Of a stretch of DNA of 64,000 bases, positions 1 through 64,000 are shown piece after piece; the first letter of the stretch is position 1, and the number at the start of each line of letters is the position of its first letter. Both the position numbers and the translations under genes were made by a program. Source of the DNA: a virus; IMG/VR virus record IMGVR_UViG_3300042298_003052, positions 62,001-126,000 of that record; one strand, 5' to 3'. Under the pieces are notes generated by a model. It ran no database searches, was not told the origin of the DNA, and saw only the letters and a list, made by a program, of their open reading frames with translations.

Positions 1-3000
1 TTGAGATCGAATATCGTTTAGAAAACTAGCTAATTCTCTAAGTTTATTCTCTATCTTAACGATCTGAGATTTAAGATTTGCTAACTGATTAGGTGCTAAA
101 GGTTTCATACGATCTTGTGGTGATATTGCGACGATCGCCTCATTAACCTCTGTTAATAATCTATTGACATATCCTTGATCATTACCAGTATCATCTCCGG
201 CTAACAACTTTATTTTTTGAATGATCGATTCATCTGGTTCACTAGAAACTAGAGCCGTCTGTATACTAGTAATCATATCTTTGGCCGCACTTAATTTTTT
301 ACGGGATCCTTCTATAAATTCATTGGCAGCAGGCTGTGCGCCAGATAGTAGTTTGCCAGCAGATTTAGTTAGTTGAGCAAGAGCTGTTGCGGCAGAGATA
401 CTTTTTTGAGCTAATTCAGCAATTGCCGCCGCTCCATCTTCAATACCAAGTGCGGAAGCTCTAGCAATTTGTTCTGGACCAATATCAGATATCTTTTCGA
501 TAATGGGAGCATTAGCATCAAGCGAATCAGGATCTCCAGGTACTCTACGCATTATTCTATTTACTGCCGCCACAAGACGTGTTTCTGCCGCGATGGCCAT
601 CGCTTCACCTGTTGACTCAGCGATATTAGTAAGACCCTCGCCAACGCCTTGCAAGAAAGATATGGCCATTTCAGAACCAATTGCAACGGCTTCCTCCGTA
701 GACACCGTTACAGATGATCTTACCTCTCTAAGATCCGGTAGAGGTGTAGGTGGAGGTGATATGAGATTAGCGACGTAAGATTGAGTACCTAGAGTTGCTT
801 GAGATTGTCTTGTTTTACGCTGATTCCGTTCCGCGACACGCTGAGACGTTTCAGGATCTAATCTAAGATTAGGTTGTACCTGATTGTTTATAAAATCAAC
901 TAGCGTTGATGATATCTTCGTAGGATCAGGTGCGCGATCGAATGTACGAAGACCACCCAGTTCACCACCCTCTTCATAACCTTGAGCGACTAAGGATTCT
1001 AAATCTAATCCTTCGATCAGTTCAAAACGTCCGAGTTCTTTAGCTATAACTCGTCTAATTCCTTCCCATGCTTTGCGAATACCTTCTTTACGATCTTCTT
1101 CAATCGCTTTGGCCCATTCTTCCAGAGCCTTTTCTTGTTCTTTTGCTGACAATTTTTCAAACTCAGGCATTTTATCGGGTTTGATTATACTACGTCCATA
1201 ATCGATAGGAACCACCTTTCCTTCGTCTGATACAAAAACATTACCTGGATGATAGTCTCCGTGGGTCACACCTTTTTCATGAAGTGCTCTCAACGATGCT
1301 CCAGCCTGTTTAGCATACGCTGATACGTCATCTTTTGTCATATCTTTATTAGCAAGGTAGTCTCGACCTTCTTGACCTGCTATTGCTCGTTGAATAATAA
1401 AATCATCGCCCGACGCAAGAACGTCTGGAGCGACACCTTTAGCAATTTCCATAGCCTGAGCCTCACTAGCCATGCTGACAGCATTTTTAGCTAGTTTGTA
1501 AACAGCATCTTTGTTAGCATTTATAAAAGCGATACCTTTTGCCCCCTGTCCTAATATATATGCCATATTAGGATCTATTTTAGCTGATGGCTTACCCATA
1601 TCCTCAAGGGTCTTATTCATACCGCTAAGACGTTCCATCCAAGGTTCTGTAGCAGGTTGAGTATATTTCTTGGTTTGCCACTTTGTTTTAGGTGCATCAG
1701 GATCTCTAGGTGTTGGTCCTCGCATCCCGGTGGGAGGACCAACACCCTCTTTATAAGCTTTATTAAATATATCTTGTATATTTATCCCTTCAAGCAAAGG
1801 CATTTTTCCTTCTTTTACTAGCTTTAAAAGAAGCTCCATTGTTTTTTCGGTTCCTTCAGGAACCTTTGCCAAAATTCGCATAAAAGCTTCTTCGATTCTT
1901 TCTGGTGCTCTTTCGGCATCAGCTTTTATTTGTTCTTTAGAAGCGTTTACCTTGGCAGCACCTAAATCGATAGTTTTCATGCTTCCATCTTCCATCACAA
2001 AGATGTTACCTGCATGATAATCTCCGTGAGTAACTTTTTTTTCGTGTAGAGACTTGAGAAGTTTAGCTGCACCTTCTACATATTGAATGATAACTCCTTG
2101 GGTAAGCTCACCTGATTTTTCAAGTTCTTTAACCATGCTCCCCATATCCTTACCTTTTAATACTTCTTGCACTAATCGGTTATTTCCTACGTCATATACT
2201 TGAGGAGCTAATTCTGGGCCTACTGCTCTAAGAGCTTCGGCCTCAGGCTGCATCATTTTCTTAGTTAAGAGATTTAATGGATAGGGAGCATCCTTAAATT
2301 GTTCATAATCAACCCATTCGGGAGCACCTATTTTATTCATCTTAAAACCCTTTTCACGGGCTTGATCAGTAAAAATGATTCCGTTTACACCTTCACCGAG
2401 TACTTGGGCCTCGGCAGGGTTTAGATAACCGGATACAGCGGTTCCTCGTTTGTGTTGTTTGTTTAATTGAGCTAAATATTCCATCTGCTCAGGTTTAAAT
2501 ATAGGTGATTTCTCAGGAAAGTCAGGAGCCACCCCAAAGACTGAGTAGAATTTTTCCACCATATCAATGAGATTATCTGGATCTATTTCGTTACCGTTCT
2601 TCAATGATTGAATTAACGTGTCATATATCGATAAAAACGCTTCTACATCTTGCTTTGCTTGACCTGTTAGATTTTTCATTGATTTTCTCAGATCAGCTTT
2701 TAATTCATCATAGTTATACTCTATGTCAGACTTTTCTTGAGAATCGCCATAAGTTTTTCTTAATCGTCCCTCGGGAGTAACAAAAGTGTATTTGCCTGCT
2801 TTTTGTTCTTCGACAGCAGTGGGATCTCCAATCAAGACTCCTAATGTTCGTCGCATTGACTCTTGTAATCCTACTTGTTCTCCAGGACCGGAGTACATCA
2901 GATTATAAGCACGAACATTAGAAATCGAACGTTGTGTAGCCTGCTTTGCCAAAATGGGATCTATAACTTCTGGAGAAACAATCCGTTGTCTTACCTCATT

Positions 3001-5307
3001 AGGCTTAGTACCGCCATCGTATATTTCTCTTAAGATATCAGAGTTAAGTTTATTAGCGATCGCTTTAATTGTACCAGTAGGTAAAACAAATACTTCTTCT
3101 ATACTGGCTAACTCTTTAGTGATAGTATCTTTGTATTCGTCTATACGAGCCTTTATTTCCGTTTCATCTAGACCTAGATCTTTACTTTCTTTTTTAATTT
3201 TTTGTTGTTCCTCTATTTGAGATTTATCTGAGTACCTGTCAGATAAATTAATCAGAAATTCTGCATCGGCTGTTTTAGCAAAAGTTTTAATGTTTTCTAG
3301 TGTGATTTGCGACTCCGTTTTTTCTAATCTTAAGAACTTAGCTACTTCTTCTTGAACTTTAGGATTTTGTATAAATTGTCCTAAACTGTGTCCTGCGCCA
3401 GCACCAGGGATTATGGTTGTTGCTTTACCTGGACGCATAATACCTGACAAATTTTTAATAGTCCCTTCAGGAAGACCATAATCAGTCTCCATCTTTTTCA
3501 TTTCTTTTTCAAGCATTTTTTGATGTTGTTCTGACAATTTACTCATGTCAGAATAACGTTCACCAAATGATGCCAAAAATATAGGATCCATGTCACCTAC
3601 AAAGGCTTTAAAATTTTGAAGAGATGCTGTATTGGTTAAACCGTAAGTTCCCATTGTTAACCCAACACCTTTAGTGTTTTTAGCACCTCCTCGTTCAGCT
3701 ATAGCAGTGGCTTCTTCAGCAGCAAATGTACCACCAGATGTTCCAGCAAAAACGAATTTTTTACCGGGGTATTTTTTCTCGTAAGCCCTTCGTGTAGCTT
3801 CGAGTTTGATAGCGTCAGGGTTATAACCCGCATCTACGGCCATAGAAATAAGTTTTTCAAATTGAGAAGCTTCGTCACTCATTAATTGTTTCTCTAGATC
3901 GCTTCCAGGTGTTACTTGTCCTAATGAACGTAGTAAATCTAATAAAATACTTTTAAATTGTCTAATGGTTTGACCGGATTGTTTGTCATTAGAAAACTTA
4001 TTAGGAACAGGAACGGTAGCAACCTGTTCACCTAATAACTCTTTAAGAAGTACATTCGCGAAATAGGTATTGTCCCCAGGTCTTTCGTAATCATTACCAG
4101 GGATACCACCAGCGATTAATGCAATTGTTTCTTTGTCGTTGATACCTTCAATATCTGGGACATCAATCACTTCAGCTAATTGTTTGGATAGCTCCATAGA
4201 TTGAGCCAGCATTACACGTTTTTGAATACGATACGGTTGGGCGATTGCTCTAACGCCCACACCTGCCACTCTTCTACCACCTTCTGCTACCTCTTCCCAC
4301 GGTGGACGGATGTATTCGTCAATTCTAGATTTGGCACGTTTAGGATCGTTGTAAACTCGAACATCTTCTCCTACACCTACTAACAAATCTTCAAAAGTTT
4401 TTATGTTTCTAACTAACTTTCTGGGATCAAGAAAACTATCTAGTTTGCGTCCCAAATATGCTATGTCATCGCCTACTTCCTTTAAACCTCCTCTGTACCC
4501 AAAAGCTTCGGCTGTTACCATGGCAAGTCCTTTTGTTCGATTATATCCATATCGACCAAAATTATATCCAACTGTTTCGGCATCTGATCCTGTTTTACCC
4601 TCTATATATTTTTGAGCGCCTTTTGCAAAATCGTATGAGAGTGTTTGTCCCATACCTTCCACTGCGCCAGTGATAAACGTTTCAAAAGCCCTAGCTGGTA
4701 AACCAACAATTTTATCGACTAAAGTTTCTTTACTACTTGTATGGATAATTTTTGACATCTTCATCGGCATGTCGTCTTGAGACTTAATGTTCTGTTTGAC
4801 TGACATCGACAAAGCTGATATAGAATTGGCTAAATTCTCATTTGCTATTGTTAGACCTTTATTTTGTAGATGCAATTCTTGTAAAGAATTGTCCAACCGT
4901 AATAAAGATCTGCTTGGTAAGTAAGAATCTTCGTATGAGATTTCAGACGAAGACGTTTCTGTAGTGATTTTTACTTTCTTATCTGTTATACCATCGAATT
5001 GGTTTTTGAAATTACTCAATTCTTCTACATTAGTTTTTGGTGTTAACGGATTATCACCAAAATATTTGTTAACTTCTTTAAGGTGTTCACGCTTTCTCTC
5101 AATATGTTTATTTAATTTGGCTAAAGGTTCATGATCTACTGTTGGTTTTAATGTTTCTAGTTTAGTTTTACTTGTTATTCCTTTAATATTTCCTTCTATA
5201 TCCTTACCAGCTCGACTCGCAAGTTTTTGAATATCGGCAAGCTGTTTTGTAAACTTGGTATCGTCAAGTCCTAACTCTAAAATTAAACTCCCAAGAGTTG
5301 TTGCCAT
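1..5307 (-). CDS. Tape measure protein with hydrolase-like and two kinase-like domains (partial)
   Basis: 1769 residues are visible and the frame is still open at the left edge. The start (LGSLILELGLDDTKF) is typical of phage tail tape measures, and the gene follows the tail tube and frameshifted chaperone genes, the usual place. Three inserted domains can be seen. Residues ~395-660 look like an alpha/beta hydrolase: GGIPGN (~401), nucleophile elbow GTSGG (S524), acid D574 in GDMDPIF, H640 in GAGHSLGQF. Residues ~960-1180 look like a kinase: loop LGEGVNGIIF (~970), catalytic loop HGDYHAGN (H1094, D1096, N1101), then IDLGAAK. Residues ~1240-1430 repeat this: LGQGAKGIAF (~1252), VYKLAK, HGDYHPGN (H1349, D1351, N1356), IDYGRS. 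The kinase motifs resemble the ABC1/aminoglycoside-phosphotransferase class. No clear Shine-Dalgarno precedes the ATG. Tape measure role is firm from context; activity of the domains is inference. Confidence 0.85.
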   Translation of the reverse strand, partial: MATTLGSLILELGLDDTKFTKQLADIQKLASRAGKDIEGNIKGITSKTKLETLKPTVDHEPLAKLNKHIERKREHLKEVNKYFGDNPLTPKTNVEELSNFKNQFDGITDKKVKITTETSSSEISYEDSYLPSRSLLRLDNSLQELHLQNKGLTIANENLANSISALSMSVKQNIKSQDDMPMKMSKIIHTSSKETLVDKIVGLPARAFETFITGAVEGMGQTLSYDFAKGAQKYIEGKTGSDAETVGYNFGRYGYNRTKGLAMVTAEAFGYRGGLKEVGDDIAYLGRKLDSFLDPRKLVRNIKTFEDLLVGVGEDVRVYNDPKRAKSRIDEYIRPPWEEVAEGGRRVAGVGVRAIAQPYRIQKRVMLAQSMELSKQLAEVIDVPDIEGINDKETIALIAGGIPGNDYERPGDNTYFANVLLKELLGEQVATVPVPNKFSNDKQSGQTIRQFKSILLDLLRSLGQVTPGSDLEKQLMSDEASQFEKLISMAVDAGYNPDAIKLEATRRAYEKKYPGKKFVFAGTSGGTFAAEEATAIAERGGAKNTKGVGLTMGTYGLTNTASLQNFKAFVGDMDPIFLASFGERYSDMSKLSEQHQKMLEKEMKKMETDYGLPEGTIKNLSGIMRPGKATTIIPGAGAGHSLGQFIQNPKVQEEVAKFLRLEKTESQITLENIKTFAKTADAEFLINLSDRYSDKSQIEEQQKIKKESKDLGLDETEIKARIDEYKDTITKELASIEEVFVLPTGTIKAIANKLNSDILREIYDGGTKPNEVRQRIVSPEVIDPILAKQATQRSISNVRAYNLMYSGPGEQVGLQESMRRTLGVLIGDPTAVEEQKAGKYTFVTPEGRLRKTYGDSQEKSDIEYNYDELKADLRKSMKNLTGQAKQDVEAFLSIYDTLIQSLKNGNEIDPDNLIDMVEKFYSVFGVAPDFPEKSPIFKPEQMEYLAQLNKQHKRGTAVSGYLNPAEAQVLGEGVNGIIFTDQAREKGFKMNKIGAPEWVDYEQFKDAPYPLNLLTKKMMQPEAEALRAVGPELAPQVYDVGNNRLVQEVLKGKDMGSMVKELEKSGELTQGVIIQYVEGAAKLLKSLHEKKVTHGDYHAGNIFVMEDGSMKTIDLGAAKVNASKEQIKADAERAPERIEEAFMRILAKVPEGTEKTMELLLKLVKEGKMPLLEGINIQDIFNKAYKEGVGPPTGMRGPTPRDPDAPKTKWQTKKYTQPATEPWMERLSGMNKTLEDMGKPSAKIDPNMAYILGQGAKGIAFINANKDAVYKLAKNAVSMASEAQAMEIAKGVAPDVLASGDDFIIQRAIAGQEGRDYLANKDMTKDDVSAYAKQAGASLRALHEKGVTHGDYHPGNVFVSDEGKVVPIDYGRSIIKPDKMPEFEKLSAKEQEKALEEWAKAIEEDRKEGIRKAWEGIRRVIAKELGRFELIEGLDLESLVAQGYEEGGELGGLRTFDRAPDPTKISSTLVDFINNQVQPNLRLDPETSQRVAERNQRKTRQSQATLGTQSYVANLISPPPTPLPDLREVRSSVTVSTEEAVAIGSEMAISFLQGVGEGLTNIAESTGEAMAIAAETRLVAAVNRIMRRVPGDPDSLDANAPIIEKISDIGPEQIARASALGIEDGAAAIAELAQKSISAATALAQLTKSAGKLLSGAQPAANEFIEGSRKKLSAAKDMITSIQTALVSSEPDESIIQKIKLLAGDDTGNDQGYVNRLLTEVNEAIVAISPQDRMKPLAPNQLANLKSQIVKIENKLRELASFLNDIRSQ

Positions 5308-5330
5308 TATAAAAAATGATATGTGTAACG

Positions 5331-5374
5331 ATAAAGTGTTTGGTTCAATTAATCACACGAACCAAACACTTTAT
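5331..5374 (-). repeat. 16-bp perfect inverted repeat before the tape measure gene
   Basis: Arms ATAAAGTGTTTGGTTC (5331-5346) and its exact complement (5359-5374) enclose a 12-nt loop, in the gap between the gene ending at 5414 and the tape measure start at 5307. There is no T-run after the stem on the minus strand, so it may be a processing or partial termination hairpin that lowers tape measure expression. Confidence 0.6.
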
Positions 5375-5413
5375 TAGCTCTAAAGATCCGTGGTGAATCT
5401 ATCGTATGCTGTC

Positions 5414-5806
5414 TTATTGAGGTTTGACTTCAGGAACGACTTTAGGTTGTGGTTTTTTGACTTCTTTTCTCTTAAGGATAGAAGTAAAGTCTTCTCCAGC
5501 TAAAGCAGCTTTCACCGTTACAACGCACTTACCGCCTTCTATTGATGTCGTAACAGATTCGACACCCTCCAAGGTTACACCAGCGTGTTTAACGATGTCG
5601 CCTTCTTCATCATGAGAAAGAACAAAACGGCTATAAGGATTATAAACTTCTGATCCCAGTTCCGCTTTGAAAACGACATAAGGAACGCCGTCAACGTCTT
5701 CTTTTTCAACACTTGTTACATTATCAAGTACAGATTCTCCGTGACGAATCTGTTTACCGTCATCAGTATGGACAAGTTCAAATTTGCTTTGTAACAGATC
5801 AGCCAT
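5414..5806 (-). CDS. Unknown tail-region protein
   Basis: 130 residues starting MADLLQSKFELVHTDDGK. The start at 5806 is chosen because GAGAGG lies about 10 nt upstream; a longer reading frame to 5899 would run deep into the chaperone extension. It overlaps the end of that extension by 8 bases, so translation is probably coupled. The body looks beta-rich and the C-terminus is a Lys/Pro/Val tail. Position between tail chaperone and tape measure suggests a tail assembly or tail tube partner, but no family is recognised. Confidence 0.75.
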   Translation of the reverse strand: MADLLQSKFELVHTDDGKQIRHGESVLDNVTSVEKEDVDGVPYVVFKAELGSEVYNPYSRFVLSHDEEGDIVKHAGVTLEGVESVTTSIEGGKCVVTVKAALAGEDFTSILKRKEVKKPQPKVVPEVKPQ

Positions 5807-6149
5807 CTTTGATATACCTCTCGCGTATCTCAGGAATAGTTTGTAGGAAAGCGGCAACAGCAGGAGGTATTCGCTTATCCTTAAGCAACCGATAGACAAT
5901 AGATCTCGTCTTACTACTAAATACAGTCTTCTCCGTGCCTTGTTTCATAAGATCAGGAAAAGGCACGATGTCTTCTGGCTTTATTTGTTTAGAGTCCTTA
6001 CCTGCAAAACCATTAAACAGACCAGACCAACCGATCGCATGAGTTATGGATTTTACATTGATGTCTTGTCTATACGCCTCCTCATAGAATTTAAGCGTCT
6101 CAAATATCAACGCTGGATTCTCATCACCAAAATGTTCGTAATCTAGACG
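5799..6149 (-). CDS. Tail assembly chaperone extension made by -1 frameshift
   Basis: Reading continues from the upstream chaperone gene in the -1 frame after the CCC codon at 6151-6149, giving PRLDYEHFGDENPALIFETL and 116 extra residues before the stop at 5799. The frame has no good independent start: the first usable codon is a TTG at 6110 without a Shine-Dalgarno. A frameshifted chaperone pair just before the tape measure is the classic siphovirus arrangement (G and GT of lambda). The fused product would be about 401 residues and its C-terminal part would bind the tape measure. That the shift happens is inferred from the slip site, frame and gene order. Confidence 0.7.
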   Translation of the reverse strand, partial: RLDYEHFGDENPALIFETLKFYEEAYRQDINVKSITHAIGWSGLFNGFAGKDSKQIKPEDIVPFPDLMKQGTEKTVFSSKTRSIVYRLLKDKRIPPAVAAFLQTIPEIRERYIKDG

Positions 6150-7003
6150 GGGGTCGGTACAACCGAGATATTGGAGTCTGAGATATATGTCTCCCCACTC
6201 AATAATAGCGATTCCCCCATTTCTTCTACAATCTCCTCATTTCCTTCAGGAAGAGCATTTTCATTAACCGCTTCCCCTGCCTCTACTTGATAGAACTGAT
6301 AAAGTTGAGCGATAAGCTCTTCTCCAATAAGTTCAGAAGTGTCATCAGTAGTCCAATCAGAAAAACCTACCTTGATCTGAGAAGTATCGCGATCGCACAG
6401 ATAACCCACGCTCTTTACAGTCAATGGAATAGGCAGATCCTCAACCATCAACGTTTCAGAACCATAATTAGCATAGTCTCGTACTTTGACAATATAATCG
6501 TCGAATCGTACTAGATCTCCTGATCCAATAGGATTTGTCAAAGGTTCTACAGACAGCTTACGTGATCCTGCTTCAGCGTTCTTAGTCAAGATGACAGGAA
6601 TAGCCGCTCTATATTTCAACATATAGGTAGCGGCCCTGATAGATAGGGTACGAGTGTCTTCTTGAAGTCGGAACATTACCTCTAGAGTTTCATCGTCCAG
6701 AGCGTCCATAAAGGTTTCACCTGTATCGATCTGAACGTCGCCTTGTTCACCACCTTGTAGGCTTTCTAGATATTTACGAGTCTCTGCGATCGACTCATTA
6801 CGTTCTTTTGCTAGTTCTTTGACTCTCGCATTATAGGCCACAAAAAACTTGCGGCGATTTCGTTCAAGTGTTTGGTAATCAACAGGGCTCTCCGACGGAG
6901 AAATATAACCTCGCTTTAATAGAAACACGGTACCTGTTAGTTCATTGCCGACAGGAACCATAACAATTTTTGGTTTCTTTGCAAGAAACGGAATTACTTT
7001 CAT
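6143..7003 (-). CDS. Tail assembly chaperone, short form
   Basis: 286 residues, ending in VVPTPV just after the slip site. Residues ~45-75 (FVAYNARVKELAKERNES) look helical. The call rests on gene order (tail tube upstream, tape measure downstream) and on the -1 open frame that continues it. It is longer than lambda G (about 140 residues), so extra domains may be present. No membrane or catalytic motif is visible. Confidence 0.65.
   Translation of the reverse strand: MKVIPFLAKKPKIVMVPVGNELTGTVFLLKRGYISPSESPVDYQTLERNRRKFFVAYNARVKELAKERNESIAETRKYLESLQGGEQGDVQIDTGETFMDALDDETLEVMFRLQEDTRTLSIRAATYMLKYRAAIPVILTKNAEAGSRKLSVEPLTNPIGSGDLVRFDDYIVKVRDYANYGSETLMVEDLPIPLTVKSVGYLCDRDTSQIKVGFSDWTTDDTSELIGEELIAQLYQFYQVEAGEAVNENALPEGNEEIVEEMGESLLLSGETYISDSNISVVPTPV
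6146..6154 (-). other. Putative -1 ribosomal frameshift site
   Basis: On the minus strand the codons read CCG ACC CCC GTC TAG: a run of five C is followed one codon later by the stop of the upstream frame. Slipping back one base on CCC places the ribosome in the long downstream frame ending at 5799. Confidence 0.6.
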
Positions 7004-7079
7004 TGGGAAAAATTAGAAACTTTATAGACAATAATATATTGCTCTTTTACTGTAAATAATAAAAATAGCGAAACACAGG

Positions 7080-7334
7080 TTAAACAACTTGGATGATCGC
7101 ACGTTTAGCAAAGTTTAATCCGTCATGATCTCCCATAGCGATCATAATAGACTCGTTAACCGCTTCTTGCGGAACCTCTATAGTGATAACTTCTTTTCCT
7201 TCTCCAGTTCTTAGTGGTACTATTGGTGGTGTATTCGCCGCATAGTAACCAAAGCCGTAATAAACACCTTCATCTGCTATACGACAATTAATAAGACATA
7301 TCGCAGTTCCCGAATATAAAATATCGTATTCCAT
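7080..7334 (-). CDS. Unknown small tail-region protein
   Basis: 84 residues (MEYDILYSGTAICLINCRIA...), probably mostly beta. It lies between the tail tube gene and the tail chaperone, downstream of a terminator at 7346-7384, so it may have its own weak promoter or depend on readthrough. No family recognised. Confidence 0.65.
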   Translation of the reverse strand: MEYDILYSGTAICLINCRIADEGVYYGFGYYAANTPPIVPLRTGEGKEVITIEVPQEAVNESIMIAMGDHDGLNFAKRAIIQVV

Positions 7335-7345
7335 CTCAGCGCATT

Positions 7346-7384
7346 AAAAACGTCCTCCACCAGTATAAACCAGTGAAGGACGTT
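7346..7384 (-). terminator. Intrinsic terminator after the tail tube gene
   Basis: On the minus strand a stem of AACGTCCTTCAC with GTGGAGGACGTT (one G-U pair) is followed by TTTTT. It begins 19 nt after the tail tube stop. Partial termination here would favour the tail tube gene, needed in many copies, over the tail genes beyond. Confidence 0.75.
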
Positions 7385-7402
7385 CTGTATATAACCTAAC
7401 GC

Positions 7403-8359
7403 TTACGCGCCCAGAGGAGGCGTATAGACGTTAGACAGAGGATCGAACGCGCCAGTAGGTGCAGTATACTTGAAGGAGGAACCTTGGAACTGAAGGTCAG
7501 CCTGCACTGTAATAAGGTCTTGTACAGGTGAACTTTGATTACCAGAGGTCAAAATGGCAGCTCCAGCAAATTCTTCACCAAAGGGGCGTCTGAGGGTAGC
7601 GTAAATTTCAGAACCAAAGAAGCGATCGTCGTAAAGAATCTTCATGAGAAGATCAGCACCGGGATCGCCAATAATTCTTTGGAAAGTGAATGACATGGTT
7701 CTGTTACTACCTGTAGTAACCATTTCCATACCACTACCACTGAGGAAGTTGGCTGCGTCAACAGTCTTGGGCTGAGAAGACGGAGAAGCGTCAGTGGCAC
7801 CAGCGATGTAAACGGTAGCTGTAGTTTTAGCTGTATGGTTTTCAACAGCTAAAACAGTAGTAGGTTGAACTTGTAGACGTGTAGCGCCAGCAGGAGCAAA
7901 ATCGCTTACCGTTACACTATACGCACCATTGTTAAATGTCAGTTTCTCACCAGGATAGATATTGGTGGGAAGGGTCGTAACAGGTAACACTTCACTACCG
8001 ACAGTCAGCACAGAGGCGTCTACAGTACCAGCAGTGGAAGCAGGAATAGCTGCTGACAACGGGTACAAAAGAGTTACCGCTGTAGCACCAGTCACCGCTG
8101 TGCTAGTACGAGCTTCAACACCGTTTGCAAAACGAATCTTGGAAAAAGCAGGAATAGTGGCAGTAGCAGCAAGTGTCAACGAAGTGGCACCTTTAGCTGT
8201 AGGAGCTGCCGAAGTGGTAACGTTGATCGCAGCAGTAGCCGCTCCTACAGTAACAGTATATTCCGTAGGTACCCGAGTACCTTTAGGAAGAAGCACAAAC
8301 CGAAGTTCTGTAAATACGCTAGTGCCTCGTTCGCTAGCGTAGTTGATAATTTGTCCCAT
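7403..8359 (-). CDS. Major tail tube protein
   Basis: 318 residues, rich in Ala/Thr/Val and short beta stretches. The middle (residues ~55-190) has two loosely repeated blocks (SLTLAATATIPAFSKIRFAN and TNIYPGEKLTFNN...ATRLQVQ), perhaps inserted Ig-like or decoration modules. AGGAGG sits 9 nt before the ATG, and a strong terminator follows. Position between the tail completion genes and the chaperone, plus a strong ribosome site, supports tail tube. Sequence alone is less decisive. Confidence 0.7.
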   Translation of the reverse strand: MGQIINYASERGTSVFTELRFVLLPKGTRVPTEYTVTVGAATAAINVTTSAAPTAKGATSLTLAATATIPAFSKIRFANGVEARTSTAVTGATAVTLLYPLSAAIPASTAGTVDASVLTVGSEVLPVTTLPTNIYPGEKLTFNNGAYSVTVSDFAPAGATRLQVQPTTVLAVENHTAKTTATVYIAGATDASPSSQPKTVDAANFLSGSGMEMVTTGSNRTMSFTFQRIIGDPGADLLMKILYDDRFFGSEIYATLRRPFGEEFAGAAILTSGNQSSPVQDLITVQADLQFQGSSFKYTAPTGAFDPLSNVYTPPLGA

Positions 8360-8372
8360 GTAGAGTTTCCTC

Positions 8373-8798
8373 CTAAACAGTGATTAAGTTAACGACTTTG
8401 ACAGCTTCCAACAGAAAAGTCCGTTGTGGAAATTGATCCTCAGTTACTTCCACGGCTCTTTCCCGATGAAGGGGGAAACGCCTACGGATTTTGTCGATCG
8501 CACTATCCCATTTGGCTAATCCTGAAGAGGAATAGTCATTATTGATAAGTGTTACTCGCCAATACATGCGCTGGATAGCCTGAGGTACACCAACGCAAGG
8601 TTTTTGTGGTTGTAGAACATCTTGATTACGCGCAACCACAATCTTTACACCGGAAAAAGTGCGTTTGGAAGGAATGAAGGGAGGTTCCACCCAAAACGCT
8701 TTTGTTCCGTCATCAAATGTTCCAAGTTCGTTATTCAACAAAGATCTTAGATCTGTTACTAACGCTGATATATCGTTAGGAGTTTTTATCGCGTTCAT
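8373..8798 (-). CDS. Tail terminator / tail completion-like protein
   Basis: 141 residues (MNAIKTPNDISALVTDLRSLL...), mixed alpha/beta, with GGAGG 7 nt before the ATG. It overlaps the upstream gene by 4 bases (ATGA type). In HK97/lambda-like gene order the gene just before the tail tube is the tail terminator, which caps the tube. Assigned by position. Confidence 0.55.
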   Translation of the reverse strand: MNAIKTPNDISALVTDLRSLLNNELGTFDDGTKAFWVEPPFIPSKRTFSGVKIVVARNQDVLQPQKPCVGVPQAIQRMYWRVTLINNDYSSSGLAKWDSAIDKIRRRFPLHRERAVEVTEDQFPQRTFLLEAVKVVNLITV

Positions 8799-9181
8799 AA
8801 CGTTTCCTCCAGTTTTACAGATTGAGAATCATAAAGATTACCCAAATCGTAAATATTCCGAGGTGACGTTACAACGTCTCCTGATCTACGTTTGGTCACT
8901 CTAGGCCAATCGTAAACAGGATTTTCTAATTCATAAAGACTTTGTTCACTAACCATGTCGGTTAGATGTAAAAATGCTTTATTCAGATCTTCGCCTTCTC
9001 TATATCCATCAGAAAACTCTTGTTCAAGATCTAATTGAGCGATCGCGTTGTCTACCCAAGGTCTTGCTGGGTAATTGTCGCCAGCACCTTCATGAACCTG
9101 AGCGGCGTACTCTGTATCCCAAGTAAAAATAGCTTTACGATATTCTAGTGTTGGAGGATTCCAATTCTCTAATCGAACCAT
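8795..9181 (-). CDS. Neck protein, HK97 gp10-like
   Basis: 128 residues from the ATG at 9181, chosen because GGAGGAGGTTAAC precedes it; a longer frame to 9241 lacks this. Residues ~23-45 (YAAQVHEGAG...YPARPWVDNAI) match the hallmark of HK97 gp10-family neck proteins (YA..vHeG...aRPf...A). Such proteins sit at the head-tail joint. Neighbours are connector genes, which agrees. Confidence 0.7.
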   Translation of the reverse strand: MVRLENWNPPTLEYRKAIFTWDTEYAAQVHEGAGDNYPARPWVDNAIAQLDLEQEFSDGYREGEDLNKAFLHLTDMVSEQSLYELENPVYDWPRVTKRRSGDVVTSPRNIYDLGNLYDSQSVKLEETL

Positions 9182-9182
9182 G

Positions 9183-9596
9183 TTAACCTCCTCCTGTAGT
9201 CTGAAAATAAGCATCGAAGGGAATACCAACAGAAGGTACAATGTTATAAGACATCGCCGTTAATCTTTCAGTGAAAAACAATGTACCTTCCTCGGGCCTA
9301 CCACTACTACTCACTATAACTTTGACGCGATCGCTGCTTCTAAGATCCTCAGGTAGAGATTTAACAAGGATATATCCTCTAACTCTACGTTCCATATTGT
9401 CTAGACCGGGACTCTCATTCTGGAAGGTTTCATAACCTAATTCAACGATCGCGGCTTTAAGCTGAATCTCTTCAAAGATCTGTACTTCATTAAGCGTCAC
9501 AGGATCAATTTGATGTTGACCTGTAGGCACTTGAAAGAATAACGTTGCGTTAGGAACGAGAGGAATTACTGGAGGTGTAATAGGAAGTATAGTCAT
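9183..9596 (-). CDS. Head closure / head-tail joining protein (by position)
   Basis: 137 residues, Pro-rich start (MTILPITPPVIPLVPNATLF) and beta-rich body. GGGAG lies about 9 nt before the ATG, which overlaps the upstream stop as ATGA. It lies between a gp6-like adaptor and the gp10-like neck protein, the usual place of the head stopper. No diagnostic motif. Confidence 0.55.
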   Translation of the reverse strand: MTILPITPPVIPLVPNATLFFQVPTGQHQIDPVTLNEVQIFEEIQLKAAIVELGYETFQNESPGLDNMERRVRGYILVKSLPEDLRSSDRVKVIVSSSGRPEEGTLFFTERLTAMSYNIVPSVGIPFDAYFQTTGGG

Positions 9597-10333
9597 GACA
9601 CAAACTCCCTAGGACGATAACGTTTTAGTACCATCAAAACGTCTTGTAGTAACGTACTATCAGTACTACTGGTATTTACATTGGTAGCTTCACTACCATA
9701 AATAACGGAATAAAAATTGTTAAGTGTATATTGTTTCATACCAGAAGCCATGGGACTTCTTTGTAGTTTAAGTATGGATATAAGAGCGATCTTTATCTCT
9801 TGCGCCCTTGGATCTATGGGAACAGCTTTGAAATCAAACCCTGTGGTATATTCGACCTTCATTTCAGACTTTTCGTGAGCTTGTGTGGGGCGTCTAAATG
9901 GTCTACCACTATATCGAGCCCTAGCTGCACTACCTAATCCCCAAGACTCAGTAGTAAGACCCGCAAGATTAGCACTTAAGATTCTTACTTCTCCTAGTTG
10001 ATAATCAAATTCATAATCAGTAGAAGGATTAAGTGTTATCCATTGATTGTCAGATAGAGGTAATCCAAAAGAGGCTAATAAGCGTCTACCTCGAATGGAT
10101 ACAACAGGAGCCTTTTGAACAGTATTATTAATAGGCAATCTAGATAGTTTAATAATACCTTTGCCGTTTAATATAGGTGTTTCAACAAATCGTTGCTCTT
10201 CTAAAGGACGATTAGCGCCCATAGGTGATTCAGCGATCATTTGCGCTGTCAATATGGCACTGTTAATAGCGCCTGAGTCTATTTCCAACTCAGGCGCTAA
10301 CTTAACAAGGTCAGTAGGCGTTAATATTGCCAA
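9593..10333 (-). CDS. Head-tail adaptor-like protein
   Basis: 246 residues with an apparent TTG start at 10333, preceded by GGAAGG. An N-terminal helical part (LTPTDLVKLAPELEIDSGAI) and C-terminal helices with YTTGFDF resemble the connector (HK97 gp6-type) fold, where 'yttg' loops are common. Longer than usual (about 100-150), with a beta-rich middle. Role inferred from order after the capsid gene. Confidence 0.55.
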   Translation of the reverse strand: MAILTPTDLVKLAPELEIDSGAINSAILTAQMIAESPMGANRPLEEQRFVETPILNGKGIIKLSRLPINNTVQKAPVVSIRGRRLLASFGLPLSDNQWITLNPSTDYEFDYQLGEVRILSANLAGLTTESWGLGSAARARYSGRPFRRPTQAHEKSEMKVEYTTGFDFKAVPIDPRAQEIKIALISILKLQRSPMASGMKQYTLNNFYSVIYGSEATNVNTSSTDSTLLQDVLMVLKRYRPREFVS

Positions 10334-10336
10334 CTG

Positions 10337-10819
10337 TTAACCTTCCATGCTGTAGGTTACAGGTCTTACGCCATCAAAGGGACCGACATAGAACAGAACG
10401 ATCGCTAGTTTACCAGCGGTAAGAGCTGCTCCACTGATGGTCACTTTCAATTGGCGATCAGCGGTAAGTACCAAAGGACGGTTGTTAGAAACACCTGAGT
10501 TATGACCATCACCACTGATATTAGCAGTAGTAGAAGGAATCAAGTTCAGTACAGCGTCATCAGTAAAAGAGGCTACACCAGTTGCAGCAAGAAGATCAGT
10601 GTTGGTGTTAAGGCCGACAGCAATAGAGGCCCCAGAACCCACACAAGGGGTGTCAACATAGACGAAACCGCTAGTGATGATAGACTTGGATTCAAGTTCT
10701 AGAGGTAGTGTGATAGTTGCTTGAGCACCACCATGGACGGCGAAATCGTAGAAGTCTACAGCCTTACCACTAAGGTTGTCACGTACAACACGATTATGAA
10801 CGTATGATCTTTTAGGCAT
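10337..10819 (-). CDS. Unknown virion-region protein, possible head decoration
   Basis: 160 residues from the ATG at 10819 (MPKRSYVHNRVV); this start overlaps the preceding stop as TAATG and has GGAG 7 nt upstream. The body is beta-rich, Gly/Ala/Thr-rich and low in charge, like capsid decoration or fibre-type beta proteins. Lies two genes after the major capsid gene. Confidence 0.6.
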   Translation of the reverse strand: MPKRSYVHNRVVRDNLSGKAVDFYDFAVHGGAQATITLPLELESKSIITSGFVYVDTPCVGSGASIAVGLNTNTDLLAATGVASFTDDAVLNLIPSTTANISGDGHNSGVSNNRPLVLTADRQLKVTISGAALTAGKLAIVLFYVGPFDGVRPVTYSMEG

Positions 10820-11190
10820 TAGGAAACTCCGAGACGAGGACAATTAGGAACAGATGTAGGACAGATGGGATCTGAACTTTCCAAAGCTGTACGCATAGGA
10901 TAGTTACAAACGGGACAAATTCTTATCCCATCCACCTTAATGTAATCGAAGTTGACTTCAGCAGCTTCTTCAGAAACAATAGCGATCGCTTCAGTTTGTA
11001 CCGACTGTTCGATCTGAACATCTTCCACTTGGGGAGGATATTTCAGTTCCACAATCTCATCGATGACTTCAATCCATTTCTGGTCGTCAGCCTTATCAAA
11101 ATTGACAGTTTCTGCTTCAGATTGGATAATTCGCCATCCTTGTGTAATTAACCAAGCTTTGTAATCGTCTTTAGAAAGCTGCTGAGTCAT
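10819..11190 (-). CDS. Zinc-ribbon-like protein next to capsid gene
   Basis: 123 residues. The N-terminus is helical and acidic; residues ~90-120 contain CPVCNYP and later C residues (DPIC, PNCP), a probable four-Cys zinc site. No family recognised. It lies between the major capsid and the putative decoration gene and is probably co-transcribed with them. Confidence 0.65.
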   Translation of the reverse strand: MTQQLSKDDYKAWLITQGWRIIQSEAETVNFDKADDQKWIEVIDEIVELKYPPQVEDVQIEQSVQTEAIAIVSEEAAEVNFDYIKVDGIRICPVCNYPMRTALESSDPICPTSVPNCPRLGVS

Positions 11191-11202
11191 TTAGTTCACC
11201 AA

Positions 11203-13044
11203 TCAGGTAAGTGCTACATCAAACGTGTTGACCTTGAACACCCGTGTTTCCTGAGGAATGTCAGATGTATCATTGTAACCAGTAGCGTCAACGTCTAGTG
11301 GTCCGTGGGCTTCGTAGGATTGCCAAATGGCGCGATCCATCCGACCAAAGTCAGTCTTCTCATCAAAGAGAATCTGAACACCAGAGCCGCCGATACCACG
11401 ACCAGAAGCCATACCACCAAAGGCGTAAGAAGTACGAACCACAGAAGAGGTGCTGTCACCATTGGTTTCAGTAGCTACACCTTCTGCCCCAGTAGCATTA
11501 GCAAAGGCGTTAGTTTGCCAAATGTGGAAGCCCTCAAACAACCCTTGATAACCTTCAACCTTGATGTTTTCACCAGCAGGGTAATCACCAAGCATCATGT
11601 TGGTCATTTCCCGGATCTGTTCAACACTAGGAGCTTCAAAGTATTGGTTGACTAGAGAACTCTTCAGTTGAGACATAGCGGTAGGATTGGTAACAAGACC
11701 GTAGTTACCATCAGGTAGAGGCACAACGCGATCGTTCGATAGCCTCGTGTATACCTGATTAAGGAACTGCCGTGTCATAGTACCACCCACAGTCACAGAA
11801 GCCGCTGCTGTAACAATGTTATCGCCATTGTTATAGTAGTTCTTAGTGGTAGGTCTCCACTGTTCACGGATGACCAGATCTTCCCAGTTGTAATAGTCGT
11901 AGAAAAGATCTCTTTCCAAGATCCTCATCAGAGGCAACATGGCGTACTCTTCTACGAATCGAGGGATAGAAATAGGAGGCGCTTCCGAACGACCCCGACC
12001 GTACTCATTAAGAATCATCTTAACAAGGCCGGTACGAACCCGTTGATTACCAGCATCAATGGGAACGTAGGTATTAGATCCGGAGAGCAAACGTTGTTGC
12101 GAATTGGTCGCTACCTCAGGATAAGCAGCCCGAGGGATATCAACAACTTCGCCGTTACCGCGATCGTACCGGTGAACAGTTTGAGGGAATTGCCAGAATA
12201 CCAGTCCGGGACGGGAGCTAACCCGCATGATGGAAGATAGAACTTCCAAGAAACCACCAGGGACATCAGAGGAAGTGGTAGCAGCTCTCCGCTCAGACTC
12301 AGTGATCATCTTAGAACCACGGAATAAACCATGCTTCTTACCCATATCAGTCATCTCTTTGAGAAGAGATTTGTAGCTGCTATCATTGTACCGTTGTTCT
12401 GCCATCCACTGATCGATTTCGTGGGTGGGGTACACAGGCATCAAAGAACCGCCACTGGTAGTCCTATAGGTGACACCTAAACCGTCACGGATAGACATAA
12501 ACTCAGCTAGTCGTCCATCCAAACGATCGCCGTTAGGAGATGTACGAATATTAACATTAGGCATAGAGATTTCTTTCGCACCTTCTGGACGACCAATCAA
12601 CTTAGATAGACCTTCGAGAACCTTGTCAGATTCCTTAGCCTTATTCAATTCATCAGCCAATGTTCGATTTTGAACCTTAGCTTTCTCTAGCTCTTCCTGC
12701 AAAGGAGCGATCGCATTTTCGACGGCTGTTCTGACAAACTGTTGTAGAATTTCGGCAGTGATAGCAGGCTCAGATTTTTCTACAACGGCTGTTTCCTGCT
12801 CAATTTCTAGTTCAGGTTCAACAGCTTTTTCGACTGTTTCTTCGTCTTGATCGCTAACTTCTTCAACTTCTCGTTCATCAACAGAATCGTTGACAACCAT
12901 GCTGGAGGAAAGGCCCAGGGCCTTCGCAAAGCCGTTATTATGAGCTTGAACTCCAGATTTTTGAAGGTTGATAGATAGTTTCATCTGTTCTTCTTCGCTG
13001 AGGTTACCCAGCTTGATAATTTCACGTAAGGAGTTTTTGCCCAT
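11203..13044 (-). CDS. Major capsid protein with N-terminal scaffold-like domain
   Basis: 613 residues from the ATG at 13044, chosen because GGAGGTGA precedes it. The first ~150 residues are acidic and coiled-coil-like (long Glu/Val/Lys runs), like the delta (scaffold) domain that prohead proteases remove in HK97-fold capsids. The rest (from ~170) has the length and alpha/beta mix of an HK97-type shell protein with a C-terminal strand region. It follows the protease gene in transcription order and precedes connector genes. Gene order and two-part structure make the call solid, though no short catalytic motif exists for this family. Confidence 0.8.
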   Translation of the reverse strand: MGKNSLREIIKLGNLSEEEQMKLSINLQKSGVQAHNNGFAKALGLSSSMVVNDSVDEREVEEVSDQDEETVEKAVEPELEIEQETAVVEKSEPAITAEILQQFVRTAVENAIAPLQEELEKAKVQNRTLADELNKAKESDKVLEGLSKLIGRPEGAKEISMPNVNIRTSPNGDRLDGRLAEFMSIRDGLGVTYRTTSGGSLMPVYPTHEIDQWMAEQRYNDSSYKSLLKEMTDMGKKHGLFRGSKMITESERRAATTSSDVPGGFLEVLSSIMRVSSRPGLVFWQFPQTVHRYDRGNGEVVDIPRAAYPEVATNSQQRLLSGSNTYVPIDAGNQRVRTGLVKMILNEYGRGRSEAPPISIPRFVEEYAMLPLMRILERDLFYDYYNWEDLVIREQWRPTTKNYYNNGDNIVTAAASVTVGGTMTRQFLNQVYTRLSNDRVVPLPDGNYGLVTNPTAMSQLKSSLVNQYFEAPSVEQIREMTNMMLGDYPAGENIKVEGYQGLFEGFHIWQTNAFANATGAEGVATETNGDSTSSVVRTSYAFGGMASGRGIGGSGVQILFDEKTDFGRMDRAIWQSYEAHGPLDVDATGYNDTSDIPQETRVFKVNTFDVALT

Positions 13045-13187
13045 GCGGCTCACCTCCATCTCCATAAAAGGGGTCACAAACTAGCTTATTTATACAAAAA
13101 GAAATATATTCGCATGATAGCGATTAAGATATACTTTATTAGCTATCTTGTTGTACTATGAATAGTTGTTCCTAATAGATATTCGTC

Positions 13188-13868
13188 GTGATTTCAAAAA
13201 GCAAATCTTCACCAAAGTCTCGGAGTAAGAGTAATAGAATATACGGTATGGGTTTGAAATCTCTAAGATATCAATATGGTATATTCAAGCAAGAAGATTT
13301 AGCTAACGCACTTAAATGGGAAAAACATCAAGTGCGCGATAGAGAATGTGGTTACGCTTCGATTCGATTAGTAGATGTATACGCCTTTAGTAAAGCTTTT
13401 AATACAACACCTAGAAATGTCTTAAAAGTCATAACAGAAAAAAAAGAAGAATTGACTTCGGTTAAGGATTTTGAATATTTCTTAACCACCTATAAGATGC
13501 ACATAAACGACAGTAAAGATGATTTCAAATATGACATGGAAGAGGGTAAAAGGATCGTACATGAATTGACTCCATTTCCTCTTAATGAAACCACTATAAA
13601 AGAGACATTAACTAGACAAGGGCGTTGGTTAATGGCAACACGAATAAAGCAAGGTATGAGTTCACAATGGGTGTTCGCTATGAACCTTGGTTATAACCCT
13701 TCTTTCGTTCAACATCGTGAGAGTGGAGAGACTCCTATAAAGTTAGAAGAACTCATGGAAATCTCTAATATATGGAATATGAACTATTTGGATCTAGGAG
13801 AGATTTTATTATCCGAAGATGTTATAACTACGCAAGATATTCAACGCCTGAGAAACGAGTACTGTTAG
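13188..13868 (+). CDS. Regulator with two XRE-type helix-turn-helix domains
   Basis: 226 residues from a GTG at 13188 (an ATG at 13248 is an alternative). Two XRE-like units: residues ~21-80 (LKSLRYQYGIFKQEDLANAL, ending in TTPRNVLKVI) and ~145-205 (GRWLMATRIKQGMSSQWVFA, ending NYLDLGEILL). Both end with the start-position helix typical of Cro/CI-like regulators. It stands alone on the plus strand between minus-strand protease and capsid genes and overlaps the protease gene end by 4 bases. A role in controlling late genes or a lysis/lysogeny-type choice is inference. Confidence 0.7.
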   Translation: MISKSKSSPKSRSKSNRIYGMGLKSLRYQYGIFKQEDLANALKWEKHQVRDRECGYASIRLVDVYAFSKAFNTTPRNVLKVITEKKEELTSVKDFEYFLTTYKMHINDSKDDFKYDMEEGKRIVHELTPFPLNETTIKETLTRQGRWLMATRIKQGMSSQWVFAMNLGYNPSFVQHRESGETPIKLEELMEISNIWNMNYLDLGEILLSEDVITTQDIQRLRNEYC

Positions 13869-14761
13869 GATCTTAAACAGCTTGCGGCGGGTAGTGCGCC
13901 TCTATTACAAATAGAGTGTTCTAACAATTCGTGTCTTTCTCCACCTAACGTGCAATATCTACTAAAGTTAAATGCCGTTACATCTACACCTTCAGCGTTG
14001 CACATATCCAACATCCAAGGCGAAGGTATCAAATGATCGCACGTGTAGATTGTCTTACCTTTAGAATCTTTAGTATTCTCATAGAATGACACGTCCCTAT
14101 TGTATTTAGCACTACAATCAGGACAAATAAAAATAGGTTTGTCTAGCTTGCTACCTGTGGAACAATCATTGTGGATGCGATCGTTCAAAGTTTTAGCTGT
14201 GTCAGAACCCGTAGGGATAGCTACATTCAAAAATAACCAAATGTATCCTTCATTCTGAATTATTTCTTGGTTATATCCTCTATGACCACCACCATCGATG
14301 ATGCGATCTTCTACTGTACGTTCTCTGACGACTTTAGCATCAACAATAAAGCCTTTGGCAGCGTAACTATTAGCCATGTCATGATCTACTAGAAGAGGTC
14401 TTCCTACGGCTGTAGATGCTAGCTGTAACATTGAGCTAGGATGCCACCGACGAAGACCATAGTCCACTAGATTGTTACTGGCCATAAAAGGAACCATTGT
14501 CCAATCAGTAGACGTATATACATTACCCGTAAGTATTGAAATAAGATCTAATTCATATTTATTGGGAAAACCAATTTGATTACGAATACCGTTTTCGTAT
14601 TCTTCATCGTCTTCATCATTATCGGTTTCTTCTTCTTCCACTTCTATAGTAACCACGGTGCTACGTTGTAATTCTAAAAGATCTTCAATAGATTTTTGAA
14701 CAGAATTGATAGTGGCCATCAACTCTTCGTTGCTAATAGTAGAAGAAGATTCAGTCGTCAT
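13865..14761 (-). CDS. Prohead maturation protease (active-type copy)
   Basis: 298 residues. After an acidic helical N-terminus (1-60), residues ~115-140 read GRPLLVDHDMANS, the HD motif of prohead proteases (H127), and ~198-205 NDCSTGS supplies the probable nucleophile S201; spacing fits the herpesvirus-assemblin/HK97 gp4 fold. Inserted after it is a Cys-rich element (CPDC at 213-216, TCDHL) that may bind zinc. Lies directly before the major capsid gene in transcription order, so it should trim the capsid scaffold domain. A diverged copy lies at 20183-21451. Confidence 0.75.
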   Translation of the reverse strand: MTTESSSTISNEELMATINSVQKSIEDLLELQRSTVVTIEVEEEETDNDEDDEEYENGIRNQIGFPNKYELDLISILTGNVYTSTDWTMVPFMASNNLVDYGLRRWHPSSMLQLASTAVGRPLLVDHDMANSYAAKGFIVDAKVVRERTVEDRIIDGGGHRGYNQEIIQNEGYIWLFLNVAIPTGSDTAKTLNDRIHNDCSTGSKLDKPIFICPDCSAKYNRDVSFYENTKDSKGKTIYTCDHLIPSPWMLDMCNAEGVDVTAFNFSRYCTLGGERHELLEHSICNRGALPAASCLRS

Positions 14762-14835
14762 GATCGTACAGAATTACACTATTTTTTACAATAGTAAATT
14801 CTCATACAATTTATACACGTGGATAGCCATTTACC

Positions 14836-15156
14836 TTAATCTATGGAAATGTTTCCAATCTTCTCACTGTCAGAAGCCCATGGAGCTGTAGAAACTTTTG
14901 AATGTTTCGCTTTGATAACTATAGTGAAACGATGATCCTCAACGAACCAGATTGACCAACTATTATTAGCGGCGACACTACGAAAACGATAAAAGTATTT
15001 CTTTTGATCGCTGTCCCAACGTCTATCCATCTCTAATATCTCAGCCTGCAATGGACAGAATATGGACATGCTCCCATCTGGAGTTCGTAACTGTCCGTTC
15101 AAAAACTGTATACAATCGCCTATAGTTAATTCGCTAATAATCCGTTTGTTAAGCAT
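14836..15156 (-). CDS. Unknown protein
   Basis: 106 residues (MLNKRIISELTIGDCIQFLN...). Mixed beta/alpha, several Trp and Arg residues. AAGGAAG lies about 14 nt before the start. No family recognised; it lies 74 nt upstream of the protease gene and may be in its operon. Confidence 0.6.
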   Translation of the reverse strand: MLNKRIISELTIGDCIQFLNGQLRTPDGSMSIFCPLQAEILEMDRRWDSDQKKYFYRFRSVAANNSWSIWFVEDHRFTIVIKAKHSKVSTAPWASDSEKIGNISID

Positions 15157-15206
15157 TTCGGTTTGTGATATACTTCCTTAAGTATAGCCTATCGGAGTGT
15201 TAATAT

Positions 15207-15371
15207 ATGGTTTTAACCGATGCTATTTTAGAAGAAATCCAATCTTGTAAAGACACGTTAAACAATTTGTCACCAAATGATAACAGATCGTTTTGGGTAT
15301 CACGTCATTTAGCCAGACTTGTATTGGAATTGGAACTTACCAAAAACCATGTTAGAACTTTTGATTATTGA
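15207..15371 (+). CDS. Small helical protein
   Basis: 54 residues: MVLTDAILEEIQSCKDTLNN through LARLVLELELTKNHV. Almost entirely predicted helix, possibly a small coiled coil. GGAG lies 10 nt before the ATG. It diverges from the gene at 14836-15156. Short length makes the call tentative. Confidence 0.45.
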   Translation: MVLTDAILEEIQSCKDTLNNLSPNDNRSFWVSRHLARLVLELELTKNHVRTFDY

Positions 15372-15466
15372 TCTAAACACGATCGCTATTGTGTTTGTTG
15401 TTAAAGAAGACCAGCGATCGCTAGATAGTTCTATAGAGGAAGAACTACAAATAGCGATCGCTGATT

Positions 15467-15592
15467 TTAAGGCGTCATCGGATTGTGTACGGGTCGAAAC
15501 ACATATTGTTCGGCCCTCTTTCTTAATCTTTCACGACGTTTGCCAACCTCCTGATAATTAGACATCATCAACAAAAATTCTCTATTGTGCAT
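15467..15592 (-). CDS. Small basic peptide
   Basis: 41 residues (MHNREFLLMMSNYQEVGKRR, then ERLRKRAEQYVFRP). AGAGG precedes the ATG. The strand agrees with its neighbours and the amphipathic basic helix looks gene-like. An overlapping plus-strand frame at 15349-15561 is an alternative but is built largely from GCGATCGC repeats. Confidence 0.4.
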   Translation of the reverse strand: MHNREFLLMMSNYQEVGKRRERLRKRAEQYVFRPVHNPMTP

Positions 15593-15721
15593 TTTAGTGA
15601 ACCTCTTACGATCGTTTACACGATCTTAACATGGGGAGGAGATCTAATAGACAAGAAAATTGTTTTATGTTTTTCAAAAATATCAACAGCCATCTGATCT
15701 AAGATAGAACGCTACAACGGT

Positions 15722-16033
15722 TTAGCGATTCTCAGTTTCTAAAGAATCAGAGCCAAATTTATCAGCGAGAAGATATAAACCGCCCATACTTAACCAATCC
15801 CAGGCGTCTACCATGTAAAGAGAAAGATAAGGAGGTCCACCACGACTTTGCATCTTGGCGTAACCATATATGGTTTCTCCATTTTTCATTACGATACGAT
15901 ATAGAAACTTGCCTGTGTGAGGCACATAAGCAGGTTCCACATATAACACGTCAGGGTGAATAGCCCGTAGATGTGCGGGTTTATGACTGGCTTGGACGAC
16001 AGATTTTAGGATGCTTATCTTTCGCTGATCCAT
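15722..16033 (-). CDS. Unknown protein
   Basis: 103 residues (MDQRKISILKSVVQASHKPA...). Basic N-terminus, then a beta-like stretch (FLYRIVMKNGETIYGYAKMQ) and an acidic tail. No family recognised. Part of the accessory stretch between portal and capsid genes. Confidence 0.6.
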   Translation of the reverse strand: MDQRKISILKSVVQASHKPAHLRAIHPDVLYVEPAYVPHTGKFLYRIVMKNGETIYGYAKMQSRGGPPYLSLYMVDAWDWLSMGGLYLLADKFGSDSLETENR

Positions 16034-16120
16034 GACTCTACCTAAACCATAGTTAGATTATCTGATCTAAGACGCGATCTACAAATAGCAACAAACCGAA
16101 TTAACAAGTACAGAATACCG

Positions 16121-16867
16121 TTAACCGCCAGGATAAATCCATCTGGCATCACCAGATCTATCATCAACGTGTAGAAACTGCATACTGTTACTATATGCTA
16201 AACCACCTCGCCATTCATCATTAAGAAGTCTATAAAGTTCTAAAGGCGATCGTCCAGGAATGGCTATATCTAACGCTTTGCCTTGAACGTGCATACTAAA
16301 AGGGGCACCTCCAACACGGGCATTAGTCTCAGGATCTCTGTAACCACTACGGATGATAATGGATTTTCCAAAATGATCGCATATCTTTTGAGCTTTTATA
16401 GAAATACTTATTAAATTCGCCACTACAGACACATTAGCAGGACGACGATAATTACCAGAAGGTGTAAAATGTAATACTTCACCCCATGTAATATTAGGTG
16501 CCTTGCGATCGTGTATAGGTTGTCCTGACCAAGTTCTAACGCTGTTACCAGGTAAAAGAAATGATACACCGAGATCCTTAGGCTTACTTACAGAAGAATC
16601 TATAGGTTTATTGTCCATACTAAAACCGCTTTGATCTTCTATAGCACCTTTCCAGACATACCAAGTGTTTTTGCCACTTTTGTGAATAGTTTTAGGATCA
16701 ATTTTTTCAATATCTAACGTGAAGACAATGTGACTCCCTTCTTCCCTATATGCTGCAATAGGAAAAGTCTTACCACGTTTGGCAATAGCGAGTTCTTCTT
16801 TACCAATAGTGCTGCTATCTGCGGCACTAGGTTTTAGATACGTATCTGAAGTTGTGATAAGTTCCAT
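16121..16867 (-). CDS. M15-type peptidase, probable endolysin or virion cell-wall hydrolase
   Basis: 248 residues. C-terminal half carries the M15 (D-Ala-D-Ala carboxypeptidase/VanY-like) zinc site: H193 and D200 in SMHVQGKALDIAI and H233 in FLHVDD; SGYRDPETNARVGG just before is also typical. The N-terminal ~90 residues look like a beta SH3-type binding region. No signal peptide, so export would need a holin or delivery in the virion. Cuts peptide cross-links of peptidoglycan in this family. Confidence 0.8.
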   Translation of the reverse strand: MELITTSDTYLKPSAADSSTIGKEELAIAKRGKTFPIAAYREEGSHIVFTLDIEKIDPKTIHKSGKNTWYVWKGAIEDQSGFSMDNKPIDSSVSKPKDLGVSFLLPGNSVRTWSGQPIHDRKAPNITWGEVLHFTPSGNYRRPANVSVVANLISISIKAQKICDHFGKSIIIRSGYRDPETNARVGGAPFSMHVQGKALDIAIPGRSPLELYRLLNDEWRGGLAYSNSMQFLHVDDRSGDARWIYPGG

Positions 16868-16950
16868 GGCTATACAACGCTATTTACAGTTATCATTTTA
16901 GCGTTTTAGCCTTTTATTTATTTATAATTAAAGATAATAAGTTATCTGGT

Positions 16951-18279
16951 TTATGCTACCAAAAGATCGCCATTATAAAAACAGTGTCCATCAATGAAAG
17001 GTATTTGTGTAACTGTAGAATCAAAAGTCTGCCAGTCATCTCTTGAAAAATGAGTGATAATAGTTACACCTTGTTGGTAATTACGTTCTACGCCATAACC
17101 AGGTAGTGTAGGGTCTTGTTTACCGATCATACCTGGACAAACACCCCACATTCTCTTGTATCTTATACCAGAATCCGTAGGTACAGGAATCATCTGTGAG
17201 ACAGTAGACTGCCTGTGAATATGTCCCATAACAACATTTGAATAGTAGGATTTCATGGTATCAGCGATCGCATCTTTACCGCATTTTTCACCATGAGTAT
17301 AAATCCAATCACGATGTTTCCATACGTTAGCTCCGCTAGTATAACCATCGAAGCCTTCTTCAGTAAAACCACCATGATAAATTATGTTCTTACCAGTAAA
17401 ATCTAACATGTCAGATATGCTAGGGATGGTAAACGTAAATCCAGGAACGTCCACGACTGTTTTGATCGCCTCTCTTACATAGTCGCCAACTCTTTTATCG
17501 TGATTTCCTTCTATAACTCTAAATTCACAATCTGTAAGTTCTCTGATATCGTGGAAGAAAGTCGCTGCCGTCTGTAATGATTTTTGAGTATGACCTTTAA
17601 GATCTACTCCATGGGGGTGACGACCAAATTCAGGAAAGTCTAATGTGTCACCTAACGCCACAATAAGATGTGGATTCAATAGTTCTACTAACTTTAGAAC
17701 CAAAATTAAAGCTTTTTCGTCATGGGTGGATACTAGATTCCCATTGACAGAACGATATCCAAAATGAATATCAGGTAATACTAATATGTTCTCTACGTTT
17801 TTTGGTCTACTATCGAATTTATACTTTGATTCAGGTCTAGTCCATGTTACTTGTTGTAAACCAAATTCAATAGGATTAATTGTCTTAGGTACGATGTTAG
17901 CAGTAACACCAAAGTTTTCAATCTGAGTAAGAGTGTCTTGACCTCCTTTGTCTCTAAGTTTCATAGAGGTCGTCCAACTCTTTACACGCCCATTAGTCAT
18001 TGTGTAATAGTCGGTATCTATACCCTTAGATTTTAGATACTCAATAGGATCTGCTGGAGATCCAATCGTTGTTATATTGGCCGTTATGATACCAGTTGCG
18101 TCATCTTTTTGTATATCAACTGTTACTTCGGTCTTAGAAATTCCTTGTTTACGACGATCGCTTTTTGCTTTGTAACGACAAGATTTACAATCCTTTCTAT
18201 ATGTTCCACGATCAGAACGAAGTTCAAACTTATCTATGGACAAAATTTCTTTACAAGTGTCACACTCTTTTGTTTCCAT
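16951..18279 (-). CDS. Calcineurin-like metallophosphoesterase with N-terminal Cys finger
   Basis: 442 residues. All metallophosphoesterase motifs are visible in order: PDIHFG, GDTLDF, EGNHDKR, THGEK, MGHIHR. The first 35 residues contain CDTCKE and CKSCRYK, a four-Cys zinc finger of the kind seen in phage and recombinase-associated nucleases. Substrate (DNA, RNA, nucleotide) cannot be read from sequence. It lies with the M15 peptidase between portal and capsid genes, not in the replication group. Confidence 0.8.
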   Translation of the reverse strand: METKECDTCKEILSIDKFELRSDRGTYRKDCKSCRYKAKSDRRKQGISKTEVTVDIQKDDATGIITANITTIGSPADPIEYLKSKGIDTDYYTMTNGRVKSWTTSMKLRDKGGQDTLTQIENFGVTANIVPKTINPIEFGLQQVTWTRPESKYKFDSRPKNVENILVLPDIHFGYRSVNGNLVSTHDEKALILVLKLVELLNPHLIVALGDTLDFPEFGRHPHGVDLKGHTQKSLQTAATFFHDIRELTDCEFRVIEGNHDKRVGDYVREAIKTVVDVPGFTFTIPSISDMLDFTGKNIIYHGGFTEEGFDGYTSGANVWKHRDWIYTHGEKCGKDAIADTMKSYYSNVVMGHIHRQSTVSQMIPVPTDSGIRYKRMWGVCPGMIGKQDPTLPGYGVERNYQQGVTIITHFSRDDWQTFDSTVTQIPFIDGHCFYNGDLLVA

Positions 18280-18335
18280 AAGGATCCATAGAAAATAGTT
18301 GGAAAGTTATATTCTATTACAGGATACAGAAAAAA

Positions 18336-18947
18336 TCAAACTTCTTCTAGATCTTCGTCGTCGTTAATGCTGTAAAGAATAGGATTACCTTCTTGGTTAA
18401 TTAATTGAATACCTCCTTGCATAGCCCATTGATATTCATCAACCAAACGAAGTCCATTAGAATCTTTTACGCCATGGGCGATCGTTTTGATGGTATCACC
18501 ATCTGGTTCAATAATACGCAACAAGTGATAGTTCTCTTCCGGTCCCTCTATGATATAGTTCTCCACGGGCACTGATGACAATACACCATCAACACAACTC
18601 ATCATGACTTGTATAGCCCATTCCTCAAACGATATTTCTTTTACGAAATTACGTTTAGATATACCATGAGCAATGGGTATCAGTCTCTTAGTTGTTACCA
18701 CTTCAGGTAGATCAAGATTATCTTCGTTAATCTCTTCCTCCATACGTTCTTCAAACAATCGAATAAGAAATATATTGTCTTCTCTCTGATAACAATATCC
18801 ATCAAAGCCAGATGGTATATCTCCTATTACAACGTTGAGTAGGTTGGCTTTAATAAGTTGTTCAGCTTTATTCTTCTTATTTAGAAAAGCTCCATAAGCA
18901 AGAATAGCTGCACTTCCTGAAATAAAACCGAGAATATATTGGATCAT
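18336..18947 (-). CDS. Unknown protein with N-terminal membrane anchor
   Basis: 203 residues. Residues ~3-22 (QYILGFISGSAAILAYGAFL) form one membrane segment followed by a Lys-rich stretch, so the soluble part probably faces the cytoplasm. Residues ~85-150 are repeated in character (two 'P(I)AHG' lines, RLIPIAHGISK and TIAHGVKDS). GAGGAG precedes the start. No family recognised. Confidence 0.65.
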   Translation of the reverse strand: MIQYILGFISGSAAILAYGAFLNKKNKAEQLIKANLLNVVIGDIPSGFDGYCYQREDNIFLIRLFEERMEEEINEDNLDLPEVVTTKRLIPIAHGISKRNFVKEISFEEWAIQVMMSCVDGVLSSVPVENYIIEGPEENYHLLRIIEPDGDTIKTIAHGVKDSNGLRLVDEYQWAMQGGIQLINQEGNPILYSINDDEDLEEV

Positions 18948-18959
18948 AGATACTCCTCG

Positions 18960-19340
18960 TTATATACGTTTTAACATCCAACCGTTCTCGTAACTTATAG
19001 CAGGATTATCATGTATGTAACGATGACATACATTATTTACAGCCATTAAGTTACCAGAATATATGAGAAGTGGAATGCTATCGATAAAATGTTCTTGAAT
19101 AATTTCCACTAATTGTGGACTATATAACAAGAGTTCTTCCTTTATAGAATCCCTATCTAGACGTATAACACCTTGTCTCCCTCTTTTATGGTGTACTGTG
19201 TCACTGTATAACTTATCACAATGTTGACACCTTGTAAAAGATTGAAGGACACGAATTTTAGTCTCAGTATTGTAAAAATCCAGTAAAGTCTTTTTTAGAT
19301 GTTCTCTATTTTTATGACGATCGCTTTGTCTAGACTTCAT
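18960..19340 (-). CDS. HNH endonuclease-like protein
   Basis: 126 residues. CQHC is followed by DTVHHKRGRQG and, about 60 residues on, NLMAVNNVCHRYIHDNP, the pattern of an HNH nuclease (His pair, Asn, His, with zinc-binding Cys). Basic N-terminus. Overlaps the upstream gene by 11 bases. Could be a free-standing homing nuclease or a packaging-associated HNH protein; the portal gene is 2 kb away. Confidence 0.6.
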   Translation of the reverse strand: MKSRQSDRHKNREHLKKTLLDFYNTETKIRVLQSFTRCQHCDKLYSDTVHHKRGRQGVIRLDRDSIKEELLLYSPQLVEIIQEHFIDSIPLLIYSGNLMAVNNVCHRYIHDNPAISYENGWMLKRI

Positions 19341-19596
19341 TATTCAGATTCTTGATTTTATATATTACATAGGGCCATCCAAACAACGATAGCACAAACC
19401 ATTTTATCCAAAAATGAGAAGAGAATATCTTTTCAGCACTATTACCAAACTCCAAGCCTAATATAACAAATAATCCTTCATCGTTGATAATCAACGCCGT
19501 TAAGACCAATAATAGTAGGAGTGTTGTTAAAACCACACCTACCAGTAGGTATGACACACAAAGCTCAAAGATCACACTAAGAATTTCGCTATACAT
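19330..19596 (-). CDS. Small membrane protein
   Basis: 88 residues with two hydrophobic segments: residues ~5-37 (LCVSYLLVGVVLTTLLLLLV) and ~62-78 (WIKWFVLSLFGWPYVIY). Ends with a short charged tail. Could be a holin-type protein given the peptidase nearby, but that is inference. Overlaps both flanking genes, so the trio is translated together. Confidence 0.6.
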   Translation of the reverse strand: MYSEILSVIFELCVSYLLVGVVLTTLLLLLVLTALIINDEGLFVILGLEFGNSAEKIFSSHFWIKWFVLSLFGWPYVIYKIKNLNNEV

Positions 19597-19796
19597 GGTA
19601 ATACTGTAACACTCTTGTTAGATAGATGTTTCTCAGCTCTGTGAATAGCCGACAACTCATTTCGCGCCCATATAGCGATGATGGTGCGATCTAAGAATCG
19701 ATTGTGTTTTCTACTGTAGCGATCGCACTGAACCCAATACAACTGCTGGCGTAACAACCTACGCCACAATCTTTGGATTTTAGTGATTAACCACAT
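19572..19796 (-). CDS. Small basic protein
   Basis: 74 residues, Arg/Trp-rich (IQRLWRRLLRQQLYWVQ). Overlaps the membrane protein gene by 25 bases. No Shine-Dalgarno seen and no family recognised; conservation would be needed to confirm it. Confidence 0.4.
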   Translation of the reverse strand: MWLITKIQRLWRRLLRQQLYWVQCDRYSRKHNRFLDRTIIAIWARNELSAIHRAEKHLSNKSVTVLPCIAKFLV

Positions 19797-19888
19797 GCGC
19801 CACTAGGATATGTTTTAAGAATCATAACACAGCAAGAGAAACGTGTGTTAGCATAATAGCTATGTTGTTGGAACTTTAATACTATATT

Positions 19889-20197
19889 ATGCTACCGGAA
19901 CTGATACTCATTTCTGATATACACAGAAGTTTGTTAGAAGCTGCGTTCATCTCGTACATAGACGAAGATCTAAACGAACTAGATGAACTGTGGTACGAAC
20001 AGTGCGATAACGAACAACAAAAACAAATAGACAAAAAAGGTAAATACAAATTCTACATTAAACCTATGTTGGATCTAGGTTTGATAGAATTGAATACTAA
20101 GAAAAGACTATATTATTGTACAGAGGAAGGAAAAACAGTACTCCTTAGATTGAGCGAAGATTTTCCTATGTATAGAGAAGGATTAATCGATTACTAA
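19889..20197 (+). CDS. Unknown small protein, possibly winged-helix-like
   Basis: 102 residues on the plus strand inside the late block. Residues ~50-90 (KYKFYIKPMLDLGLIELN, then LYYCTEEGKTVLL) resemble the last helix and wing of a winged-helix fold. Its 3' end overlaps the convergent gene at 20183-21451 by 15 bases. Regulator is a guess. Confidence 0.5.
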   Translation: MLPELILISDIHRSLLEAAFISYIDEDLNELDELWYEQCDNEQQKQIDKKGKYKFYIKPMLDLGLIELNTKKRLYYCTEEGKTVLLRLSEDFPMYREGLIDY

Positions 20198-21451
20198 ATC
20201 AACACTATCCACATCTTGTGAATCAAGAATAACATAGTCGTTGAAATGAAATGCGTCACCCACAATGTCCTGTATAGGAGTAGACGCTGCTAAGTGTGGA
20301 CAAGAAAACGTTCTATTGTTGTGTTCGTCTTCATAATAAGTATCCACACGTACTTGATCGCCTGATTTTAGCATTTCGCAATTAGGACAGCGGAGATGAG
20401 GTTTATATAGAAAAATAGTAAATGATACACTCTTATAAACCTTATCTTCAATGTTCTTAAACAATGTAGAACTACGAGAAACAGCGATCGCTAATACCAA
20501 CGAAGCTAATCCTTCTTTCTCTATAATCTCTTTGTTATGATCGCTAAAGCCTTCAAAATTTTCGTCGATAACAACTGAACTGGATAAGATAAAATTGTCA
20601 TCGTCTACGACAAGATTCTCTCCTACGAGATTAGCTCCAATCTTAGTTAACAACTTCACATCTAACTTGCGATCGTTCTGATTGACAAGATTATTAGCGA
20701 TATTTAGTTTTACGATAACCCAATCATCAGCGATCGTACTTTCCTCTGTTAGTTCACATATCTGGGTGAGTTCTTTCTCAGTTACATCTGTAGCGTTTGA
20801 GAAAGCTTTATAAAACTCATCTTCTGAAACATCTAACACAAACCGTCTTGAATTGTCTGAGGACGTAACACTCTTATTAGAGGATTTATTAGGATCATAA
20901 GCCCAATTCTTTAACGATATGTCACGTTTACTAGGACACTCTTTAGAGACAGGTTCCCCATTAGGCATATTTTTCATACGACTTACAAAACTAATGGTTC
21001 TGTTAGCCCATCTAATATGCTTATTAGTCCACTCTGCTTTCTCAGTTTTTAGAAGTTCTAAATTTCTTTTGATTGGAAGGCGAGAAATAGAGGCTTTCCT
21101 GCTACATTCGGTTTCTGACCATCTTTGTAGTTCAGAAGCCGACATATTTACAGCATCTCTATATTTTCCATATACTTCGTCCAGTCTGTCACTATCAACA
21201 GCTCTTTTAGATTCAATAGGCTGAATTTTTGTCAAAGCAGAACCTTTATGACCTACCAATGTGTCAGTAGGTTCAGAATCTCTATAGACTCTAATTTGAT
21301 AAGCAGGATCTTCTGGAGTTCCTTCGACCTTCACATCGATGTCTGGCACAAGACCATCAGTGACTTTTTTAGTTATTTTACCTCTAGCTCTACCACCACT
21401 AGAGTTCCAACTTACAAACTCACCTACTTTGAAATCTTTTGGATTAGCCAT
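20183..21451 (-). CDS. Tudor-domain protein fused to degenerate prohead-protease fold
   Basis: 422 residues. The first ~75 residues (FKVGEFVSWNSSGGRARGKI ... VGHKGSALTKI) match the DUF2945/HVA Tudor-like domain. The C-terminal ~190 residues align with the prohead protease at 13865-14761: NKEIIEKEG with NQEIIQNEG, then KPHLRCPNC with KPIFICPDC, and matching Cys/His downstream. Where the active copy has VDHD (H127), this one has VDDD (D284), so the catalytic His is missing, while a Ser is kept (S343). Adjacent to portal. Possibly a structural or regulatory pseudoprotease; function unproven. Confidence 0.65.
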   Translation of the reverse strand: MANPKDFKVGEFVSWNSSGGRARGKITKKVTDGLVPDIDVKVEGTPEDPAYQIRVYRDSEPTDTLVGHKGSALTKIQPIESKRAVDSDRLDEVYGKYRDAVNMSASELQRWSETECSRKASISRLPIKRNLELLKTEKAEWTNKHIRWANRTISFVSRMKNMPNGEPVSKECPSKRDISLKNWAYDPNKSSNKSVTSSDNSRRFVLDVSEDEFYKAFSNATDVTEKELTQICELTEESTIADDWVIVKLNIANNLVNQNDRKLDVKLLTKIGANLVGENLVVDDDNFILSSSVVIDENFEGFSDHNKEIIEKEGLASLVLAIAVSRSSTLFKNIEDKVYKSVSFTIFLYKPHLRCPNCEMLKSGDQVRVDTYYEDEHNNRTFSCPHLAASTPIQDIVGDAFHFNDYVILDSQDVDSVDLVID

Positions 21452-21517
21452 GATACTCTAAATGTTATATAGATAGATTAGAGAAGATTGGATCATTCAT
21501 CGTACAAAGATAGCAAT

Positions 21518-22885
21518 TCATCCAAAACGGGTTCTTAGAAAATCCCCATTGAGTTGAACGAATTTTTCTTTTGCTTCTTCTTCCTGAACTTCTATAGGTT
21601 TACTAGGTTGACTAACTGGGTTTAATCCAGGGATACCATCAAAGTTTACCCAACTAGGCCATGCTATTTCAACAAAGGGACGTTCTTCACACCATTCTTC
21701 ATATCCATAGTTCAATGTATATTCAAGTCCTATGGCGTATATAATCTGTTCAGCAATGATAGATCGCGCATGTGCGATCGTTCTACCATAGGATATAGCA
21801 GGTAAATTACCTAGTTCTTTACTTGCACCTTGAACAATACCTAGTCCTGCAATAAGAGGTACAGGAACCGTAGGTAGCATACAAGAATACCGTGTCTGCA
21901 TATAGTAATCCATAAGTCCTTTCAAAGAAGGATTGGCTTCACTACTGCGTCTAATGTCACTACCATGAGGTAGATAGACGTGACTTATGTAACCTTGACC
22001 ACTTGCTAAGTTGGCCTCGAATTCGCTTCTGTAATTTTGTAAATAAGTATTATCGTGTTGTTCACCACAGGTGTGTATCCAAAAGGCCAGTGATTCTCCT
22101 GCCGATCGCTCTAAAAGAATACTGGCATCTTTCATTTTACGCCAACTTTCTATTTGTGCGAAACACGCTGGGAATCCATAACGTTGTCGCATACCATAAG
22201 AGAACTGTAATATACGAGCTGTATCATAACCTCCCCAAATGCGATCGCTTTCAGAAGATTGTGTTCTTACTTGTTGTCGATAACTAATTAATTTCCCTGT
22301 TTCATCCTCTTCTACAAACATCGACCATGCTGGTAGATAATTAGATCGCTCAATGTACCATCGTCCTGCACCATCGTTTTGGATGCTTAATTCCATAAAA
22401 GCATCACCTCTACCATACGCCCCGTATACAGCTTGTTCGAGGCGTTGAGCACCAAGTACAGGATCTCTACCAGAATATCTATTGGATAAATCCCTTGCGA
22501 TTCCTATTACTCTATCGTTAGGAGAGCGTTCTAACAGTAAACCATCATCCCTTTTTGTTTTAACACGCCACGATTCAACACTACCATCAGATGACTGGAA
22601 ACAATTCTGACTGATAAGACGTAAACATGTTGTCATCTCAGGACTCCATGTTATCATCTCCTCACACTCTATGGCTAATGCTACATCACCGTAAAGTAAT
22701 CCTCGTATGGGTAACTCTACAATGTCCCATACTCTCGTTCTGTAAGTGTTGTGACCGACAGGACGAAGTTGATCTTGGCTTCCTATAAGATCAGCACCTT
22801 GAGAAGGTCTTCCACGCTTGCGAGAACGCGATCTGCCGTTGACTAAGTATAATAGATCGCTAACATTCTTGAAAAAAGAAGCCAT
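21518..22885 (-). CDS. Portal protein
   Basis: 455 residues. The order helix-rich wing, ARILQFSYGMRQRYGFPACF (the typical 'h..S.....GxP' line of portals), long stem/crown helices and an acidic C-terminal tail fits the siphovirus portal family. It forms the 12-mer ring through which DNA enters the head. It is the first gene of the minus-strand head block, followed by the protease-like genes; terminase genes are not in this window. Start supported by GAGAG upstream. Confidence 0.7.
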   Translation of the reverse strand: MASFFKNVSDLLYLVNGRSRSRKRGRPSQGADLIGSQDQLRPVGHNTYRTRVWDIVELPIRGLLYGDVALAIECEEMITWSPEMTTCLRLISQNCFQSSDGSVESWRVKTKRDDGLLLERSPNDRVIGIARDLSNRYSGRDPVLGAQRLEQAVYGAYGRGDAFMELSIQNDGAGRWYIERSNYLPAWSMFVEEDETGKLISYRQQVRTQSSESDRIWGGYDTARILQFSYGMRQRYGFPACFAQIESWRKMKDASILLERSAGESLAFWIHTCGEQHDNTYLQNYRSEFEANLASGQGYISHVYLPHGSDIRRSSEANPSLKGLMDYYMQTRYSCMLPTVPVPLIAGLGIVQGASKELGNLPAISYGRTIAHARSIIAEQIIYAIGLEYTLNYGYEEWCEERPFVEIAWPSWVNFDGIPGLNPVSQPSKPIEVQEEEAKEKFVQLNGDFLRTRFG

Positions 22886-22925
22886 TTATGTTAAACTCTC
22901 AATCGGAGTAATAAGATCAACCATT

Positions 22926-23075
22926 ATGGACATAAATAACTTAGTACAAACAGAGCCGATAAGTCTTGCCTTATTTTCTTTTTTATTGGGCACCATGTTA
23001 ACATTATCGCTAACCGTAAGTTTCACGTTCGTTTTTCTTTTACTTTTTAGAGATGATGAAACCCCTGACGAATGA
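22926..23075 (+). CDS. Small single-span membrane protein
   Basis: 49 residues: MDINNLVQTEP then one long hydrophobic segment (LALFSFLLGTMLTLSLTVSF plus FVFLLLF) and an acidic end. First gene of a plus-strand operon diverging from the portal gene. No Shine-Dalgarno is visible; the opposite strand also has an open frame here. Called for its clear membrane pattern and operon position. Confidence 0.5.
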   Translation: MDINNLVQTEPISLALFSFLLGTMLTLSLTVSFTFVFLLLFRDDETPDE

Positions 23076-23241
23076 TACTCTTGAATTGTTAGCAAGGAGT
23101 ATTGTATCACAATTATCCTTTCAACAATCTGTGCAAGTAGCTGTGTTGATTATTGCATATTGTTGGGGTTGTGGACGAAACGAAACAGAGTCCGTACTTG
23201 TTAAAGGAGTAAAGGAGTACTTCGATGGAAACTCAGACTGA
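23053..23241 (+). CDS. Unknown small protein
   Basis: 62 residues, helical, with a hydrophobic patch (VAVLIIAYCWGCG). Overlaps both neighbours (23 and 17 bases). Part of the tight plus-strand operon 22926-24884. No family recognised. Confidence 0.55.
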   Translation: MMKPLTNDTLELLARSIVSQLSFQQSVQVAVLIIAYCWGCGRNETESVLVKGVKEYFDGNSD

Positions 23242-23482
23242 TATTTACGAAAGGTTAAGTAAAGTAGAATTAGAATTGACAGCATTAAAGAAAGTGATTT
23301 CTAAGAACATCAACGATAATAATTCTTTGCATAGAGACATATATGAAATAGCTACCGAAACCAACATAGCCCAATATGGATGTAGTATAGCTATTAGAAC
23401 ATTATTGGCGCGATTAGCTAAAGAATACGAGAACGATCGCGTCATATATCAATTTATACAAACTTTGTACGAATCTCTATGA
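23225..23482 (+). CDS. Unknown small coiled-coil-like protein
   Basis: 85 residues. Residues 8-40 (YERLSKVELELTALKKVISK) have heptad spacing of a coiled coil. AAAGGAG is 7 nt before the ATG. Overlaps the next gene as ATGA. Confidence 0.65.
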   Translation: METQTDIYERLSKVELELTALKKVISKNINDNNSLHRDIYEIATETNIAQYGCSIAIRTLLARLAKEYENDRVIYQFIQTLYESL

Positions 23483-23844
23483 CAAAGATCGCAACTATTG
23501 AACAAAATAATCCCAAAAAAAATAACTTGATGCCGTGTTTTGCGATCGTCCTGCAACGTATAAACGGTATGGATCGTTATACGGAAATAGGGAAAGCTAT
23601 AGCTGAGCGATCAGAATATCTCTATAACAAAAACGGTTTGTATATACAGCCTCAAAACGGTAAATCTCCGTATATTGACGGGTTTCAAAATTGTTTAGAT
23701 CTGCTATGTTACCTTGTTCAAGCTGTAACAGAAGCCCTTATAGCTAATGAAGATCAAGGAAAAATAGATGTACTCGAACGTTGCTTTCGTGCTACTCTAG
23801 AAATGGCTCTGATACTCTATGACAACGAGCAAAACAAATGTTGA
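23479..23844 (+). CDS. Unknown protein
   Basis: 121 residues, mostly helical, no recognised motif. Starts by ATGA overlap with the gene before and ends in an ATGTTGA overlap with the next, so it is translated as part of the operon. Confidence 0.65.
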   Translation: MTKIATIEQNNPKKNNLMPCFAIVLQRINGMDRYTEIGKAIAERSEYLYNKNGLYIQPQNGKSPYIDGFQNCLDLLCYLVQAVTEALIANEDQGKIDVLERCFRATLEMALILYDNEQNKC

Positions 23845-24050
23845 ACTACTTGGATCATTTAATTAAAACTACCACGTTGGAAAAAATCTCGTATTTGGTA
23901 AAAACATTTGGTAGAAAAGAATTGGAAGTTCTCTATCAAAAATTGAAAACTGTCACAAACTCGGACGACGAAGTGATAAATAAAAGTCGTGGAGAAATAG
24001 AAACAAAGGTGATAGAACTTTTCAAAAAGACAAAAAATGAAAAGTCCTAG
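23838..24050 (+). CDS. Unknown small helical protein
   Basis: 70 residues, Lys-rich and helical (FGRKELEVLYQKLKTV). Start overlaps the preceding stop by 7 bases and the end overlaps the next start by 14. No family recognised. Confidence 0.6.
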   Translation: MLNYLDHLIKTTTLEKISYLVKTFGRKELEVLYQKLKTVTNSDDEVINKSRGEIETKVIELFKKTKNEKS

Positions 24051-24267
24051 AAAAGCCTGGTGTATACATTACATTGGAAAGATTAAAGGTAAACACACGG
24101 CGTATAGAAAAGCTATAGCCATACAATACAAGGATGGTGCGATGTTACCTTACGGTATTGTCTTTTTTGCCAAACACGGGAAAAGAGATGGATACTACAT
24201 AACAAAATCGCTAAACGTTAATCCAATGTATGTAGATAGTAAAGAACTGTTTCTGACACCGCTATGA
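24037..24267 (+). CDS. Unknown small basic protein
   Basis: 76 residues, very basic (MKSPRKAWCIHYIGKIKGKH), beta-like. Overlaps flanking genes on both sides; the next start is ATGA on its stop. Confidence 0.6.
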   Translation: MKSPRKAWCIHYIGKIKGKHTAYRKAIAIQYKDGAMLPYGIVFFAKHGKRDGYYITKSLNVNPMYVDSKELFLTPL

Positions 24268-24884
24268 ACATAGTGAATCTGCCGCCTCTCCCAGTTCTTA
24301 TAAGATCTGAGTATTTAGAGAATGGTGACTCTAAAAGACTTATAAAAGCACGATTAGCCACTGTAAAAAGTGTGCCAGGAGAGGCGTTTAGATTTGAGGT
24401 GTATATACCAGAATACGGAGCGTTATATGACAAACTTCCAATAGAATGTATTCTGCACAAAGAAGGAAATAATTACTTACAAACAAACGAATTACAGTTA
24501 TGGGATTGTTTTGATAATTACATTAATGTGATTAAAAAAAGCGTTATAAACAATATAGATTGTATAGCCTATATAAGAAGCAAAAAGATGAGAGGTTATT
24601 ATGTTCTTACTATAGATAGTTATACCCCATCAGATAGACTATCTTTAAGTTATACAGAAGATCCAGAAGAACATAAAAGTTTTAATATGATCGCATTAAA
24701 TAACGGTCAATTTGCGCTTTTACCTAACAATAGAGTTCAGTTTGTAGACGCAAGTTTAAGTGGTAGCGATAATCCTCCCTTACCTAAATTCAAAGTGGCC
24801 TCCAAACGGTACTACTGTGAAGGAGGATCTATCGCTACCGATGATTGGTCATACAGACTAACTTCAGAGGAGTCTAGCAGCTAA
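24264..24884 (+). CDS. Unknown protein, last gene of the operon
   Basis: 206 residues, beta-rich with charged loops; short low-similarity repeats of the type 'RLKARLATVKS'. Begins with an ATGA overlap and ends 21 bases into the convergent phoH gene. No family recognised. Confidence 0.65.
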   Translation: MNIVNLPPLPVLIRSEYLENGDSKRLIKARLATVKSVPGEAFRFEVYIPEYGALYDKLPIECILHKEGNNYLQTNELQLWDCFDNYINVIKKSVINNIDCIAYIRSKKMRGYYVLTIDSYTPSDRLSLSYTEDPEEHKSFNMIALNNGQFALLPNNRVQFVDASLSGSDNPPLPKFKVASKRYYCEGGSIATDDWSYRLTSEESSS

Positions 24885-26183
24885 TTCACTCAAAGGCGAT
24901 CGCTCTGTCTTACTCAATGTTATATGAGCAGAAAGATCGCTTTCTTTGAACCGTTCTACGACAAGACTTAACCCATTGCTACCACTATCTAAATAACTAC
25001 TATCTATTTGAGTAGGATCTCCAGATAGTATACATTTAGAACCTTCACCGATTCTAGTTAAAACGGTCTTCACTTCTGATGGACTCATATTCTGAGCTTC
25101 GTCTACCCATATATATTGTTCTGGTAGCGATCGTCCTCGTATGTGAGCAAGTGATTCAGCCTGTATAAGACCTTGTTCCTCTAGATCGTCATAAGCACTA
25201 CGTTTGGTCTTTTTGTCGTGCTTATAGTTACAAATCACATCAAGGTTGTCTTTGATCGGAGCTAACCAAGGTGTTAGTTTCTCACTTAATGATCCTGGTA
25301 AAAACCCTAAATCGTTCTTAGAGCCTCCCATAGGCATTGTAGGCTTGGAAACCAACATACGAGTATAAACACCCGCCTGTACCTTTGATAAGCCCACAGC
25401 TAAGGCCATAAGACTCTTACCTGTACCAGCAGCACCACTTATCGTTACAAGGGGTACAGAGTCATCTAAGAGTAAATGCAGGGCAAATGTTTGTTCTCTA
25501 TTTTTAGGAGTGATTCTACTAATTTGATCCAGCTTTGGTAACGCTCTGATCACTCCCTGTTTATAGATCGCTAGAACAGTATGAGAAGGATTCGCTACAT
25601 CTCGTACAGTTATACACTCGTTAGGGAAGTAAGGATCGTTTGTAACAATACCGCGATCAAATAACTGACTCATTTGATCTGCTGTCATAACGGTTTCTGA
25701 GTGACCATCATATAAATGTGTGTGGTCAATTTTCTCAGATCTGTAATCTTCTGTCTTTACACGAAGTCCACCCGCTTTTACACGGAGATTTATATCTTTA
25801 GTTACAAGAACAACTTGTTCATCACTCTTTTCTCGTAACTCAGTTAGATATTTGGCTGTGGCGAGTAGACAATTATCAACTTTATCTCTAGACAATTCAG
25901 CCGGTATCTTAGATATAATTTCTTGACTGATGACAGATATAATTAGTTTGCCACCGTTAGGTAAAGATACACCTTGAATTAAATCGCCTTGTTGACGTAA
26001 TTTATCAAGCTCCCTAGAAACGTGTCTTGCATTACGATTTAATACGCCATCTCCTGTTTTGAAAGAATCCAATTCTTCTAAAACACTTATACAAAGAACT
26101 ACAACATTATCATCAAACTTGTATATGGATAGGCTGTCATGCAATAGAACATTGGTATCTAGAACGTAATACTTTACCATCAT
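24864..26183 (-). CDS. phoH: PhoH2-type protein: PIN domain plus PhoH ATPase
   Basis: 439 residues. N-terminal PIN nuclease domain: YYVLDTNVLLHD with the first acidic residues, later KVDNCLLATA and VLVTKDINLRVKA. C-terminal PhoH ATPase: Walker A SGAAGTGKS (K256), Walker B WVDEAQN, then GDPTQID. This PIN-PhoH fusion is the bacterial PhoH2 class, an RNA-unwinding ribonuclease in characterised members. PhoH genes are frequent in cyanophages. Convergent with the plus-strand operon; 21-base overlap at the 3' ends. No strong ribosome site seen before either of two adjacent ATGs. Confidence 0.9.
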   Translation of the reverse strand: MMVKYYVLDTNVLLHDSLSIYKFDDNVVVLCISVLEELDSFKTGDGVLNRNARHVSRELDKLRQQGDLIQGVSLPNGGKLIISVISQEIISKIPAELSRDKVDNCLLATAKYLTELREKSDEQVVLVTKDINLRVKAGGLRVKTEDYRSEKIDHTHLYDGHSETVMTADQMSQLFDRGIVTNDPYFPNECITVRDVANPSHTVLAIYKQGVIRALPKLDQISRITPKNREQTFALHLLLDDSVPLVTISGAAGTGKSLMALAVGLSKVQAGVYTRMLVSKPTMPMGGSKNDLGFLPGSLSEKLTPWLAPIKDNLDVICNYKHDKKTKRSAYDDLEEQGLIQAESLAHIRGRSLPEQYIWVDEAQNMSPSEVKTVLTRIGEGSKCILSGDPTQIDSSYLDSGSNGLSLVVERFKESDLSAHITLSKTERSPLSELAARLL

Positions 26184-26232
26184 TCACACAGATCGCATCG
26201 ATCTATATAATAATTGATTCAAACTCGTGCGA

Positions 26233-26406
26233 TCAAAAGGACGGATTTAGACAAAAAAAAAGACCCTTTTCAGGGTCACAATTGATACCTTTCTTAAGGC
26301 GTTCTACCAGTAATCGATGTGCTGCTAACCATGCTTGATGTTTGCGCGGCGTTTTCTTGCTCTTCCTTTGAGGTTCGCCACTTGCTTGCCAGTTAGGTTG
26401 TATCAT
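26233..26406 (-). CDS. Small basic protein whose 3' end encodes a terminator
   Basis: 57 residues from the ATG at 26406, preceded by a strong AGGAGG (8 nt). Lys/Arg-rich (QRKSKKTPRKHQAWLAAHRL). The C-terminal codons (CDPEKGLFF) are also the stem and T-run of the terminator at 26253-26277. Lies just after tRNA-Thr on the same strand, so tRNA and this gene probably share a transcript. Confidence 0.6.
   Translation of the reverse strand: MIQPNWQASGEPQRKSKKTPRKHQAWLAAHRLLVERLKKGINCDPEKGLFFCLNPSF
26253..26277 (-). terminator. Intrinsic terminator inside the small gene
   Basis: On the minus strand GACCC-TGAAAA-GGGTC is followed by nine T. It ends the tRNA-Thr/small gene transcript and protects against running into phoH from upstream. 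The coding frame runs through it. Confidence 0.75.
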
Positions 26407-26424
26407 GGTATGTCCTCCTGTAGA

Positions 26425-26497
26425 AGCCGCCACCGAGACTCGAACTCGGAACCTTCGGTTTACAAAACCACTGCTCCACCGATTGAGCTATGGCGGC
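26425..26497 (-). tRNA. tRNA-Thr (anticodon TGT)
   Basis: Acceptor GCCGCCA pairs exactly with TGGCGGC, D-arm AGCTCAATCGGTGGAGC, anticodon loop TTTGTAA (TGT), T-arm GTTCGAGTC with a GGTTC-type T loop; 73 nt with discriminator T. The 3' CCA is not encoded. The anticodon stem has one poor outer pair. Immediately divergent from nblA. Confidence 0.9.
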
Positions 26498-26560
26498 ATG
26501 ACCTGTGCAATACTATAGCACCTATGATATGATATCGACAACCAATTAGCTTAGGAACCA

Positions 26561-26761
26561 ATGGAAGAACTTACCTTAGAACAAGAACTTGAATTGGTCG
26601 TATTCGATAAAAAAGTCGATATGATGAGCGGCGATCAGGCCAGGGATTTATTAAAGAAAGTTCACAGAACCATGATAATCAGAGAAACAATGTATAAGAC
26701 TATACTGAAAAAAAGTCTGGGTGTAAAGGATTATCAACAAAACATTAATCGTCAACTATGA
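26561..26761 (+). CDS. nblA: NblA, phycobilisome degradation adaptor
   Basis: 66 residues, the usual NblA size. LTLEQELELVVFDKKVDMMS followed by GDQARDLLKKVHRTMIIRET and MYKTILKK reproduces the family pattern (LSLEQ...F......S..QA.D.L......M..RE..YK..LK). In cyanobacteria NblA binds phycobilisomes and guides them to Clp protease. Phage copies are known in several freshwater cyanophages and are thought to dismantle antennae during infection. AGGA precedes the ATG; its stop overlaps the next start (ATGA). Confidence 0.88.
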   Translation: MEELTLEQELELVVFDKKVDMMSGDQARDLLKKVHRTMIIRETMYKTILKKSLGVKDYQQNINRQL

Positions 26762-26991
26762 AAATTCAAATCTGTCCTGTTTGTGAAACTCGGGTTTTAG
26801 AAGGTAGATTTTATGTTAGTAGACCTGTTAAGAACGGTGAAACGTTCGAGCGGATCTATGATGTAGAGTTTCCACCAGATGTACAACACACACGTATTTG
26901 TCAGTACGCTAAGAAACAAGGATGTCTGAACACCTGTAAAGTTATTAATGAAAAGGAACTTTTTGAAAATCGAAATCTCGGAATTAATTAA
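26758..26991 (+). CDS. Small Cys-rich protein
   Basis: 77 residues. CPVCETRV near the start and CQYAKKQGCLNTCK near the end form a likely zinc site. Translationally coupled to nblA by ATGA overlap, so it may act in the same takeover. No family recognised. Confidence 0.65.
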   Translation: MKIQICPVCETRVLEGRFYVSRPVKNGETFERIYDVEFPPDVQHTRICQYAKKQGCLNTCKVINEKELFENRNLGIN

Positions 26992-27406
26992 AATGTATCT
27001 GATCGCTAAGAATAAATATAGGTTTGATATACCTATTAGTCTTCAAAGAAACCATCTCCTAGATATATGGCATCTAGACAAAGCTCATTGGTTTACTTTG
27101 TGCGGTGTAAAAGTAAAAGAAGTTTTTTCAAAATCTTCTGAGTTAGTACGATTTAATCTAGAACGTTTTGGTCACACACAAGAAGTGACTATAGAACAAG
27201 ATCGCAACGTCACGAAAGTTAACGTGAATAACTGCATGTTAATCTTTACCATTGAGGAAGAGAAGGAAAATCATCACTTTCTGAATGTAGAAATGCGATC
27301 TGACTATAGAGTGCTGCGTATACTGTGGCCGATTATCCAGTTGGTGTTTCTATTGACGGTCATAGAAGACATCGTGTATTATAAAAAAAGTGAGACATTA
27401 GCTTAA
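26948..27406 (+). CDS. Unknown protein with C-terminal membrane segment
   Basis: 152 residues; an ATG at 26993, just after the preceding stop, is an alternative start. Beta/alpha body, then a hydrophobic stretch near the C-terminus (ILWPIIQLVFLLTVI) and YKKSETLA. The final 15 bases lie inside the tRNA-Lys gene, an unusual overlap. No family recognised. Confidence 0.55.
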   Translation: MKRNFLKIEISELIKMYLIAKNKYRFDIPISLQRNHLLDIWHLDKAHWFTLCGVKVKEVFSKSSELVRFNLERFGHTQEVTIEQDRNVTKVNVNNCMLIFTIEEEKENHHFLNVEMRSDYRVLRILWPIIQLVFLLTVIEDIVYYKKSETLA

Positions 27407-27462
27407 CGGTAAAGCACGGGGCTTTTAACCTCTTGATGGAAGTTCGATTCTTCCATGTCTCA
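27392..27462 (+). tRNA. tRNA-Lys (anticodon TTT)
   Basis: Acceptor GAGACAT pairs with ATGTCTC, small D-arm GCTTAACGGTAAAGC, anticodon loop CTTTTAA (TTT), T-arm GGAAGTTCGATTCTTCC; 71 nt. Its 5' 15 nt overlap the end of the preceding gene. Confidence 0.9.
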
Positions 27463-27497
27463 TTCTCATTGAACAGTTAACAAAGGAGGACATAGAA

Positions 27498-27974
27498 ATG
27501 GTATCAATTAACAGAGATGTTTTGGAAGAACGTATTCTTGACTTTGAAGATGCGGTGACCGCCGCAGGTACAGAGTTTTACGGTATCGGACCACTGTTTG
27601 GGGATATTGTCCGCCACTGGCTGCAAAAACAAACTGGAGAAAGTGTAGAGCTGTTGGCTATTGCCCTCGCGATTGAAACGTGGCTACGCGATGACTTTGC
27701 TAAGCTCGTAGAGCAATACGCTAGTAGAGAGAAGTATGCAGGTTCCTTGGAGGGTAAAATCGACACTATTGTACGTGTAGCCAAAAATCGGCTCATTACA
27801 GCCAAAGAAGCCTGGTCTGAGGGTAGAGAGTTTTATTCCACTATCTATGGCCAACATCATGAGCTCAAGCGCAAGCTCATGAAGGAATCCTCCGACGAAG
27901 AGATAATGGATAGTATTCATGAAACGGCTGCTGAAAATAGAGATAACCGTAGGCTGATACGGGGACAAGGCTAA
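27498..27974 (+). CDS. Unknown helical protein within the tRNA cluster
   Basis: 158 residues, mostly helical and acidic. AAAGGAGGACATAGAA gives one of the strongest ribosome sites in the window, so it may be highly expressed. Higher G+C than its neighbours and no GCGATCGC octamer. Placed between tRNA-Lys and tRNA-Met. No family recognised. Confidence 0.75.
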   Translation: MVSINRDVLEERILDFEDAVTAAGTEFYGIGPLFGDIVRHWLQKQTGESVELLAIALAIETWLRDDFAKLVEQYASREKYAGSLEGKIDTIVRVAKNRLITAKEAWSEGREFYSTIYGQHHELKRKLMKESSDEEIMDSIHETAAENRDNRRLIRGQG

Positions 27975-28067
27975 AGGCGCACTTTGAATAACGGAACAGA
28001 AATAAGGAAATAAAAAGCGGTTGTTTGAAAAGCGTCTCTATTTGTTCTATAATACTTAAAAAAATAC

Positions 28068-28140
28068 CCAGGGTTGGCCGAGCGGATTAGGCAACGAACT
28101 CATAATTCGTCTTAGGTAGGTTCAACTCCTACACTCTGGA
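28068..28140 (+). tRNA. tRNA with CAT anticodon (Met or Ile2)
   Basis: Acceptor CCAGGGT pairs with ACTCTGG, anticodon stem ACGAA/TTCGT encloses CTCATAA (CAT), T-arm GTAGGTTCAACTCCTAC; 73 nt. D-arm GGCCGAGCGGATTAGGC. Sequence alone does not settle elongator Met against lysidine-modified Ile. Confidence 0.88.
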
Positions 28141-28144
28141 CTTC

Positions 28145-28220
28145 CCTCTGCTGGGCTAATTGGACAAGCCACCACCCTTCTAAGGTGTTCATCATCCTGG
28201 TTCAAGTCCAGGGCAGAGGA
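28145..28220 (+). tRNA. tRNA-Arg (anticodon TCT)
   Basis: Acceptor CCTCTGC pairs with GCAGAGG, D-arm GGGCTAATTGGACAAGCC, anticodon stem closing CTTCTAA (TCT), T-arm CCTGGTTCAAGTCCAGG; 76 nt. Begins 4 nt after the CAT tRNA, so both are on one precursor. Reads AGA/AGG codons, which are common in these phage genes. Confidence 0.9.
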
Positions 28221-28242
28221 TCAATCTATTAATCGCATAAAC

Positions 28243-28280
28243 AAAAAAAAAGATCGCAATTGGGTGACTCAATTGCGATC
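28243..28280 (-). terminator. Intrinsic terminator of the primase unit
   Basis: On the minus strand GATCGCAATTG and CAATTGCGATC (11-bp perfect stem, 7-nt loop) are followed by nine T. It closes the leftward transcript from the 31951-28316 genes and keeps it from the tRNA cluster. Confidence 0.85.
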
Positions 28281-28315
28281 CGGAAACCATGTTCTAAACC
28301 TAAAACTATTATAGA

Positions 28316-28489
28316 CTAACTTTCTTCAAACGATCGCACTTTGTTACAATATCGTGCGAATTGGCCATAGGTCCAACCATTACGTTGGCACATCCAATTG
28401 CGATGAGCTTGTGCCCACATCTCGTCATTCGGATAATTCTCCCTTAGAGGAGCTGGATTTGTCAGGTCGAACAGAGTTTTTAGTACCAT
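28316..28489 (-). CDS. Small protein overlapping the preceding gene in another frame
   Basis: 57 residues from an ATG at 28489: MVLKTLFDLTNPAPLRENYP, then NDEMWAQAHRNWMCQRNGWT. The first 22 codons overlap the end of the gene at 28425-29069 in a different frame; the rest is free-standing. The Trp/Asn-rich part looks like true protein, and it ends just before the terminator. A shorter start at the ATG of MWAQAH is possible. Confidence 0.5.
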   Translation of the reverse strand: MVLKTLFDLTNPAPLRENYPNDEMWAQAHRNWMCQRNGWTYGQFARYCNKVRSFEES

Positions 28490-29069
28490 AGATGATTTTT
28501 AACTCACTCAATACAAATATATTACCATCTCTCTTAGCTTTACCGACTACATGACGACCGAATTTTAATCCTTTTGGTAACTTGAAATCTTCTGGTATGA
28601 CAACATTATAAAAATTAAAATCTTTGTTGCTGTGTCCTCTACGTCCTACATACAAAGCTAAAGATGTATCACTTGTGCTCTTACCGACACTAGCTTCAAA
28701 TTCTAGCCAGTCAACAGGACGATCGCGACCATCACCACAAGCAAACGGTACGATACCCTGAAATTTGTTCAATGCTTGAGGATAAACTGACCAGAGATGA
28801 TCCTCTTTGAAATACTTTTCTATATCCGCTAGAACTCTAGTAATAAAAGTAGAATCAGATCGCGCCAGATCCAAAACTCTAAATACTGATCCATCAGTGC
28901 ATCTAAACATCAAAGTGCGATCGCCCTTATCGTTAGGCAAAGATCGTACTAGCCTACCATTGAGCCATGCAACACATTTGAAGTCAATTTTGTTACCTTT
29001 TTTATAAGATGGCTTTTTAGAGCGATCTGCTTTTTGTTCAGGTGTTAGAATGACAGGTTTAGAGATCAT
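28425..29069 (-). CDS. Unknown protein in the primase operon
   Basis: 214 residues, basic, with a beta-rich centre (TLMFRCTDGSVFRVLDLARS, VGRRGHSNKDFNFYNVVIP) and a Ser/Lys tail. It starts 34 nt after the primase-helicase stop, in the same transcript. A DNA-replication partner is plausible from position only. Confidence 0.7.
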   Translation of the reverse strand: MISKPVILTPEQKADRSKKPSYKKGNKIDFKCVAWLNGRLVRSLPNDKGDRTLMFRCTDGSVFRVLDLARSDSTFITRVLADIEKYFKEDHLWSVYPQALNKFQGIVPFACGDGRDRPVDWLEFEASVGKSTSDTSLALYVGRRGHSNKDFNFYNVVIPEDFKLPKGLKFGRHVVGKAKRDGNIFVLSELKIIYGTKNSVRPDKSSSSKGELSE

Positions 29070-29102
29070 AAACGTCCTTTAATGTGCGATGGATAGAGTA
29101 TA

Positions 29103-31709
29103 TCACAGTTCGTTTGATTCGCTGTTGTCTCCAAAGTATACAATCTCAACGTCGGTTTCTTTATAGGAAGGAATAGGATATCCACTGTAAAGATAAACCG
29201 TACAATCGTTTCTAAGAATACGAGATCGTCCGATCGCTTGAATAAGATTAGATTCGATTAATGCACATTGAATAGCTTGAAGGTTTGGATCTTCAAATGT
29301 GTTTAATTTGAATCTATATCCGTTTCGATTGATCACAAGAGTCGTGGTATTAACATGGTCCGCCGTCAAATAGTCTAAACCCATTGCAGCAGCAATAATG
29401 AAAACCTGATTGGGAGAAGGATAGGGAGTGCCTACCACGTTGATACTATTTCCATTCAAAGAATCATATCCTGCACAATTACCGAAATAGGAGTCAGCAG
29501 GATTCTTAAATTTATGTCTAAAATCTTTGAATGTGATAGTAGGTAAATCTCCGGCTTTATCAACCACTTTGTTTATGGTATTGGGAACATTTAGACTAGA
29601 TTTGCTACAGGAGTTAGACATATCCTGGACCAAGTTGCCTACAGGCACGACATTGGAAATATCGATAAATTCTAAGCGATCGCCAAATAGTTCGCGATAA
29701 ATATGTTCATCAGCGGTAGCGGAAAGAATAATAATTTTGCGATCTGTAGGAATATCTTTCTTATGGGCATAGTGCATCTTACCTTCAAACTTGTCATCAT
29801 TAACGTAGAAGCCCTTCATACGGAACAGATCTAAAATGTTGCCTGAGAAGTGTCCAGAAGGGGCAGCAGCAACTAAACTAATCAACTCGCTTAGTGTATC
29901 ACTCAGATTGACTCTGATGGTCTCAACGGTCTTCAGGCGCTTGTTAATGTACGTTTGATATTCCTTGATTACAGGGAGAAAATCTCTTTTAAGTTGTTGA
30001 GAACCTTCAGTGTCCACCAAGTTCTCAAGTCGATAAAGATCTTCACGGGTTACATAATGAGAAGGAATAATGACATTTAAAATATCTTCATCACAGATAA
30101 TAGTTTTACAATGACCAAAAGGATATTTACCGTCTTTTTGATTCTTCGTGAACATCTTAGCGTGGGTAGTCCACACAGATTTGTGATTTTGTCCATAGGT
30201 CAGACTATTGGCCTGAAAATACAAATCCAAAGCGTTTAAGACTTCAGGACTGTTAGAGGTATCCTTTCTAAGCGCTGCGATCTTATTTTGAGCAACTTGG
30301 TAAAGACCGACAGAATAATAATACTCAAGCTCTGAGGCAAGATCTTCAGGGATACAATCAGGTAGTTTAGGAGTAACGTATACAGGTAAATTGAACAAAA
30401 TACTGTTCCGTTTGATTGGTTCGATCGCTAAAAGATCATCAAACGAAGGAATACCAATCTTTTTACCTAATTCATCTTTAAGAGCATGAGTAGGAAAAGC
30501 ATAAGCTACAGGTTCATGAGTATCGTTGAAAGAATCTATTAACAATGTGCTCTTGCCTAATCCAGTAGCACAATTGAAAACATAAACTTTAGTGTCATTA
30601 GATTCACAAGCCTTCAAAAATTCATGTTTCATTTTTCTTTCTGCATCCTTTAATTGAAACGCCTTTCTTACATAGTTTGCCACAGGAACAGGTTCGGAGT
30701 ACTGATTTGAGTAGGTAGCCTGAAGAATATTCTTATATTCCCAATCTTCCTCAAAAGGACTAAAATTCTCTAAGCGAGAAGGATTATAATCACGACCCTT
30801 GATAGAAGAGAGAACTGCATAATGTTTACTCTCATAGGTACCAGTGGCATCCATCACCTGTCTCATCCACACTATACCACCTTCAATACACTGAAGATTG
30901 GTAGCAATACCAAATAGTTCGGGATAGGTTAGACGCGCTCCAGCATTATACTCCTCCGTCGAACGAATGAATCCGCCCATCTTAAAACTCTTTAATATTG
31001 TGAGCTTATCAGATAATTCTCCAAAGTCAACGCCTCTAATAAGTTCGATATCGGCTTCAGTATGTTGAAATTGTAAAAGTTCTGCGATCGTATCTTTAGA
31101 GACTCTGTTCTTAGCCTTCGTTGAATGTCCACTGATAGCAACTTGATGATTACGCGCAGCAGCTTCAAGTTCAGTATATGTTAAGGAACGAGAATCAAAA
31201 TTGGGATATAGTATCTCTTTACCACCATAATACCAACGATTACAGTTTGAACACTGCTTATCAGATTCAGGAAACAAGAATTTAGCCAGTAAAAATTGGA
31301 TAGAATCAGCCACTTCCATAGATGTAGCGGCATCACCTAAATCGAAAATGATCCTAAATCTTGGATCGCTACCAGTATGAGAGAACGTACTATAAAAGAA
31401 TTTCCAAGGAAGATGATAAAAGTCAAGTCTCTCTTTGAATATATCAGCAGGTAACTTACACTCGAAATCGACTTCAAAAATTCGTTGATACAACCAGTTG
31501 TCTTTCTCACATCCTTTGCCGTCAGTGATCATAGGTAAAACACTATGTCCCTCAACGATGAGATCAGCTAATTCTTCCCAACTCTTTTCAACCTCATAAT
31601 TGAATATTCTTTTTGCGATCGCAGGTGCAGGAGATCCTTTTCCCTTCCCTTTAGGAGGACGATCGCTGAATTTCTGAGGGTCTACACAAAATCTAACTCT
31701 GTCTTTCAT
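29103..31709 (-). CDS. Primase-helicase fusion (AEP-like primase plus SF2-like helicase)
   Basis: 868 residues. N-terminal ~60-180: FEVDFE (acidic metal motif), YSTFSHTGSDPRFRIIFDLG (the S-x-H and later Asp of archaeo-eukaryotic primases), then CSNCNRWYYGGK. Middle and C-terminal: Walker A ATGLGKST (K386), DED box CDEDIL (E541), motif III ILSATADE, motif VI QAIGRSRILRND. This is a self-contained primase-helicase expected at the phage fork. Lys-rich tail-like N-terminus (PPKGKGKGSP). AEP assignment is from motif spacing, helicase part is clearer. Confidence 0.7.
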   Translation of the reverse strand: MKDRVRFCVDPQKFSDRPPKGKGKGSPAPAIAKRIFNYEVEKSWEELADLIVEGHSVLPMITDGKGCEKDNWLYQRIFEVDFECKLPADIFKERLDFYHLPWKFFYSTFSHTGSDPRFRIIFDLGDAATSMEVADSIQFLLAKFLFPESDKQCSNCNRWYYGGKEILYPNFDSRSLTYTELEAAARNHQVAISGHSTKAKNRVSKDTIAELLQFQHTEADIELIRGVDFGELSDKLTILKSFKMGGFIRSTEEYNAGARLTYPELFGIATNLQCIEGGIVWMRQVMDATGTYESKHYAVLSSIKGRDYNPSRLENFSPFEEDWEYKNILQATYSNQYSEPVPVANYVRKAFQLKDAERKMKHEFLKACESNDTKVYVFNCATGLGKSTLLIDSFNDTHEPVAYAFPTHALKDELGKKIGIPSFDDLLAIEPIKRNSILFNLPVYVTPKLPDCIPEDLASELEYYYSVGLYQVAQNKIAALRKDTSNSPEVLNALDLYFQANSLTYGQNHKSVWTTHAKMFTKNQKDGKYPFGHCKTIICDEDILNVIIPSHYVTREDLYRLENLVDTEGSQQLKRDFLPVIKEYQTYINKRLKTVETIRVNLSDTLSELISLVAAAPSGHFSGNILDLFRMKGFYVNDDKFEGKMHYAHKKDIPTDRKIIILSATADEHIYRELFGDRLEFIDISNVVPVGNLVQDMSNSCSKSSLNVPNTINKVVDKAGDLPTITFKDFRHKFKNPADSYFGNCAGYDSLNGNSINVVGTPYPSPNQVFIIAAAMGLDYLTADHVNTTTLVINRNGYRFKLNTFEDPNLQAIQCALIESNLIQAIGRSRILRNDCTVYLYSGYPIPSYKETDVEIVYFGDNSESNEL

Positions 31710-31741
31710 AATTATATGGATCCAATGTGTTCTATTGATAA

Positions 31742-31951
31742 TTAACTATTTGCTTCTCTCTCTTTAACCAAATCCAATCCCATACGAATAACGTTAGCCA
31801 TTGTGCAACCCATCTTTACTGACAGATCATATAGTTCTTGTTTTTCGGCTTCAGTCATCAAAAGCGGATAGGTGACTTTAGGTGTTTTCTCTGAAAAAGT
31901 ACGATACGCACCTCTTTTCATCTCTCTCATGACTTGTTTCATCTGAATCAC
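31742..31951 (-). CDS. Ribbon-helix-helix-like regulator
   Basis: 69 residues. Residues ~25-62 (KVTYPLLMTEAEKQELYDLS plus VKMGCTMANVIRMGLDLV) fit a ribbon-helix-helix DNA-binding unit: strand, helix A, turn, helix B. First gene of the leftward primase operon, so autoregulation of that operon is a reasonable inference. Confidence 0.6.
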   Translation of the reverse strand: MIQMKQVMREMKRGAYRTFSEKTPKVTYPLLMTEAEKQELYDLSVKMGCTMANVIRMGLDLVKEREANS

Positions 31952-32051
31952 CTTGAATTAAGTGTATTAGTAACTCATTATAAACGATTATTCACTTTTG
32001 AGTACATAAAATACATGGTGTATTAACCGATCAGTATATTATCAAAAGATC

Positions 32052-32244
32052 CCCCCAATCATCCAAGATGCCAGAAGCGCACCTGATCTCTAGTTTTGAA
32101 AGAACATACAAGTGCGATCGCGTTATTAAGATCGAAAATGGACAAAAAAACGCAGTTACTATATATACTATAGCGATCGCGTTTTTTTGTCCAAATCGAG
32201 AGTAAAAGGCGAGGGCTCTCTCTGGCATCTTGGATGATTGGGGG
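32052..32244. repeat. Nested inverted repeat (24-bp outer, 14-bp inner arms)
   Basis: Outer arms 32052-32075 and 32221-32244 are exact complements (CCCCCAATCATCCAAGATGC...). Inner arms 32140-32153 (GGACAAAAAAACGC) and 32179-32192 are also exact complements, around ACTATATATACTATAG. Either a small non-autonomous (MITE-like) element or an origin/terminator structure; no coding sequence inside. Confidence 0.85.
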
Positions 32245-32619
32245 TATTAAGTATATATACCTACACATATATCAACATTTACAGGTTAAAAACGCACTGT
32301 TTTTACGATTTCACACGATTTTATAGGTACCCACGATTTTCTTCAATTTTGAAAAGGATAAGGCTCAAACCCATGTACATCAATAGTTATAGCGATCAGA
32401 GAATGCGAGAAAGAATCAAGGGATACTTATAATGGGGGACGTTGAAACCATTGATATATATGGATCATAGTGATTTAACAGAAAAGAGTGAAAAACGATA
32501 GAAAATTAATACTCAACTCGCTGAGACCCGCATTCTCTCGTTAAAGAAAAACCACATTTTGATAAAAATTAATGTCTATAAGAATCACAGGTAAAAAAGA
32601 GTTATCGTTCATCCTTTTC

Positions 32620-32670
32620 CATTTTGACTAATCGATTGGACCAAATTGACCTGATCGATTGGTCAAAATG
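32620..32670. repeat. Imperfect palindrome of GATTGG/TTGACC units
   Basis: CATTTTGACTAATCGATTGG then ACCAAATTGACC and TGATCGATTGGTCAAAATG form a 51-bp near-palindrome. The same units are arrayed at 60217-60366, 27 kb away. Confidence 0.75.
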
Positions 32671-32798
32671 AAATTCACTCAAATTAGACGATCTGAGTAC
32701 ATATACTCATATCTGATCAAAACGATCGCGATCGTTCCTTCTCTATACACCTCACCATTTTCGTGCTATGATGAGATCGTCTATGCAAACAACCTAAG

Positions 32799-33155
32799 AT
32801 GGATATATCTAAAGTACTTCGACTACCATGTGTGGCTCAACATGAGCTATACGATGTTCCTGAAGATTTTGATCATCTAACTGAAATACTAGAAGATGTA
32901 TTTGACTTTGTAGAAACAGAAGATGACTATGAATGTTTCTTCCCTGTAGGTGCTCCTATTCTCTCATCTAATGATGTCATTGGAGCAGAAGAGAATGAGT
33001 TAGTAGATGGAGAAACCCTCCTAGCCCAGACATACGGCCTTGTAACGTGCCTCAGCGAAGATCCCGTACTGTTTATGGTAGAATGCGATCAATGTACCGA
33101 TTACGGCCTTGTGGATGGGCTGGTGCTCAATGTGTATAGAGAGTTTCGTTCTTAA
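32799..33155 (+). CDS. Unknown acidic protein
   Basis: 118 residues, strongly acidic (many Glu/Asp). First gene of the rightward early-type block. Weak ribosome site. No family recognised; acidic phage proteins of this size are often DNA mimics, which is a guess. Confidence 0.55.
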   Translation: MDISKVLRLPCVAQHELYDVPEDFDHLTEILEDVFDFVETEDDYECFFPVGAPILSSNDVIGAEENELVDGETLLAQTYGLVTCLSEDPVLFMVECDQCTDYGLVDGLVLNVYREFRS

Positions 33156-33218
33156 CGATCCTCGACAACTATCCATCGACGACATATAATGACCACATAC
33201 AACCAAAAGGAGACCACC

Positions 33219-33650
33219 ATGAGTCCACTAGCAGAGCAATTAAACGAGTTACAAGAACTCTTGTTTAAGTTCCCACTGGATTATATACGCCTTACCCAAG
33301 ACGCGGATCAACAGAAACTTATTAACGAGGAACAGAGACTTGTTAGCGATCATACCGAACTCTTACTGAGATTCCTGTCCTGTCTATCGCAAACTGAGAT
33401 CAGAACACACGAAGCCATCTTAAATAATTCCAAGTTCAAGGAAGGTGATCTAGTTAAAGTATATTCACCACCTGTACAAGGATATGGGTCAATTGTGGAG
33501 GTGTGTTTGCAACATCGAGAACCAGATCTTTCTAGTGTGGGCGTATATTATGAAGTGGTCTTAACACGCGATCTTTGTAATGAACCATTAATCGATGAAC
33601 TCTTCTATGTCGAAGAGAAGTATATTTCCCTAGTTAAAGAACACGTCTAA
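33219..33650 (+). CDS. Unknown protein with SH3-like C-terminus
   Basis: 143 residues from the ATG at 33219, 8 nt after AAAAGGAG. N-terminal half is helical; residues ~75-110 (FKEGDLVKVYSPPVQGYGSI) look like a KOW/SH3-type barrel start. No specific family. Confidence 0.7.
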   Translation: MSPLAEQLNELQELLFKFPLDYIRLTQDADQQKLINEEQRLVSDHTELLLRFLSCLSQTEIRTHEAILNNSKFKEGDLVKVYSPPVQGYGSIVEVCLQHREPDLSSVGVYYEVVLTRDLCNEPLIDELFYVEEKYISLVKEHV

Positions 33651-33690
33651 TTCTTTAATAACGTAAATATCTAAAAAAGGAGAATTCACC

Positions 33691-34044
33691 ATGGATTTTG
33701 AACAGTACAAGACTTTAACCGATACGCTTTTAGACGAATACACAATGCCATTGGTAAGAGAATTGTCGTATCTTCGTGAGAGAAAGATCGCACTTAAGAA
33801 TCATCTGTACGATATCGAAGCTGCGATCGTTGAAAACAAAACCGCTTATTATAACGCTAAAGACAAAGCCCACGCTGAAGTACACATAAAATTCAAGTTT
33901 GATGTTTTCAGAGAGCTACCAAAGATCGCAGATCATCCAGAACGAGAAGAATTGTTTTCTCTAGCCTGGGATGAATGTGATGGCAATAGAGAAAAGGTTT
34001 TTGAAAAATTAGAAGAATTGTCAGATCTTTTTCTTAACGTCTAA
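33691..34044 (+). CDS. Unknown helical protein
   Basis: 117 residues, mostly helical with a coiled-coil-like centre (LSYLRERKIALKNHLYDIEA). Clean AAAAGGAG ribosome site. Between genes of the early block. Confidence 0.7.
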   Translation: MDFEQYKTLTDTLLDEYTMPLVRELSYLRERKIALKNHLYDIEAAIVENKTAYYNAKDKAHAEVHIKFKFDVFRELPKIADHPEREELFSLAWDECDGNREKVFEKLEELSDLFLNV

Positions 34045-34061
34045 CCAAAGGAGTGTCTTTG

Positions 34062-34370
34062 ATGTCTAGTCGCGGACTCAATGTTTGTACATTGGCTGGT
34101 AGTGTTATCTCTATTGATACTAGAACTAGCGATCACGTCGAAATTGTTATCGATGTGGACAACAGACACAAAGAAGGTTCCTTTGTCGTGAGGGTTATAA
34201 TCTGGAACGATTCTCTTGCATCACACACGGTCCCTCATATTAGAGAAGGATCACTGATTATTGTCACTGGTTTTATCGAACCTTCGCCTTATATCAGCGA
34301 ATACGATGATCAGCCTTACGCCGGTCTACGACTTACAGCAACCGATATCGTCCTCGACATAAAGGGATAA
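34062..34370 (+). CDS. ssb: Single-stranded DNA-binding-like OB-fold protein
   Basis: 102 residues from the ATG at 34062 (AAAGGAG 8 nt upstream; an earlier GTG overlaps the ribosome site). LNVCTLAGSVISIDTRTSDH, VVRVIIWNDSLASH and REGSLIIVTGFIEPS follow the SSB pattern (N...L.G.l......t.......V..w......v..G....v.G.l). It lacks the long acidic tail of bacterial SSB. Likely coats phage ssDNA with the primase-helicase. Confidence 0.7.
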   Translation: MSSRGLNVCTLAGSVISIDTRTSDHVEIVIDVDNRHKEGSFVVRVIIWNDSLASHTVPHIREGSLIIVTGFIEPSPYISEYDDQPYAGLRLTATDIVLDIKG

Positions 34371-34377
34371 ACCAACA

Positions 34378-34626
34378 ATGAAATATGAACAACTATTGAC
34401 AGAAATCATTGATGTTCTAATTACAGATCGCTTCAAAGAGCACGATGACGTTCCTCCTGAAACGATCGCACAGGCTAAACAGATCATGTTTGATACGTTC
34501 TCGCCAACATGGGATATCTGTGTTAACGCCGCTATTGAACAAGGATATACAGAAGAGTCTCTTAAAACTTTCGCTGTGCAAGTGTTTAACAGATTGGATC
34601 TAGAACGGATGGCACATCTTAATTGA
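34378..34626 (+). CDS. Unknown small helical protein
   Basis: 82 residues, acidic and helical. Starts 7 nt after the SSB-like stop, so likely in the same operon; no clear ribosome site. No family recognised. Confidence 0.6.
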   Translation: MKYEQLLTEIIDVLITDRFKEHDDVPPETIAQAKQIMFDTFSPTWDICVNAAIEQGYTEESLKTFAVQVFNRLDLERMAHLN

Positions 34627-34635
34627 GATGTTACT

Positions 34636-34917
34636 TTATACAATTATAAAATCTAACCGTTTCAAAGTGTCCATGAAATCAGTTAATGTGCGATCTTTCA
34701 AAACGAACCATTCGCCTTTAATTTTGTTTTGTCGATATTTGTATTTCAATCGTTTCTCTAAATATAAACCATCGATTGCACAATTAAAGGCGAATAACAC
34801 TAGATCCTTATCATTTCCTGTTTGTAGATTTTGTAATCTTTTTTTGAACCCGCTCTCTGTAGTTTTTCCTACCTTGTAGCGATCGTCCCCTGTAGTTAGT
34901 ACATATACGATGTCCAT
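34636..34917 (-). CDS. GIY-YIG-like (T5orf172 type) protein
   Basis: 93 residues. YVLTTGDDRYKVGKTTESGF with KRLQNLQTGN, then LEKRLKYKYRQNKIKGEWF matches the T5orf172/Mug113 branch of the GIY-YIG superfamily. The only minus-strand gene between ssb and the glycosyltransferase, a sign of independent acquisition. DNA cleavage would be the expected activity; not shown. Confidence 0.7.
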   Translation of the reverse strand: MDIVYVLTTGDDRYKVGKTTESGFKKRLQNLQTGNDKDLVLFAFNCAIDGLYLEKRLKYKYRQNKIKGEWFVLKDRTLTDFMDTLKRLDFIIV

Positions 34918-34950
34918 AGTTTATCACTAATACTTAGAGGAATAGTACCA

Positions 34951-35340
34951 ATGGCTATCGAGTGTTACATTGCCGGTTGTAATATAGACGAATGCAAAGC
35001 TTTACGCGATCTGTTAGTCGAAAAAGGATATGAAATTACGGCAAAGTGGTTAGATGAACCTTTTCGTCGTACACTGACGTATAGTGTAGAAGATCGTCAT
35101 CGTATAGCTAATATGGATAGAGACGATGTTCTGAGATCTGATCTTTTAATTCACTTGGCTACAGATCGCTATATCCCTGGTGGCAAGTTTGTTGAAGTTG
35201 GTATCGCCATAGGTGCTAACATTCCGGTCATCAACGTAGGTCACCAAGAAAATATGTTGATGTGGTGTGATTCTGTTGAAACCGTTGCTACACAAGAAGA
35301 AGCGATCCTTCTGTTAGAAAGACGAATCCTAGGATTGTAG
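34951..35340 (+). CDS. Nucleoside 2-deoxyribosyltransferase-like enzyme
   Basis: 129 residues. The pattern fits the small nucleoside deoxyribosyltransferase fold: YIAGC N-terminal strand, RDDVLRSDLLIHLATD, then GGKFVEVGIAIGANIPVIN with the catalytic-type Glu, and a C-terminal helix. Family members exchange bases of deoxynucleosides or cleave modified nucleotides, so a role in phage nucleotide metabolism is expected. AGAGGAA precedes the ATG. Its last 47 nt are nearly identical to the end of the next gene. Confidence 0.65.
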   Translation: MAIECYIAGCNIDECKALRDLLVEKGYEITAKWLDEPFRRTLTYSVEDRHRIANMDRDDVLRSDLLIHLATDRYIPGGKFVEVGIAIGANIPVINVGHQENMLMWCDSVETVATQEEAILLLERRILGL

Positions 35341-35342
35341 AA
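35296..35342 (+). repeat. 47-bp direct repeat, copy 1 (gene 3' end)
   Basis: Begins GAAGAAGCGATCCTTCTGTT and spans the C-terminal codons (EEAILLLERRI) and stop. The second copy is 35633-35679 with one mismatch, also ending a gene. Confidence 0.9.
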
Positions 35343-35401
35343 GGGTACTACCATATTTTCTTTTGATTGGATTAACTCTGTGTTGTATCGAAGTGATAAA
35401 A

Positions 35402-35677
35402 ATGTTTGATATTATTGAGATATTGATGCGTCAACCTAGCAAGCTTGCAAAAGTCGTAACAGCAATTGATGAGTCTGTTAGTACCTCAATGCTTTACGGG
35501 GACTATAGTTACATACAAACCACTGTACCAAAAGTCGTAGAAAAATTAGAAGAAAAAGACTACTCTATGCTGTTGCGTGTTCTCATGTACAAAACTAAGA
35601 GAGATAAAACCTCAGCAGCCACACCTTTTTATGAAGAAGCGATCCTTCTGTTAGAAAGACGAATCCTAGAATTGTAG
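35402..35677 (+). CDS. Unknown protein sharing its C-terminus with the preceding gene
   Basis: 91 residues from the ATG at 35402 (MFDIIEILMRQP). The last 11-14 residues (EEAILLLERRILEL) come from the duplicated 47 bp; the rest is unrelated to the deoxyribosyltransferase-like gene. Probably made by a recombination event that copied a gene end. Confidence 0.55.
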   Translation: MFDIIEILMRQPSKLAKVVTAIDESVSTSMLYGDYSYIQTTVPKVVEKLEEKDYSMLLRVLMYKTKRDKTSAATPFYEEAILLLERRILEL

Positions 35678-35679
35678 AA
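35633..35679 (+). repeat. 47-bp direct repeat, copy 2
   Basis: Matches 35296-35342 with one mismatch, again spanning a stop codon. Distance between copies is 337 bp. Confidence 0.9.
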
Positions 35680-35710
35680 TTGCTAACTGCTCTCGGTTGG
35701 GAATAAGTAT

Positions 35711-36994
35711 GTGATATATCATAAAGATCTGACCATGCAGATTGAAGGCAAACAGGTTCCTTCAGGCAGGGTTCGGGTTAGTGGAGCAAAAAACGCTGCC
35801 ACCCGCCTGATGGCAGCATCAATGCTTACGGACGAAACCATTAACCTACTTAACTTCCCAACCCAACTACTTGATGTTCAATACAAGGCAAGGTTTATCG
35901 AGTTAATGGGGGGAAAGGTCAGCCTTGATTCGACTGCATCCTTCAATTGTTCCAATCTAAAACCCCAGGAATTAGAAGACTATAGATTTCCTATTAGAAC
36001 GACCTATTTATTAGCCGCCGGTCAATTAATTCGAGAAGGAAACGCCTATATCCCCTATCCAGGGGGATGTAATATTGGTAGTCGCAAGTATGACTTACAC
36101 ATAATGATCTGGCACTCCTTAGGGTGTCAGGTAGAAGAAAAGCCAGATCATATTAGGGTTAGTGGTCAGCTCGTCGGCGGTGACATTCATTTCCCCATAT
36201 CCACCGTGGGAGGCACAGAGAATGCCATATTATGTGCTGTAGTTGCTAGGGGAACTACAAGAATCTACAATGCCTATGTCACCCCCGAAATCGAAAACCT
36301 GATTAACTTACTCATCTTAATGGGGGCGCAAATATCGGTAAGTGGCACCAGTCTAATCGAGATTCAGGGGGTTAGGCAGCTAAGGGGAGCAACGATTCCT
36401 ATCATTCCTGATCGCATTGAAGCTTTAACCTGGATTATCCTATCTGCGATCTCTGGTGGTAATGTTCTAGTTGAGAATGTTCCCTTCAATCTAATGGAAA
36501 TTCCCTTAGTCTACCTCCGTAGAATAGGGCTTGATTTCTTCCAAAACTCTAATTCGGTTTGGGTTTCGCCACAGTCAATCGCTCCCTCCGGATTACAGCC
36601 CTTTGAAGTAGCCTGTGGTACTCACCCCGGCATCATATCCGATATGCAACCTTTTTATGTGCTTCTAGCTTTGTATGCTAAGGGTAGAAGTCTAATCCTT
36701 GACTATCGCTATCCAGAGCGCACTACCTACCTTGAGGAATTATCTAGATTTTACCCTAATTGTATAACCTGGAACTCAGGAAAAATCATCGTCAATGGAT
36801 GTCAACGCTCAGGTTCGGCAGTGGTAACATCAACGGACTTGCGAGGTAGTATGGCCTTGGTGATGGCAGCAATTATCAATCATGGACCTAGTCAAGTCAG
36901 GAAGGTAAATATGGCCCTACGAGGCTATGATCAACTACAAACAAAACTTGGAGGGCTAGGCATAGTTCATAGCATTAACAAAGACGATGAGTGA
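35711..36994 (+). CDS. murA: MurA (UDP-GlcNAc enolpyruvyl transferase) homologue
   Basis: 427 residues, full family length. SGAKNAATRLMAASML near the start (family K-N pair), catalytic-loop Cys in PYPGGCNIGSRKYDLH, GIISDMQPFYV (family Asp) and STDLRGSMALVMAA (family Arg) are all present, so it looks active. MurA makes the first committed peptidoglycan precursor. GTG at 35711 or ATG at 35735 (MQIEGKQV) may be the start. The gene is almost free of GCGATCGC while its neighbours have it, suggesting separate origin. Overlaps the glycosyltransferase gene by 8 bases. Confidence 0.85.
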   Translation: MIYHKDLTMQIEGKQVPSGRVRVSGAKNAATRLMAASMLTDETINLLNFPTQLLDVQYKARFIELMGGKVSLDSTASFNCSNLKPQELEDYRFPIRTTYLLAAGQLIREGNAYIPYPGGCNIGSRKYDLHIMIWHSLGCQVEEKPDHIRVSGQLVGGDIHFPISTVGGTENAILCAVVARGTTRIYNAYVTPEIENLINLLILMGAQISVSGTSLIEIQGVRQLRGATIPIIPDRIEALTWIILSAISGGNVLVENVPFNLMEIPLVYLRRIGLDFFQNSNSVWVSPQSIAPSGLQPFEVACGTHPGIISDMQPFYVLLALYAKGRSLILDYRYPERTTYLEELSRFYPNCITWNSGKIIVNGCQRSGSAVVTSTDLRGSMALVMAAIINHGPSQVRKVNMALRGYDQLQTKLGGLGIVHSINKDDE

Positions 36995-37856
36995 TTTAAT
37001 TAGTATTGTAACGGGCTTCTATAATCGCGGCAACCTTGTTAGAACCTCTATCGGCAGCCTATTAAGACAAACCTACACAAACCTTGAGATCATTGCCTTC
37101 GATGATTGTTCAACGGACCATACCTACGAAGAGTTACTAAAGTTTCAAGATCCACGACTTAGAGTAATTCGTCATTCCATAAACATTGGTTTTGTTAATG
37201 GATTACTCAACGCCATTGAACAATCATCTGGTGACTATATTGCCATCCATGGTTCAGGAGATATTTCCTATCCAACACGATTGGAAAAACAATATAGACT
37301 TCTAAAGGACGATCGCGATCTTAGTGCTGTGGGTTGTAATGTTTTCGATTGTGATATGTCTCATGGAGGTAATATATATCGACGTACTAGAGTATGCGAT
37401 CATCCTGATAACTTTCAATATTCATTAATCAACGGTCGTAATTGCTTCACTGGTGGAGAAGTAATGATAAGAAAATATCACTACGATCGCATTGGTGGTT
37501 ATCGAAAAGCTTTTTATTATGCCCAGGATAGAGATCTATGGCTTAGACTGATAGAAATATCCAAACTGGGTTTTGTTGATGAAGTTCTATATAAAAGGTT
37601 ATTTATATCTAACAGCATACGATTTAACATTGATAAAATACTGATACAAAGAAGATATTCAGAATTGGCTAGACAATGTGCCGAGATGAGACTGGATAAT
37701 CAATGTGATCTAGTTGATCTGTACGGCCAAAATGCGATCAACTTTTTAAGCAAATCTAAAAGATTGTCAGAGTTTTACAAAAACCTCTTTGAAACATACC
37801 AATATAGAGACACGGTTTTTGCAAACAGATGCTATGATCTATACATCGATTCTTAA
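36987..37856 (+). CDS. Family 2 glycosyltransferase
   Basis: 289 residues. GT-A start ISIVTGFYNRGNLVRTSIGS, nucleotide-binding FDDCSTDHT, GSGDISYPTRLEKQ in place of the usual DxD line, and AQDRDLWLR (the ED-type acceptor motif) identify GT2. Coupled to murA by overlapping starts. Could modify host surface glycan, peptidoglycan intermediates or phage DNA/proteins; linkage to murA favours a wall or surface role. Confidence 0.85.
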   Translation: MSDLISIVTGFYNRGNLVRTSIGSLLRQTYTNLEIIAFDDCSTDHTYEELLKFQDPRLRVIRHSINIGFVNGLLNAIEQSSGDYIAIHGSGDISYPTRLEKQYRLLKDDRDLSAVGCNVFDCDMSHGGNIYRRTRVCDHPDNFQYSLINGRNCFTGGEVMIRKYHYDRIGGYRKAFYYAQDRDLWLRLIEISKLGFVDEVLYKRLFISNSIRFNIDKILIQRRYSELARQCAEMRLDNQCDLVDLYGQNAINFLSKSKRLSEFYKNLFETYQYRDTVFANRCYDLYIDS

Positions 37857-37870
37857 AGGACATAAAATAA

Positions 37871-38050
37871 ATGTTTGACAATCAAATCAATGAAGTATCT
37901 AGAGAAGAAATTATCGCTGCTCTTTTAGATGTTACTGATGGTGTATACGATGCTTTTGAACTATCCCACAAAACAGGATTACCCTTAGAACGATCGCAAG
38001 AAATAATCGATGTAAGAGACAAATGTCTTTCTAACAAAGTTTTACAATAG
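37871..38050 (+). CDS. Small protein, possible helix-turn-helix
   Basis: 59 residues (MFDNQINEVSREEIIAALLD, then FELSHKTGLPLERSQEIIDV). The second line resembles a short HTH (helix-turn-helix with LS..TGL). AAAGGA precedes the ATG by about 9 nt. Ends inside the terminator palindrome 38046-38094. Confidence 0.6.
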   Translation: MFDNQINEVSREEIIAALLDVTDGVYDAFELSHKTGLPLERSQEIIDVRDKCLSNKVLQ

Positions 38051-38094
38051 CAGAAGGAGGATCGCACGAAATATGCGATCCTCCTTCTGCTATT
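38046..38094. terminator. 21-bp convergent palindrome
   Basis: Arms 38046-38066 and 38074-38094 are exact complements around a 7-nt loop (CGAAATA). The palindrome contains the stop codons of both converging genes. No T-run on either side. Probably a two-way transcription barrier or RNA-stabilising hairpin. Confidence 0.75.
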
Positions 38095-38365
38095 GGCTTG
38101 ATTTTACTAAAGCTTCTATACGTCTACTTAAGTGAATTATATCACCCAGACATTCATCTAGTCTTTTATCGTTTAACCTCTCTCTTACTTTATCTAACTT
38201 ATCAAGGGTAATGGTATGTCTCTCACCCCCAAGGAGCTTGTAAAAACCTTGTCTACTCATTAAACCTTCACATATCTCCGATATATTAGGATCATTGTCC
38301 CAGATGATATTTTTTACAACCTGTAAGAAATTCTCCGGTAACTCCATTTCGATAACAACCCTCAT
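38090..38365 (-). CDS. Small HTH-like protein
   Basis: 91 residues from the ATG at 38365 (AGAGGAG 6 nt upstream); a longer frame to 38443 starts in the promoter region of the divergent gene. ISEICEGLMSRQGFYKLLGG followed by HTITLDKLDKVRERL resembles an XRE-like HTH. Divergent from the gene at 38444, with their shared start region likely a control site. Confidence 0.65.
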   Translation of the reverse strand: MRVVIEMELPENFLQVVKNIIWDNDPNISEICEGLMSRQGFYKLLGGERHTITLDKLDKVRERLNDKRLDECLGDIIHLSRRIEALVKSSQ

Positions 38366-38443
38366 AGCATCTCCTCTAATAAACTGATAACAGTGTAGCA
38401 CAAAGGTGACACTTATGCTATAGTGGATGAAAAGGAGGATCAC

Positions 38444-38740
38444 ATGGAACGCACAATGCTATACCAGTTCAGATCTTTTGAAAAGCGCGATATATGGTTG
38501 AAGAACATTCCCATACGATCGCTGTCAGAAAAAGATCGCTATAGTACACTATATACCTGGAAGATCCGCAATCTTACGGTATTCGGTGTCCTTTTATCCA
38601 AGTATGAAGCGCCTCTCATTGAAGTATTTGAGAGTACGATTATAGAGATAAAGGAGAAGGAAGGTACCGTACACCTAGAAGAAATCGATATCCCATTCAG
38701 CGCTGATTGCATACTACTACACGAACACCTAAACCTATGA
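38444..38740 (+). CDS. Unknown protein
   Basis: 98 residues from the ATG at 38444 after AAGGAGGATCAC. Basic, beta/alpha mix. First of a three-gene overlapping run that ends with a 2H-phosphoesterase-like gene. No family recognised. Confidence 0.65.
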   Translation: MERTMLYQFRSFEKRDIWLKNIPIRSLSEKDRYSTLYTWKIRNLTVFGVLLSKYEAPLIEVFESTIIEIKEKEGTVHLEEIDIPFSADCILLHEHLNL

Positions 38741-38925
38741 TAGTCTCATATACCGTAGAGAACTGGATCTCACAAGAACCTAAAACCTTAGACGTTGATC
38801 GCAACGAAGCGATCGAACTTCAATGTGCTAAAGATTTTGCCTCAACTAATGGTTATCTATGGCCACTCACGTTTAATATCTTTGTTGATGGCGATCTTCT
38901 GAAGTCAACCACGGTGGTTCTATGA
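38737..38925 (+). CDS. Unknown small protein
   Basis: 62 residues from the ATG at 38737, which overlaps the previous stop (ATGA). Beta-rich (SYTVENWISQEP, TFNIFVDGDLL). Ends in an ATGA overlap with the next gene, so the three are co-translated. Confidence 0.65.
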   Translation: MIVSYTVENWISQEPKTLDVDRNEAIELQCAKDFASTNGYLWPLTFNIFVDGDLLKSTTVVL

Positions 38926-39296
38926 AAGGTATTCTTTGGTTAACTGTCCCATCTGCTCTAAAAGATTTTGCACAAATAAAACCTATATACCCAAACGGAA
39001 ATCCTCATCATATAACCTTAGTCTTTGGAACAGAAGAACATATCTTCAAAGATGTCATTGGCAAAAGAGTGTTCGTATTAGCCTATGAAAACTGCTGGAA
39101 CGATCGCATACAAGCAGTCCGTGTACAATTACCAAACGATATACCATGTGTTAATCGACATCCACACATAACAGTCAGTTACGCCCCTGGTGTAGAACCA
39201 AAGGAAAGTAATATCATGCTAGCAAGTGAACATCAATCAAATAAAGTTTCTTTCAGCTTTTATACGATCGTCGAATTTCATAAATGGTCACCCTAA
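38922..39296 (+). CDS. 2H-phosphoesterase-like protein
   Basis: 124 residues. The two H-x-T/S-x motifs of the family are present: NPHHITLVFG (~30) and RHPHITVSYA (~90), with beta strands between. Family members act on cyclic or 2'-5' phosphodiester bonds of RNA; some phage members (Acb1) destroy cyclic nucleotides of CBASS defence. Which activity this one has cannot be read. Confidence 0.65.
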   Translation: MKGILWLTVPSALKDFAQIKPIYPNGNPHHITLVFGTEEHIFKDVIGKRVFVLAYENCWNDRIQAVRVQLPNDIPCVNRHPHITVSYAPGVEPKESNIMLASEHQSNKVSFSFYTIVEFHKWSP

Positions 39297-39378
39297 TTTT
39301 TGACCGAAAAAATATTCCCGAAAAAAAAATCGCTTTTTCAATTCTCAATGTCCCATATATAAACAGAAGGGGGTCACT

Positions 39379-39567
39379 TTGAATACCGTTAAAGTATCAT
39401 ACTTCGTTAAATTACCCGGCGAAATGATCGCATCCTCATGCCTAATGCACATGTTCACTAATGACGATCCTAAAACACAAGCTAAACAATATGTCGCTAA
39501 CTTGGTTAACACCGAGATAGAAAACGTAACTATTCTGTCGATAGAGATAATTATGAAAATAATATGA
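39379..39567 (+). CDS. Unknown small protein with TTG start
   Basis: 62 residues; AAGGGGG lies 5 nt before a TTG start, so the TTG is credible. Sequence MNTVKVSYFVKLPGEMIASS suggests a beta/alpha fold. Followed by a 355-nt gap holding HIP1 sequences and a CRP-type site. Confidence 0.5.
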   Translation: MNTVKVSYFVKLPGEMIASSCLMHMFTNDDPKTQAKQYVANLVNTEIENVTILSIEIIMKII

Positions 39568-39816
39568 AAAACGCGATCGTCCTTGGATGAGGATCAAAAC
39601 CGGATGAGAAAGGAATCGTATAGAAGTGCGATCGTCCTTGAAGGAAAAGAATATGGATAAAAAAATTGGATAAAAAAAATTGAAAAAATATGGAGAAGTG
39701 CTATACGACCCCTAGTACAGGTGTACTACCGTCTTTAATCTGTAGGGGATATCTCACACTGAGAATATATATCTAGATATATCTATGGTTATCATTTATA
39801 AATATTGTAGGTTAAT

Positions 39817-39832
39817 TGTGATCGTAATCACA
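39817..39832 (+). promoter_or_regulatory. CRP-type site with class II spacing (1 of 4)
   Basis: TGTGATCGTAATCACA, a perfect TGTGA-N6-TCACA palindrome. TATATT at 39854 lies 29.5 bp from its centre, which places the site centre near -41.5 of a start around 39866. The gap 39568-39922 otherwise contains palindromes (TAGTAC-GTACTA, AGATATATATCT) and no gene. Confidence 0.65.
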
Positions 39833-39922
39833 CAAACAGATTAGCGTTAGGGATATATTGTTATCAAGGTTAACTAAGTTAACTGAATAACACGCTACAA
39901 CACGTTAAAGGAGTCTAAAATC

Positions 39923-40126
39923 ATGGCTAACAAGATTACGTTAGGATTATTTCATAATCCCGATACCTTAATAGGGTATGCTAGGGTAACGATTGACGCT
40001 AATATGATTATTCACTGTAGGCTTTATGGCGGTAATAAAAACACTATACGCTTTAAAAGCTTAAGAAAAGCCCAAGAATGTTTAGAGAAGATTTCTGGCC
40101 ATGACTTAAGGTTTACTACGCTTTAA
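39923..40126 (+). CDS. Small protein, family A (copy 1)
   Basis: 67 residues: MANKITLGLFHNPDTLIGYA ... KAQECLEKISGHDLRF. Related in pattern to the proteins at 40211-40492 and 41044-41253 (L.G.f/l, then I...fhf.ly, then L......a L). Strong AAAGGAG. Leader sequence is near-identical to that of 41044. Function unknown. Confidence 0.7.
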   Translation: MANKITLGLFHNPDTLIGYARVTIDANMIIHCRLYGGNKNTIRFKSLRKAQECLEKISGHDLRFTTL

Positions 40127-40146
40127 TCTTACGCGCGCTTTCAAGC

Positions 40147-40168
40147 TAGCCTAGTAAAGCCTAGGCTA
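40147..40168 (+). repeat. CCTAGG intergenic hairpin (copy 1 of 3)
   Basis: TAGCCTAG-TAAAGC-CTAGGCTA, 8-bp stem. Copies follow at 40519-40538 and 40988-41007; flanking sequence (TTACGCGCGCTTTCAAGC) is shared by copies 1 and 3. Confidence 0.85.
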
Positions 40169-40210
40169 TTAGTCCACAGATCGCTACACAATCATTAAGG
40201 AGACAATACC

Positions 40211-40492
40211 ATGGCTGTTATCAAGATAATTGGATCGTTTTACACTGTTTGTCCCGACCCCTGGCTATACGCCGAAGTGGCTGTTATTTGTGAGAATGAT
40301 GATATAATTATTCTGTGTAAGATTAGGACAAACGGTCAATTATTAAAATTCTCAGATCTTAGGCAAGCTGAGGATAATTTAATAAAACTATCTGGCTATG
40401 AGCTAGATTTTATTACACAGTCTAGCGATCATACCGTATTCAGTTGGGATCGGACTCCCAATCTATCAGATTTATACACAAACGATCGCTAG
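40211..40492 (+). CDS. Small protein, family A (copy 2)
   Basis: 93 residues: MAVIKIIGSFYTVCPDPWLY, then ICENDDIIILCKIRT and QAEDNLIKLSGYELDFI. Same overall pattern as copy 1 with a 25-residue C-terminal extension. TAAGGAG ribosome site. Function unknown. Confidence 0.7.
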   Translation: MAVIKIIGSFYTVCPDPWLYAEVAVICENDDIIILCKIRTNGQLLKFSDLRQAEDNLIKLSGYELDFITQSSDHTVFSWDRTPNLSDLYTNDR

Positions 40493-40518
40493 TATTCCAT
40501 AACCACGGTTTCTCAGGC

Positions 40519-40538
40519 TAGCCTAGTAAAGCCTAGGC
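40519..40538 (+). repeat. CCTAGG intergenic hairpin (copy 2 of 3)
   Basis: TAGCCTAG-TAAAGC-CTAGGC with AGGC upstream; sits 27 nt after the gene stop, like the other copies. Confidence 0.8.
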
Positions 40539-40572
40539 AATAATTCACTACACAATTAAGGAATTTAAGGTT

Positions 40573-40953
40573 ATGCCCGCAAGTAAGAAACTACAACATG
40601 TCGCTAACGTGGTTAAACGGTTAACCGGTATTGAATGCAAAGCTTCCCGAAAATCTATTTATAGTGCGATGAGTATTTATAGCGATCGATCAGAGAATAA
40701 TATAAATTTCGGTGATGATGATCAAGCTATCTATGAACATCTTTCACAGGGCGATGAGTTTGATAATGGTGACGGTATAGAAGTATGGTATAACGCTTTC
40801 AAGCTAGATGATCGCTCTATTGTAGTAGTACAAACATACGATGGTGGTGTCAGTGGGGAAGGCGATCTATATATCATGCAGCCAGATCATAATGATATCT
40901 ATGATTTACGTGATGATATAGTTGATTCAGGATGGTATAACGGTCTACACTAG
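40573..40953 (+). CDS. Unknown acidic protein
   Basis: 126 residues. Basic first 35 residues, then acidic C-terminal two-thirds (FGDDDQAIYEHLSQGDEFDN, then DHNDIYDLRDDIV). No family recognised. Same intergenic hairpins on both sides as family A genes. Confidence 0.65.
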   Translation: MPASKKLQHVANVVKRLTGIECKASRKSIYSAMSIYSDRSENNINFGDDDQAIYEHLSQGDEFDNGDGIEVWYNAFKLDDRSIVVVQTYDGGVSGEGDLYIMQPDHNDIYDLRDDIVDSGWYNGLH

Positions 40954-40987
40954 TATTCAATCCATAATCTTACGCGCGCTTTCAAGC

Positions 40988-41007
40988 TAGCCTAGTAAAG
41001 CCTAGGC
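40988..41007 (+). repeat. CCTAGG intergenic hairpin (copy 3 of 3)
   Basis: TAGCCTAG-TAAAGC-CTAGGC, preceded by the same TTACGCGCGCTTTCAAGC as copy 1. Confidence 0.8.
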
Positions 41008-41043
41008 AATAACTCAGCAAACACGTTAAAGGAGTCTAGAATC

Positions 41044-41253
41044 ATGGCTAAACTTATTGGGACGTTACACAATAACGGTAAAATTGTTGCAATCGTGACA
41101 ATTGACAATAATTTAATTTTTCATTTTCAACTTTATACGGCAAACATTGGTAATTTTTACTATCCTGTTAAATATATACGTACTAGAGAGTTAAAGACAG
41201 GGATATCTATTCTCAGTAGGGCGCTAAATCATAGCATTTTGCTGAGTGATTAA
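41044..41253 (+). CDS. Small protein, family A (copy 3)
   Basis: 69 residues: MAKLIGTLHNNGKIVAIVTI, then NLIFHFQLY. Shares pattern and an almost identical ribosome-site leader (AAAGGAGTCTAGAATC) with copy 1. Function unknown. Confidence 0.65.
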   Translation: MAKLIGTLHNNGKIVAIVTIDNNLIFHFQLYTANIGNFYYPVKYIRTRELKTGISILSRALNHSILLSD

Positions 41254-41267
41254 CCTAACCAGTTTTT

Positions 41268-41680
41268 AGTACAAATGATCGCTAGTATATTTTACCCTGA
41301 TACGGTTATACTAGCGATCGCTTGTACTATCATATTTATCTATCATCCTGTTTTACTTTCTGCCATACGCTATTTTTTATTTATCCTATTTATCACTATA
41401 TAGTTATATACCTAAATACCTAAATAACTAATAACTATTACAACCTGGTGCGATCGTCCTGACCTATCCTATCTATATCTACTGAATAATCCCCCACTAA
41501 ATAATCATTTCTACCCTATCTCTTAAGCCTTACAAGGCTAGGATATCTATTCTCTAATACTCTGATACCTTACAGCTATTCACTAAGCTTACAGACCCTT
41601 ACAATAGGGAATAAAATCATAAATAAAATACAATGATCGCTATAGGTTATTAAATAAGTTAGTTGTGACTGCGATCACAC
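41268..41680 (+). repeat. Long intergenic direct repeat, copy A
   Basis: Contains a HIP1-centred hairpin (41268-41328, two mismatches), then from 41396 a ~280-bp stretch nearly identical to 43030-43293, ending in a CRP-type site. The two copies flank the amidoligase gene. No gene of its own. Confidence 0.85.
41664..41679 (+). promoter_or_regulatory. CRP-type site with class II spacing (2 of 4)
   Basis: TGTGACTGCGATCACA. TATATT at 41701 is 29.5 bp from the centre, identical geometry to site 1, predicting a start near 41713 and a 5' leader before the gene at 41761. Confidence 0.7.
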
Positions 41681-41760
41681 TATTAGATCGCTAGCAACGT
41701 TATATTGTTATCACGGTTGATCAAATCAGCCTAACGCTACACAGAAAATGGAGTATAAAA

Positions 41761-42939
41761 ATGCAAACTTTACTATTTGACCTATCACAATTCACTACAG
41801 CGATAGAATCTAGTATTGAAGTTTGCTGTGTAGAATGCAGTCAAGATCTTGACACCGATGATGTTATAGAAATAGATGATTCTATCTATTGTAATGATTG
41901 TGTATGCTACTGTGATCATTGCGATAATGCAACATTGGAAGATGATCTAGAGACAGTGTACACGAGGGAATACTCTAGAGACCCAGAGAGATACTGCAAT
42001 AACTGTGTAAAAAAAGAAACGTTTACATGCGATGATTGTGATAATCATCATAGTGATGATTTATCAGAATACCATATTGAAGATAATGGTAAGACAATTT
42101 GTAGTAAATGTTATGAATACGGTTATTTTTGCTGTGGTGATTGTGATAATTATTATAGTGATTCTAGCGCAAACTATACAGAAGATAGCACGTATTGTGA
42201 TAGTTGTTATGTAAACCACGTTAAGAGCGATCGTATTAAAGATTACAACTATAATCCATTAGATGAGTTAGATTTTTTAGGGAATCCTAAGGATGATTTA
42301 TATCTGGGGTTAGAACTAGAGGTTTATACAAGCGATGATTTGAATGATACCGCTAACACAGTATCAGACTTATTGGATGGTTACGCTATCCTTAAGGAGG
42401 ATAGTAGTATCTCTATGCCTGGATTTGAGATAGTTACAGCCCCATGTAGTTTAGCTATCCACAGAGAAAAGATAACAGAATTTTTCTCTAATAATCCAGA
42501 TATTGACACCGATGATGATCATAATATAGGTTTGCATGTTCATATCAGTAGAAAGCCTATATCTCAATTATCTATTGGTAAGATGTTAGTGTTTATTAAT
42601 AATCCTGATAATCAGGATAACATAATAGAATTATCTGGGAGAAATCCTAGTAAGTGGGCAAAATTAAGCCCTAAGAAAATAACCGATGTTAAGAAAAAAC
42701 AATCGTCTCGCTATGAAGCGATAAATCTGCAAAATAACGATACTATAGAGTTTAGAACTTTTACATCTACTATAGATCCTAAGCTGATTTTAGCTAGATT
42801 AGAATTCGTTCACTGTTTAACCGTATGGGTTAAAGATCAATCTATGTTAGAATTAACTTGGAATAATTTTACGGATTACGTTAGGGAACATAAGGCGTTA
42901 TATCCTAACTTAGTAGAATGGTTAGAAAATAATAACTAA
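41761..42939 (+). CDS. Zinc-finger protein with amidoligase-like C-terminal domain
   Basis: 392 residues. Residues ~22-155 hold at least five C-x2-C knuckles (CVEC, CNDC, CDHC, CDDC, CSKC, CGDC, CDSC), LIM/RING-like. Residues ~180-360 carry YLGLELEVY, GFEIVTAPCSL, GLHVHISRKPIS and EFRTFTSTIDPKLILARLEF, the pattern of the phage amidoligase (Amidoligase_2, glutamine-synthetase-like) family that makes amide bonds between COOH and NH2 groups. Very Asp-rich overall. Flanked by direct repeats, so possibly a mobile cassette. Confidence 0.75.
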   Translation: MQTLLFDLSQFTTAIESSIEVCCVECSQDLDTDDVIEIDDSIYCNDCVCYCDHCDNATLEDDLETVYTREYSRDPERYCNNCVKKETFTCDDCDNHHSDDLSEYHIEDNGKTICSKCYEYGYFCCGDCDNYYSDSSANYTEDSTYCDSCYVNHVKSDRIKDYNYNPLDELDFLGNPKDDLYLGLELEVYTSDDLNDTANTVSDLLDGYAILKEDSSISMPGFEIVTAPCSLAIHREKITEFFSNNPDIDTDDDHNIGLHVHISRKPISQLSIGKMLVFINNPDNQDNIIELSGRNPSKWAKLSPKKITDVKKKQSSRYEAINLQNNDTIEFRTFTSTIDPKLILARLEFVHCLTVWVKDQSMLELTWNNFTDYVREHKALYPNLVEWLENNN

Positions 42940-42954
42940 TATTTTCCCATAGAA

Positions 42955-43294
42955 TAGTACAAATGATCGCTAGTGTAACCGTATCAGGTTAAAATGTACT
43001 AGCGATCATTTGTACTATCTCATTCATCGCTATATAGTTATATACCTAAATACCTATATAATCAATAAACGTTACAACCTAGTGCGATCGTTCTGCCCTA
43101 TCTATATCTACTGAATAATCATTTCTACCCTATCTCTTAAGCCTTACAAGGCTAGGATATCTATTCTCTAATACTCTGATACCTTACAGCTATTCACTAA
43201 GCTTATAGAAGCGTACAATAGGGAATAAAATCATAGATAAAATACAATGATCGCTATAGGTTATTAAATAGGTTAATTGTGATCGCTATCACAC
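42955..43294 (+). repeat. Long intergenic direct repeat, copy B
   Basis: Opens with a 20-bp perfect hairpin (42955-42974 with 42998-43017; TAGTACAAATGATCGCTAGT), likely the terminator of the amidoligase gene, then ~265 bp matching copy A and a CRP-type site at its end. Confidence 0.85.
43278..43293 (+). promoter_or_regulatory. CRP-type site with class II spacing (3 of 4)
   Basis: TGTGATCGCTATCACA. TATTAT at 43314 lies 28.5 bp from the centre. A second promoter follows at 43386. Confidence 0.7.
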
Positions 43295-43385
43295 TATCAT
43301 TTTGTCAGTTTGGTATTATTAAATTGTTAGGGAATTACAGCTAAGCCCTACCAAATAAAAAAAAATAATTAGCTGTGACCCAGTG

Positions 43386-43425
43386 TTGACAACTTACCCT
43401 TAATAAGATAGATTATAAGGGTAAG
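43386..43425 (+). promoter_or_regulatory. Sigma70-type promoter overlapped by a palindromic operator
   Basis: TTGACA (43386), 17-bp spacer, TAGATT (43409). The 10-bp arms CTTACCCTTA (43393-43402) and TAAGGGTAAG (43416-43425) surround the -10 box, so a bound dimer would block the promoter. A near copy is at 46776-46804. Confidence 0.75.
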
Positions 43426-43473
43426 AGTACAGAGAAACGCTACAAACAAGTAAAGGAAAGGGAAAGAAAAGTT

Positions 43474-43770
43474 ATGCATCATTTAACATTCGACAGAGAT
43501 GACTTACGCGCTCTAGAGTTTATCGGCAACAGGTATGGGATCGGTAGCGATCTATTGGGATTGATTTCTACTGCTACCATTGTATATGACGGTGAGGAAA
43601 ATGATGATCCCTATCAGGGTTTTACCGCAACATTTGATGAGTTTATAGCTTGGCAGATCCTAGATCTGCTAAATAAAGACACAGAAGATCTAACAACTTC
43701 CCATCCTTTGCTATCCAGTAGTAGCAATCTATGGGAAGGATTAATGAGTCTGTATAATAGTGTAGTCTAG
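43474..43770 (+). CDS. Unknown protein
   Basis: 98 residues (MHHLTFDRDDLRALEFIGNR...), acidic, helical. AAAGGAAAGGGAAAG leader gives a broad ribosome site. No family recognised. Confidence 0.65.
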   Translation: MHHLTFDRDDLRALEFIGNRYGIGSDLLGLISTATIVYDGEENDDPYQGFTATFDEFIAWQILDLLNKDTEDLTTSHPLLSSSSNLWEGLMSLYNSVV

Positions 43771-43795
43771 AACATACCAAGGGTAAGTAAGAAAA

Positions 43796-44203
43796 ATGAA
43801 AAGCAAAAGCATAGTGTTCTGTTACACAACTGTAACACCAGAATCGGCCGAAAATGGCGATTTTGAGGATAACGGGTTTACAGACGGCGGTAGAAACCGC
43901 TTAACATCCCCAGTAGAGTTTATTAATAGCGATGATATGGGATCTTTATATGATGCCGTTCGTCTAGGTATTGATCTAGGAATATCTGAATGGGTTGGTA
44001 ATTGGTTTGAAACATCGGGATATAGTATTATTGACTATAGCACAGGAGAAGAAATCTCCTATTCTATGCATCTTGAGGGATTTAGTCCTGGGGAATTATC
44101 CCACATTAAGAGGATACTAAAAACTGGAAAAATATCTGATGAAGATCAAGCCTTGTTAGAAGGTATCATGGTCCTAGATGCTCTAGGGGTCAGTACTTAC
44201 TAA
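43796..44203 (+). CDS. Unknown protein
   Basis: 135 residues. N-terminal strand (KSIVFCYTTVTPES), acidic loops, C-terminal helices (SPGELSHIKRILKTGKI). No family recognised. Same operon as the gene before. Confidence 0.65.
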   Translation: MKSKSIVFCYTTVTPESAENGDFEDNGFTDGGRNRLTSPVEFINSDDMGSLYDAVRLGIDLGISEWVGNWFETSGYSIIDYSTGEEISYSMHLEGFSPGELSHIKRILKTGKISDEDQALLEGIMVLDALGVSTY

Positions 44204-44212
44204 TTTCTAACA

Positions 44213-44292
44213 GCGATCGCTAGTCGGTAGCTTAATCATCTATCGCTATAATGATAGATAGGTTAATAGGGGTCCGAATCCCCTCGATCGTA
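44213..44292 (+). tRNA. Degenerate tRNA-like element
   Basis: GCGATCG pairs with CGATCGT (7 bp, one G-U), AGGGG-TCCGAAT-CCCCT makes a convincing T-arm, and ATCTATC-GATAGAT makes an anticodon-like stem around an 8-nt loop GCTATAAT. The D-arm is poor (GCTA-TAGC). Either a decayed tRNA or a tRNA mimic in the 5' leader of the gene at 44339. No intact anticodon loop, so it is not called a functional tRNA. Confidence 0.35.
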
Positions 44293-44338
44293 TGCCCTTA
44301 TAGGGCTGTAAACGTACAATCATCAAAGGATAACGATC

Positions 44339-44761
44339 ATGGCTGTTACTTTCACTGGTGTTTATCAACAGGATGTGAAACTGGCCCGTCAATTGAATTT
44401 ATTTACAGGAGTAAACCCTAAAAAAGTTGTGTTAGAAGGGTTGATCGCCGATTATCTATCTACAACTAATACTGAGAGCGATGTTAACGAATCTCAGAAA
44501 ATCTCTGAGATTGCTTTGTTAGATCAATTGATTTCTGTTTGCAATGATTCTACTGAGAAGGACGATCGCTCTTCACTTCTACCCAAACCCATGTTAAGGC
44601 GGGATCGGGTTAAAAAACCCGCTCCAATCCTTAAGCGCGATCGTATTGTGGATCCCCTAAAAAGACCTACGCTCAGACCGGTTAAACTGAGCGATCGTAA
44701 CCTTGCGATCGCTCCTAAACCAAAGCTCAATAGTAAATTTAACCGTAGCTTATTCCAATAG
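44339..44761 (+). CDS. Unknown basic-tailed protein
   Basis: 140 residues. N-terminal ~40 residues (DVKLARQLNLFTGVNPKKVV) could be a short DNA-binding unit; C-terminal ~60 residues are Lys/Arg/Pro-rich with repeated RDR/KP elements (MLRRDRVKKPAPILKRDRIV). Nucleic-acid binding is plausible. AAAGGATAAC ribosome site. Confidence 0.6.
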   Translation: MAVTFTGVYQQDVKLARQLNLFTGVNPKKVVLEGLIADYLSTTNTESDVNESQKISEIALLDQLISVCNDSTEKDDRSSLLPKPMLRRDRVKKPAPILKRDRIVDPLKRPTLRPVKLSDRNLAIAPKPKLNSKFNRSLFQ

Positions 44762-44875
44762 GCTTAGGCTACAATAGGATAGATAGAGCGATCGCTATTA
44801 GCACGGTAGCGATCGTCCTAAGGGGAAAAATACGTGCTACAATCCACTACAACTCGAAAAGGAAAAGGTTACATT

Positions 44876-45427
44876 ATGACGATCATTATTTCAACAATCT
44901 GGGAAGTAATTACCTATGACGTTTGGGGGAATTCCAAAGATGGTTACGAAGTCAATCAGGCATTTAGATCTGGTAATGTAGAGATGCCTGTAAAGTTAGA
45001 AGTATATAATCCTGGTATTGAAGGGGAATTTTATGATGGGAGTCCTAACGATACTCAAATCCGAAAAGCTTTAGGGATAACCCCTAGAGTAAGAATATAT
45101 GACCCTTATTGTAACGAAAGGGTAATATATGCTAACCACGTTAGTACAAATTATCCCCTAGGGGAATTAAGGCTAGTATCTCATGATACTTTAGAATTTA
45201 GCCCTGGTAAGGTTATCACGGGTTATAAGTGGATTAAAACCGATGGTAAGCTGTATCCTGTTTTTAAGTTAGCTAATGGTGATGATCTTATGGAGGAAGA
45301 TTGTTGTCTAGAGTTAACTGATAAGTATACTAAGACTGAAATAATCAGAGAGTTTACTAAAAAACTGAGATTAGAAGGGTATGCCATACCTAGGCGATAC
45401 CTAGAACTAGATCCCGATACTTTCTAG
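44876..45427 (+). CDS. Unknown protein
   Basis: 183 residues from the ATG at 44876 (AAAGG 9 nt upstream); a GTG at 44834 would add 14 residues. Beta-rich, Tyr-rich. No family recognised. Followed by several HIP1 hairpins. Confidence 0.65.
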   Translation: MTIIISTIWEVITYDVWGNSKDGYEVNQAFRSGNVEMPVKLEVYNPGIEGEFYDGSPNDTQIRKALGITPRVRIYDPYCNERVIYANHVSTNYPLGELRLVSHDTLEFSPGKVITGYKWIKTDGKLYPVFKLANGDDLMEEDCCLELTDKYTKTEIIREFTKKLRLEGYAIPRRYLELDPDTF

Positions 45428-45848
45428 GTATAGGGAAAATAGATAGGACGATCGCCATAGTGCAGATATACTACAGCGATCGCTCTATTCACCATACCAA
45501 AGTAAAATAGATCGCGATCTATTTTGATCGCGATCGTTTGTACTACAGCACTATCGTACTACTCTGCTACCCTATTCATCACTATATGGTTATATATAAA
45601 TATAATAATAAATGAGTCTACAGTAGTACAAATGAATCTATAAAACACTCTAGCGCTAGGATAGCGATCGTTCTCTATACCCTTGCTCTAGTGCCCTATA
45701 AAGCCTTTCTAATAGCTACCCTAGGGTATTCTACTAATAAGCCTTTAATAGGGCTTAAATTGCAAAATAAAGGGCTATAGATTTCTATATATGATCGCTA
45801 TAGATTAATATTGTAGGCTAATTAAGTATAAATACCTGTAAAGTAGGG
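45428..45848. other. Non-coding region rich in HIP1 hairpins
   Basis: Two stem-loops built on CGATCG (TAGATCGCGATCTA and ATCGCGATCG types) lie near 45440-45540, followed by AT-rich sequence related to the leaders before 41761, 43474 and 48898 (ATCACTATATGGTTATATA). No gene seen. Confidence 0.6.
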
Positions 45849-45961
45849 TTTACAATTAGAAAATAGATTGATAATATAAGGGTATGGTTAAAGAAAACGA
45901 AACGAAAAGGGAAGGATTGAAACCATGGCTAACAACGCTACAGTTCGATTTACTTGGTTAA
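45849..45961 (+). promoter_or_regulatory. Promoter with AUG-at-+1 mini-ORF (MVKE type, copy 1)
   Basis: TTTACA (45849), 17 bp, TAATAT (45872). The predicted start falls on the A of an ATG at 45884 opening a 25-codon frame (MVKENETKREGLKPW...) that overlaps the main start at 45925 in another frame. Confidence 0.5.
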
Positions 45962-46446
45962 CTGGTGATGTTAATTACCTAGATTATGGTGGCAAGTGGT
46001 TTTACAATACCAAAGTAGAAGGGTATTATCTAGTAATGGAATTGATCATATTAGAGTGTGATTCCGAGAGTACTGAAAAGTATATGATAGAATTGTCGAT
46101 AGTTAACTGTAGAAAGGTAGAACCCGATAAAATGCGATCGGTTAAATCTTTTTGTGGCATTGATGACGATAATGATCTGCCAGAAGATTACATGGTGGAA
46201 TGCTGCCATTCTTACGGTTTGAAGTCTGTAGACTATAGTGCTACAGGTAACAACTATAAAGAATTACGTAAAGAATGCCTTGAGGCTGCACGGTATACGA
46301 TCAAACATCTTAGATCTAGTCTAAATAAAAGTAAAAATGCCTTTTACGCAACAGGACATGATATGATCGAAGGTAAAGTGTTAGGCATATTAGAAGGAGG
46401 AAAGCGACAATCGCTAAGACTCCAGAATGTTTGTAATGGGAATTAA
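45925..46446 (+). CDS. Unknown protein
   Basis: 173 residues: beta-rich first half, helical second half (YKELRKECLEAARYTIKHLR). AAGGGAAGGATT ribosome site inside the upstream mini-ORF. Ends before a HIP1 terminator hairpin. Confidence 0.7.
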   Translation: MANNATVRFTWLTGDVNYLDYGGKWFYNTKVEGYYLVMELIILECDSESTEKYMIELSIVNCRKVEPDKMRSVKSFCGIDDDNDLPEDYMVECCHSYGLKSVDYSATGNNYKELRKECLEAARYTIKHLRSSLNKSKNAFYATGHDMIEGKVLGILEGGKRQSLRLQNVCNGN

Positions 46447-46468
46447 GATATAATTCCCTAACCAGGAT

Positions 46469-46514
46469 GATCGCACTAGATCCGCTCCATTAGTACATGG
46501 GATCTAGTGCGATC
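46469..46514 (+). terminator. HIP1-centred terminator-like hairpin
   Basis: GATCGCACTAGATCC (46469-46483) and its exact complement (46500-46514) form a 15-bp stem, then GTTTCGG. Weak T-run, so partial terminator or RNA stabiliser. Confidence 0.6.
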
Positions 46515-46670
46515 GTTTCGGCTATGCTCTATTCATCGCTTTATTTACCTTATTTATCGCTTTATGGTTATATAATAACACAACGATTATATAGCCGTCA
46601 TAGTGCGATCGTCCATAGATAAAACACTATCACTATAATATAAAAATAACTAGGTAAAAATAACGTTTAT

Positions 46671-46686
46671 TGTGACTGCGATCACA
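46671..46686 (+). promoter_or_regulatory. CRP-type site with class II spacing (4 of 4)
   Basis: TGTGACTGCGATCACA; TACTAT at 46707 lies 28.5 bp from the centre. Sequence from 46711 (ATTAAATTGTTAGGGAATTA) repeats that after site 3. Confidence 0.7.
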
Positions 46687-46775
46687 CTGCTAGGATATGG
46701 ATCTGTTACTATTAAATTGTTAGGGAATTACAGCTAGGCCCTAAATTAAATAAAAAAATTAGCTGTGACCAACGG

Positions 46776-46815
46776 TTGACAACTTACCTTTAATAAAGTA
46801 GATTATAAGGGTAAG
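46776..46815 (+). promoter_or_regulatory. Sigma70-type promoter with palindromic operator, copy 2
   Basis: TTGACA (46776), 17 bp, TAGATT (46799). Arms CTTACCTTTA and TAAGGGTAAG surround the -10 with one mismatch. Near-copy of 43386-43425. Confidence 0.75.
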
Positions 46816-46851
46816 GGTACAGACAAGCAAAAAAAGGGAAAAGGGAAAGGT

Positions 46852-47514
46852 ATGAAATACCTGTTAGAGGTGAGAGAAAATCCCGAATATGGAAAAAACG
46901 GGCTGATTATTAAGAATATAGGTCGGGATCATTTTGATCCCCTTAACGGGCAAGTGATCGCCCATGATGTCATAGAACATCCTGTGAAAGAGCATTCAAA
47001 TTGCTATGTAGATGAATTTATGGCATTGGGTGCGATCGTTGGCGGAAGGATTGAAAACGGATATCTTACTGCTGGACATCGTTATCTCAGTTTTTACGAT
47101 ATCACAAGCGACGTTACCCAATTAGCTGTAAGTAGTTTTTACTCTGGATATAATCTGGTATTGCCATGTAATTCCAGATTACGTGATATTGAAATCACAG
47201 CCGACATTAGATCTGCTGTCAGAAAAGGTTTAGCTTCTGTATCTGATGAAATAGAGGAGTCGTATAATTTCACAGACAATACGGTAGACTATATAACGGG
47301 TTGGATCTGTAAAGGATATAGTCTATTTAAGAAAAGGTTTCAAGGTTTGCAGATATATGATATCTGCAACCACTTGTTTGATACCATTAAGGAAGAATGC
47401 GATCTTTTCCTTAAGTCAGCAGAGATAGGCGATCAGGCCATACTAAATGTTACATTTAGTAGATATCACTGCGAGTTAAAGCAGATAGGTTACGATTATG
47501 GAGATGAATATTAA
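46852..47514 (+). CDS. Unknown protein
   Basis: 220 residues. N-terminal strand region, conserved-looking acidic and Tyr/Cys residues, helical C-terminal part. AAAAGGGAAAGG is a strong ribosome site. No family recognised. Confidence 0.7.
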   Translation: MKYLLEVRENPEYGKNGLIIKNIGRDHFDPLNGQVIAHDVIEHPVKEHSNCYVDEFMALGAIVGGRIENGYLTAGHRYLSFYDITSDVTQLAVSSFYSGYNLVLPCNSRLRDIEITADIRSAVRKGLASVSDEIEESYNFTDNTVDYITGWICKGYSLFKKRFQGLQIYDICNHLFDTIKEECDLFLKSAEIGDQAILNVTFSRYHCELKQIGYDYGDEY

Positions 47515-47525
47515 GGAGTAGAATT

Positions 47526-47804
47526 ATGTCATTAGAACAACAGTTAAAACAAGTTTTCCCCTGGTTAACGGATCGTGACTTTGGTCACCATGCCACGGAT
47601 CTTTATGTGGTAGCATATCCAGAAATTGATAAATGGCTACAGGATAATTATCAGTTTTATTCCAATGTTCAACAGTTTATCGGGAATCCCGAAGCTGATT
47701 GGAATGGAGCAAGTAAGCGTTGCCTAGAAATTCCTTTTGCTGGAGAATGGAAACGACTAGAGAGAATGTTAAAAAAGTTAGAACAACAATCAGAGAAGGA
47801 GTAA
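47526..47804 (+). CDS. Unknown protein, tandem pair member 1
   Basis: 92 residues. First ~65 residues are closely related to the next gene (MSLEQQLKQVFPWLT...DLYVVAYPEIDKWL), with a Lys-rich C-terminal tail. TAAGGAG site. Recent tandem duplication. Function unknown. Confidence 0.75.
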   Translation: MSLEQQLKQVFPWLTDRDFGHHATDLYVVAYPEIDKWLQDNYQFYSNVQQFIGNPEADWNGASKRCLEIPFAGEWKRLERMLKKLEQQSEKE

Positions 47805-47808
47805 AACT

Positions 47809-48051
47809 ATGTCATTAGAACAACAGTTAAAACAAGTTTTCCCCTGGTTGACAAATAAAGATTTTGGGCATCAGCATAGAACTATTCACCCAGATCTTTA
47901 CGTGGTAGCATATCCAGAAATTGATAAATGGTTACAGGAAAATTATCAGTGGTATGACAACATTGATAAATTTACAGGTAACGATCAAGCAGCTTGGAAT
48001 GGATCGGGTAAAACCTGCCTAAGTATTCCCTTTGCTGATTATAGTTGGTAA
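47809..48051 (+). CDS. Unknown protein, tandem pair member 2
   Basis: 80 residues; same MSLEQQLKQVFPWL start and similar Trp/Asn pattern as member 1, with a 4-residue insertion and no Lys tail. GAAGGAG site in the end of member 1. Confidence 0.75.
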   Translation: MSLEQQLKQVFPWLTNKDFGHQHRTIHPDLYVVAYPEIDKWLQENYQWYDNIDKFTGNDQAAWNGSGKTCLSIPFADYSW

Positions 48052-48169
48052 GAGCGATCGCAAAGTGAAATAAACAGGGTGAATAATGCGATCGCACTAG
48101 GTTAATTCAATAATACGGACGATCTAGTGCGATCGCAAAATAATCAAGATGTTATTCTGGTAATGAACC

Positions 48170-48499
48170 ATGGTAGAATACACTCCAGGCCCTTGGATAG
48201 TAGGTTATGCCGACAGTGGCAAACCTTACATAGTAGCAGATCACGGTAAAAGATGGAATGATCCTACTATATGTCATCTATATGAAGACGTAACACCAGA
48301 AGGTTCGATGACAGGACCAGGATGGTGTCTAGAAGCATTCGATAATGCAGAAGCTAACGCTAGATTGATAGCTGCTGCACCTGATATGATGACACTACTA
48401 CAAAAGTATATAACGGTTTTAGAGTCCGATGATAAAGAGGCTTTAACAAAGCTTCTGCAAAAAACGCGCGATGTTATTGAGGATATCAAGGGATCTTAA
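48170..48499 (+). CDS. Phage protein of the NARLIAAAPD type
   Basis: 109 residues. TPGPWIVGYADSGKPYIVAD at the start and EANARLIAAAPDMMTLLQKY make the common phage-encoded pattern found in many tailed phages, whose role is unknown. Between two HIP1 hairpins. Confidence 0.75.
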   Translation: MVEYTPGPWIVGYADSGKPYIVADHGKRWNDPTICHLYEDVTPEGSMTGPGWCLEAFDNAEANARLIAAAPDMMTLLQKYITVLESDDKEALTKLLQKTRDVIEDIKGS

Positions 48500-48502
48500 G
48501 TA

Positions 48503-48836
48503 AGGCGATCGCACTAGGTATTTGTCTTGAGGGATTACCTAGTGCGATCGTTCTAATAAATCATCGTAGGACTATTTTTTTACTCTATTTATCACTCTAT
48601 AGTTATATACTCATTTAGTAGAATAAAAATAACCTTATCCTAAAAAATAGTCCTACAATCCTAAAAATACTCCTTCTAGAATCACCTACAAGGGTCACAA
48701 AATAGTTAACTCTTATGATGTTACCTTAAAATGCTCTAGAGGCTTATAGACACCTTAGAAACGATAATAGAGAAAAATCAATAGCGATCATTGTGAAAAA
48801 TAGAGATTTTTGTTATCAGATTAGTGTCAATAGAGG
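48503..48836. other. Non-coding leader region
   Basis: A HIP1 hairpin (GCGATCGCACTAGGTA with TACCTAGTGCGATCG, near 48506-48549) is followed by AT-rich sequence (CACTCTATAGTTATATA) resembling other leaders here. No gene found. Confidence 0.55.
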
Positions 48837-48901
48837 TTGACACTTAAAAGTAAATCAATTATTATAGAGGCATGGTTAAAGAAAAGGAACACAACCGATG
48901 A
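48837..48901 (+). promoter_or_regulatory. Promoter with AUG-at-+1 mini-ORF (MVKE type, copy 2)
   Basis: TTGACA (48837), 17 bp, TATTAT (48860). Predicted start is the A of the ATG at 48872, opening a 9-codon frame MVKEKEHNR whose TGA overlaps the main ATG at 48898 (ATGA). Confidence 0.55.
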
Positions 48902-49203
48902 AAGTGAGATTACAAGGAAAAGAAATAAAAGTAAGCTTTGGTGCCTACATGGCACTAAAAGACGAGAATCCTGATTTGGAAGTTGTTTCATACTCTAACG
49001 ATAAATCGTTAGAAGATCGTTATGGTGATAAGACACTAGAATGTCATAATTTCTGTGCCAAAATTAAGATCATGTTAGAGTATCTTCCTAGCCCTGATAC
49101 GGCTACCTACACAGATCTGGAATCTATCGTAGCAATTAGAGAACATCTGGACTTGGTAAAAGATATGTTGACATCGTGGACTGGTTTTCAGGATAACGAT
49201 TAG
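48898..49203 (+). CDS. Unknown protein, paralogue of the next gene
   Basis: 101 residues: MKVRLQGKEIKVSFGAYMAL, then LPSPDTATYTDL, then REHLDLVKDMLTSWTGF. Matches the next gene in layout. Translation likely coupled to the mini-ORF upstream. Confidence 0.7.
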   Translation: MKVRLQGKEIKVSFGAYMALKDENPDLEVVSYSNDKSLEDRYGDKTLECHNFCAKIKIMLEYLPSPDTATYTDLESIVAIREHLDLVKDMLTSWTGFQDND

Positions 49204-49232
49204 GGTAATCACTTTTTCAAAAAGAGGAAACC

Positions 49233-49544
49233 ATGAAAGTACTAATCAATGGTATAGAGTTTAATATAAATCCATCAGAGTACAGGAAACTGAAGGATCA
49301 AAACCCTGAGTCTGTTAAAATCCTATCATGTGATGGTACGGAAACACTGGATGACAAATATAAAAATCAGATTCGTAAATGTAGCGAATTGATCAGTTAC
49401 ATTGAGAACATAATGATACTTGTACCTAGTCCTAACCAAGCTAGTTGGGCAGACTACGGATCTGCTTATCAAGTATGGGAACACCTGGATCGTGTCTATG
49501 ATAGCCTGGTATCATGGACTGGATTTGATGTTAAACCTGATTAA
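49233..49544 (+). CDS. Unknown protein, paralogue of the preceding gene
   Basis: 103 residues: MKVLINGIEFNINPSEYRKL, VPSPNQASWADY, WEHLDRVYDSLVSWTGF. Tandem duplicate that has diverged strongly in the middle. AGAGGAAACC site. Confidence 0.7.
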   Translation: MKVLINGIEFNINPSEYRKLKDQNPESVKILSCDGTETLDDKYKNQIRKCSELISYIENIMILVPSPNQASWADYGSAYQVWEHLDRVYDSLVSWTGFDVKPD

Positions 49545-49569
49545 GTGCGATCGCCAAAGGGAAAAACCG

Positions 49570-49860
49570 ATGAAAATCCGATATCTGTTACAAAATCCTG
49601 GTATAAACTTTACCGGGTTCAATAGTGTTGAAGAAGATTACACCGATATAGACAACTGGTTAAAACAACCCGCTGTCTATGATACCGATACAAAATTATC
49701 GATTCCATGGGGCGATCTAGCACTACCAGGAAAAGAAACTCACTTGGTAAAGATCAAAGAAATCATCGCAAGCATGGAATATACCACCGATCAAATCGGG
49801 TATTATCACAAACGCTTTTACCAAGGGGTGATAGAAATCATTGACAATCGTTGTCAATAA
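49570..49860 (+). CDS. Unknown protein
   Basis: 96 residues from the ATG at 49570 (AAAGGG 9 nt upstream), not the longer frame from 49420 which overlaps the gene before. Acidic, alpha/beta. Its last codons lie inside the palindrome ATTGACAATCGTTGTCAAT. Confidence 0.65.
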   Translation: MKIRYLLQNPGINFTGFNSVEEDYTDIDNWLKQPAVYDTDTKLSIPWGDLALPGKETHLVKIKEIIASMEYTTDQIGYYHKRFYQGVIEIIDNRCQ

Positions 49861-49980
49861 GTAAATCGAGTTATCAATGGTATTCCCTAAGCTATAAAAA
49901 AGCACTTTATAGCCCGAAACCATTGATAACTCGTTAGACAAAATAGGTGAGATCTTGTCACTTATTGACAGCGATTGTCA
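49840..49980. promoter_or_regulatory. Nested operator region
   Basis: ATTGACAATCGTTGTCAAT (49840-49858) on the left, TGACAGCGATTGTCA (49966-49980) on the right, and between them 15-bp perfect arms CGAGTTATCAATGGT (49867-49881) and complement (49919-49933). A hairpin CTATAAA...TTTATAG lies inside. Layout is that of a control region before the gene at 50017. Confidence 0.65.
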
Positions 49981-50016
49981 TTAGTGACATAGAGAATGGT
50001 AAAAAATGAGGTAAGA

Positions 50017-50310
50017 ATGGAGATTATTACAATAGAACGCCCTACTAACAGTGGAACCCGACCGTTATCAGACTTTATAAGGGTATTACCCCCTATATAC
50101 AAGGAAAATCAGTTATTCAGGATAGAAGGTACCAATCGATTTATACAGCCCTATGCAGGAAAGAATAAACAGATAGGTATCAGATTATATCGACCCAGTG
50201 TGTTTGAAGGGCATCATACGGGCTATTACAGTGTGACTATACTACGCCCTAGTGGGGCGATCGCTGATGGTGGTTTAGTTGAGTTAACCTTTAACGATGA
50301 AAGGCTGTAA
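50017..50310 (+). CDS. Unknown protein
   Basis: 97 residues from the ATG at 50017 (GAGG 5 nt upstream). Beta-rich (IRVLPPIYKENQLFRIEGTN). No family recognised. Confidence 0.6.
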   Translation: MEIITIERPTNSGTRPLSDFIRVLPPIYKENQLFRIEGTNRFIQPYAGKNKQIGIRLYRPSVFEGHHTGYYSVTILRPSGAIADGGLVELTFNDERL

Positions 50311-50312
50311 AA

Positions 50313-50627
50313 ATGAAATACACACATTTTAATAGTGAAAGATGGTATTACCTATACCAACGAGCTTGTCATAGACCATCGAATAATATTGACCTAAAGG
50401 AGCAATACGTCATACTACTAAATTTAGGGGCCACGGAAGTGGCCACAGGGCGATTAAACAACTGGAATAATCAGCCCGACGTTGCATGTTTCAGGGTTCC
50501 TGATGCCTGTACATTAAGGGCGATCGACTTCGATGATCGCATTAATCTAGGCTATGGCGTTTCATCAGTTTGGGATAATCCTGAACTGTGCGATCGTGTT
50601 AAGAACGTTGTATTGCCGTTACCATAA
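50313..50627 (+). CDS. Unknown protein
   Basis: 104 residues, Trp/Tyr/Asn-rich (HFNSERWYYLYQRACHRPSN). Starts 2 nt after the preceding stop. No family recognised. Confidence 0.65.
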   Translation: MKYTHFNSERWYYLYQRACHRPSNNIDLKEQYVILLNLGATEVATGRLNNWNNQPDVACFRVPDACTLRAIDFDDRINLGYGVSSVWDNPELCDRVKNVVLPLP

Positions 50628-50637
50628 CGATCGCACA

Positions 50638-50792
50638 ATTTTCATAATCCTTTCATTTTGTTTTCATAATCTTTTCATTTTTCATTTTGTTTTCGTTATG
50701 TAACCCTTGAATAACCCCTAAAAATAGATATTGATTTGTAAAATAATTTAATATTTTTAAGAGTGTCATTCAAGGGTTACATAGTGTATAAT
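50638..50792 (+). promoter_or_regulatory. Promoter region with 15-bp palindrome and T-rich direct repeats
   Basis: ATGTAACCCTTGAAT (50698-50712) and its exact complement (50768-50782) flank a 55-bp AT-rich centre. TATAAT (50787-50792) follows directly, so the right arm covers the -35 area. Upstream, TTTTCATAATC(C/T)TTTCATTTT occurs twice (50640-50695). Confidence 0.65.
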
Positions 50793-50819
50793 TAGGATAT
50801 AGAAATATAGGAGGATCGC

Positions 50820-51179
50820 ATGGATTTCAAAGCGCCACAAGGGTTTGAGGATTACTTGGTTACGATTTTATGGTATTTTAATATGGACGATCGCAGTGTG
50901 TACGAATTTAGTACGCCTGCTAGAGAGAGACTTTTAGACTATTATGATCGTTTCTACAAATCCATTGAGGCTTTAGGTTTAAGAGGTTACTATGTACAAG
51001 CATACGGCGAAGATAAACTAGGGTATGATTTTGCCCTAGAGCAGTTGAGAACGGGGTCTGGATTTATGGATAGGGATTTATTGGAAGAGAGTGATAGAGA
51101 GTTAATATGTCAGATCGCTAACTGCTTTCCTGAGTTTAGTGTTTATGAAAATGAGAATGGGGGGTTAGAGGTAGAATGA
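50820..51179 (+). CDS. Unknown acidic protein
   Basis: 119 residues, aromatic- and Glu-rich. AGGAGGATCGC is a strong site. First of three overlapping genes. No family recognised. Confidence 0.7.
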   Translation: MDFKAPQGFEDYLVTILWYFNMDDRSVYEFSTPARERLLDYYDRFYKSIEALGLRGYYVQAYGEDKLGYDFALEQLRTGSGFMDRDLLEESDRELICQIANCFPEFSVYENENGGLEVE

Positions 51180-51388
51180 ATAGATTAGTAGCCAAAGATC
51201 TTGATGATGCTGTACTAGCTCTAACACTATTCAGAGGATGGAGACCTTTCCGGTATTCAGGGAATGTTTTCTATCTGGTAGAGGAGGATAGCGAGTGCTA
51301 TCGGATCTACAGGACAAAGAAATCTGCTGTAGATTATGCGGTAAAGATGAGTAAAGAGTGTGTTAGGGTAGATTACAAAGGTGAGTGA
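51176..51388 (+). CDS. Unknown small protein
   Basis: 70 residues (MNRLVAKDLDDAVLALTLFR...). ATGA overlap with the gene before and TGATG overlap with the next. No family recognised. Confidence 0.7.
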   Translation: MNRLVAKDLDDAVLALTLFRGWRPFRYSGNVFYLVEEDSECYRIYRTKKSAVDYAVKMSKECVRVDYKGE

Positions 51389-51921
51389 TGAATAGTTTTT
51401 ATTTCTATAAAACCCAGGGATGGGATTACAATATTCTCAAGTCGAACTATCAAAAGGTAGTGGATCCTATTGGGTTTCTATATGAAAATATAGAGGCTAA
51501 AGTGTTAGAAAAGTTTCTAGGGGGATACGGTCTATTCTGTATTAGCCCTAAAAAGATCGCTAGAAATCTTCTGCAAACGAGGTTAAATGGGAAACTCCTT
51601 GTAAGAGGAGATTATAAAGGATTAGAAGCTGTAATCCTTCTAGAGGAAGGTTCCAGCAATAGCGATCGTGTGTCAATATTCATTAAGATTCCCTACTCTA
51701 TAGATAGTAGGGAAGATCTAGAGATGATCCTATACTCTAGATCCTATGGATATCCTGAGGAAAAATATTTTTCTAGGATTCCTATAGATATGGGTCCGAT
51801 TAGAGAAGATCTGTGGATTGAGAGAACAGATTTTTCTCAAAGTCTGATGGATCGCTATTACGATAAAGGATTTAGTATTAAGGTAGAAGATCGCAAAGAG
51901 TATTTTGTTATAGAGGGATAA
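51388..51921 (+). CDS. Unknown protein
   Basis: 177 residues from the ATG at 51388, which overlaps the preceding stop (TGATG). Tyr/Phe-rich start, acidic middle. No family recognised; followed by a strong terminator. Confidence 0.7.
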   Translation: MNSFYFYKTQGWDYNILKSNYQKVVDPIGFLYENIEAKVLEKFLGGYGLFCISPKKIARNLLQTRLNGKLLVRGDYKGLEAVILLEEGSSNSDRVSIFIKIPYSIDSREDLEMILYSRSYGYPEEKYFSRIPIDMGPIREDLWIERTDFSQSLMDRYYDKGFSIKVEDRKEYFVIEG

Positions 51922-51975
51922 ACAGAAAAATAGATCGCACATTTTAAGCGATAAAAAACCAAAAAGGATAAAACA

Positions 51976-52017
51976 AAAGGGACGATCGCTAGTATTGTGC
52001 GATCGTCCCTTTGTTTT
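51976..52017 (+). terminator. Intrinsic terminator built on a HIP1 core
   Basis: AAAGGGACGATCGC (51976-51989) and its exact complement (51999-52012), 9-nt loop, then GTTTTATT. Ends the three-gene unit. Confidence 0.75.
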
Positions 52018-52173
52018 ATTATCTCTACTCGCTCTAGAATCGATTTCAAAGGGTTTGTAATAGGTAGGTGATACGGTGATACCCTTAAATGGTTATAGAG
52101 GCTTGTAGGCACCTTAGAGACAATGATAGACGTTTGTCTATAGTTATTATAAGAATATGGGTGTAAACAGCAA

Positions 52174-52236
52174 TTGACAAATAAAAGTAACTAGGATAAA
52201 TTAGTAATGTACAGAGAGGGAGAAGAAAGGAAATGA
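52174..52236 (+). promoter_or_regulatory. Promoter with AUG-near-+1 mini-ORF (MYREGEER type, copy 1)
   Basis: TTGACA (52174), 17 bp, TAAATT (52197). ATG at 52207 opens MYREGEERK, whose TGA overlaps the main ATG at 52233. The GAGGGAGAAGAAAGG inside is also the main ribosome site. Confidence 0.5.
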
Positions 52237-52388
52237 AAATCGTAAATGTTTTAGTTGTTCTACCGTTCATGTTTCTGGTTTCTGATTTGCCTGTTTGGGC
52301 ATCGTCAGAATCGGATAAAAGGGATCAGTTTCCGACTACTACGGATCTACCTCCTTGGGGTGGAGTAATACCTTCTTGGTTACAATAG
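52233..52388 (+). CDS. Small secreted-type protein 1
   Basis: 51 residues. MKIVNVLVVLPFMFLVSDLP then VWASSESDKRDQFP: a signal peptide with likely cut after VWA. The mature ~28 residues contain DKRDQFP, resembling NRDRFP in the second secreted-type protein (54360). Possible periplasmic or envelope-directed peptide. Confidence 0.6.
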   Translation: MKIVNVLVVLPFMFLVSDLPVWASSESDKRDQFPTTTDLPPWGGVIPSWLQ

Positions 52389-52424
52389 GATCAAGTTAAA
52401 CAATATTAAGGAGAGGATTCAGAA

Positions 52425-52709
52425 ATGATGGTGTTTGATTGGGTAAAAGCGGCAGAGATTATAAAAACATTCAATCCTTATCTAGTTGAGGCGTGTTTAG
52501 AAAACGATTTCTTTTGGACGGGAGGGACAATTTTCCGTAGTGGAAAGATAATCGATAACCAGTATACATATCTAGCGTCATACAAGGCAAAACCTCAAAT
52601 CATAGTAAATGGAGAAATTTTAGATTGCTATGTTATGGCTAGTGAACGCCCTGATTGGGATGCTGATACGAAATGGCCAGAAGAAGCACGTAAGATTCTA
52701 GAATCTTAG
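52425..52709 (+). CDS. Unknown protein
   Basis: 94 residues (MMVFDWVKAAEIIKTFNPYL...); second ATG at 52428 is equally possible. Trp-rich, mixed fold. AAGGAGAGGA precedes it. No family recognised. Confidence 0.65.
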   Translation: MMVFDWVKAAEIIKTFNPYLVEACLENDFFWTGGTIFRSGKIIDNQYTYLASYKAKPQIIVNGEILDCYVMASERPDWDADTKWPEEARKILES

Positions 52710-52771
52710 GGTAGAGTGCGGTAGGGTTAAGCTGTAAACATTTTAATTCGTAGCATCTAGGAGAAACAAAA

Positions 52772-53272
52772 ATGAACGTGCATTACGTAAGAATCGGTGA
52801 CACAGACGAATTTGATTTAGAAAAACTAGGTGAACGTTTAGAAAGCGTCTACCCTGGTAACCTTAGTATGTTCAGAGGTCTACCTAGTAATATTTATCAA
52901 ATTATCTCTACCAAGGGATTCAACGTTCGTGTTGAAAACGGAGATCAATACGAAAAGTGCCAATGGTTGAAAGTGGAGGACGATTTTCAACTCCCTGAAC
53001 TAAACTTGGAAGCTCAGATCGATGATCTGAGAGTGAAGTATGCTAATGAGTTAGCCAACGATCTGATCAATCCAGAGATTGATTACTATATCTTTGATAA
53101 AATAGAAAAAGATGGTAGTAGCTACTGGGGTACATGGAACGCGACAACTGTCGAAGTGTATCCTTGTGATGGTACTCCAGAATGGGAACTTATCGAAAGC
53201 GGTTTCGCTAAATGCGATGCCCCAGGATGGAATGAGACGATGTTAGTAAAGAAAACGGATTGTAGATGTTAA
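52772..53272 (+). CDS. Unknown protein
   Basis: 166 residues, acidic, alpha/beta; Trp-rich C-terminal third (SSYWGTWNATTVEVYPCDGT) and a Cys pair at the end (CRC). AGGAGAAAC site. No family recognised. Confidence 0.7.
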   Translation: MNVHYVRIGDTDEFDLEKLGERLESVYPGNLSMFRGLPSNIYQIISTKGFNVRVENGDQYEKCQWLKVEDDFQLPELNLEAQIDDLRVKYANELANDLINPEIDYYIFDKIEKDGSSYWGTWNATTVEVYPCDGTPEWELIESGFAKCDAPGWNETMLVKKTDCRC

Positions 53273-53379
53273 GAGGGAGAAAGAAGATTCTATTTTATTT
53301 TATCTATACGATAGTCATTATATGGCTATACGCATAGGTGACGGCGATCCACACATTCTTACATTAAGGAAGGTTAACT

Positions 53380-53643
53380 ATGAACATGACATTTGAAGAT
53401 TTCATTATAACAATTGCAACTGAAAATTTTCCTCAAGACCGTGTGACGCTAAGGAACTTCCTCGTGTTATACCCACACTGGGTATCGACCGATAAACCTT
53501 GGTATGAGTTACGATATCGAGCCTGGGCTATATGTTATAGTCGAACGGGATGGGAGTATCATTTTAATGGTGTCATAGGTGATGGTAAAACTTTGGCGGA
53601 AGCTAAAGCCGACCATCGTGTTAAATATCAAGAACACTTATAA
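53380..53643 (+). CDS. Unknown protein
   Basis: 87 residues; N-terminal helix FEDFIITIATENFP, then Trp/Tyr-rich part (WYELRYRAWAICYSRTGWEY). Same 'F.DF...I...Y' start as the protein at 56188, hinting at relationship. AAGGAAGG site. Confidence 0.65.
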   Translation: MNMTFEDFIITIATENFPQDRVTLRNFLVLYPHWVSTDKPWYELRYRAWAICYSRTGWEYHFNGVIGDGKTLAEAKADHRVKYQEHL

Positions 53644-53664
53644 TAAGCAGAGAATGTATGAAGT

Positions 53665-53826
53665 ATGCGTGTTAACGTAGCACTTCAGAAATATATAATC
53701 CACAAAAATGCTTGTAATGAAGTTATCCATTTTACGAAAATCAAGCACTGGTTTGGCAAAATCGGATTGACGATTGGGCGAGGATCTGTTCTTTACACGA
53801 ATGGGAGAAAAAATGAAAAACAATAA
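53665..53826 (+). CDS. Small basic protein
   Basis: 53 residues: MRVNVALQKYIIHKNACNEV, then KIKHWFGKIGLTIGRG. Overlaps the start of the next gene by 14 bases. No clear ribosome site, so provisional. Confidence 0.4.
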   Translation: MRVNVALQKYIIHKNACNEVIHFTKIKHWFGKIGLTIGRGSVLYTNGRKNEKQ

Positions 53827-54133
53827 TGATCAAGAAAGTATCGATATCATGGATGAGGCCACGTTTGAGAACATTGTTCATGAAAAGGTTCTACCAATAG
53901 TGCCTTTTATAATTGGCACGTACTCGGTACAGGAGCTTACTCCTCTAGATATGGATGGCGAAGGTTTTAAGTATATCCGATATGACGAAAAGCAAATATA
54001 CATCAATTTGATGGTGGTTTACAGATCAGAGAAATCCATGTGGACTGTTTACGAAGCTTCCAGTAGTTCTGATCTCCCCAAAGTTGGTTGGGGTCCAACT
54101 ATCGAGGAAGCTTTAGAAAAAGCAGGACTATGA
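53813..54133 (+). CDS. Unknown protein
   Basis: 106 residues from the ATG at 53813 (GGGAGAAAA upstream). Acidic first half, ending GPTIEEALEKAGL. Its stop overlaps the next start (ATGA). Confidence 0.65.
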   Translation: MKNNNDQESIDIMDEATFENIVHEKVLPIVPFIIGTYSVQELTPLDMDGEGFKYIRYDEKQIYINLMVVYRSEKSMWTVYEASSSSDLPKVGWGPTIEEALEKAGL

Positions 54134-54252
54134 CCCTATATCACGGACGAAACGATTACGAAGAAAGTTGGAACATTTACATTTTGTTAAAGGGAGGAGA
54201 ACTACAAATCGATGATAAGATTAAAAGAATTATGGAGGACTTCAACATCTAA
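54130..54252 (+). CDS. Unknown small protein
   Basis: 40 residues (MTLYHGRNDYEESWNIYILL...), coupled by ATGA overlap to the gene before. Followed by a HIP1 hairpin. No family recognised. Confidence 0.5.
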   Translation: MTLYHGRNDYEESWNIYILLKGGELQIDDKIKRIMEDFNI

Positions 54253-54266
54253 TAAATAACTGTAGA

Positions 54267-54310
54267 TAGGACGATCGCTATATGAAATCGCTTGTATAGC
54301 GATCGTCCTA
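54267..54310 (+). repeat. HIP1-centred 16-bp hairpin
   Basis: TAGGACGATCGCTATA (54267-54282) and exact complement (54295-54310) around a 12-nt loop. No T-run; probably an end-of-unit hairpin. Confidence 0.7.
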
Positions 54311-54359
54311 ACAATGGTCTTTATTGAGTATACGAAAAAACAAAAAGGTACATAGAAAT

Positions 54360-54623
54360 ATGAAAGTTCAAAAAGTATTATCCGCAACCTTAGTTATCGT
54401 CTTTCTCAATCCCTTGGTTGCTTGGGCAAGCAATCGAGATCGATTCCCAAGGAACATGAGCTGTAGGAGCTGCGTTCAAGAATCGTTACCTCCACGTCCA
54501 CCACAACCACGTACACAACCGTCACAACCTACTCCTCAAGGTACACGACAACGTACACAACCAACACCACCCCGCACACAACCTACTCCTCAAGGTCCAC
54601 GACAACCACGTAGCGGTAGATAG
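54360..54623 (+). CDS. Small secreted-type Pro/Arg/Gln-rich protein 2
   Basis: 87 residues from the ATG at 54360. Signal peptide MKVQKVLSATLVIVFLNPLV-AWA, then NRDRFPRNMSCRSC and a low-complexity tail of repeated PTPQGTRQRTQ/PTPPRTQPTPQG units. Extended, disordered, basic; suits binding to the wall or outer layer. Alternative start at 54324. Confidence 0.6.
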   Translation: MKVQKVLSATLVIVFLNPLVAWASNRDRFPRNMSCRSCVQESLPPRPPQPRTQPSQPTPQGTRQRTQPTPPRTQPTPQGPRQPRSGR

Positions 54624-54706
54624 AGGTTAGAGAGCTAGGCGATCGCCCATAGGACGATCGCCTGGCGAAAAAGACAAGGTATATTGAAAATAAAGGAGAA
54701 AGTCAA

Positions 54707-54961
54707 ATGTCATCAATGTCTTATTGTGCAATCGAAAACACTGCTTCTGAGTTAGAGGCTACTGTAGGGCGAATAGAAGAAAAGGGTGCTCGATACTTAA
54801 AATCAGTGAATCAGTACGAAAGAGCAGCCTATCCACGACTTTTAGAGTTGTGTAAACGATTAGTAGAGCTTCACGAAGAATACCAGGATGTAATTGAATC
54901 CTGGTCAAGTAACGACCCTGTTGATGAGGATGAAGAAGATGATGATTGGCGATATCGGTGA
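54707..54961 (+). CDS. Unknown small helical protein
   Basis: 84 residues with coiled-coil-like helices (ELEATVGRIEEKGARYLKSV) and a very acidic tail. AAAGGAG site. No family recognised. Confidence 0.7.
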   Translation: MSSMSYCAIENTASELEATVGRIEEKGARYLKSVNQYERAAYPRLLELCKRLVELHEEYQDVIESWSSNDPVDEDEEDDDWRYR

Positions 54962-55019
54962 TTGCGATCACTGAAGATTAATCAATAAAGGGTAAAATAA
55001 TAAAAAAGGGAGAACGAGA

Positions 55020-55619
55020 ATGAAAAGTGTAGACACGTTAAACGAGTGGTTAGACAACCACAGTGACAAATTCATCACGAAAGAATACCGTTCCAATGTA
55101 ACCTTTGGTTGGTTACAAGGAGTTCCATGGTATGACCACGATAATAACCTAGATGCAGATGAAATCACTTCCTTAACCATCGATGAAAATAAATTAGAGT
55201 TTACATACAAGATATGGTGGTGTGTATGGGTGTCTAGCGATCGTCCAAAAGATCGCTGGGGGAACACATATTTAAGTTATGAGGATGGTATCAAATTGAC
55301 AGAGGGTTGTTACGAGATCGGTTACGCTGACGATCAATATACCACGTTTGATGTCGATGTCGATTCAATGAACATTAAGGAGGATTTCAACTGGCAAGAT
55401 TTTCTGGCCTGGATGAAATCAGCACACTCCGATTTAGTTGATGCACTAGGGGAAGAATATATGTCATCGGGTTGTGCTCACTCAGTAACATACTATATAA
55501 GCACGATCGCTCCTGATAGCGATCAATGGGAAGGTTTCATCAACGAATATTATAGGGCTGAAAATACACTATCGAATTTAGGGGACGAATTCTATATTCC
55601 AGGAGAAAACAATGACTAA
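55020..55619 (+). CDS. Unknown Trp-rich acidic protein
   Basis: 199 residues, many Trp and Asp, mixed beta/alpha. AAGGGAGAACG site. Its 3' end overlaps the next gene by 8 bases. No family recognised. Confidence 0.7.
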   Translation: MKSVDTLNEWLDNHSDKFITKEYRSNVTFGWLQGVPWYDHDNNLDADEITSLTIDENKLEFTYKIWWCVWVSSDRPKDRWGNTYLSYEDGIKLTEGCYEIGYADDQYTTFDVDVDSMNIKEDFNWQDFLAWMKSAHSDLVDALGEEYMSSGCAHSVTYYISTIAPDSDQWEGFINEYYRAENTLSNLGDEFYIPGENND

Positions 55620-55800
55620 AATTTCTAAAAAAGACTTTGAATACCAGGAAGAAAATTATGGAGGGTTCTGTACGACTTGTAAAGAGTTCACTACAGATGA
55701 TTGTGAACCAGATGTGGAAGACAATCTATGCCCTGACTGTGGGGAATACACGGTACACGGCTTGTTTCAAGCTATGTTGTTAGATCTGATAGAAGTATAG
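55612..55800 (+). CDS. Small zinc-ribbon-like protein
   Basis: 62 residues. CTTCKEFTTDDC and CPDCGEY give a four-Cys zinc ribbon. GGAG lies inside the upstream gene end. No family recognised beyond the fold. Confidence 0.65.
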   Translation: MTKISKKDFEYQEENYGGFCTTCKEFTTDDCEPDVEDNLCPDCGEYTVHGLFQAMLLDLIEV

Positions 55801-55811
55801 GGAAATTAACC

Positions 55812-56186
55812 ATGGATTACTCAATTTTGAAAGCTGAATATGTAAGCGAAACGAACACTTGCATTAACACACTTGGGAGACTAGAAGAAGAAAAATACCA
55901 AGTGATCGCAAGGATGGCAGAGCTTGATCATGATTACGATACTAAATTAGAAAATCTGGGTTTAAGAAAGGGAGGAAAAGTAGAGGTACGATTCCCTAAT
56001 GAAACCGATCTGATTCGAGGTTATATCGAAGAAGTGGAGATTTTTTCAAACGGTAATGCGGAATTACAAGTTCATTTACCAGGTCAACGAGGTCAACGTC
56101 TAAAGAGAGCGAAAGACTTCTATACAGGCGTAAAAGCGGAATGGGTGACCATTTTGCCCGATGATTACAATTTTGGAGCGAACTAA
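55812..56186 (+). CDS. Unknown protein with SH3-like C-terminus
   Basis: 124 residues: helical ~45-residue start (coiled-coil-like), then RKGGKVEVRFPNETDLIRGY, a probable small barrel with IEEV and LQVHLPG. Resembles the layout of 33219-33650. No family. Confidence 0.65.
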   Translation: MDYSILKAEYVSETNTCINTLGRLEEEKYQVIARMAELDHDYDTKLENLGLRKGGKVEVRFPNETDLIRGYIEEVEIFSNGNAELQVHLPGQRGQRLKRAKDFYTGVKAEWVTILPDDYNFGAN

Positions 56187-56187
56187 T

Positions 56188-56466
56188 ATGAGCTTTGACG
56201 ATTTCAAAAATACCATAACACAGCGATATGTAAAGGCATACGAATTCACCGAATTTGAAGGTGTGTACTGCTGCATGGTTATTGTGTCTAGAATTGAGAC
56301 TTTCATTAATTACACCACTAACACTTGGGTGGTTGTATGTAATCGTAACAGTGTAAGACATGAAGGTAAAGGATCTACACTTGATGATGCTTTATCAAAC
56401 CTTAAACCTACTAAAGTCATGTTTATTGACGGAAAAATAGAGATTATCAGGAACCTATTACCTTAA
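56188..56466 (+). CDS. Unknown protein
   Basis: 92 residues from the ATG at 56188 (GGAG about 8 nt upstream, inside the end of the gene before). Start MSFDDFKNTITQRYVKAYEF resembles that at 53380. No family. Confidence 0.6.
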   Translation: MSFDDFKNTITQRYVKAYEFTEFEGVYCCMVIVSRIETFINYTTNTWVVVCNRNSVRHEGKGSTLDDALSNLKPTKVMFIDGKIEIIRNLLP

Positions 56467-56474
56467 TTAAAAAA

Positions 56475-56741
56475 ATGGAAAAATATTTCTTTCAACAAAT
56501 TATCCAAAGTTTTGTAGGTAAGGTATTACTGGAAGAAATAGTGTCACTATCACCAGGAGAATGGACGTACAATCAATTTGCCATTGGTGATCCTGAAAAA
56601 ATAATACTATCAATATCTTTTCAGCCAGAAGATATGGAACCTTGGAAATGGTACTCATTGGATGTTTGTAAGAGTCCGTCACATCGATTAGGTTGCGGAG
56701 TGACTCTGACAAAAGCTTTCATAAACGCTTATTCAAACTAA
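56475..56741 (+). CDS. Unknown protein
   Basis: 88 residues (MEKYFFQQIIQSFVGKVLLE..., then PGEWTYNQFAIGDPEK). No visible ribosome site; probably the same operon as the genes before. No family. Confidence 0.55.
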   Translation: MEKYFFQQIIQSFVGKVLLEEIVSLSPGEWTYNQFAIGDPEKIILSISFQPEDMEPWKWYSLDVCKSPSHRLGCGVTLTKAFINAYSN

Positions 56742-56792
56742 TCGAATTTCTACTTTTTTAGAAACTTGTGCTAAAATGGGTTAAAAAATAAT

Positions 56793-56815
56793 ATCCCCGT
56801 TTTTCTGACGGGGAT
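56793..56815 (+). terminator. Terminator-like hairpin
   Basis: ATCCCCGT and ACGGGGAT pair (8 bp) with a 7-nt loop TTTTCTG and TT after. Short T-run, so weak or overlapping with the next gene's leader. Confidence 0.5.
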
Positions 56816-56830
56816 TTCACAAAACCAATA

Positions 56831-57760
56831 GTGAGTATAATGCATCCAGAGCAAAACCACAAGCTAGAGCCAAAAGTCTACTCAACGATGGTAGACGACA
56901 TGAAAGCATCTCAGGCGTTCTTCTGGTACGTGCGATCTTTGGATAAAGAAGGAACAGGACAGTTAAAGGTCCATTTGCCCACAGTGGCTAAATATTTTAA
57001 GAAATCAAAATCGACCGTTAGACGATGGGTTAATGACGCCTACTCAGAGGGCTATATAACCTACGTGAAGCGGTTCAGAAGAGAAAATAGTGTTGTGATA
57101 CGGTACGCTTCATTCAGCCGTGTTGCAGACGCTCTAGGCTTGTCTGAGTTAGGTAATGTGGTATGGATGGATCGCAAACAAATGCAATCCATTAAAAAAA
57201 CTGCCACTGCTGCTCTAATGATGATGAGGCAGAACCAATCTTTTTACAACGCCAAGGAGGTTAACAAAAAGAATAAAGGCACAGATCGTGCCAAAAGAGT
57301 TCGAGGTACACAGTCATTATTCAAGAATAAAAAAATCAACTCTCGTGGTAATGTCAGGTTTTCTATTAAAAAACGTAGAAAACGGGGAGACAAAGGTGTT
57401 TTATTCAGGAATGATCGCTGGTGTGTCGTTTCAGAGAAGTTCCTTCTATTCGGATCCACTCAGCTATCCCTATCAAAACTGATGGGGAGATCTGTTAGAA
57501 CGATTCGTAATAGATTGAAAGGCATTGAAAGAGTACAATTAGCTAAAAATGTTTTCAGAGCTTCTGAGAACCTTAATTTAGCTATTGATGAGTTCTCTAA
57601 ATATGCGATCGATGGGAAACCATTGTTTAAGATCGATCGCTATGTAGTTGAACCTTTTTGCAATGTCTATAACTTCTCTTCATCTATTCATACATCTAGT
57701 TCCTATCGCGCTCTTAATCGATATATTCGCTTTAAGAAACGTAGTGCTAGCTTGGGGTAG
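56831..57760 (+). CDS. DNA-binding protein with two helix-turn-helix motifs
   Basis: 309 residues from a GTG at 56831 (ATG at 56840 also possible). HTH 1: LPTVAKYFKKSKSTVRRWVN (~48-67), with SEGYI wing. HTH 2: QLSLSKLMGRSVRTIRNRLK (~210-230). A very basic Lys/Arg/Asn linker joins them. Layout recalls replication initiators or phage transcription regulators. It is the longest non-enzyme gene in the right half. Confidence 0.65.
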   Translation: MSIMHPEQNHKLEPKVYSTMVDDMKASQAFFWYVRSLDKEGTGQLKVHLPTVAKYFKKSKSTVRRWVNDAYSEGYITYVKRFRRENSVVIRYASFSRVADALGLSELGNVVWMDRKQMQSIKKTATAALMMMRQNQSFYNAKEVNKKNKGTDRAKRVRGTQSLFKNKKINSRGNVRFSIKKRRKRGDKGVLFRNDRWCVVSEKFLLFGSTQLSLSKLMGRSVRTIRNRLKGIERVQLAKNVFRASENLNLAIDEFSKYAIDGKPLFKIDRYVVEPFCNVYNFSSSIHTSSSYRALNRYIRFKKRSASLG

Positions 57761-57789
57761 ATGACATAAATACCGGAAAATAATGCGTT

Positions 57790-57819
57790 TTCACTTGATA
57801 GATCGCACTATCGAGTGAA
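57790..57819 (+). repeat. Hairpin after the double-HTH gene
   Basis: TTCACTTGATAG and CTATCGAGTGAA form a 12-position stem (one mismatch) followed by TCTTTG. Weak terminator or RNA-stabilising structure. The 245-nt gap holds nothing else except the next promoter. Confidence 0.5.
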
Positions 57820-57946
57820 TCTTTGCGTCAATGTAAATATACAAGATCGCACATCATTTGATAAGAAATCGTAGATCCATCTGTAGTACATTTGAACGCT
57901 TGCTGATCTAAATGCGATCGATCTAGAAATTATCTGTCAATTTAGG

Positions 57947-58061
57947 TTGACACTTAAAAATATGTCTGATAATATAGGAAATGTACAGAGAGGGAGAAGA
58001 AAGGGATGTCGGCAGTAGTGCGTACTTGTCCAGAACTTGTTTACAGTGTATTTCAATGTGA
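57947..58061 (+). promoter_or_regulatory. Promoter with AUG-near-+1 mini-ORF (MYREGEER type, copy 2)
   Basis: TTGACA (57947), 17 bp, TAATAT (57970). ATG at 57981 opens MYREGEERDVGSS..., a 26-codon frame overlapping the main start at 58006 in another frame. The leader matches 52207-52232 closely. Confidence 0.55.
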
Positions 58062-58230
58062 AAAGGGGTATCGTATTTGTGCCACATGGGTCAGGCCGTA
58101 TAAAATGGGCGAATGGCAAGACTGTGAAGTATTATTTGGTAGCAGTAATTTGTGGATTACCTATTCCACCGAAGAAGAAGCCCTGACTGCTGCTAGAAGT
58201 ACTGGTCGTGTCATAACGACAAATGCTTGA
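58006..58230 (+). CDS. Unknown protein
   Basis: 74 residues: MSAVVRTCPELVYSVFQCEK, Trp-rich. GGAGAAGAAAGGG in the mini-ORF is the ribosome site. No family. Confidence 0.65.
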   Translation: MSAVVRTCPELVYSVFQCEKGYRICATWVRPYKMGEWQDCEVLFGSSNLWITYSTEEEALTAARSTGRVITTNA

Positions 58231-58264
58231 AACTCACCATTATTCAAACTAAGGAGAAATCATC

Positions 58265-58954
58265 ATGGGAACGGAGTATTTTATCAAGATCTCAAATTTT
58301 GAACCCATTAGGGATCATCTGTCAGATGTGAATCCCGGCTTTTATAGGCTAGTAGACGCCCATGGACGCCTAGGAGAAGACTGGTCGGTACAAAGACATC
58401 TGAACGGTGCTGAGAGTCGTTCTGTGAGCCTTATAGTGCCCCCTGGGTTCTCGATTCCCACCGAGGAGGAATACCAATTTCTCTTAGGGTGGTTTAGAAC
58501 GAATCTAAGCTATCTTTCTGAAGATGATATAAACGCCTTCATGAAGATCGCCCCTGGTGTGTTGTCAAGGATTAAGAACGATCTTAAGAAAAAGATCGCT
58601 GAGATCAGGGAAGAGATGAAACAATGTAAAAAAGAGTTACGATATATTTCTAAAGTGACAAGGGAACTATTGGATTTCCAAATTCCTGATCACGAATATT
58701 TTAACGTTGAATTATGTGAACCTATGTTTGATAAGTTCACAAAAGCTCTAAGCATCTACTACTCGGGAAACTCCCTTGTGGCAACATCGTACCGGAATTA
58801 TAAAGACGTTACGATTTACAAATTTTGGTGTGGAGACACCGCTGATGATGTAAAGAACGCGTTGTTGTTAGAATGCGATCAACAATTAGATCATGTAAGT
58901 TATAAGATGTACAAATTAACCGAACGTGTCGAGAATCTTGTCTCAATTGCGTAA
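58265..58954 (+). CDS. Unknown protein with coiled coil
   Basis: 229 residues. Residues ~100-135 (IKNDLKKKIAEIREEMKQCK plus KELRYI) are a clear coiled coil; flanks are alpha/beta. AAGGAGAAATC site. No family. Confidence 0.7.
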   Translation: MGTEYFIKISNFEPIRDHLSDVNPGFYRLVDAHGRLGEDWSVQRHLNGAESRSVSLIVPPGFSIPTEEEYQFLLGWFRTNLSYLSEDDINAFMKIAPGVLSRIKNDLKKKIAEIREEMKQCKKELRYISKVTRELLDFQIPDHEYFNVELCEPMFDKFTKALSIYYSGNSLVATSYRNYKDVTIYKFWCGDTADDVKNALLLECDQQLDHVSYKMYKLTERVENLVSIA

Positions 58955-58974
58955 TAAGGAAGGAGAAATACATT

Positions 58975-59379
58975 ATGAATATGTTACTAAAATGGGGATC
59001 CGTTTCTAGCCAGTATTGGCTAGAGGGACAGAAAGACTTGTTCGACCTTAACCAAGGTTGGCAGGAACGTCAGCTAGATCAAGAGCTGAACTACGCGCAA
59101 GCTCTTTATGTAGCTTTCCAGACGGATTACCTGACCGCTGGCCCTAATTGGGTCAACAATACATGCGGGGAGTATGACGTGACGATTTTCATCCACGATG
59201 ATTGTGGATATGGTAATTGTCAAGGTGTCTCTTTTTTTCACGAAGGAGATCCTTGGGAATCAAATGAAGATCGCCTCGATCTTTTCGTTAGGTGCGTGGC
59301 AAAAGCCACAAATAGCACACCTGAATATGTGGAAGCGGCTCTGCGGGAAAATGGATTCGATTTTGAGAGGGACTATTAG
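58975..59379 (+). CDS. Unknown protein
   Basis: 134 residues, Trp/Tyr/Asp-rich with a Cys-containing loop (YDVTIFIHDDCGYGNC). AAGGAAGGAG site. Followed directly by the next gene (TAGATG). Confidence 0.7.
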   Translation: MNMLLKWGSVSSQYWLEGQKDLFDLNQGWQERQLDQELNYAQALYVAFQTDYLTAGPNWVNNTCGEYDVTIFIHDDCGYGNCQGVSFFHEGDPWESNEDRLDLFVRCVAKATNSTPEYVEAALRENGFDFERDY

Positions 59380-60081
59380 ATGAAAGCTATAGTAACCAAC
59401 CCGAGACTAAGGGTTCCTTTTCGCGGAAACGGAGGCGATAGCAACCAATCATGGGTTGGGATTACCCTTGAAAGCGATCCTGTGGATCAAGGACTAGGGG
59501 ATCCTTGGGATATTGAATGGCTACAAGATGAGGTATTAACCTCACTGATGCTCGATATTCCTAGTGGTCGATTGACGTTCCAGAATACCCCAATGGGTAT
59601 ATCTGTAGAGTTTGATTTCCCTGATACCGATTACCAGGAACCATTCCTTGTTTTAAGTGCCCCGGAGGGAGTGTGGAATGGAAAACAGGGCGGTTTATTC
59701 GGAGGTCTATCGGCCTATGGTCGGTTCTACTTCAACAACATTTCTAAAGTGTTTTCTGGTACATACATGTTGCCAGAAGACGAAGGGGAGATCGATTGGC
59801 GAACTTATAAACTCCGCCAACGTGCGGTAGAAGCGTCTATGACAGATCGCGATAACGATTTTGAAATCGTAGCTGGTATCGCCGCTGTTTGCAAAATGTC
59901 CGTTGAAGATCGTATCGACTATCAAGAATTACTTGATGGTTGGTACGAATTGATCAGACAGGAAGTAGAAGAGTATCCTATCCAAACTATCAGTCTAGAT
60001 TGGATCCTAGGTCTAGCGCCTAAGGATCGTCTTCCTGAGGAGAACGAGATGGTTAGACAAGTGTTAGGTATTCATCAATAA
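59380..60081 (+). CDS. Unknown protein, family B (copy 1)
   Basis: 233 residues. Paralogue of 60725-61435: VPFRGNGGDSNQS with VPVVGDGGYANKS; GDPWDIEWL with GDPWDLSFL; WNGKQGGLFGGLSAYGRF with WSGKQDGYFGGMSAYGNF; GTYMLPED shared. Beta-rich first half, helical end. Closed by a strong terminator. Confidence 0.75.
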   Translation: MKAIVTNPRLRVPFRGNGGDSNQSWVGITLESDPVDQGLGDPWDIEWLQDEVLTSLMLDIPSGRLTFQNTPMGISVEFDFPDTDYQEPFLVLSAPEGVWNGKQGGLFGGLSAYGRFYFNNISKVFSGTYMLPEDEGEIDWRTYKLRQRAVEASMTDRDNDFEIVAGIAAVCKMSVEDRIDYQELLDGWYELIRQEVEEYPIQTISLDWILGLAPKDRLPEENEMVRQVLGIHQ

Positions 60082-60126
60082 AGATACAATATCTTCTAGA
60101 GTTGTAGAGAAAAAGGCACAACTTAC

Positions 60127-60158
60127 GACCTTGATCATACGATCAAGGTCTTTTTTTT
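60127..60158 (+). terminator. Strong intrinsic terminator
   Basis: GACCTTGATC-ATAC-GATCAAGGTC followed by eight T. One of the clearest terminators in the window. Confidence 0.92.
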
Positions 60159-60216
60159 GCGATCGCACTTATACGATCTGACCAAAACCCTTGGTACACC
60201 GTAGCGATCTGATCCG

Positions 60217-60366
60217 TTTTGACCAATCGATTGGGTCAATTTGACCCGTTCGATCAACTCATTTTGGACAATCGATTGGGTCAATTTGACCTAATCGAAC
60301 AAATACATTTTGACCAATCGATTAGGTCAAATTGACCCAATCGGGAGGGTCAGTCTGACCCAATCT
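60217..60366. repeat. Array of ATCGATTGG / TTGACC iterons
   Basis: At least five repeats of units such as TTTTGACCAATCGATTGG followed by GTCAATTTGACC, in alternating orientation. Related pair at 32620-32670. Lies in a 640-nt gene-free stretch (60082-60724) that also holds GTGGATC repeats (60430-60630). Candidate protein-binding array, possibly an origin. Confidence 0.75.
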
Positions 60367-60557
60367 TCTATATTAAAGAGACTAAAGAGAATATATATAT
60401 AGAGACGCCCCTAACGGGGCTACGACAGAGATCCACAAATGTTGAATTTATTGATCCACAAATGTGGATCATTGATCGCACTAGGACGATCGCTATTGAT
60501 CATCAATCGCTATGTCACTATCAACATTCGTGGATCATTGATCGTTCTTAGATATGA

Positions 60558-60724
60558 GATCGTCCTAGTGCTTTACCTTTTGTGGATCCAGTCAACAAAC
60601 GATCGCGTTTCAACCATCGTGGATCAAAACAAGAGCGATCGCGTTCGGGTCGAGTGTAAACCGGACTTGACAGTTCTGGTGCGATCGTTTAGAATGAAAG
60701 GAGATGAGTTAAAGGAATGCAATC
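60558..60724 (+). repeat. 167-bp direct repeat with promoter, copy 1
   Basis: Contains TTGACA (60667), 17 bp, TAGAAT (60690), and the AAAGGAATGCAAT leader up to the ATG at 60725. Copy 2 is 61857-62023, same length. Bears GTGGATC units and HIP1 octamers. Confidence 0.85.
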
Positions 60725-61435
60725 ATGGTCAAGTTTGAATTGAAGAACGCATCAGTTACCGTCCCCGTCGTTGGAGACGGCGGGTATGCCAACAAGTCCA
60801 GCCTTGAACTGGATGTTCTTAGTGTTGGTAAGGTTAACGTCGGAGATCCGTGGGATCTCTCTTTCCTCAAGGGGAAGGAGATCCAGCACCAAGGGCTGAC
60901 TTTGAGTATCCCCTCTGGGATGCTTAAATTTTTAGGAAATATCTCTGTTTCGTTAGAAGCAGAAGAAGATGGATTTGAGAGCTTTGTTTTTCGGGCTCAA
61001 GAAGCCCGTTGGTCCGGAAAACAGGACGGCTATTTCGGCGGCATGTCCGCCTATGGAAATTTCCGTGCTCAGATTGAATGGGTGGTGGAGGGCACCTATA
61101 TGCTGCCCGAAGACTTCACGGGTAGGTCGTTCAAAAATTTGGCTACCCTGGTCACCCTCCACTTGGAGGAATGGCCCTGTTTTTACAGGGTTGACTGGGA
61201 AACCTACAAGCGTCGCCAATGGGCGGTAGAGGCTGTAGATCGTCAACAAGCTCTATCGCTTGCTGCTAGCGCTGCAAAAATGCTAGCTATCCCGGCTAGC
61301 GATAGAAATTCTCAGATAGACGAAAGTCTATCTTGGTGGTGGGACTACATCCGACGACAAGAACTAAAATCTCTTGAGGGATTTGATACTTACGAAACGG
61401 TTTCTGAGGCAATGGAGGCTGACAGCCTAAATTAG
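60725..61435 (+). CDS. Unknown protein, family B (copy 2)
   Basis: 236 residues, paralogue of 59380-60081 (see there) with extra residues ~135-160. Notably G+C-rich and free of GCGATCGC, unlike its paralogue, so probably acquired separately. Start MVKFELK is identical in DNA to that of 61537. Confidence 0.75.
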   Translation: MVKFELKNASVTVPVVGDGGYANKSSLELDVLSVGKVNVGDPWDLSFLKGKEIQHQGLTLSIPSGMLKFLGNISVSLEAEEDGFESFVFRAQEARWSGKQDGYFGGMSAYGNFRAQIEWVVEGTYMLPEDFTGRSFKNLATLVTLHLEEWPCFYRVDWETYKRRQWAVEAVDRQQALSLAASAAKMLAIPASDRNSQIDESLSWWWDYIRRQELKSLEGFDTYETVSEAMEADSLN

Positions 61436-61444
61436 CCTCTTCAT

Positions 61445-61483
61445 CACCCCAGGGTCTACCTACTAGGCTCTGGGGTGCCTTTT
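61445..61483 (+). terminator. Intrinsic terminator
   Basis: CACCCCAG (61445-61452) pairs with CTGGGGTG (61470-61477), then CCTTTTG. Ten nt after the family B stop. Confidence 0.7.
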
Positions 61484-61536
61484 GCTGTTGTCTACTGTTC
61501 GTTTTTTTTGTTCACTTTCGTCCAAGGAGGACAATC

Positions 61537-61842
61537 ATGGTCAAGTTTGAATTGAAGGAAGCTCAAGATCTCCACCCGACTCTGGGATTGCCGGAGGGAT
61601 CAATAGTGAAAGTTTCAGAAGCTTCTGAAACTTTTTGTGCGGGGCATGTCGGATTTATAGTCCGGCAAAGCCTGGACGAAACTTCCGCAGAAGAAAACGA
61701 ATGGGGCTTTTCTTCGTTCAACTCTGTAAATGGAGTGTGCTACGAAATTCCCTATGAGGATTTTGAAGCGTTAAAATACTTCGACCGCAGATTTTACCGC
61801 CTGCGAGTAGTGCAGGGGGAATACATCAACGATTTGGATTAG
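61537..61842 (+). CDS. Unknown protein
   Basis: 101 residues. First 7 residues MVKFELK and surrounding DNA equal those of 60725; the rest differs. Acidic. Strong AAGGAGG. No family. Confidence 0.7.
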   Translation: MVKFELKEAQDLHPTLGLPEGSIVKVSEASETFCAGHVGFIVRQSLDETSAEENEWGFSSFNSVNGVCYEIPYEDFEALKYFDRRFYRLRVVQGEYINDLD

Positions 61843-61856
61843 CAAATAGGGTATAC

Positions 61857-62023
61857 GATCGTCCTAGTTTGTTATCTTTTGTGGATCCAGTCAACAAACA
61901 ATCGTGTTTCAACCATCGTGGATCAAAACAAGAGCGATCGCGTCCGGGTTGCCTGTAAACTGAACTTGACACTTCTGGTGAGATCGTTTAGAATAAAAGG
62001 AGATGAGTTAAAGGAATGCAATT
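61857..62023 (+). repeat. 167-bp direct repeat with promoter, copy 2
   Basis: Same length and layout as 60558-60724: TTGACA (61966), 17 bp, TAGAAT (61989), AAAGGAATGCAAT leader. Several point differences. Confidence 0.85.
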
Positions 62024-62254
62024 ATGACCAATTTCATTGCAGAGCTGACTTCTCCGGAACAAGCTCTAGAGTTAACCCAAGGTCGTCTAGTTATGGAAGT
62101 TTTTGAAGTATCGTTCTCACCAGAGAATGTGCTTACTGCGGCGGCTCTGCTAATTGAAAAAGAAGACAATGCTAATCTAGTGAGTCAAGCGGGAGTAATC
62201 GCCCGTGCAGGCAAACATGGTTGGGGTATGGGAGACGTTTACCGTACCGTCTAG
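62024..62254 (+). CDS. Unknown small protein
   Basis: 76 residues (MTNFIAELTSPEQALELTQG...), helical and acidic. Expressed from the duplicated promoter. No family. Confidence 0.65.
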   Translation: MTNFIAELTSPEQALELTQGRLVMEVFEVSFSPENVLTAAALLIEKEDNANLVSQAGVIARAGKHGWGMGDVYRTV

Positions 62255-62261
62255 CATCAGG

Positions 62262-62304
62262 TGGTTTACGTAGACTGTCTTGTATGGATAGTCTACGTAA
62301 ACCA
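62262..62304. promoter_or_regulatory. 15-bp perfect inverted repeat
   Basis: TGGTTTACGTAGACT (62262-62276) and its exact complement (62290-62304), 13-nt loop, then TTTGTT. Acts as terminator of 62024 or operator for 62351. Confidence 0.6.
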
Positions 62305-62350
62305 TTTGTTAAAATATAAATTAAAACCAACGAATCAAAAGAGGATGGTC

Positions 62351-62839
62351 ATGAGTAAAGCGTATTATCTGGCAGCGATCGCTAGCTTCTGTAACATGGA
62401 TAATGCTGCGTCAGAAGAGGAAATCACTCAATATATAAAGAAGTTGGAAGGTATAGACATTGAAATAACTGAAAAAGATGTTTTTCTATGGGCACCTGAC
62501 ATCAAAATGAGAGTGCGGTTATGGTTGTTACCCGAAATGTCTTTCGATAACGTGGCAGACTCATTATCTTGGGGTTTTGATCGTGTTCAGAACTGTAGAG
62601 AATGGAATACACTGTTCTCGATGGAAGGAGGGGAGGTTCTGTATAGGATCCGGAACGATGATACCGTAGAGATACTATATCCGTCTTGTACGGACCTGAG
62701 TGAAGAAGCGATCGTTTCTCTAATGTTAGAGAAGATCAATGATAGGTTACAGTTTCATAAAGCTTCTGATGGCGAATATAAAATCGAAGAATTATCAGAA
62801 CGTGAAAATGCTATTATTTTCCCAATTACCACTAAATAA
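62351..62839 (+). CDS. Unknown protein
   Basis: 162 residues from the ATG at 62351 (GAGG 6 nt upstream); the longer frame from 62261 lies in the palindrome. Acidic, alpha/beta (SKAYYLAAIASFCNMDNAAS). No family. Confidence 0.65.
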   Translation: MSKAYYLAAIASFCNMDNAASEEEITQYIKKLEGIDIEITEKDVFLWAPDIKMRVRLWLLPEMSFDNVADSLSWGFDRVQNCREWNTLFSMEGGEVLYRIRNDDTVEILYPSCTDLSEEAIVSLMLEKINDRLQFHKASDGEYKIEELSERENAIIFPITTK

Positions 62840-62842
62840 AAA

Positions 62843-63055
62843 ATGAAGAAGATAGCTTTGTTAGAACTTCCCAGCAACGATTATGATATAAACGTAGGTC
62901 AGATCGTGGTTGGAAGAATTTGGAAAGATGGAGACGTATATCGATACCAGATCTTCAAAACGGAGATCACAGAGTCGTATGCCCCTTCGCCTTTTATGAG
63001 TTTGATGGAGGCGATCGTAGCGGCTACTGACAAGATCCGGAGTCAACTGGGTTAA
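62843..63055 (+). CDS. Unknown small protein
   Basis: 70 residues; beta start (KKIALLELPSNDYDINVGQI) and helical end. Starts 3 nt after the preceding stop. No family. Confidence 0.65.
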   Translation: MKKIALLELPSNDYDINVGQIVVGRIWKDGDVYRYQIFKTEITESYAPSPFMSLMEAIVAATDKIRSQLG

Positions 63056-63057
63056 CC

Positions 63058-63285
63058 ATGGTGAAAAACGTTGCACTAGATCTTATAAAGAAACAATTTG
63101 TGTTGCGATTGTGTAAAGATCCTTTTACTGGTACAAGCGGCTATGGTATCTTTGATGTGTACCAAACAGACGGTTTGATGAGTTCTGTCTATGTGAATAA
63201 AGAGGATGCGATCGAAGCTTTGAAAGAGTGGATAGAAGGTGTTTACGATTGTTTACCCCCAGAGGAGAAAACCCATGAAAACTGA
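63058..63285 (+). CDS. Unknown small protein
   Basis: 75 residues (MVKNVALDLIKKQFVLRLCK...); ends in EEKTHEN over the next start. Its layout (strand, GYGIFDVYQT loop, helix EDAIEALKEWIEG) mirrors the gene before, so they may be distant paralogues. Confidence 0.65.
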   Translation: MVKNVALDLIKKQFVLRLCKDPFTGTSGYGIFDVYQTDGLMSSVYVNKEDAIEALKEWIEGVYDCLPPEEKTHEN

Positions 63286-63466
63286 TCAAGAGATTCTAGT
63301 CCGATTTGTAGAAGCATTGCTTTCAAATCCTAACGTCTGGGATCGAAATCGATCTGATGAAAATCTAGACTATGTTTTAGCTACAGCGGTAGTAGCCGCC
63401 AATAAGGTTTTCTATATCCTAAGCGATCAAAATAAGATCGATGAAGACGATATTTCATATCACTGA
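63275..63466 (+). CDS. Unknown small helical protein
   Basis: 63 residues from the ATG at 63275 (AGGAG 8 nt upstream, inside the gene before). Helical. No family. Confidence 0.65.
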   Translation: MKTDQEILVRFVEALLSNPNVWDRNRSDENLDYVLATAVVAANKVFYILSDQNKIDEDDISYH

Positions 63467-63510
63467 ACGAAAAATAAATTCAATCCTAGAAATATATCAA
63501 GGAGAATACC

Positions 63511-63945
63511 ATGTCATCAAAACTAACAGACGAAATATATAAGTTACAAAAGACTAGGGAACAACTAGCTAACGATTGGAAATTTTGTATTTATGAAACT
63601 TATTTCATCAACTTTCAGGATATTGATCACAAAGATATGATAGCTGTCCTAAGTGGCGAAGTGGTTACATTGCAGCTTGACTTCGCTGGTGATACTTTTC
63701 ATTTTTACAGTTCTCGTATCCAACCAGTCTCTACAAACACGTTAGAAGCCTATAGAAAAGACTACATACATACGTTTGTTCCATTCCATAAAAGTCAATT
63801 GGTTTACCGAGACGACTGTGGTGTATCTATACCACATTTGCTTTATAACGATCTTTGGTCGGTAGATCTATTTTTATACGATAGCAATCGTAAACAAATC
63901 ACTGACATACCGCTACACTTTCTGCAAAAACTTGGATTACGCTAA
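63511..63945 (+). CDS. Unknown protein
   Basis: 144 residues (MSSKLTDEIYKLQKTREQLA...). Helical start, beta-rich rest. AAGGAGAATACC site. Last gene in the window. No family. Confidence 0.7.
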   Translation: MSSKLTDEIYKLQKTREQLANDWKFCIYETYFINFQDIDHKDMIAVLSGEVVTLQLDFAGDTFHFYSSRIQPVSTNTLEAYRKDYIHTFVPFHKSQLVYRDDCGVSIPHLLYNDLWSVDLFLYDSNRKQITDIPLHFLQKLGLR

Positions 63946-64000
63946 ATATCAACGTTGGCAAAAGCAACACCTTTCCGAATAGTCTATATACCTAATATCT

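What the first reader, a model, noticed from the sequence alone, without database searches (positions are those of the whole stretch)
35711..37856. Phage murA coupled to a glycosyltransferase
Full-length MurA with catalytic-loop Cys (PGGCNIG), K-N pair (SGAKNAA), SDMQ and DLRGS motifs, overlapped by a GT2 gene. MurA starts wall synthesis; carriage by a phage suggests wall supply during long infection or a modified sugar pathway. Rare in phages to my knowledge.
Basis: partly seen in the sequence, partly recalled or inferred. Interest (0 to 1): 0.74.

Follow-up and report, generated by a model that had tools for sequence, protein, structure and literature searches.

The report
Cyanophage MurA-paralogue surface-sugar cassette
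A large freshwater virus, probably of cyanobacteria, carries a cell-wall-type enzyme (MurA) whose gene overlaps that of a sugar-transferring enzyme; relatives show that this pair belongs to gene sets that build the cell's outer sugar coat, so the virus probably remodels its host's surface rather than feeding its cell wall.

Summary
In detail: window 35711-36994 encodes a full-length MurA-type enolpyruvyl transferase with all catalytic residues, overlapped by a GT2 gene (36987-37856), inside a 139-kb tailed-phage record. The wall-supply reading is not favoured. The phage MurA groups not with housekeeping MurA but with a rare alphaproteobacterial paralogue (51% identity to one on a Haematobacter plasmid; housekeeping mostly 32-37%). 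That paralogue ("MurA2", my label) sits in surface-polysaccharide loci, usually beside a MurB paralogue and a specific GT2. The phage GT2 belongs to that same GT2 subfamily (its best plasmid hits are the very same loci). Of five murA2 loci found by MurA alone, four also carry the GT2; 0 of 80 housekeeping murA loci do. The phage lacks MurB, as do two of nine bacterial loci. Both phage genes are under purifying selection (dN/dS 0.09 and 0.14). HIP1 enrichment (62 against 0.7 expected) points to a cyanobacterial host. Best explanation: a phage cassette making a muramic-acid-type (or enolpyruvyl) sugar donor and adding it to the host's surface glycan, perhaps to change phage adsorption. Product and infection role are inferred. 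No other murA cargo was found in IMG/VR apart from this phage's own kin.

The parts
35711..36994 (+). murA2: MurA-type UDP-GlcNAc enolpyruvyl transferase of the surface-polysaccharide paralogue clade (427 aa)
36059..36085 (+). catalytic loop PGGCNIGSR, with Cys120 (= E. coli C115) and Arg125 (= R120)
36987..37856 (+). GT2 glycosyltransferase, soluble (no predicted membrane helix), subfamily with G[SA]GD in place of the usual DxDD; start codon overlaps the murA2 stop by 8 bp

Best explanation
The pair is a phage-borne form of a bacterial surface-polysaccharide module (murA2, usually murB2, and a specific GT2). Proposed working: MurA2 transfers enolpyruvate from PEP to UDP-GlcNAc (chemistry inferred from the conserved active site); the host's MurB reduces the product to UDP-MurNAc (inferred; no MurB found in the phage record), or the enolpyruvyl sugar is used as it is; the coupled soluble GT2 transfers that acidic sugar to a lipid-linked glycan repeat of the host, so the exported outer glycan (LPS, capsule, sheath or slime) carries a lactyl- or enolpyruvyl-GlcNAc residue. 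The likely benefit is an altered surface of the infected or carrier cell, above all blocking adsorption of competing phages, comparable in effect to gtr/oac serotype conversion. Shown here: enzyme identity, active-site conservation, subfamily, conserved linkage to the GT2, purifying selection, phage context. Inferred: activity, product, acceptor, benefit.
For: MurA subfamily: nearest relative 51% identical over 421 aa on Haematobacter plasmid pOT1-6, next 35-40% on other alphaproteobacterial plasmids; housekeeping MurA mostly 32-37%. Tree of 132 MurA: the phage rows and seven polysaccharide-locus paralogues form one group, SH-aLRT 99, phage + Haematobacter 100; placing the phage with housekeeping MurA is rejected (AU p 0.001) and the grouping stays without Haematobacter. 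GT2: its best 8 plasmid hits are loci also found with MurA (34-39% identity). Blind test: of five murA2 loci fetched by MurA alone, four carry this GT2 within about 4 kb; L186 has murA2-GT2 directly adjacent without murB, the phage arrangement; 0 of 80 housekeeping murA loci have the GT2 within 3 kb. Surroundings: UDP-sugar dehydrogenase and epimerase, Wzz, flippase, export protein, acyltransferase. Selection: dN/dS 0.089 MurA, 0.144 GT2, dS about 0.125. N-acetylmuramic acid is known in a capsule, Vibrio vulnificus ATCC 27562 (PMC7247339). Phage-encoded receptor-glycan modification is established (PMC11436027).
Against: No activity, product or acceptor is known for any member of the module. 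The relatives found are Alphaproteobacteria while the phage looks cyanobacterial; cyanobacterial chromosomes could not be searched, so a host module or closer relative may exist. No integrase or resolvase was found, so lysogenic conversion is not demonstrated. The GT2 family lacks the DxD metal motif, so its catalysis is uncertain. Long branches in the MurA tree (warns of them).
Confidence: 0.62

Rival explanations
1. Wall supply: phage MurA boosts UDP-MurNAc for peptidoglycan, keeping the host cell sound through a long infection; the GT2 is incidental.
For: All MurA catalytic residues are kept, the fold is MurA, so it could feed the peptidoglycan pool; both genes are under purifying selection.
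Against: Phylogeny separates it from housekeeping MurA; MurA2 and this GT2 co-occur in polysaccharide loci on independent replicons; no MurB in the record (other mur genes not searched).
Confidence: 0.12
2. The pair modifies something phage-made (virion glycoprotein or DNA base) with the MurA-derived sugar.
For: Phages do glycosylate virions and DNA (general knowledge); the GT2 is soluble.
Against: Relatives of both genes lie in bacterial surface-polysaccharide loci beside flippase, Wzz and export genes, not in virion or DNA modification loci.
Confidence: 0.1
3. Target replacement: a spare, divergent MurA protects the infected cell from MurA inhibitors such as those made by competing phages.
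For: Some phages make MurA inhibitors (A2 protein; the PDB holds a MurA-A2 complex model, rank 43), so a divergent MurA could be an immunity copy.
Against: Catalytic Cys120 is kept, so fosfomycin sensitivity is expected; the conserved pairing with a GT2 is unexplained.
Confidence: 0.06
4. Bacterial DNA wrongly joined to a phage contig, or a decaying transfer without function.
For: Contamination explains several 'phage murA' records.
Against: Same pair in the same place in three IMG/VR records with phage genes on both sides; HIP1-core density in the cassette is near the genome average (7 sites, about 8 expected) and GC 41% against 39%; dN/dS far below 1.
Confidence: 0.03

Closest known systems
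MurA (UDP-GlcNAc 1-carboxyvinyltransferase, EC 2.5.1.7), NF006873/PRK09369, TIGR01072
   Same: Fold, length, catalytic residues; scores over the NF006873 cut-off.
   Different: Below the TIGR01072 equivalog cut-off (321 against 392.7 bits); outside the sampled housekeeping clade; linked to a GT2, not to peptidoglycan or core genes.
murA2-murB2-GT2 loci on alphaproteobacterial replicons (Haematobacter pOT1-6, Qingshengfaniella, Rhizobium gallicum group, Agrobacterium sp. MA01)
   Same: Same MurA clade and same GT2 subfamily, same pairing; L186 has the same two-gene order without murB.
   Different: Phage lacks MurB and a surrounding polysaccharide cluster; different GC content and probably a different host phylum.
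Phage serotype-conversion systems (gtrABC, oac)
   Same: Phage-encoded enzymes expected to alter a host surface glycan; weak GT2 match to phrog_841 GtrB-like (E 2e-4).
   Different: GT2 has no membrane helices, so is not GtrB; the phage would supply a new nucleotide sugar through MurA; no flippase seen nearby.
phrog_25097 (viral family of unknown function)
   Same: 278 bits over full length; evidently a MurA-type family.
   Different: Members could not be inspected; may be host genes flanking prophages.

Membership tests
MurA / EPSP synthase superfamily enolpyruvyl transferase | PF00275 match and MurA-type fold | tested here: met
   158 bits; TM about 0.9 to MurA structures
MurA / EPSP synthase superfamily enolpyruvyl transferase | MurA catalytic residues K22, N23, R91, C115, R120, D305, D369, R371, R397 (E. 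coli numbers) | tested here: met
   K27, N28, R96, C120, R125, D311, D376, R378, R404; residue roles from general knowledge of MurA
Housekeeping MurA equivalog | score over TIGR01072 cut-off | tested here: not met
   321 against 392.7 bits
Housekeeping MurA equivalog | branches among bacterial housekeeping MurA | tested here: not met
   (cyanobacterial MurA not sampled)
Housekeeping MurA equivalog | forms enolpyruvyl-UDP-GlcNAc in vitro; complements a murA mutant | not testable with these tools
   needs an experiment
murA2-GT2 surface-polysaccharide module (defined here) | MurA in the murA2 clade | tested here: met
   SH-aLRT 99 and 100
murA2-GT2 surface-polysaccharide module (defined here) | partner GT2 of the same subfamily nearby | tested here: met
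   39% identity to Qingshengfaniella GT2; overlapping ORFs
murA2-GT2 surface-polysaccharide module (defined here) | MurB paralogue (present in 7 of 9 bacterial loci; not treated as defining) | tested here: not met
   no PF02873 match in the 139-kb record; also none at L175 and L186
Gtr O-antigen conversion | GtrB: GT2 with C-terminal membrane helices | tested here: not met
   no hydrophobic segment
Gtr O-antigen conversion | GtrA flippase next to it | tested here: inconclusive
   no multi-helix ORF of 90 aa or more nearby by hydropathy; GtrA profile not searched

The most novel reading that the evidence does not exclude
An undescribed surface-sugar pathway in which a dedicated MurA supplies an acidic, muramic- or enolpyruvyl-type sugar to a non-peptidoglycan glycan through a GT2 subfamily that has lost the DxD motif; a cyanobacterial phage captured the minimal two-gene form, without MurB, so the transferred sugar could be the enolpyruvyl-GlcNAc itself, used to disguise the host's surface.
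Probability: 0.2. Interest if true: 0.78.

Novelty: new variant of a known kind. Interest (0 to 1): 0.58.

Why it matters
MurA is taken as the committed step of peptidoglycan synthesis. A phage that carries a MurA belonging to surface-polysaccharide loci suggests that this chemistry also builds outer glycans, and gives a compact two-gene system to test it. It also adds a new type of cargo by which phages may change host surfaces, here probably in freshwater cyanobacteria where receptor biology is little known, and it is a caution against reading 'murA' in viromes as wall metabolism.

Tried and rejected
Peptidoglycan supply by a host-derived MurA: rejected as the main reading by phylogeny and neighbourhood. 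Contamination: rejected (three records, HIP1, synteny). Phage MurB elsewhere in the record: none; the extra gene after GT2 in the sister record L173 is an actin-like protein, not MurB. Other viral murA cargo: L016-L021 look like host murA beside prophages. Records G003-G009 give no match to the pair; for G005 and G009 the contigs appear to end before it, so absence is uninformative. Gammaproteobacteria (369 genomes) and the phylum of the Nitrospira genome G017 (376) gave no murA2 at the strict cut-off (the tool warns that an empty answer shows little). Literature searches found no phage murA study and no description of the module; PMC3877843 only lists murA among virome metabolic genes in a paper about contamination. 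Pseudanabaena phage PA-SR01 has similar size and GC but different reported gene content; its sequence was not compared.

Full report
WHAT IS THERE. Window 35711-36994 (+) is a complete MurA-type gene and 36987-37856 (+) a complete GT2 gene; the GT2 start lies inside the murA end (ATGAGTGA), which suggests coupled translation. The record is an IMG/VR virus of 139,448 bp with tail-tip J, baseplate, helicase, PhoH, endolysin and other phage genes. Two more records of the same virus carry the pair, one identical over 17 kb and one at 97% MurA identity with rearranged flanks. All residues known to be needed for MurA catalysis are present and the predicted structure superposes on MurA crystal structures at TM about 0.9. 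The low-confidence stretch of the model, residues 118-124, is the catalytic loop.

NOT THE HOUSEKEEPING MurA. The protein passes the PRK09369 cut-off but not the TIGR01072 equivalog cut-off. Its nearest relatives are MurA paralogues on alphaproteobacterial plasmids: Haematobacter massiliensis pOT1-6 (51% over 421 aa), Qingshengfaniella alkalisoli (40%), Rhizobium gallicum-group megaplasmids (36-37%), Agrobacterium sp. MA01 (35%). In a tree of 132 sequences the two phage copies and seven such paralogues form one group (SH-aLRT 99) with phage + Haematobacter at 100. Forcing the phage in with housekeeping MurA is rejected (p-AU 0.001), and the grouping survives removal of Haematobacter. The paralogue is rare: with the A2 profile 3 of 397 genomes of the Paracoccus family carry it, scoring 614-703 bits against at most 351 for housekeeping copies; 1 of 385 Alphaproteobacteria stands out; 2 of 398 in the order of Sinorhizobium; 0 of 369 Gammaproteobacteria. 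Limits: the housekeeping set was drawn by similarity to the query and holds no cyanobacteria; the tree tool warns of long branches.

A CONSERVED MODULE. In Haematobacter and Qingshengfaniella the paralogue is followed by a MurB paralogue, and in Qingshengfaniella next by a GT2. That GT2 is 39% identical to the phage GT2 over 274 aa. Searching plasmids with the phage GT2 alone returned loci already found with MurA as its eight best hits. Among nine bacterial murA2 loci, eight have this GT2 nearby and seven have murB2. The five loci obtained by MurA alone are a fair test: four have the GT2, one of them (L186) as murA2-GT2 directly adjacent without murB, exactly the phage form. None of 80 housekeeping murA loci has it within 3 kb. 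The neighbours are surface-polysaccharide genes: UDP-sugar dehydrogenase, epimerase, Wzz/tyrosine kinase, flippase, export protein, O-antigen ligase, acyltransferase. The 'murA2' name and the module are my definitions; no paper describing them was found.

PHAGE VERSION IS IN USE. Between the two phage variants dN/dS is 0.089 (MurA) and 0.144 (GT2) at dS about 0.125. GC and HIP1-core density of the cassette match the rest of the genome, so it is not a recent import.

HOST. HIP1 (GCGATCGC), a hallmark of cyanobacterial genomes (PMC4390886), occurs 34 times in the window against 0.4 in shuffles, and 62 times in the record against 0.7 by base composition. Planktothrix phage PaV-LD shows the same excess (27 against 0.3), a Rhizobium phage only a slight one (6 against 1.4). 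The DnaB's best named hit is PaV-LD (46%). Several GC-rich palindromes are wholly absent, as expected from restriction avoidance. A cyanobacterial host is therefore likely but not proven.

HOW IT MOST LIKELY WORKS. MurA2 makes enolpyruvyl-UDP-GlcNAc; host MurB, if needed, makes UDP-MurNAc; the soluble GT2 (no membrane helix) adds the sugar to a host glycan precursor. N-acetylmuramic acid in a capsule is known from Vibrio vulnificus (PMC7247339). The benefit is probably a changed surface that blocks other phages, as for gtr and oac (PMC11436027); this last step is an analogy. An oddity is that all six aligned members of the GT2 subfamily have G[SA]GD where chondroitin synthase and relatives have DSDD, so metal use or donor binding may differ.

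VERDICT. Observation confirmed; wall-supply reading disfavoured; modified-sugar reading supported and made specific. New variant of phage-borne surface-glycan modification, with the chemistry and the benefit to the phage still to be shown by experiment.

Noticed in passing
whole window; 34 sites: HIP1 palindrome GCGATCGC is enriched about 85-fold, and palindromes such as CTCGAG, GGGCCC, GCATGC and GTCGAC are absent from the 139-kb record: cyanobacterial host signature with restriction-site avoidance.
   Followed up: partly
L173:10079-11344: In the 97%-identical sister record an actin-like gene (weak ALP_N/MreB-like match) sits directly after the GT2; absent there in the window. Possible segregation gene of a phage-plasmid.
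   Followed up: partly
window 35296-35340 and 35633-35677: A direct repeat of about 45 bp ends two neighbouring ORFs; the sister record has two extra small ORFs here instead, so the left flank of the cassette is a rearrangement site.
   Followed up: partly
window before 5307 (record 52089-67307, minus strand): A single ORF of 5072 aa in the position of a tape-measure protein, implying a very long tail if so.
   Followed up: no
GT2 subfamily (A4), phage GT2 residues 89-92: The canonical DxDD of GT2 enzymes is replaced by G[SA]GD in all six aligned members.
   Followed up: partly
window 38922-39296 and 41761-42939; record 134049-134810 and 7833-8531: Further unusual cargo: tRNA-ligase-type phosphodiesterase domain, amidoligase-like protein, formylglycine-generating-enzyme-like protein, FHA-domain protein.
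   Followed up: no
public phage records, e.g. CAKLQF020000038.1 (L011), AGRM01000002.1 (L012): Records filed as phages that are plain bacterial chromosome (rpoN-murA-his with 5S rRNA; Salmonella), a trap for claims of phage murA.
   Followed up: yes
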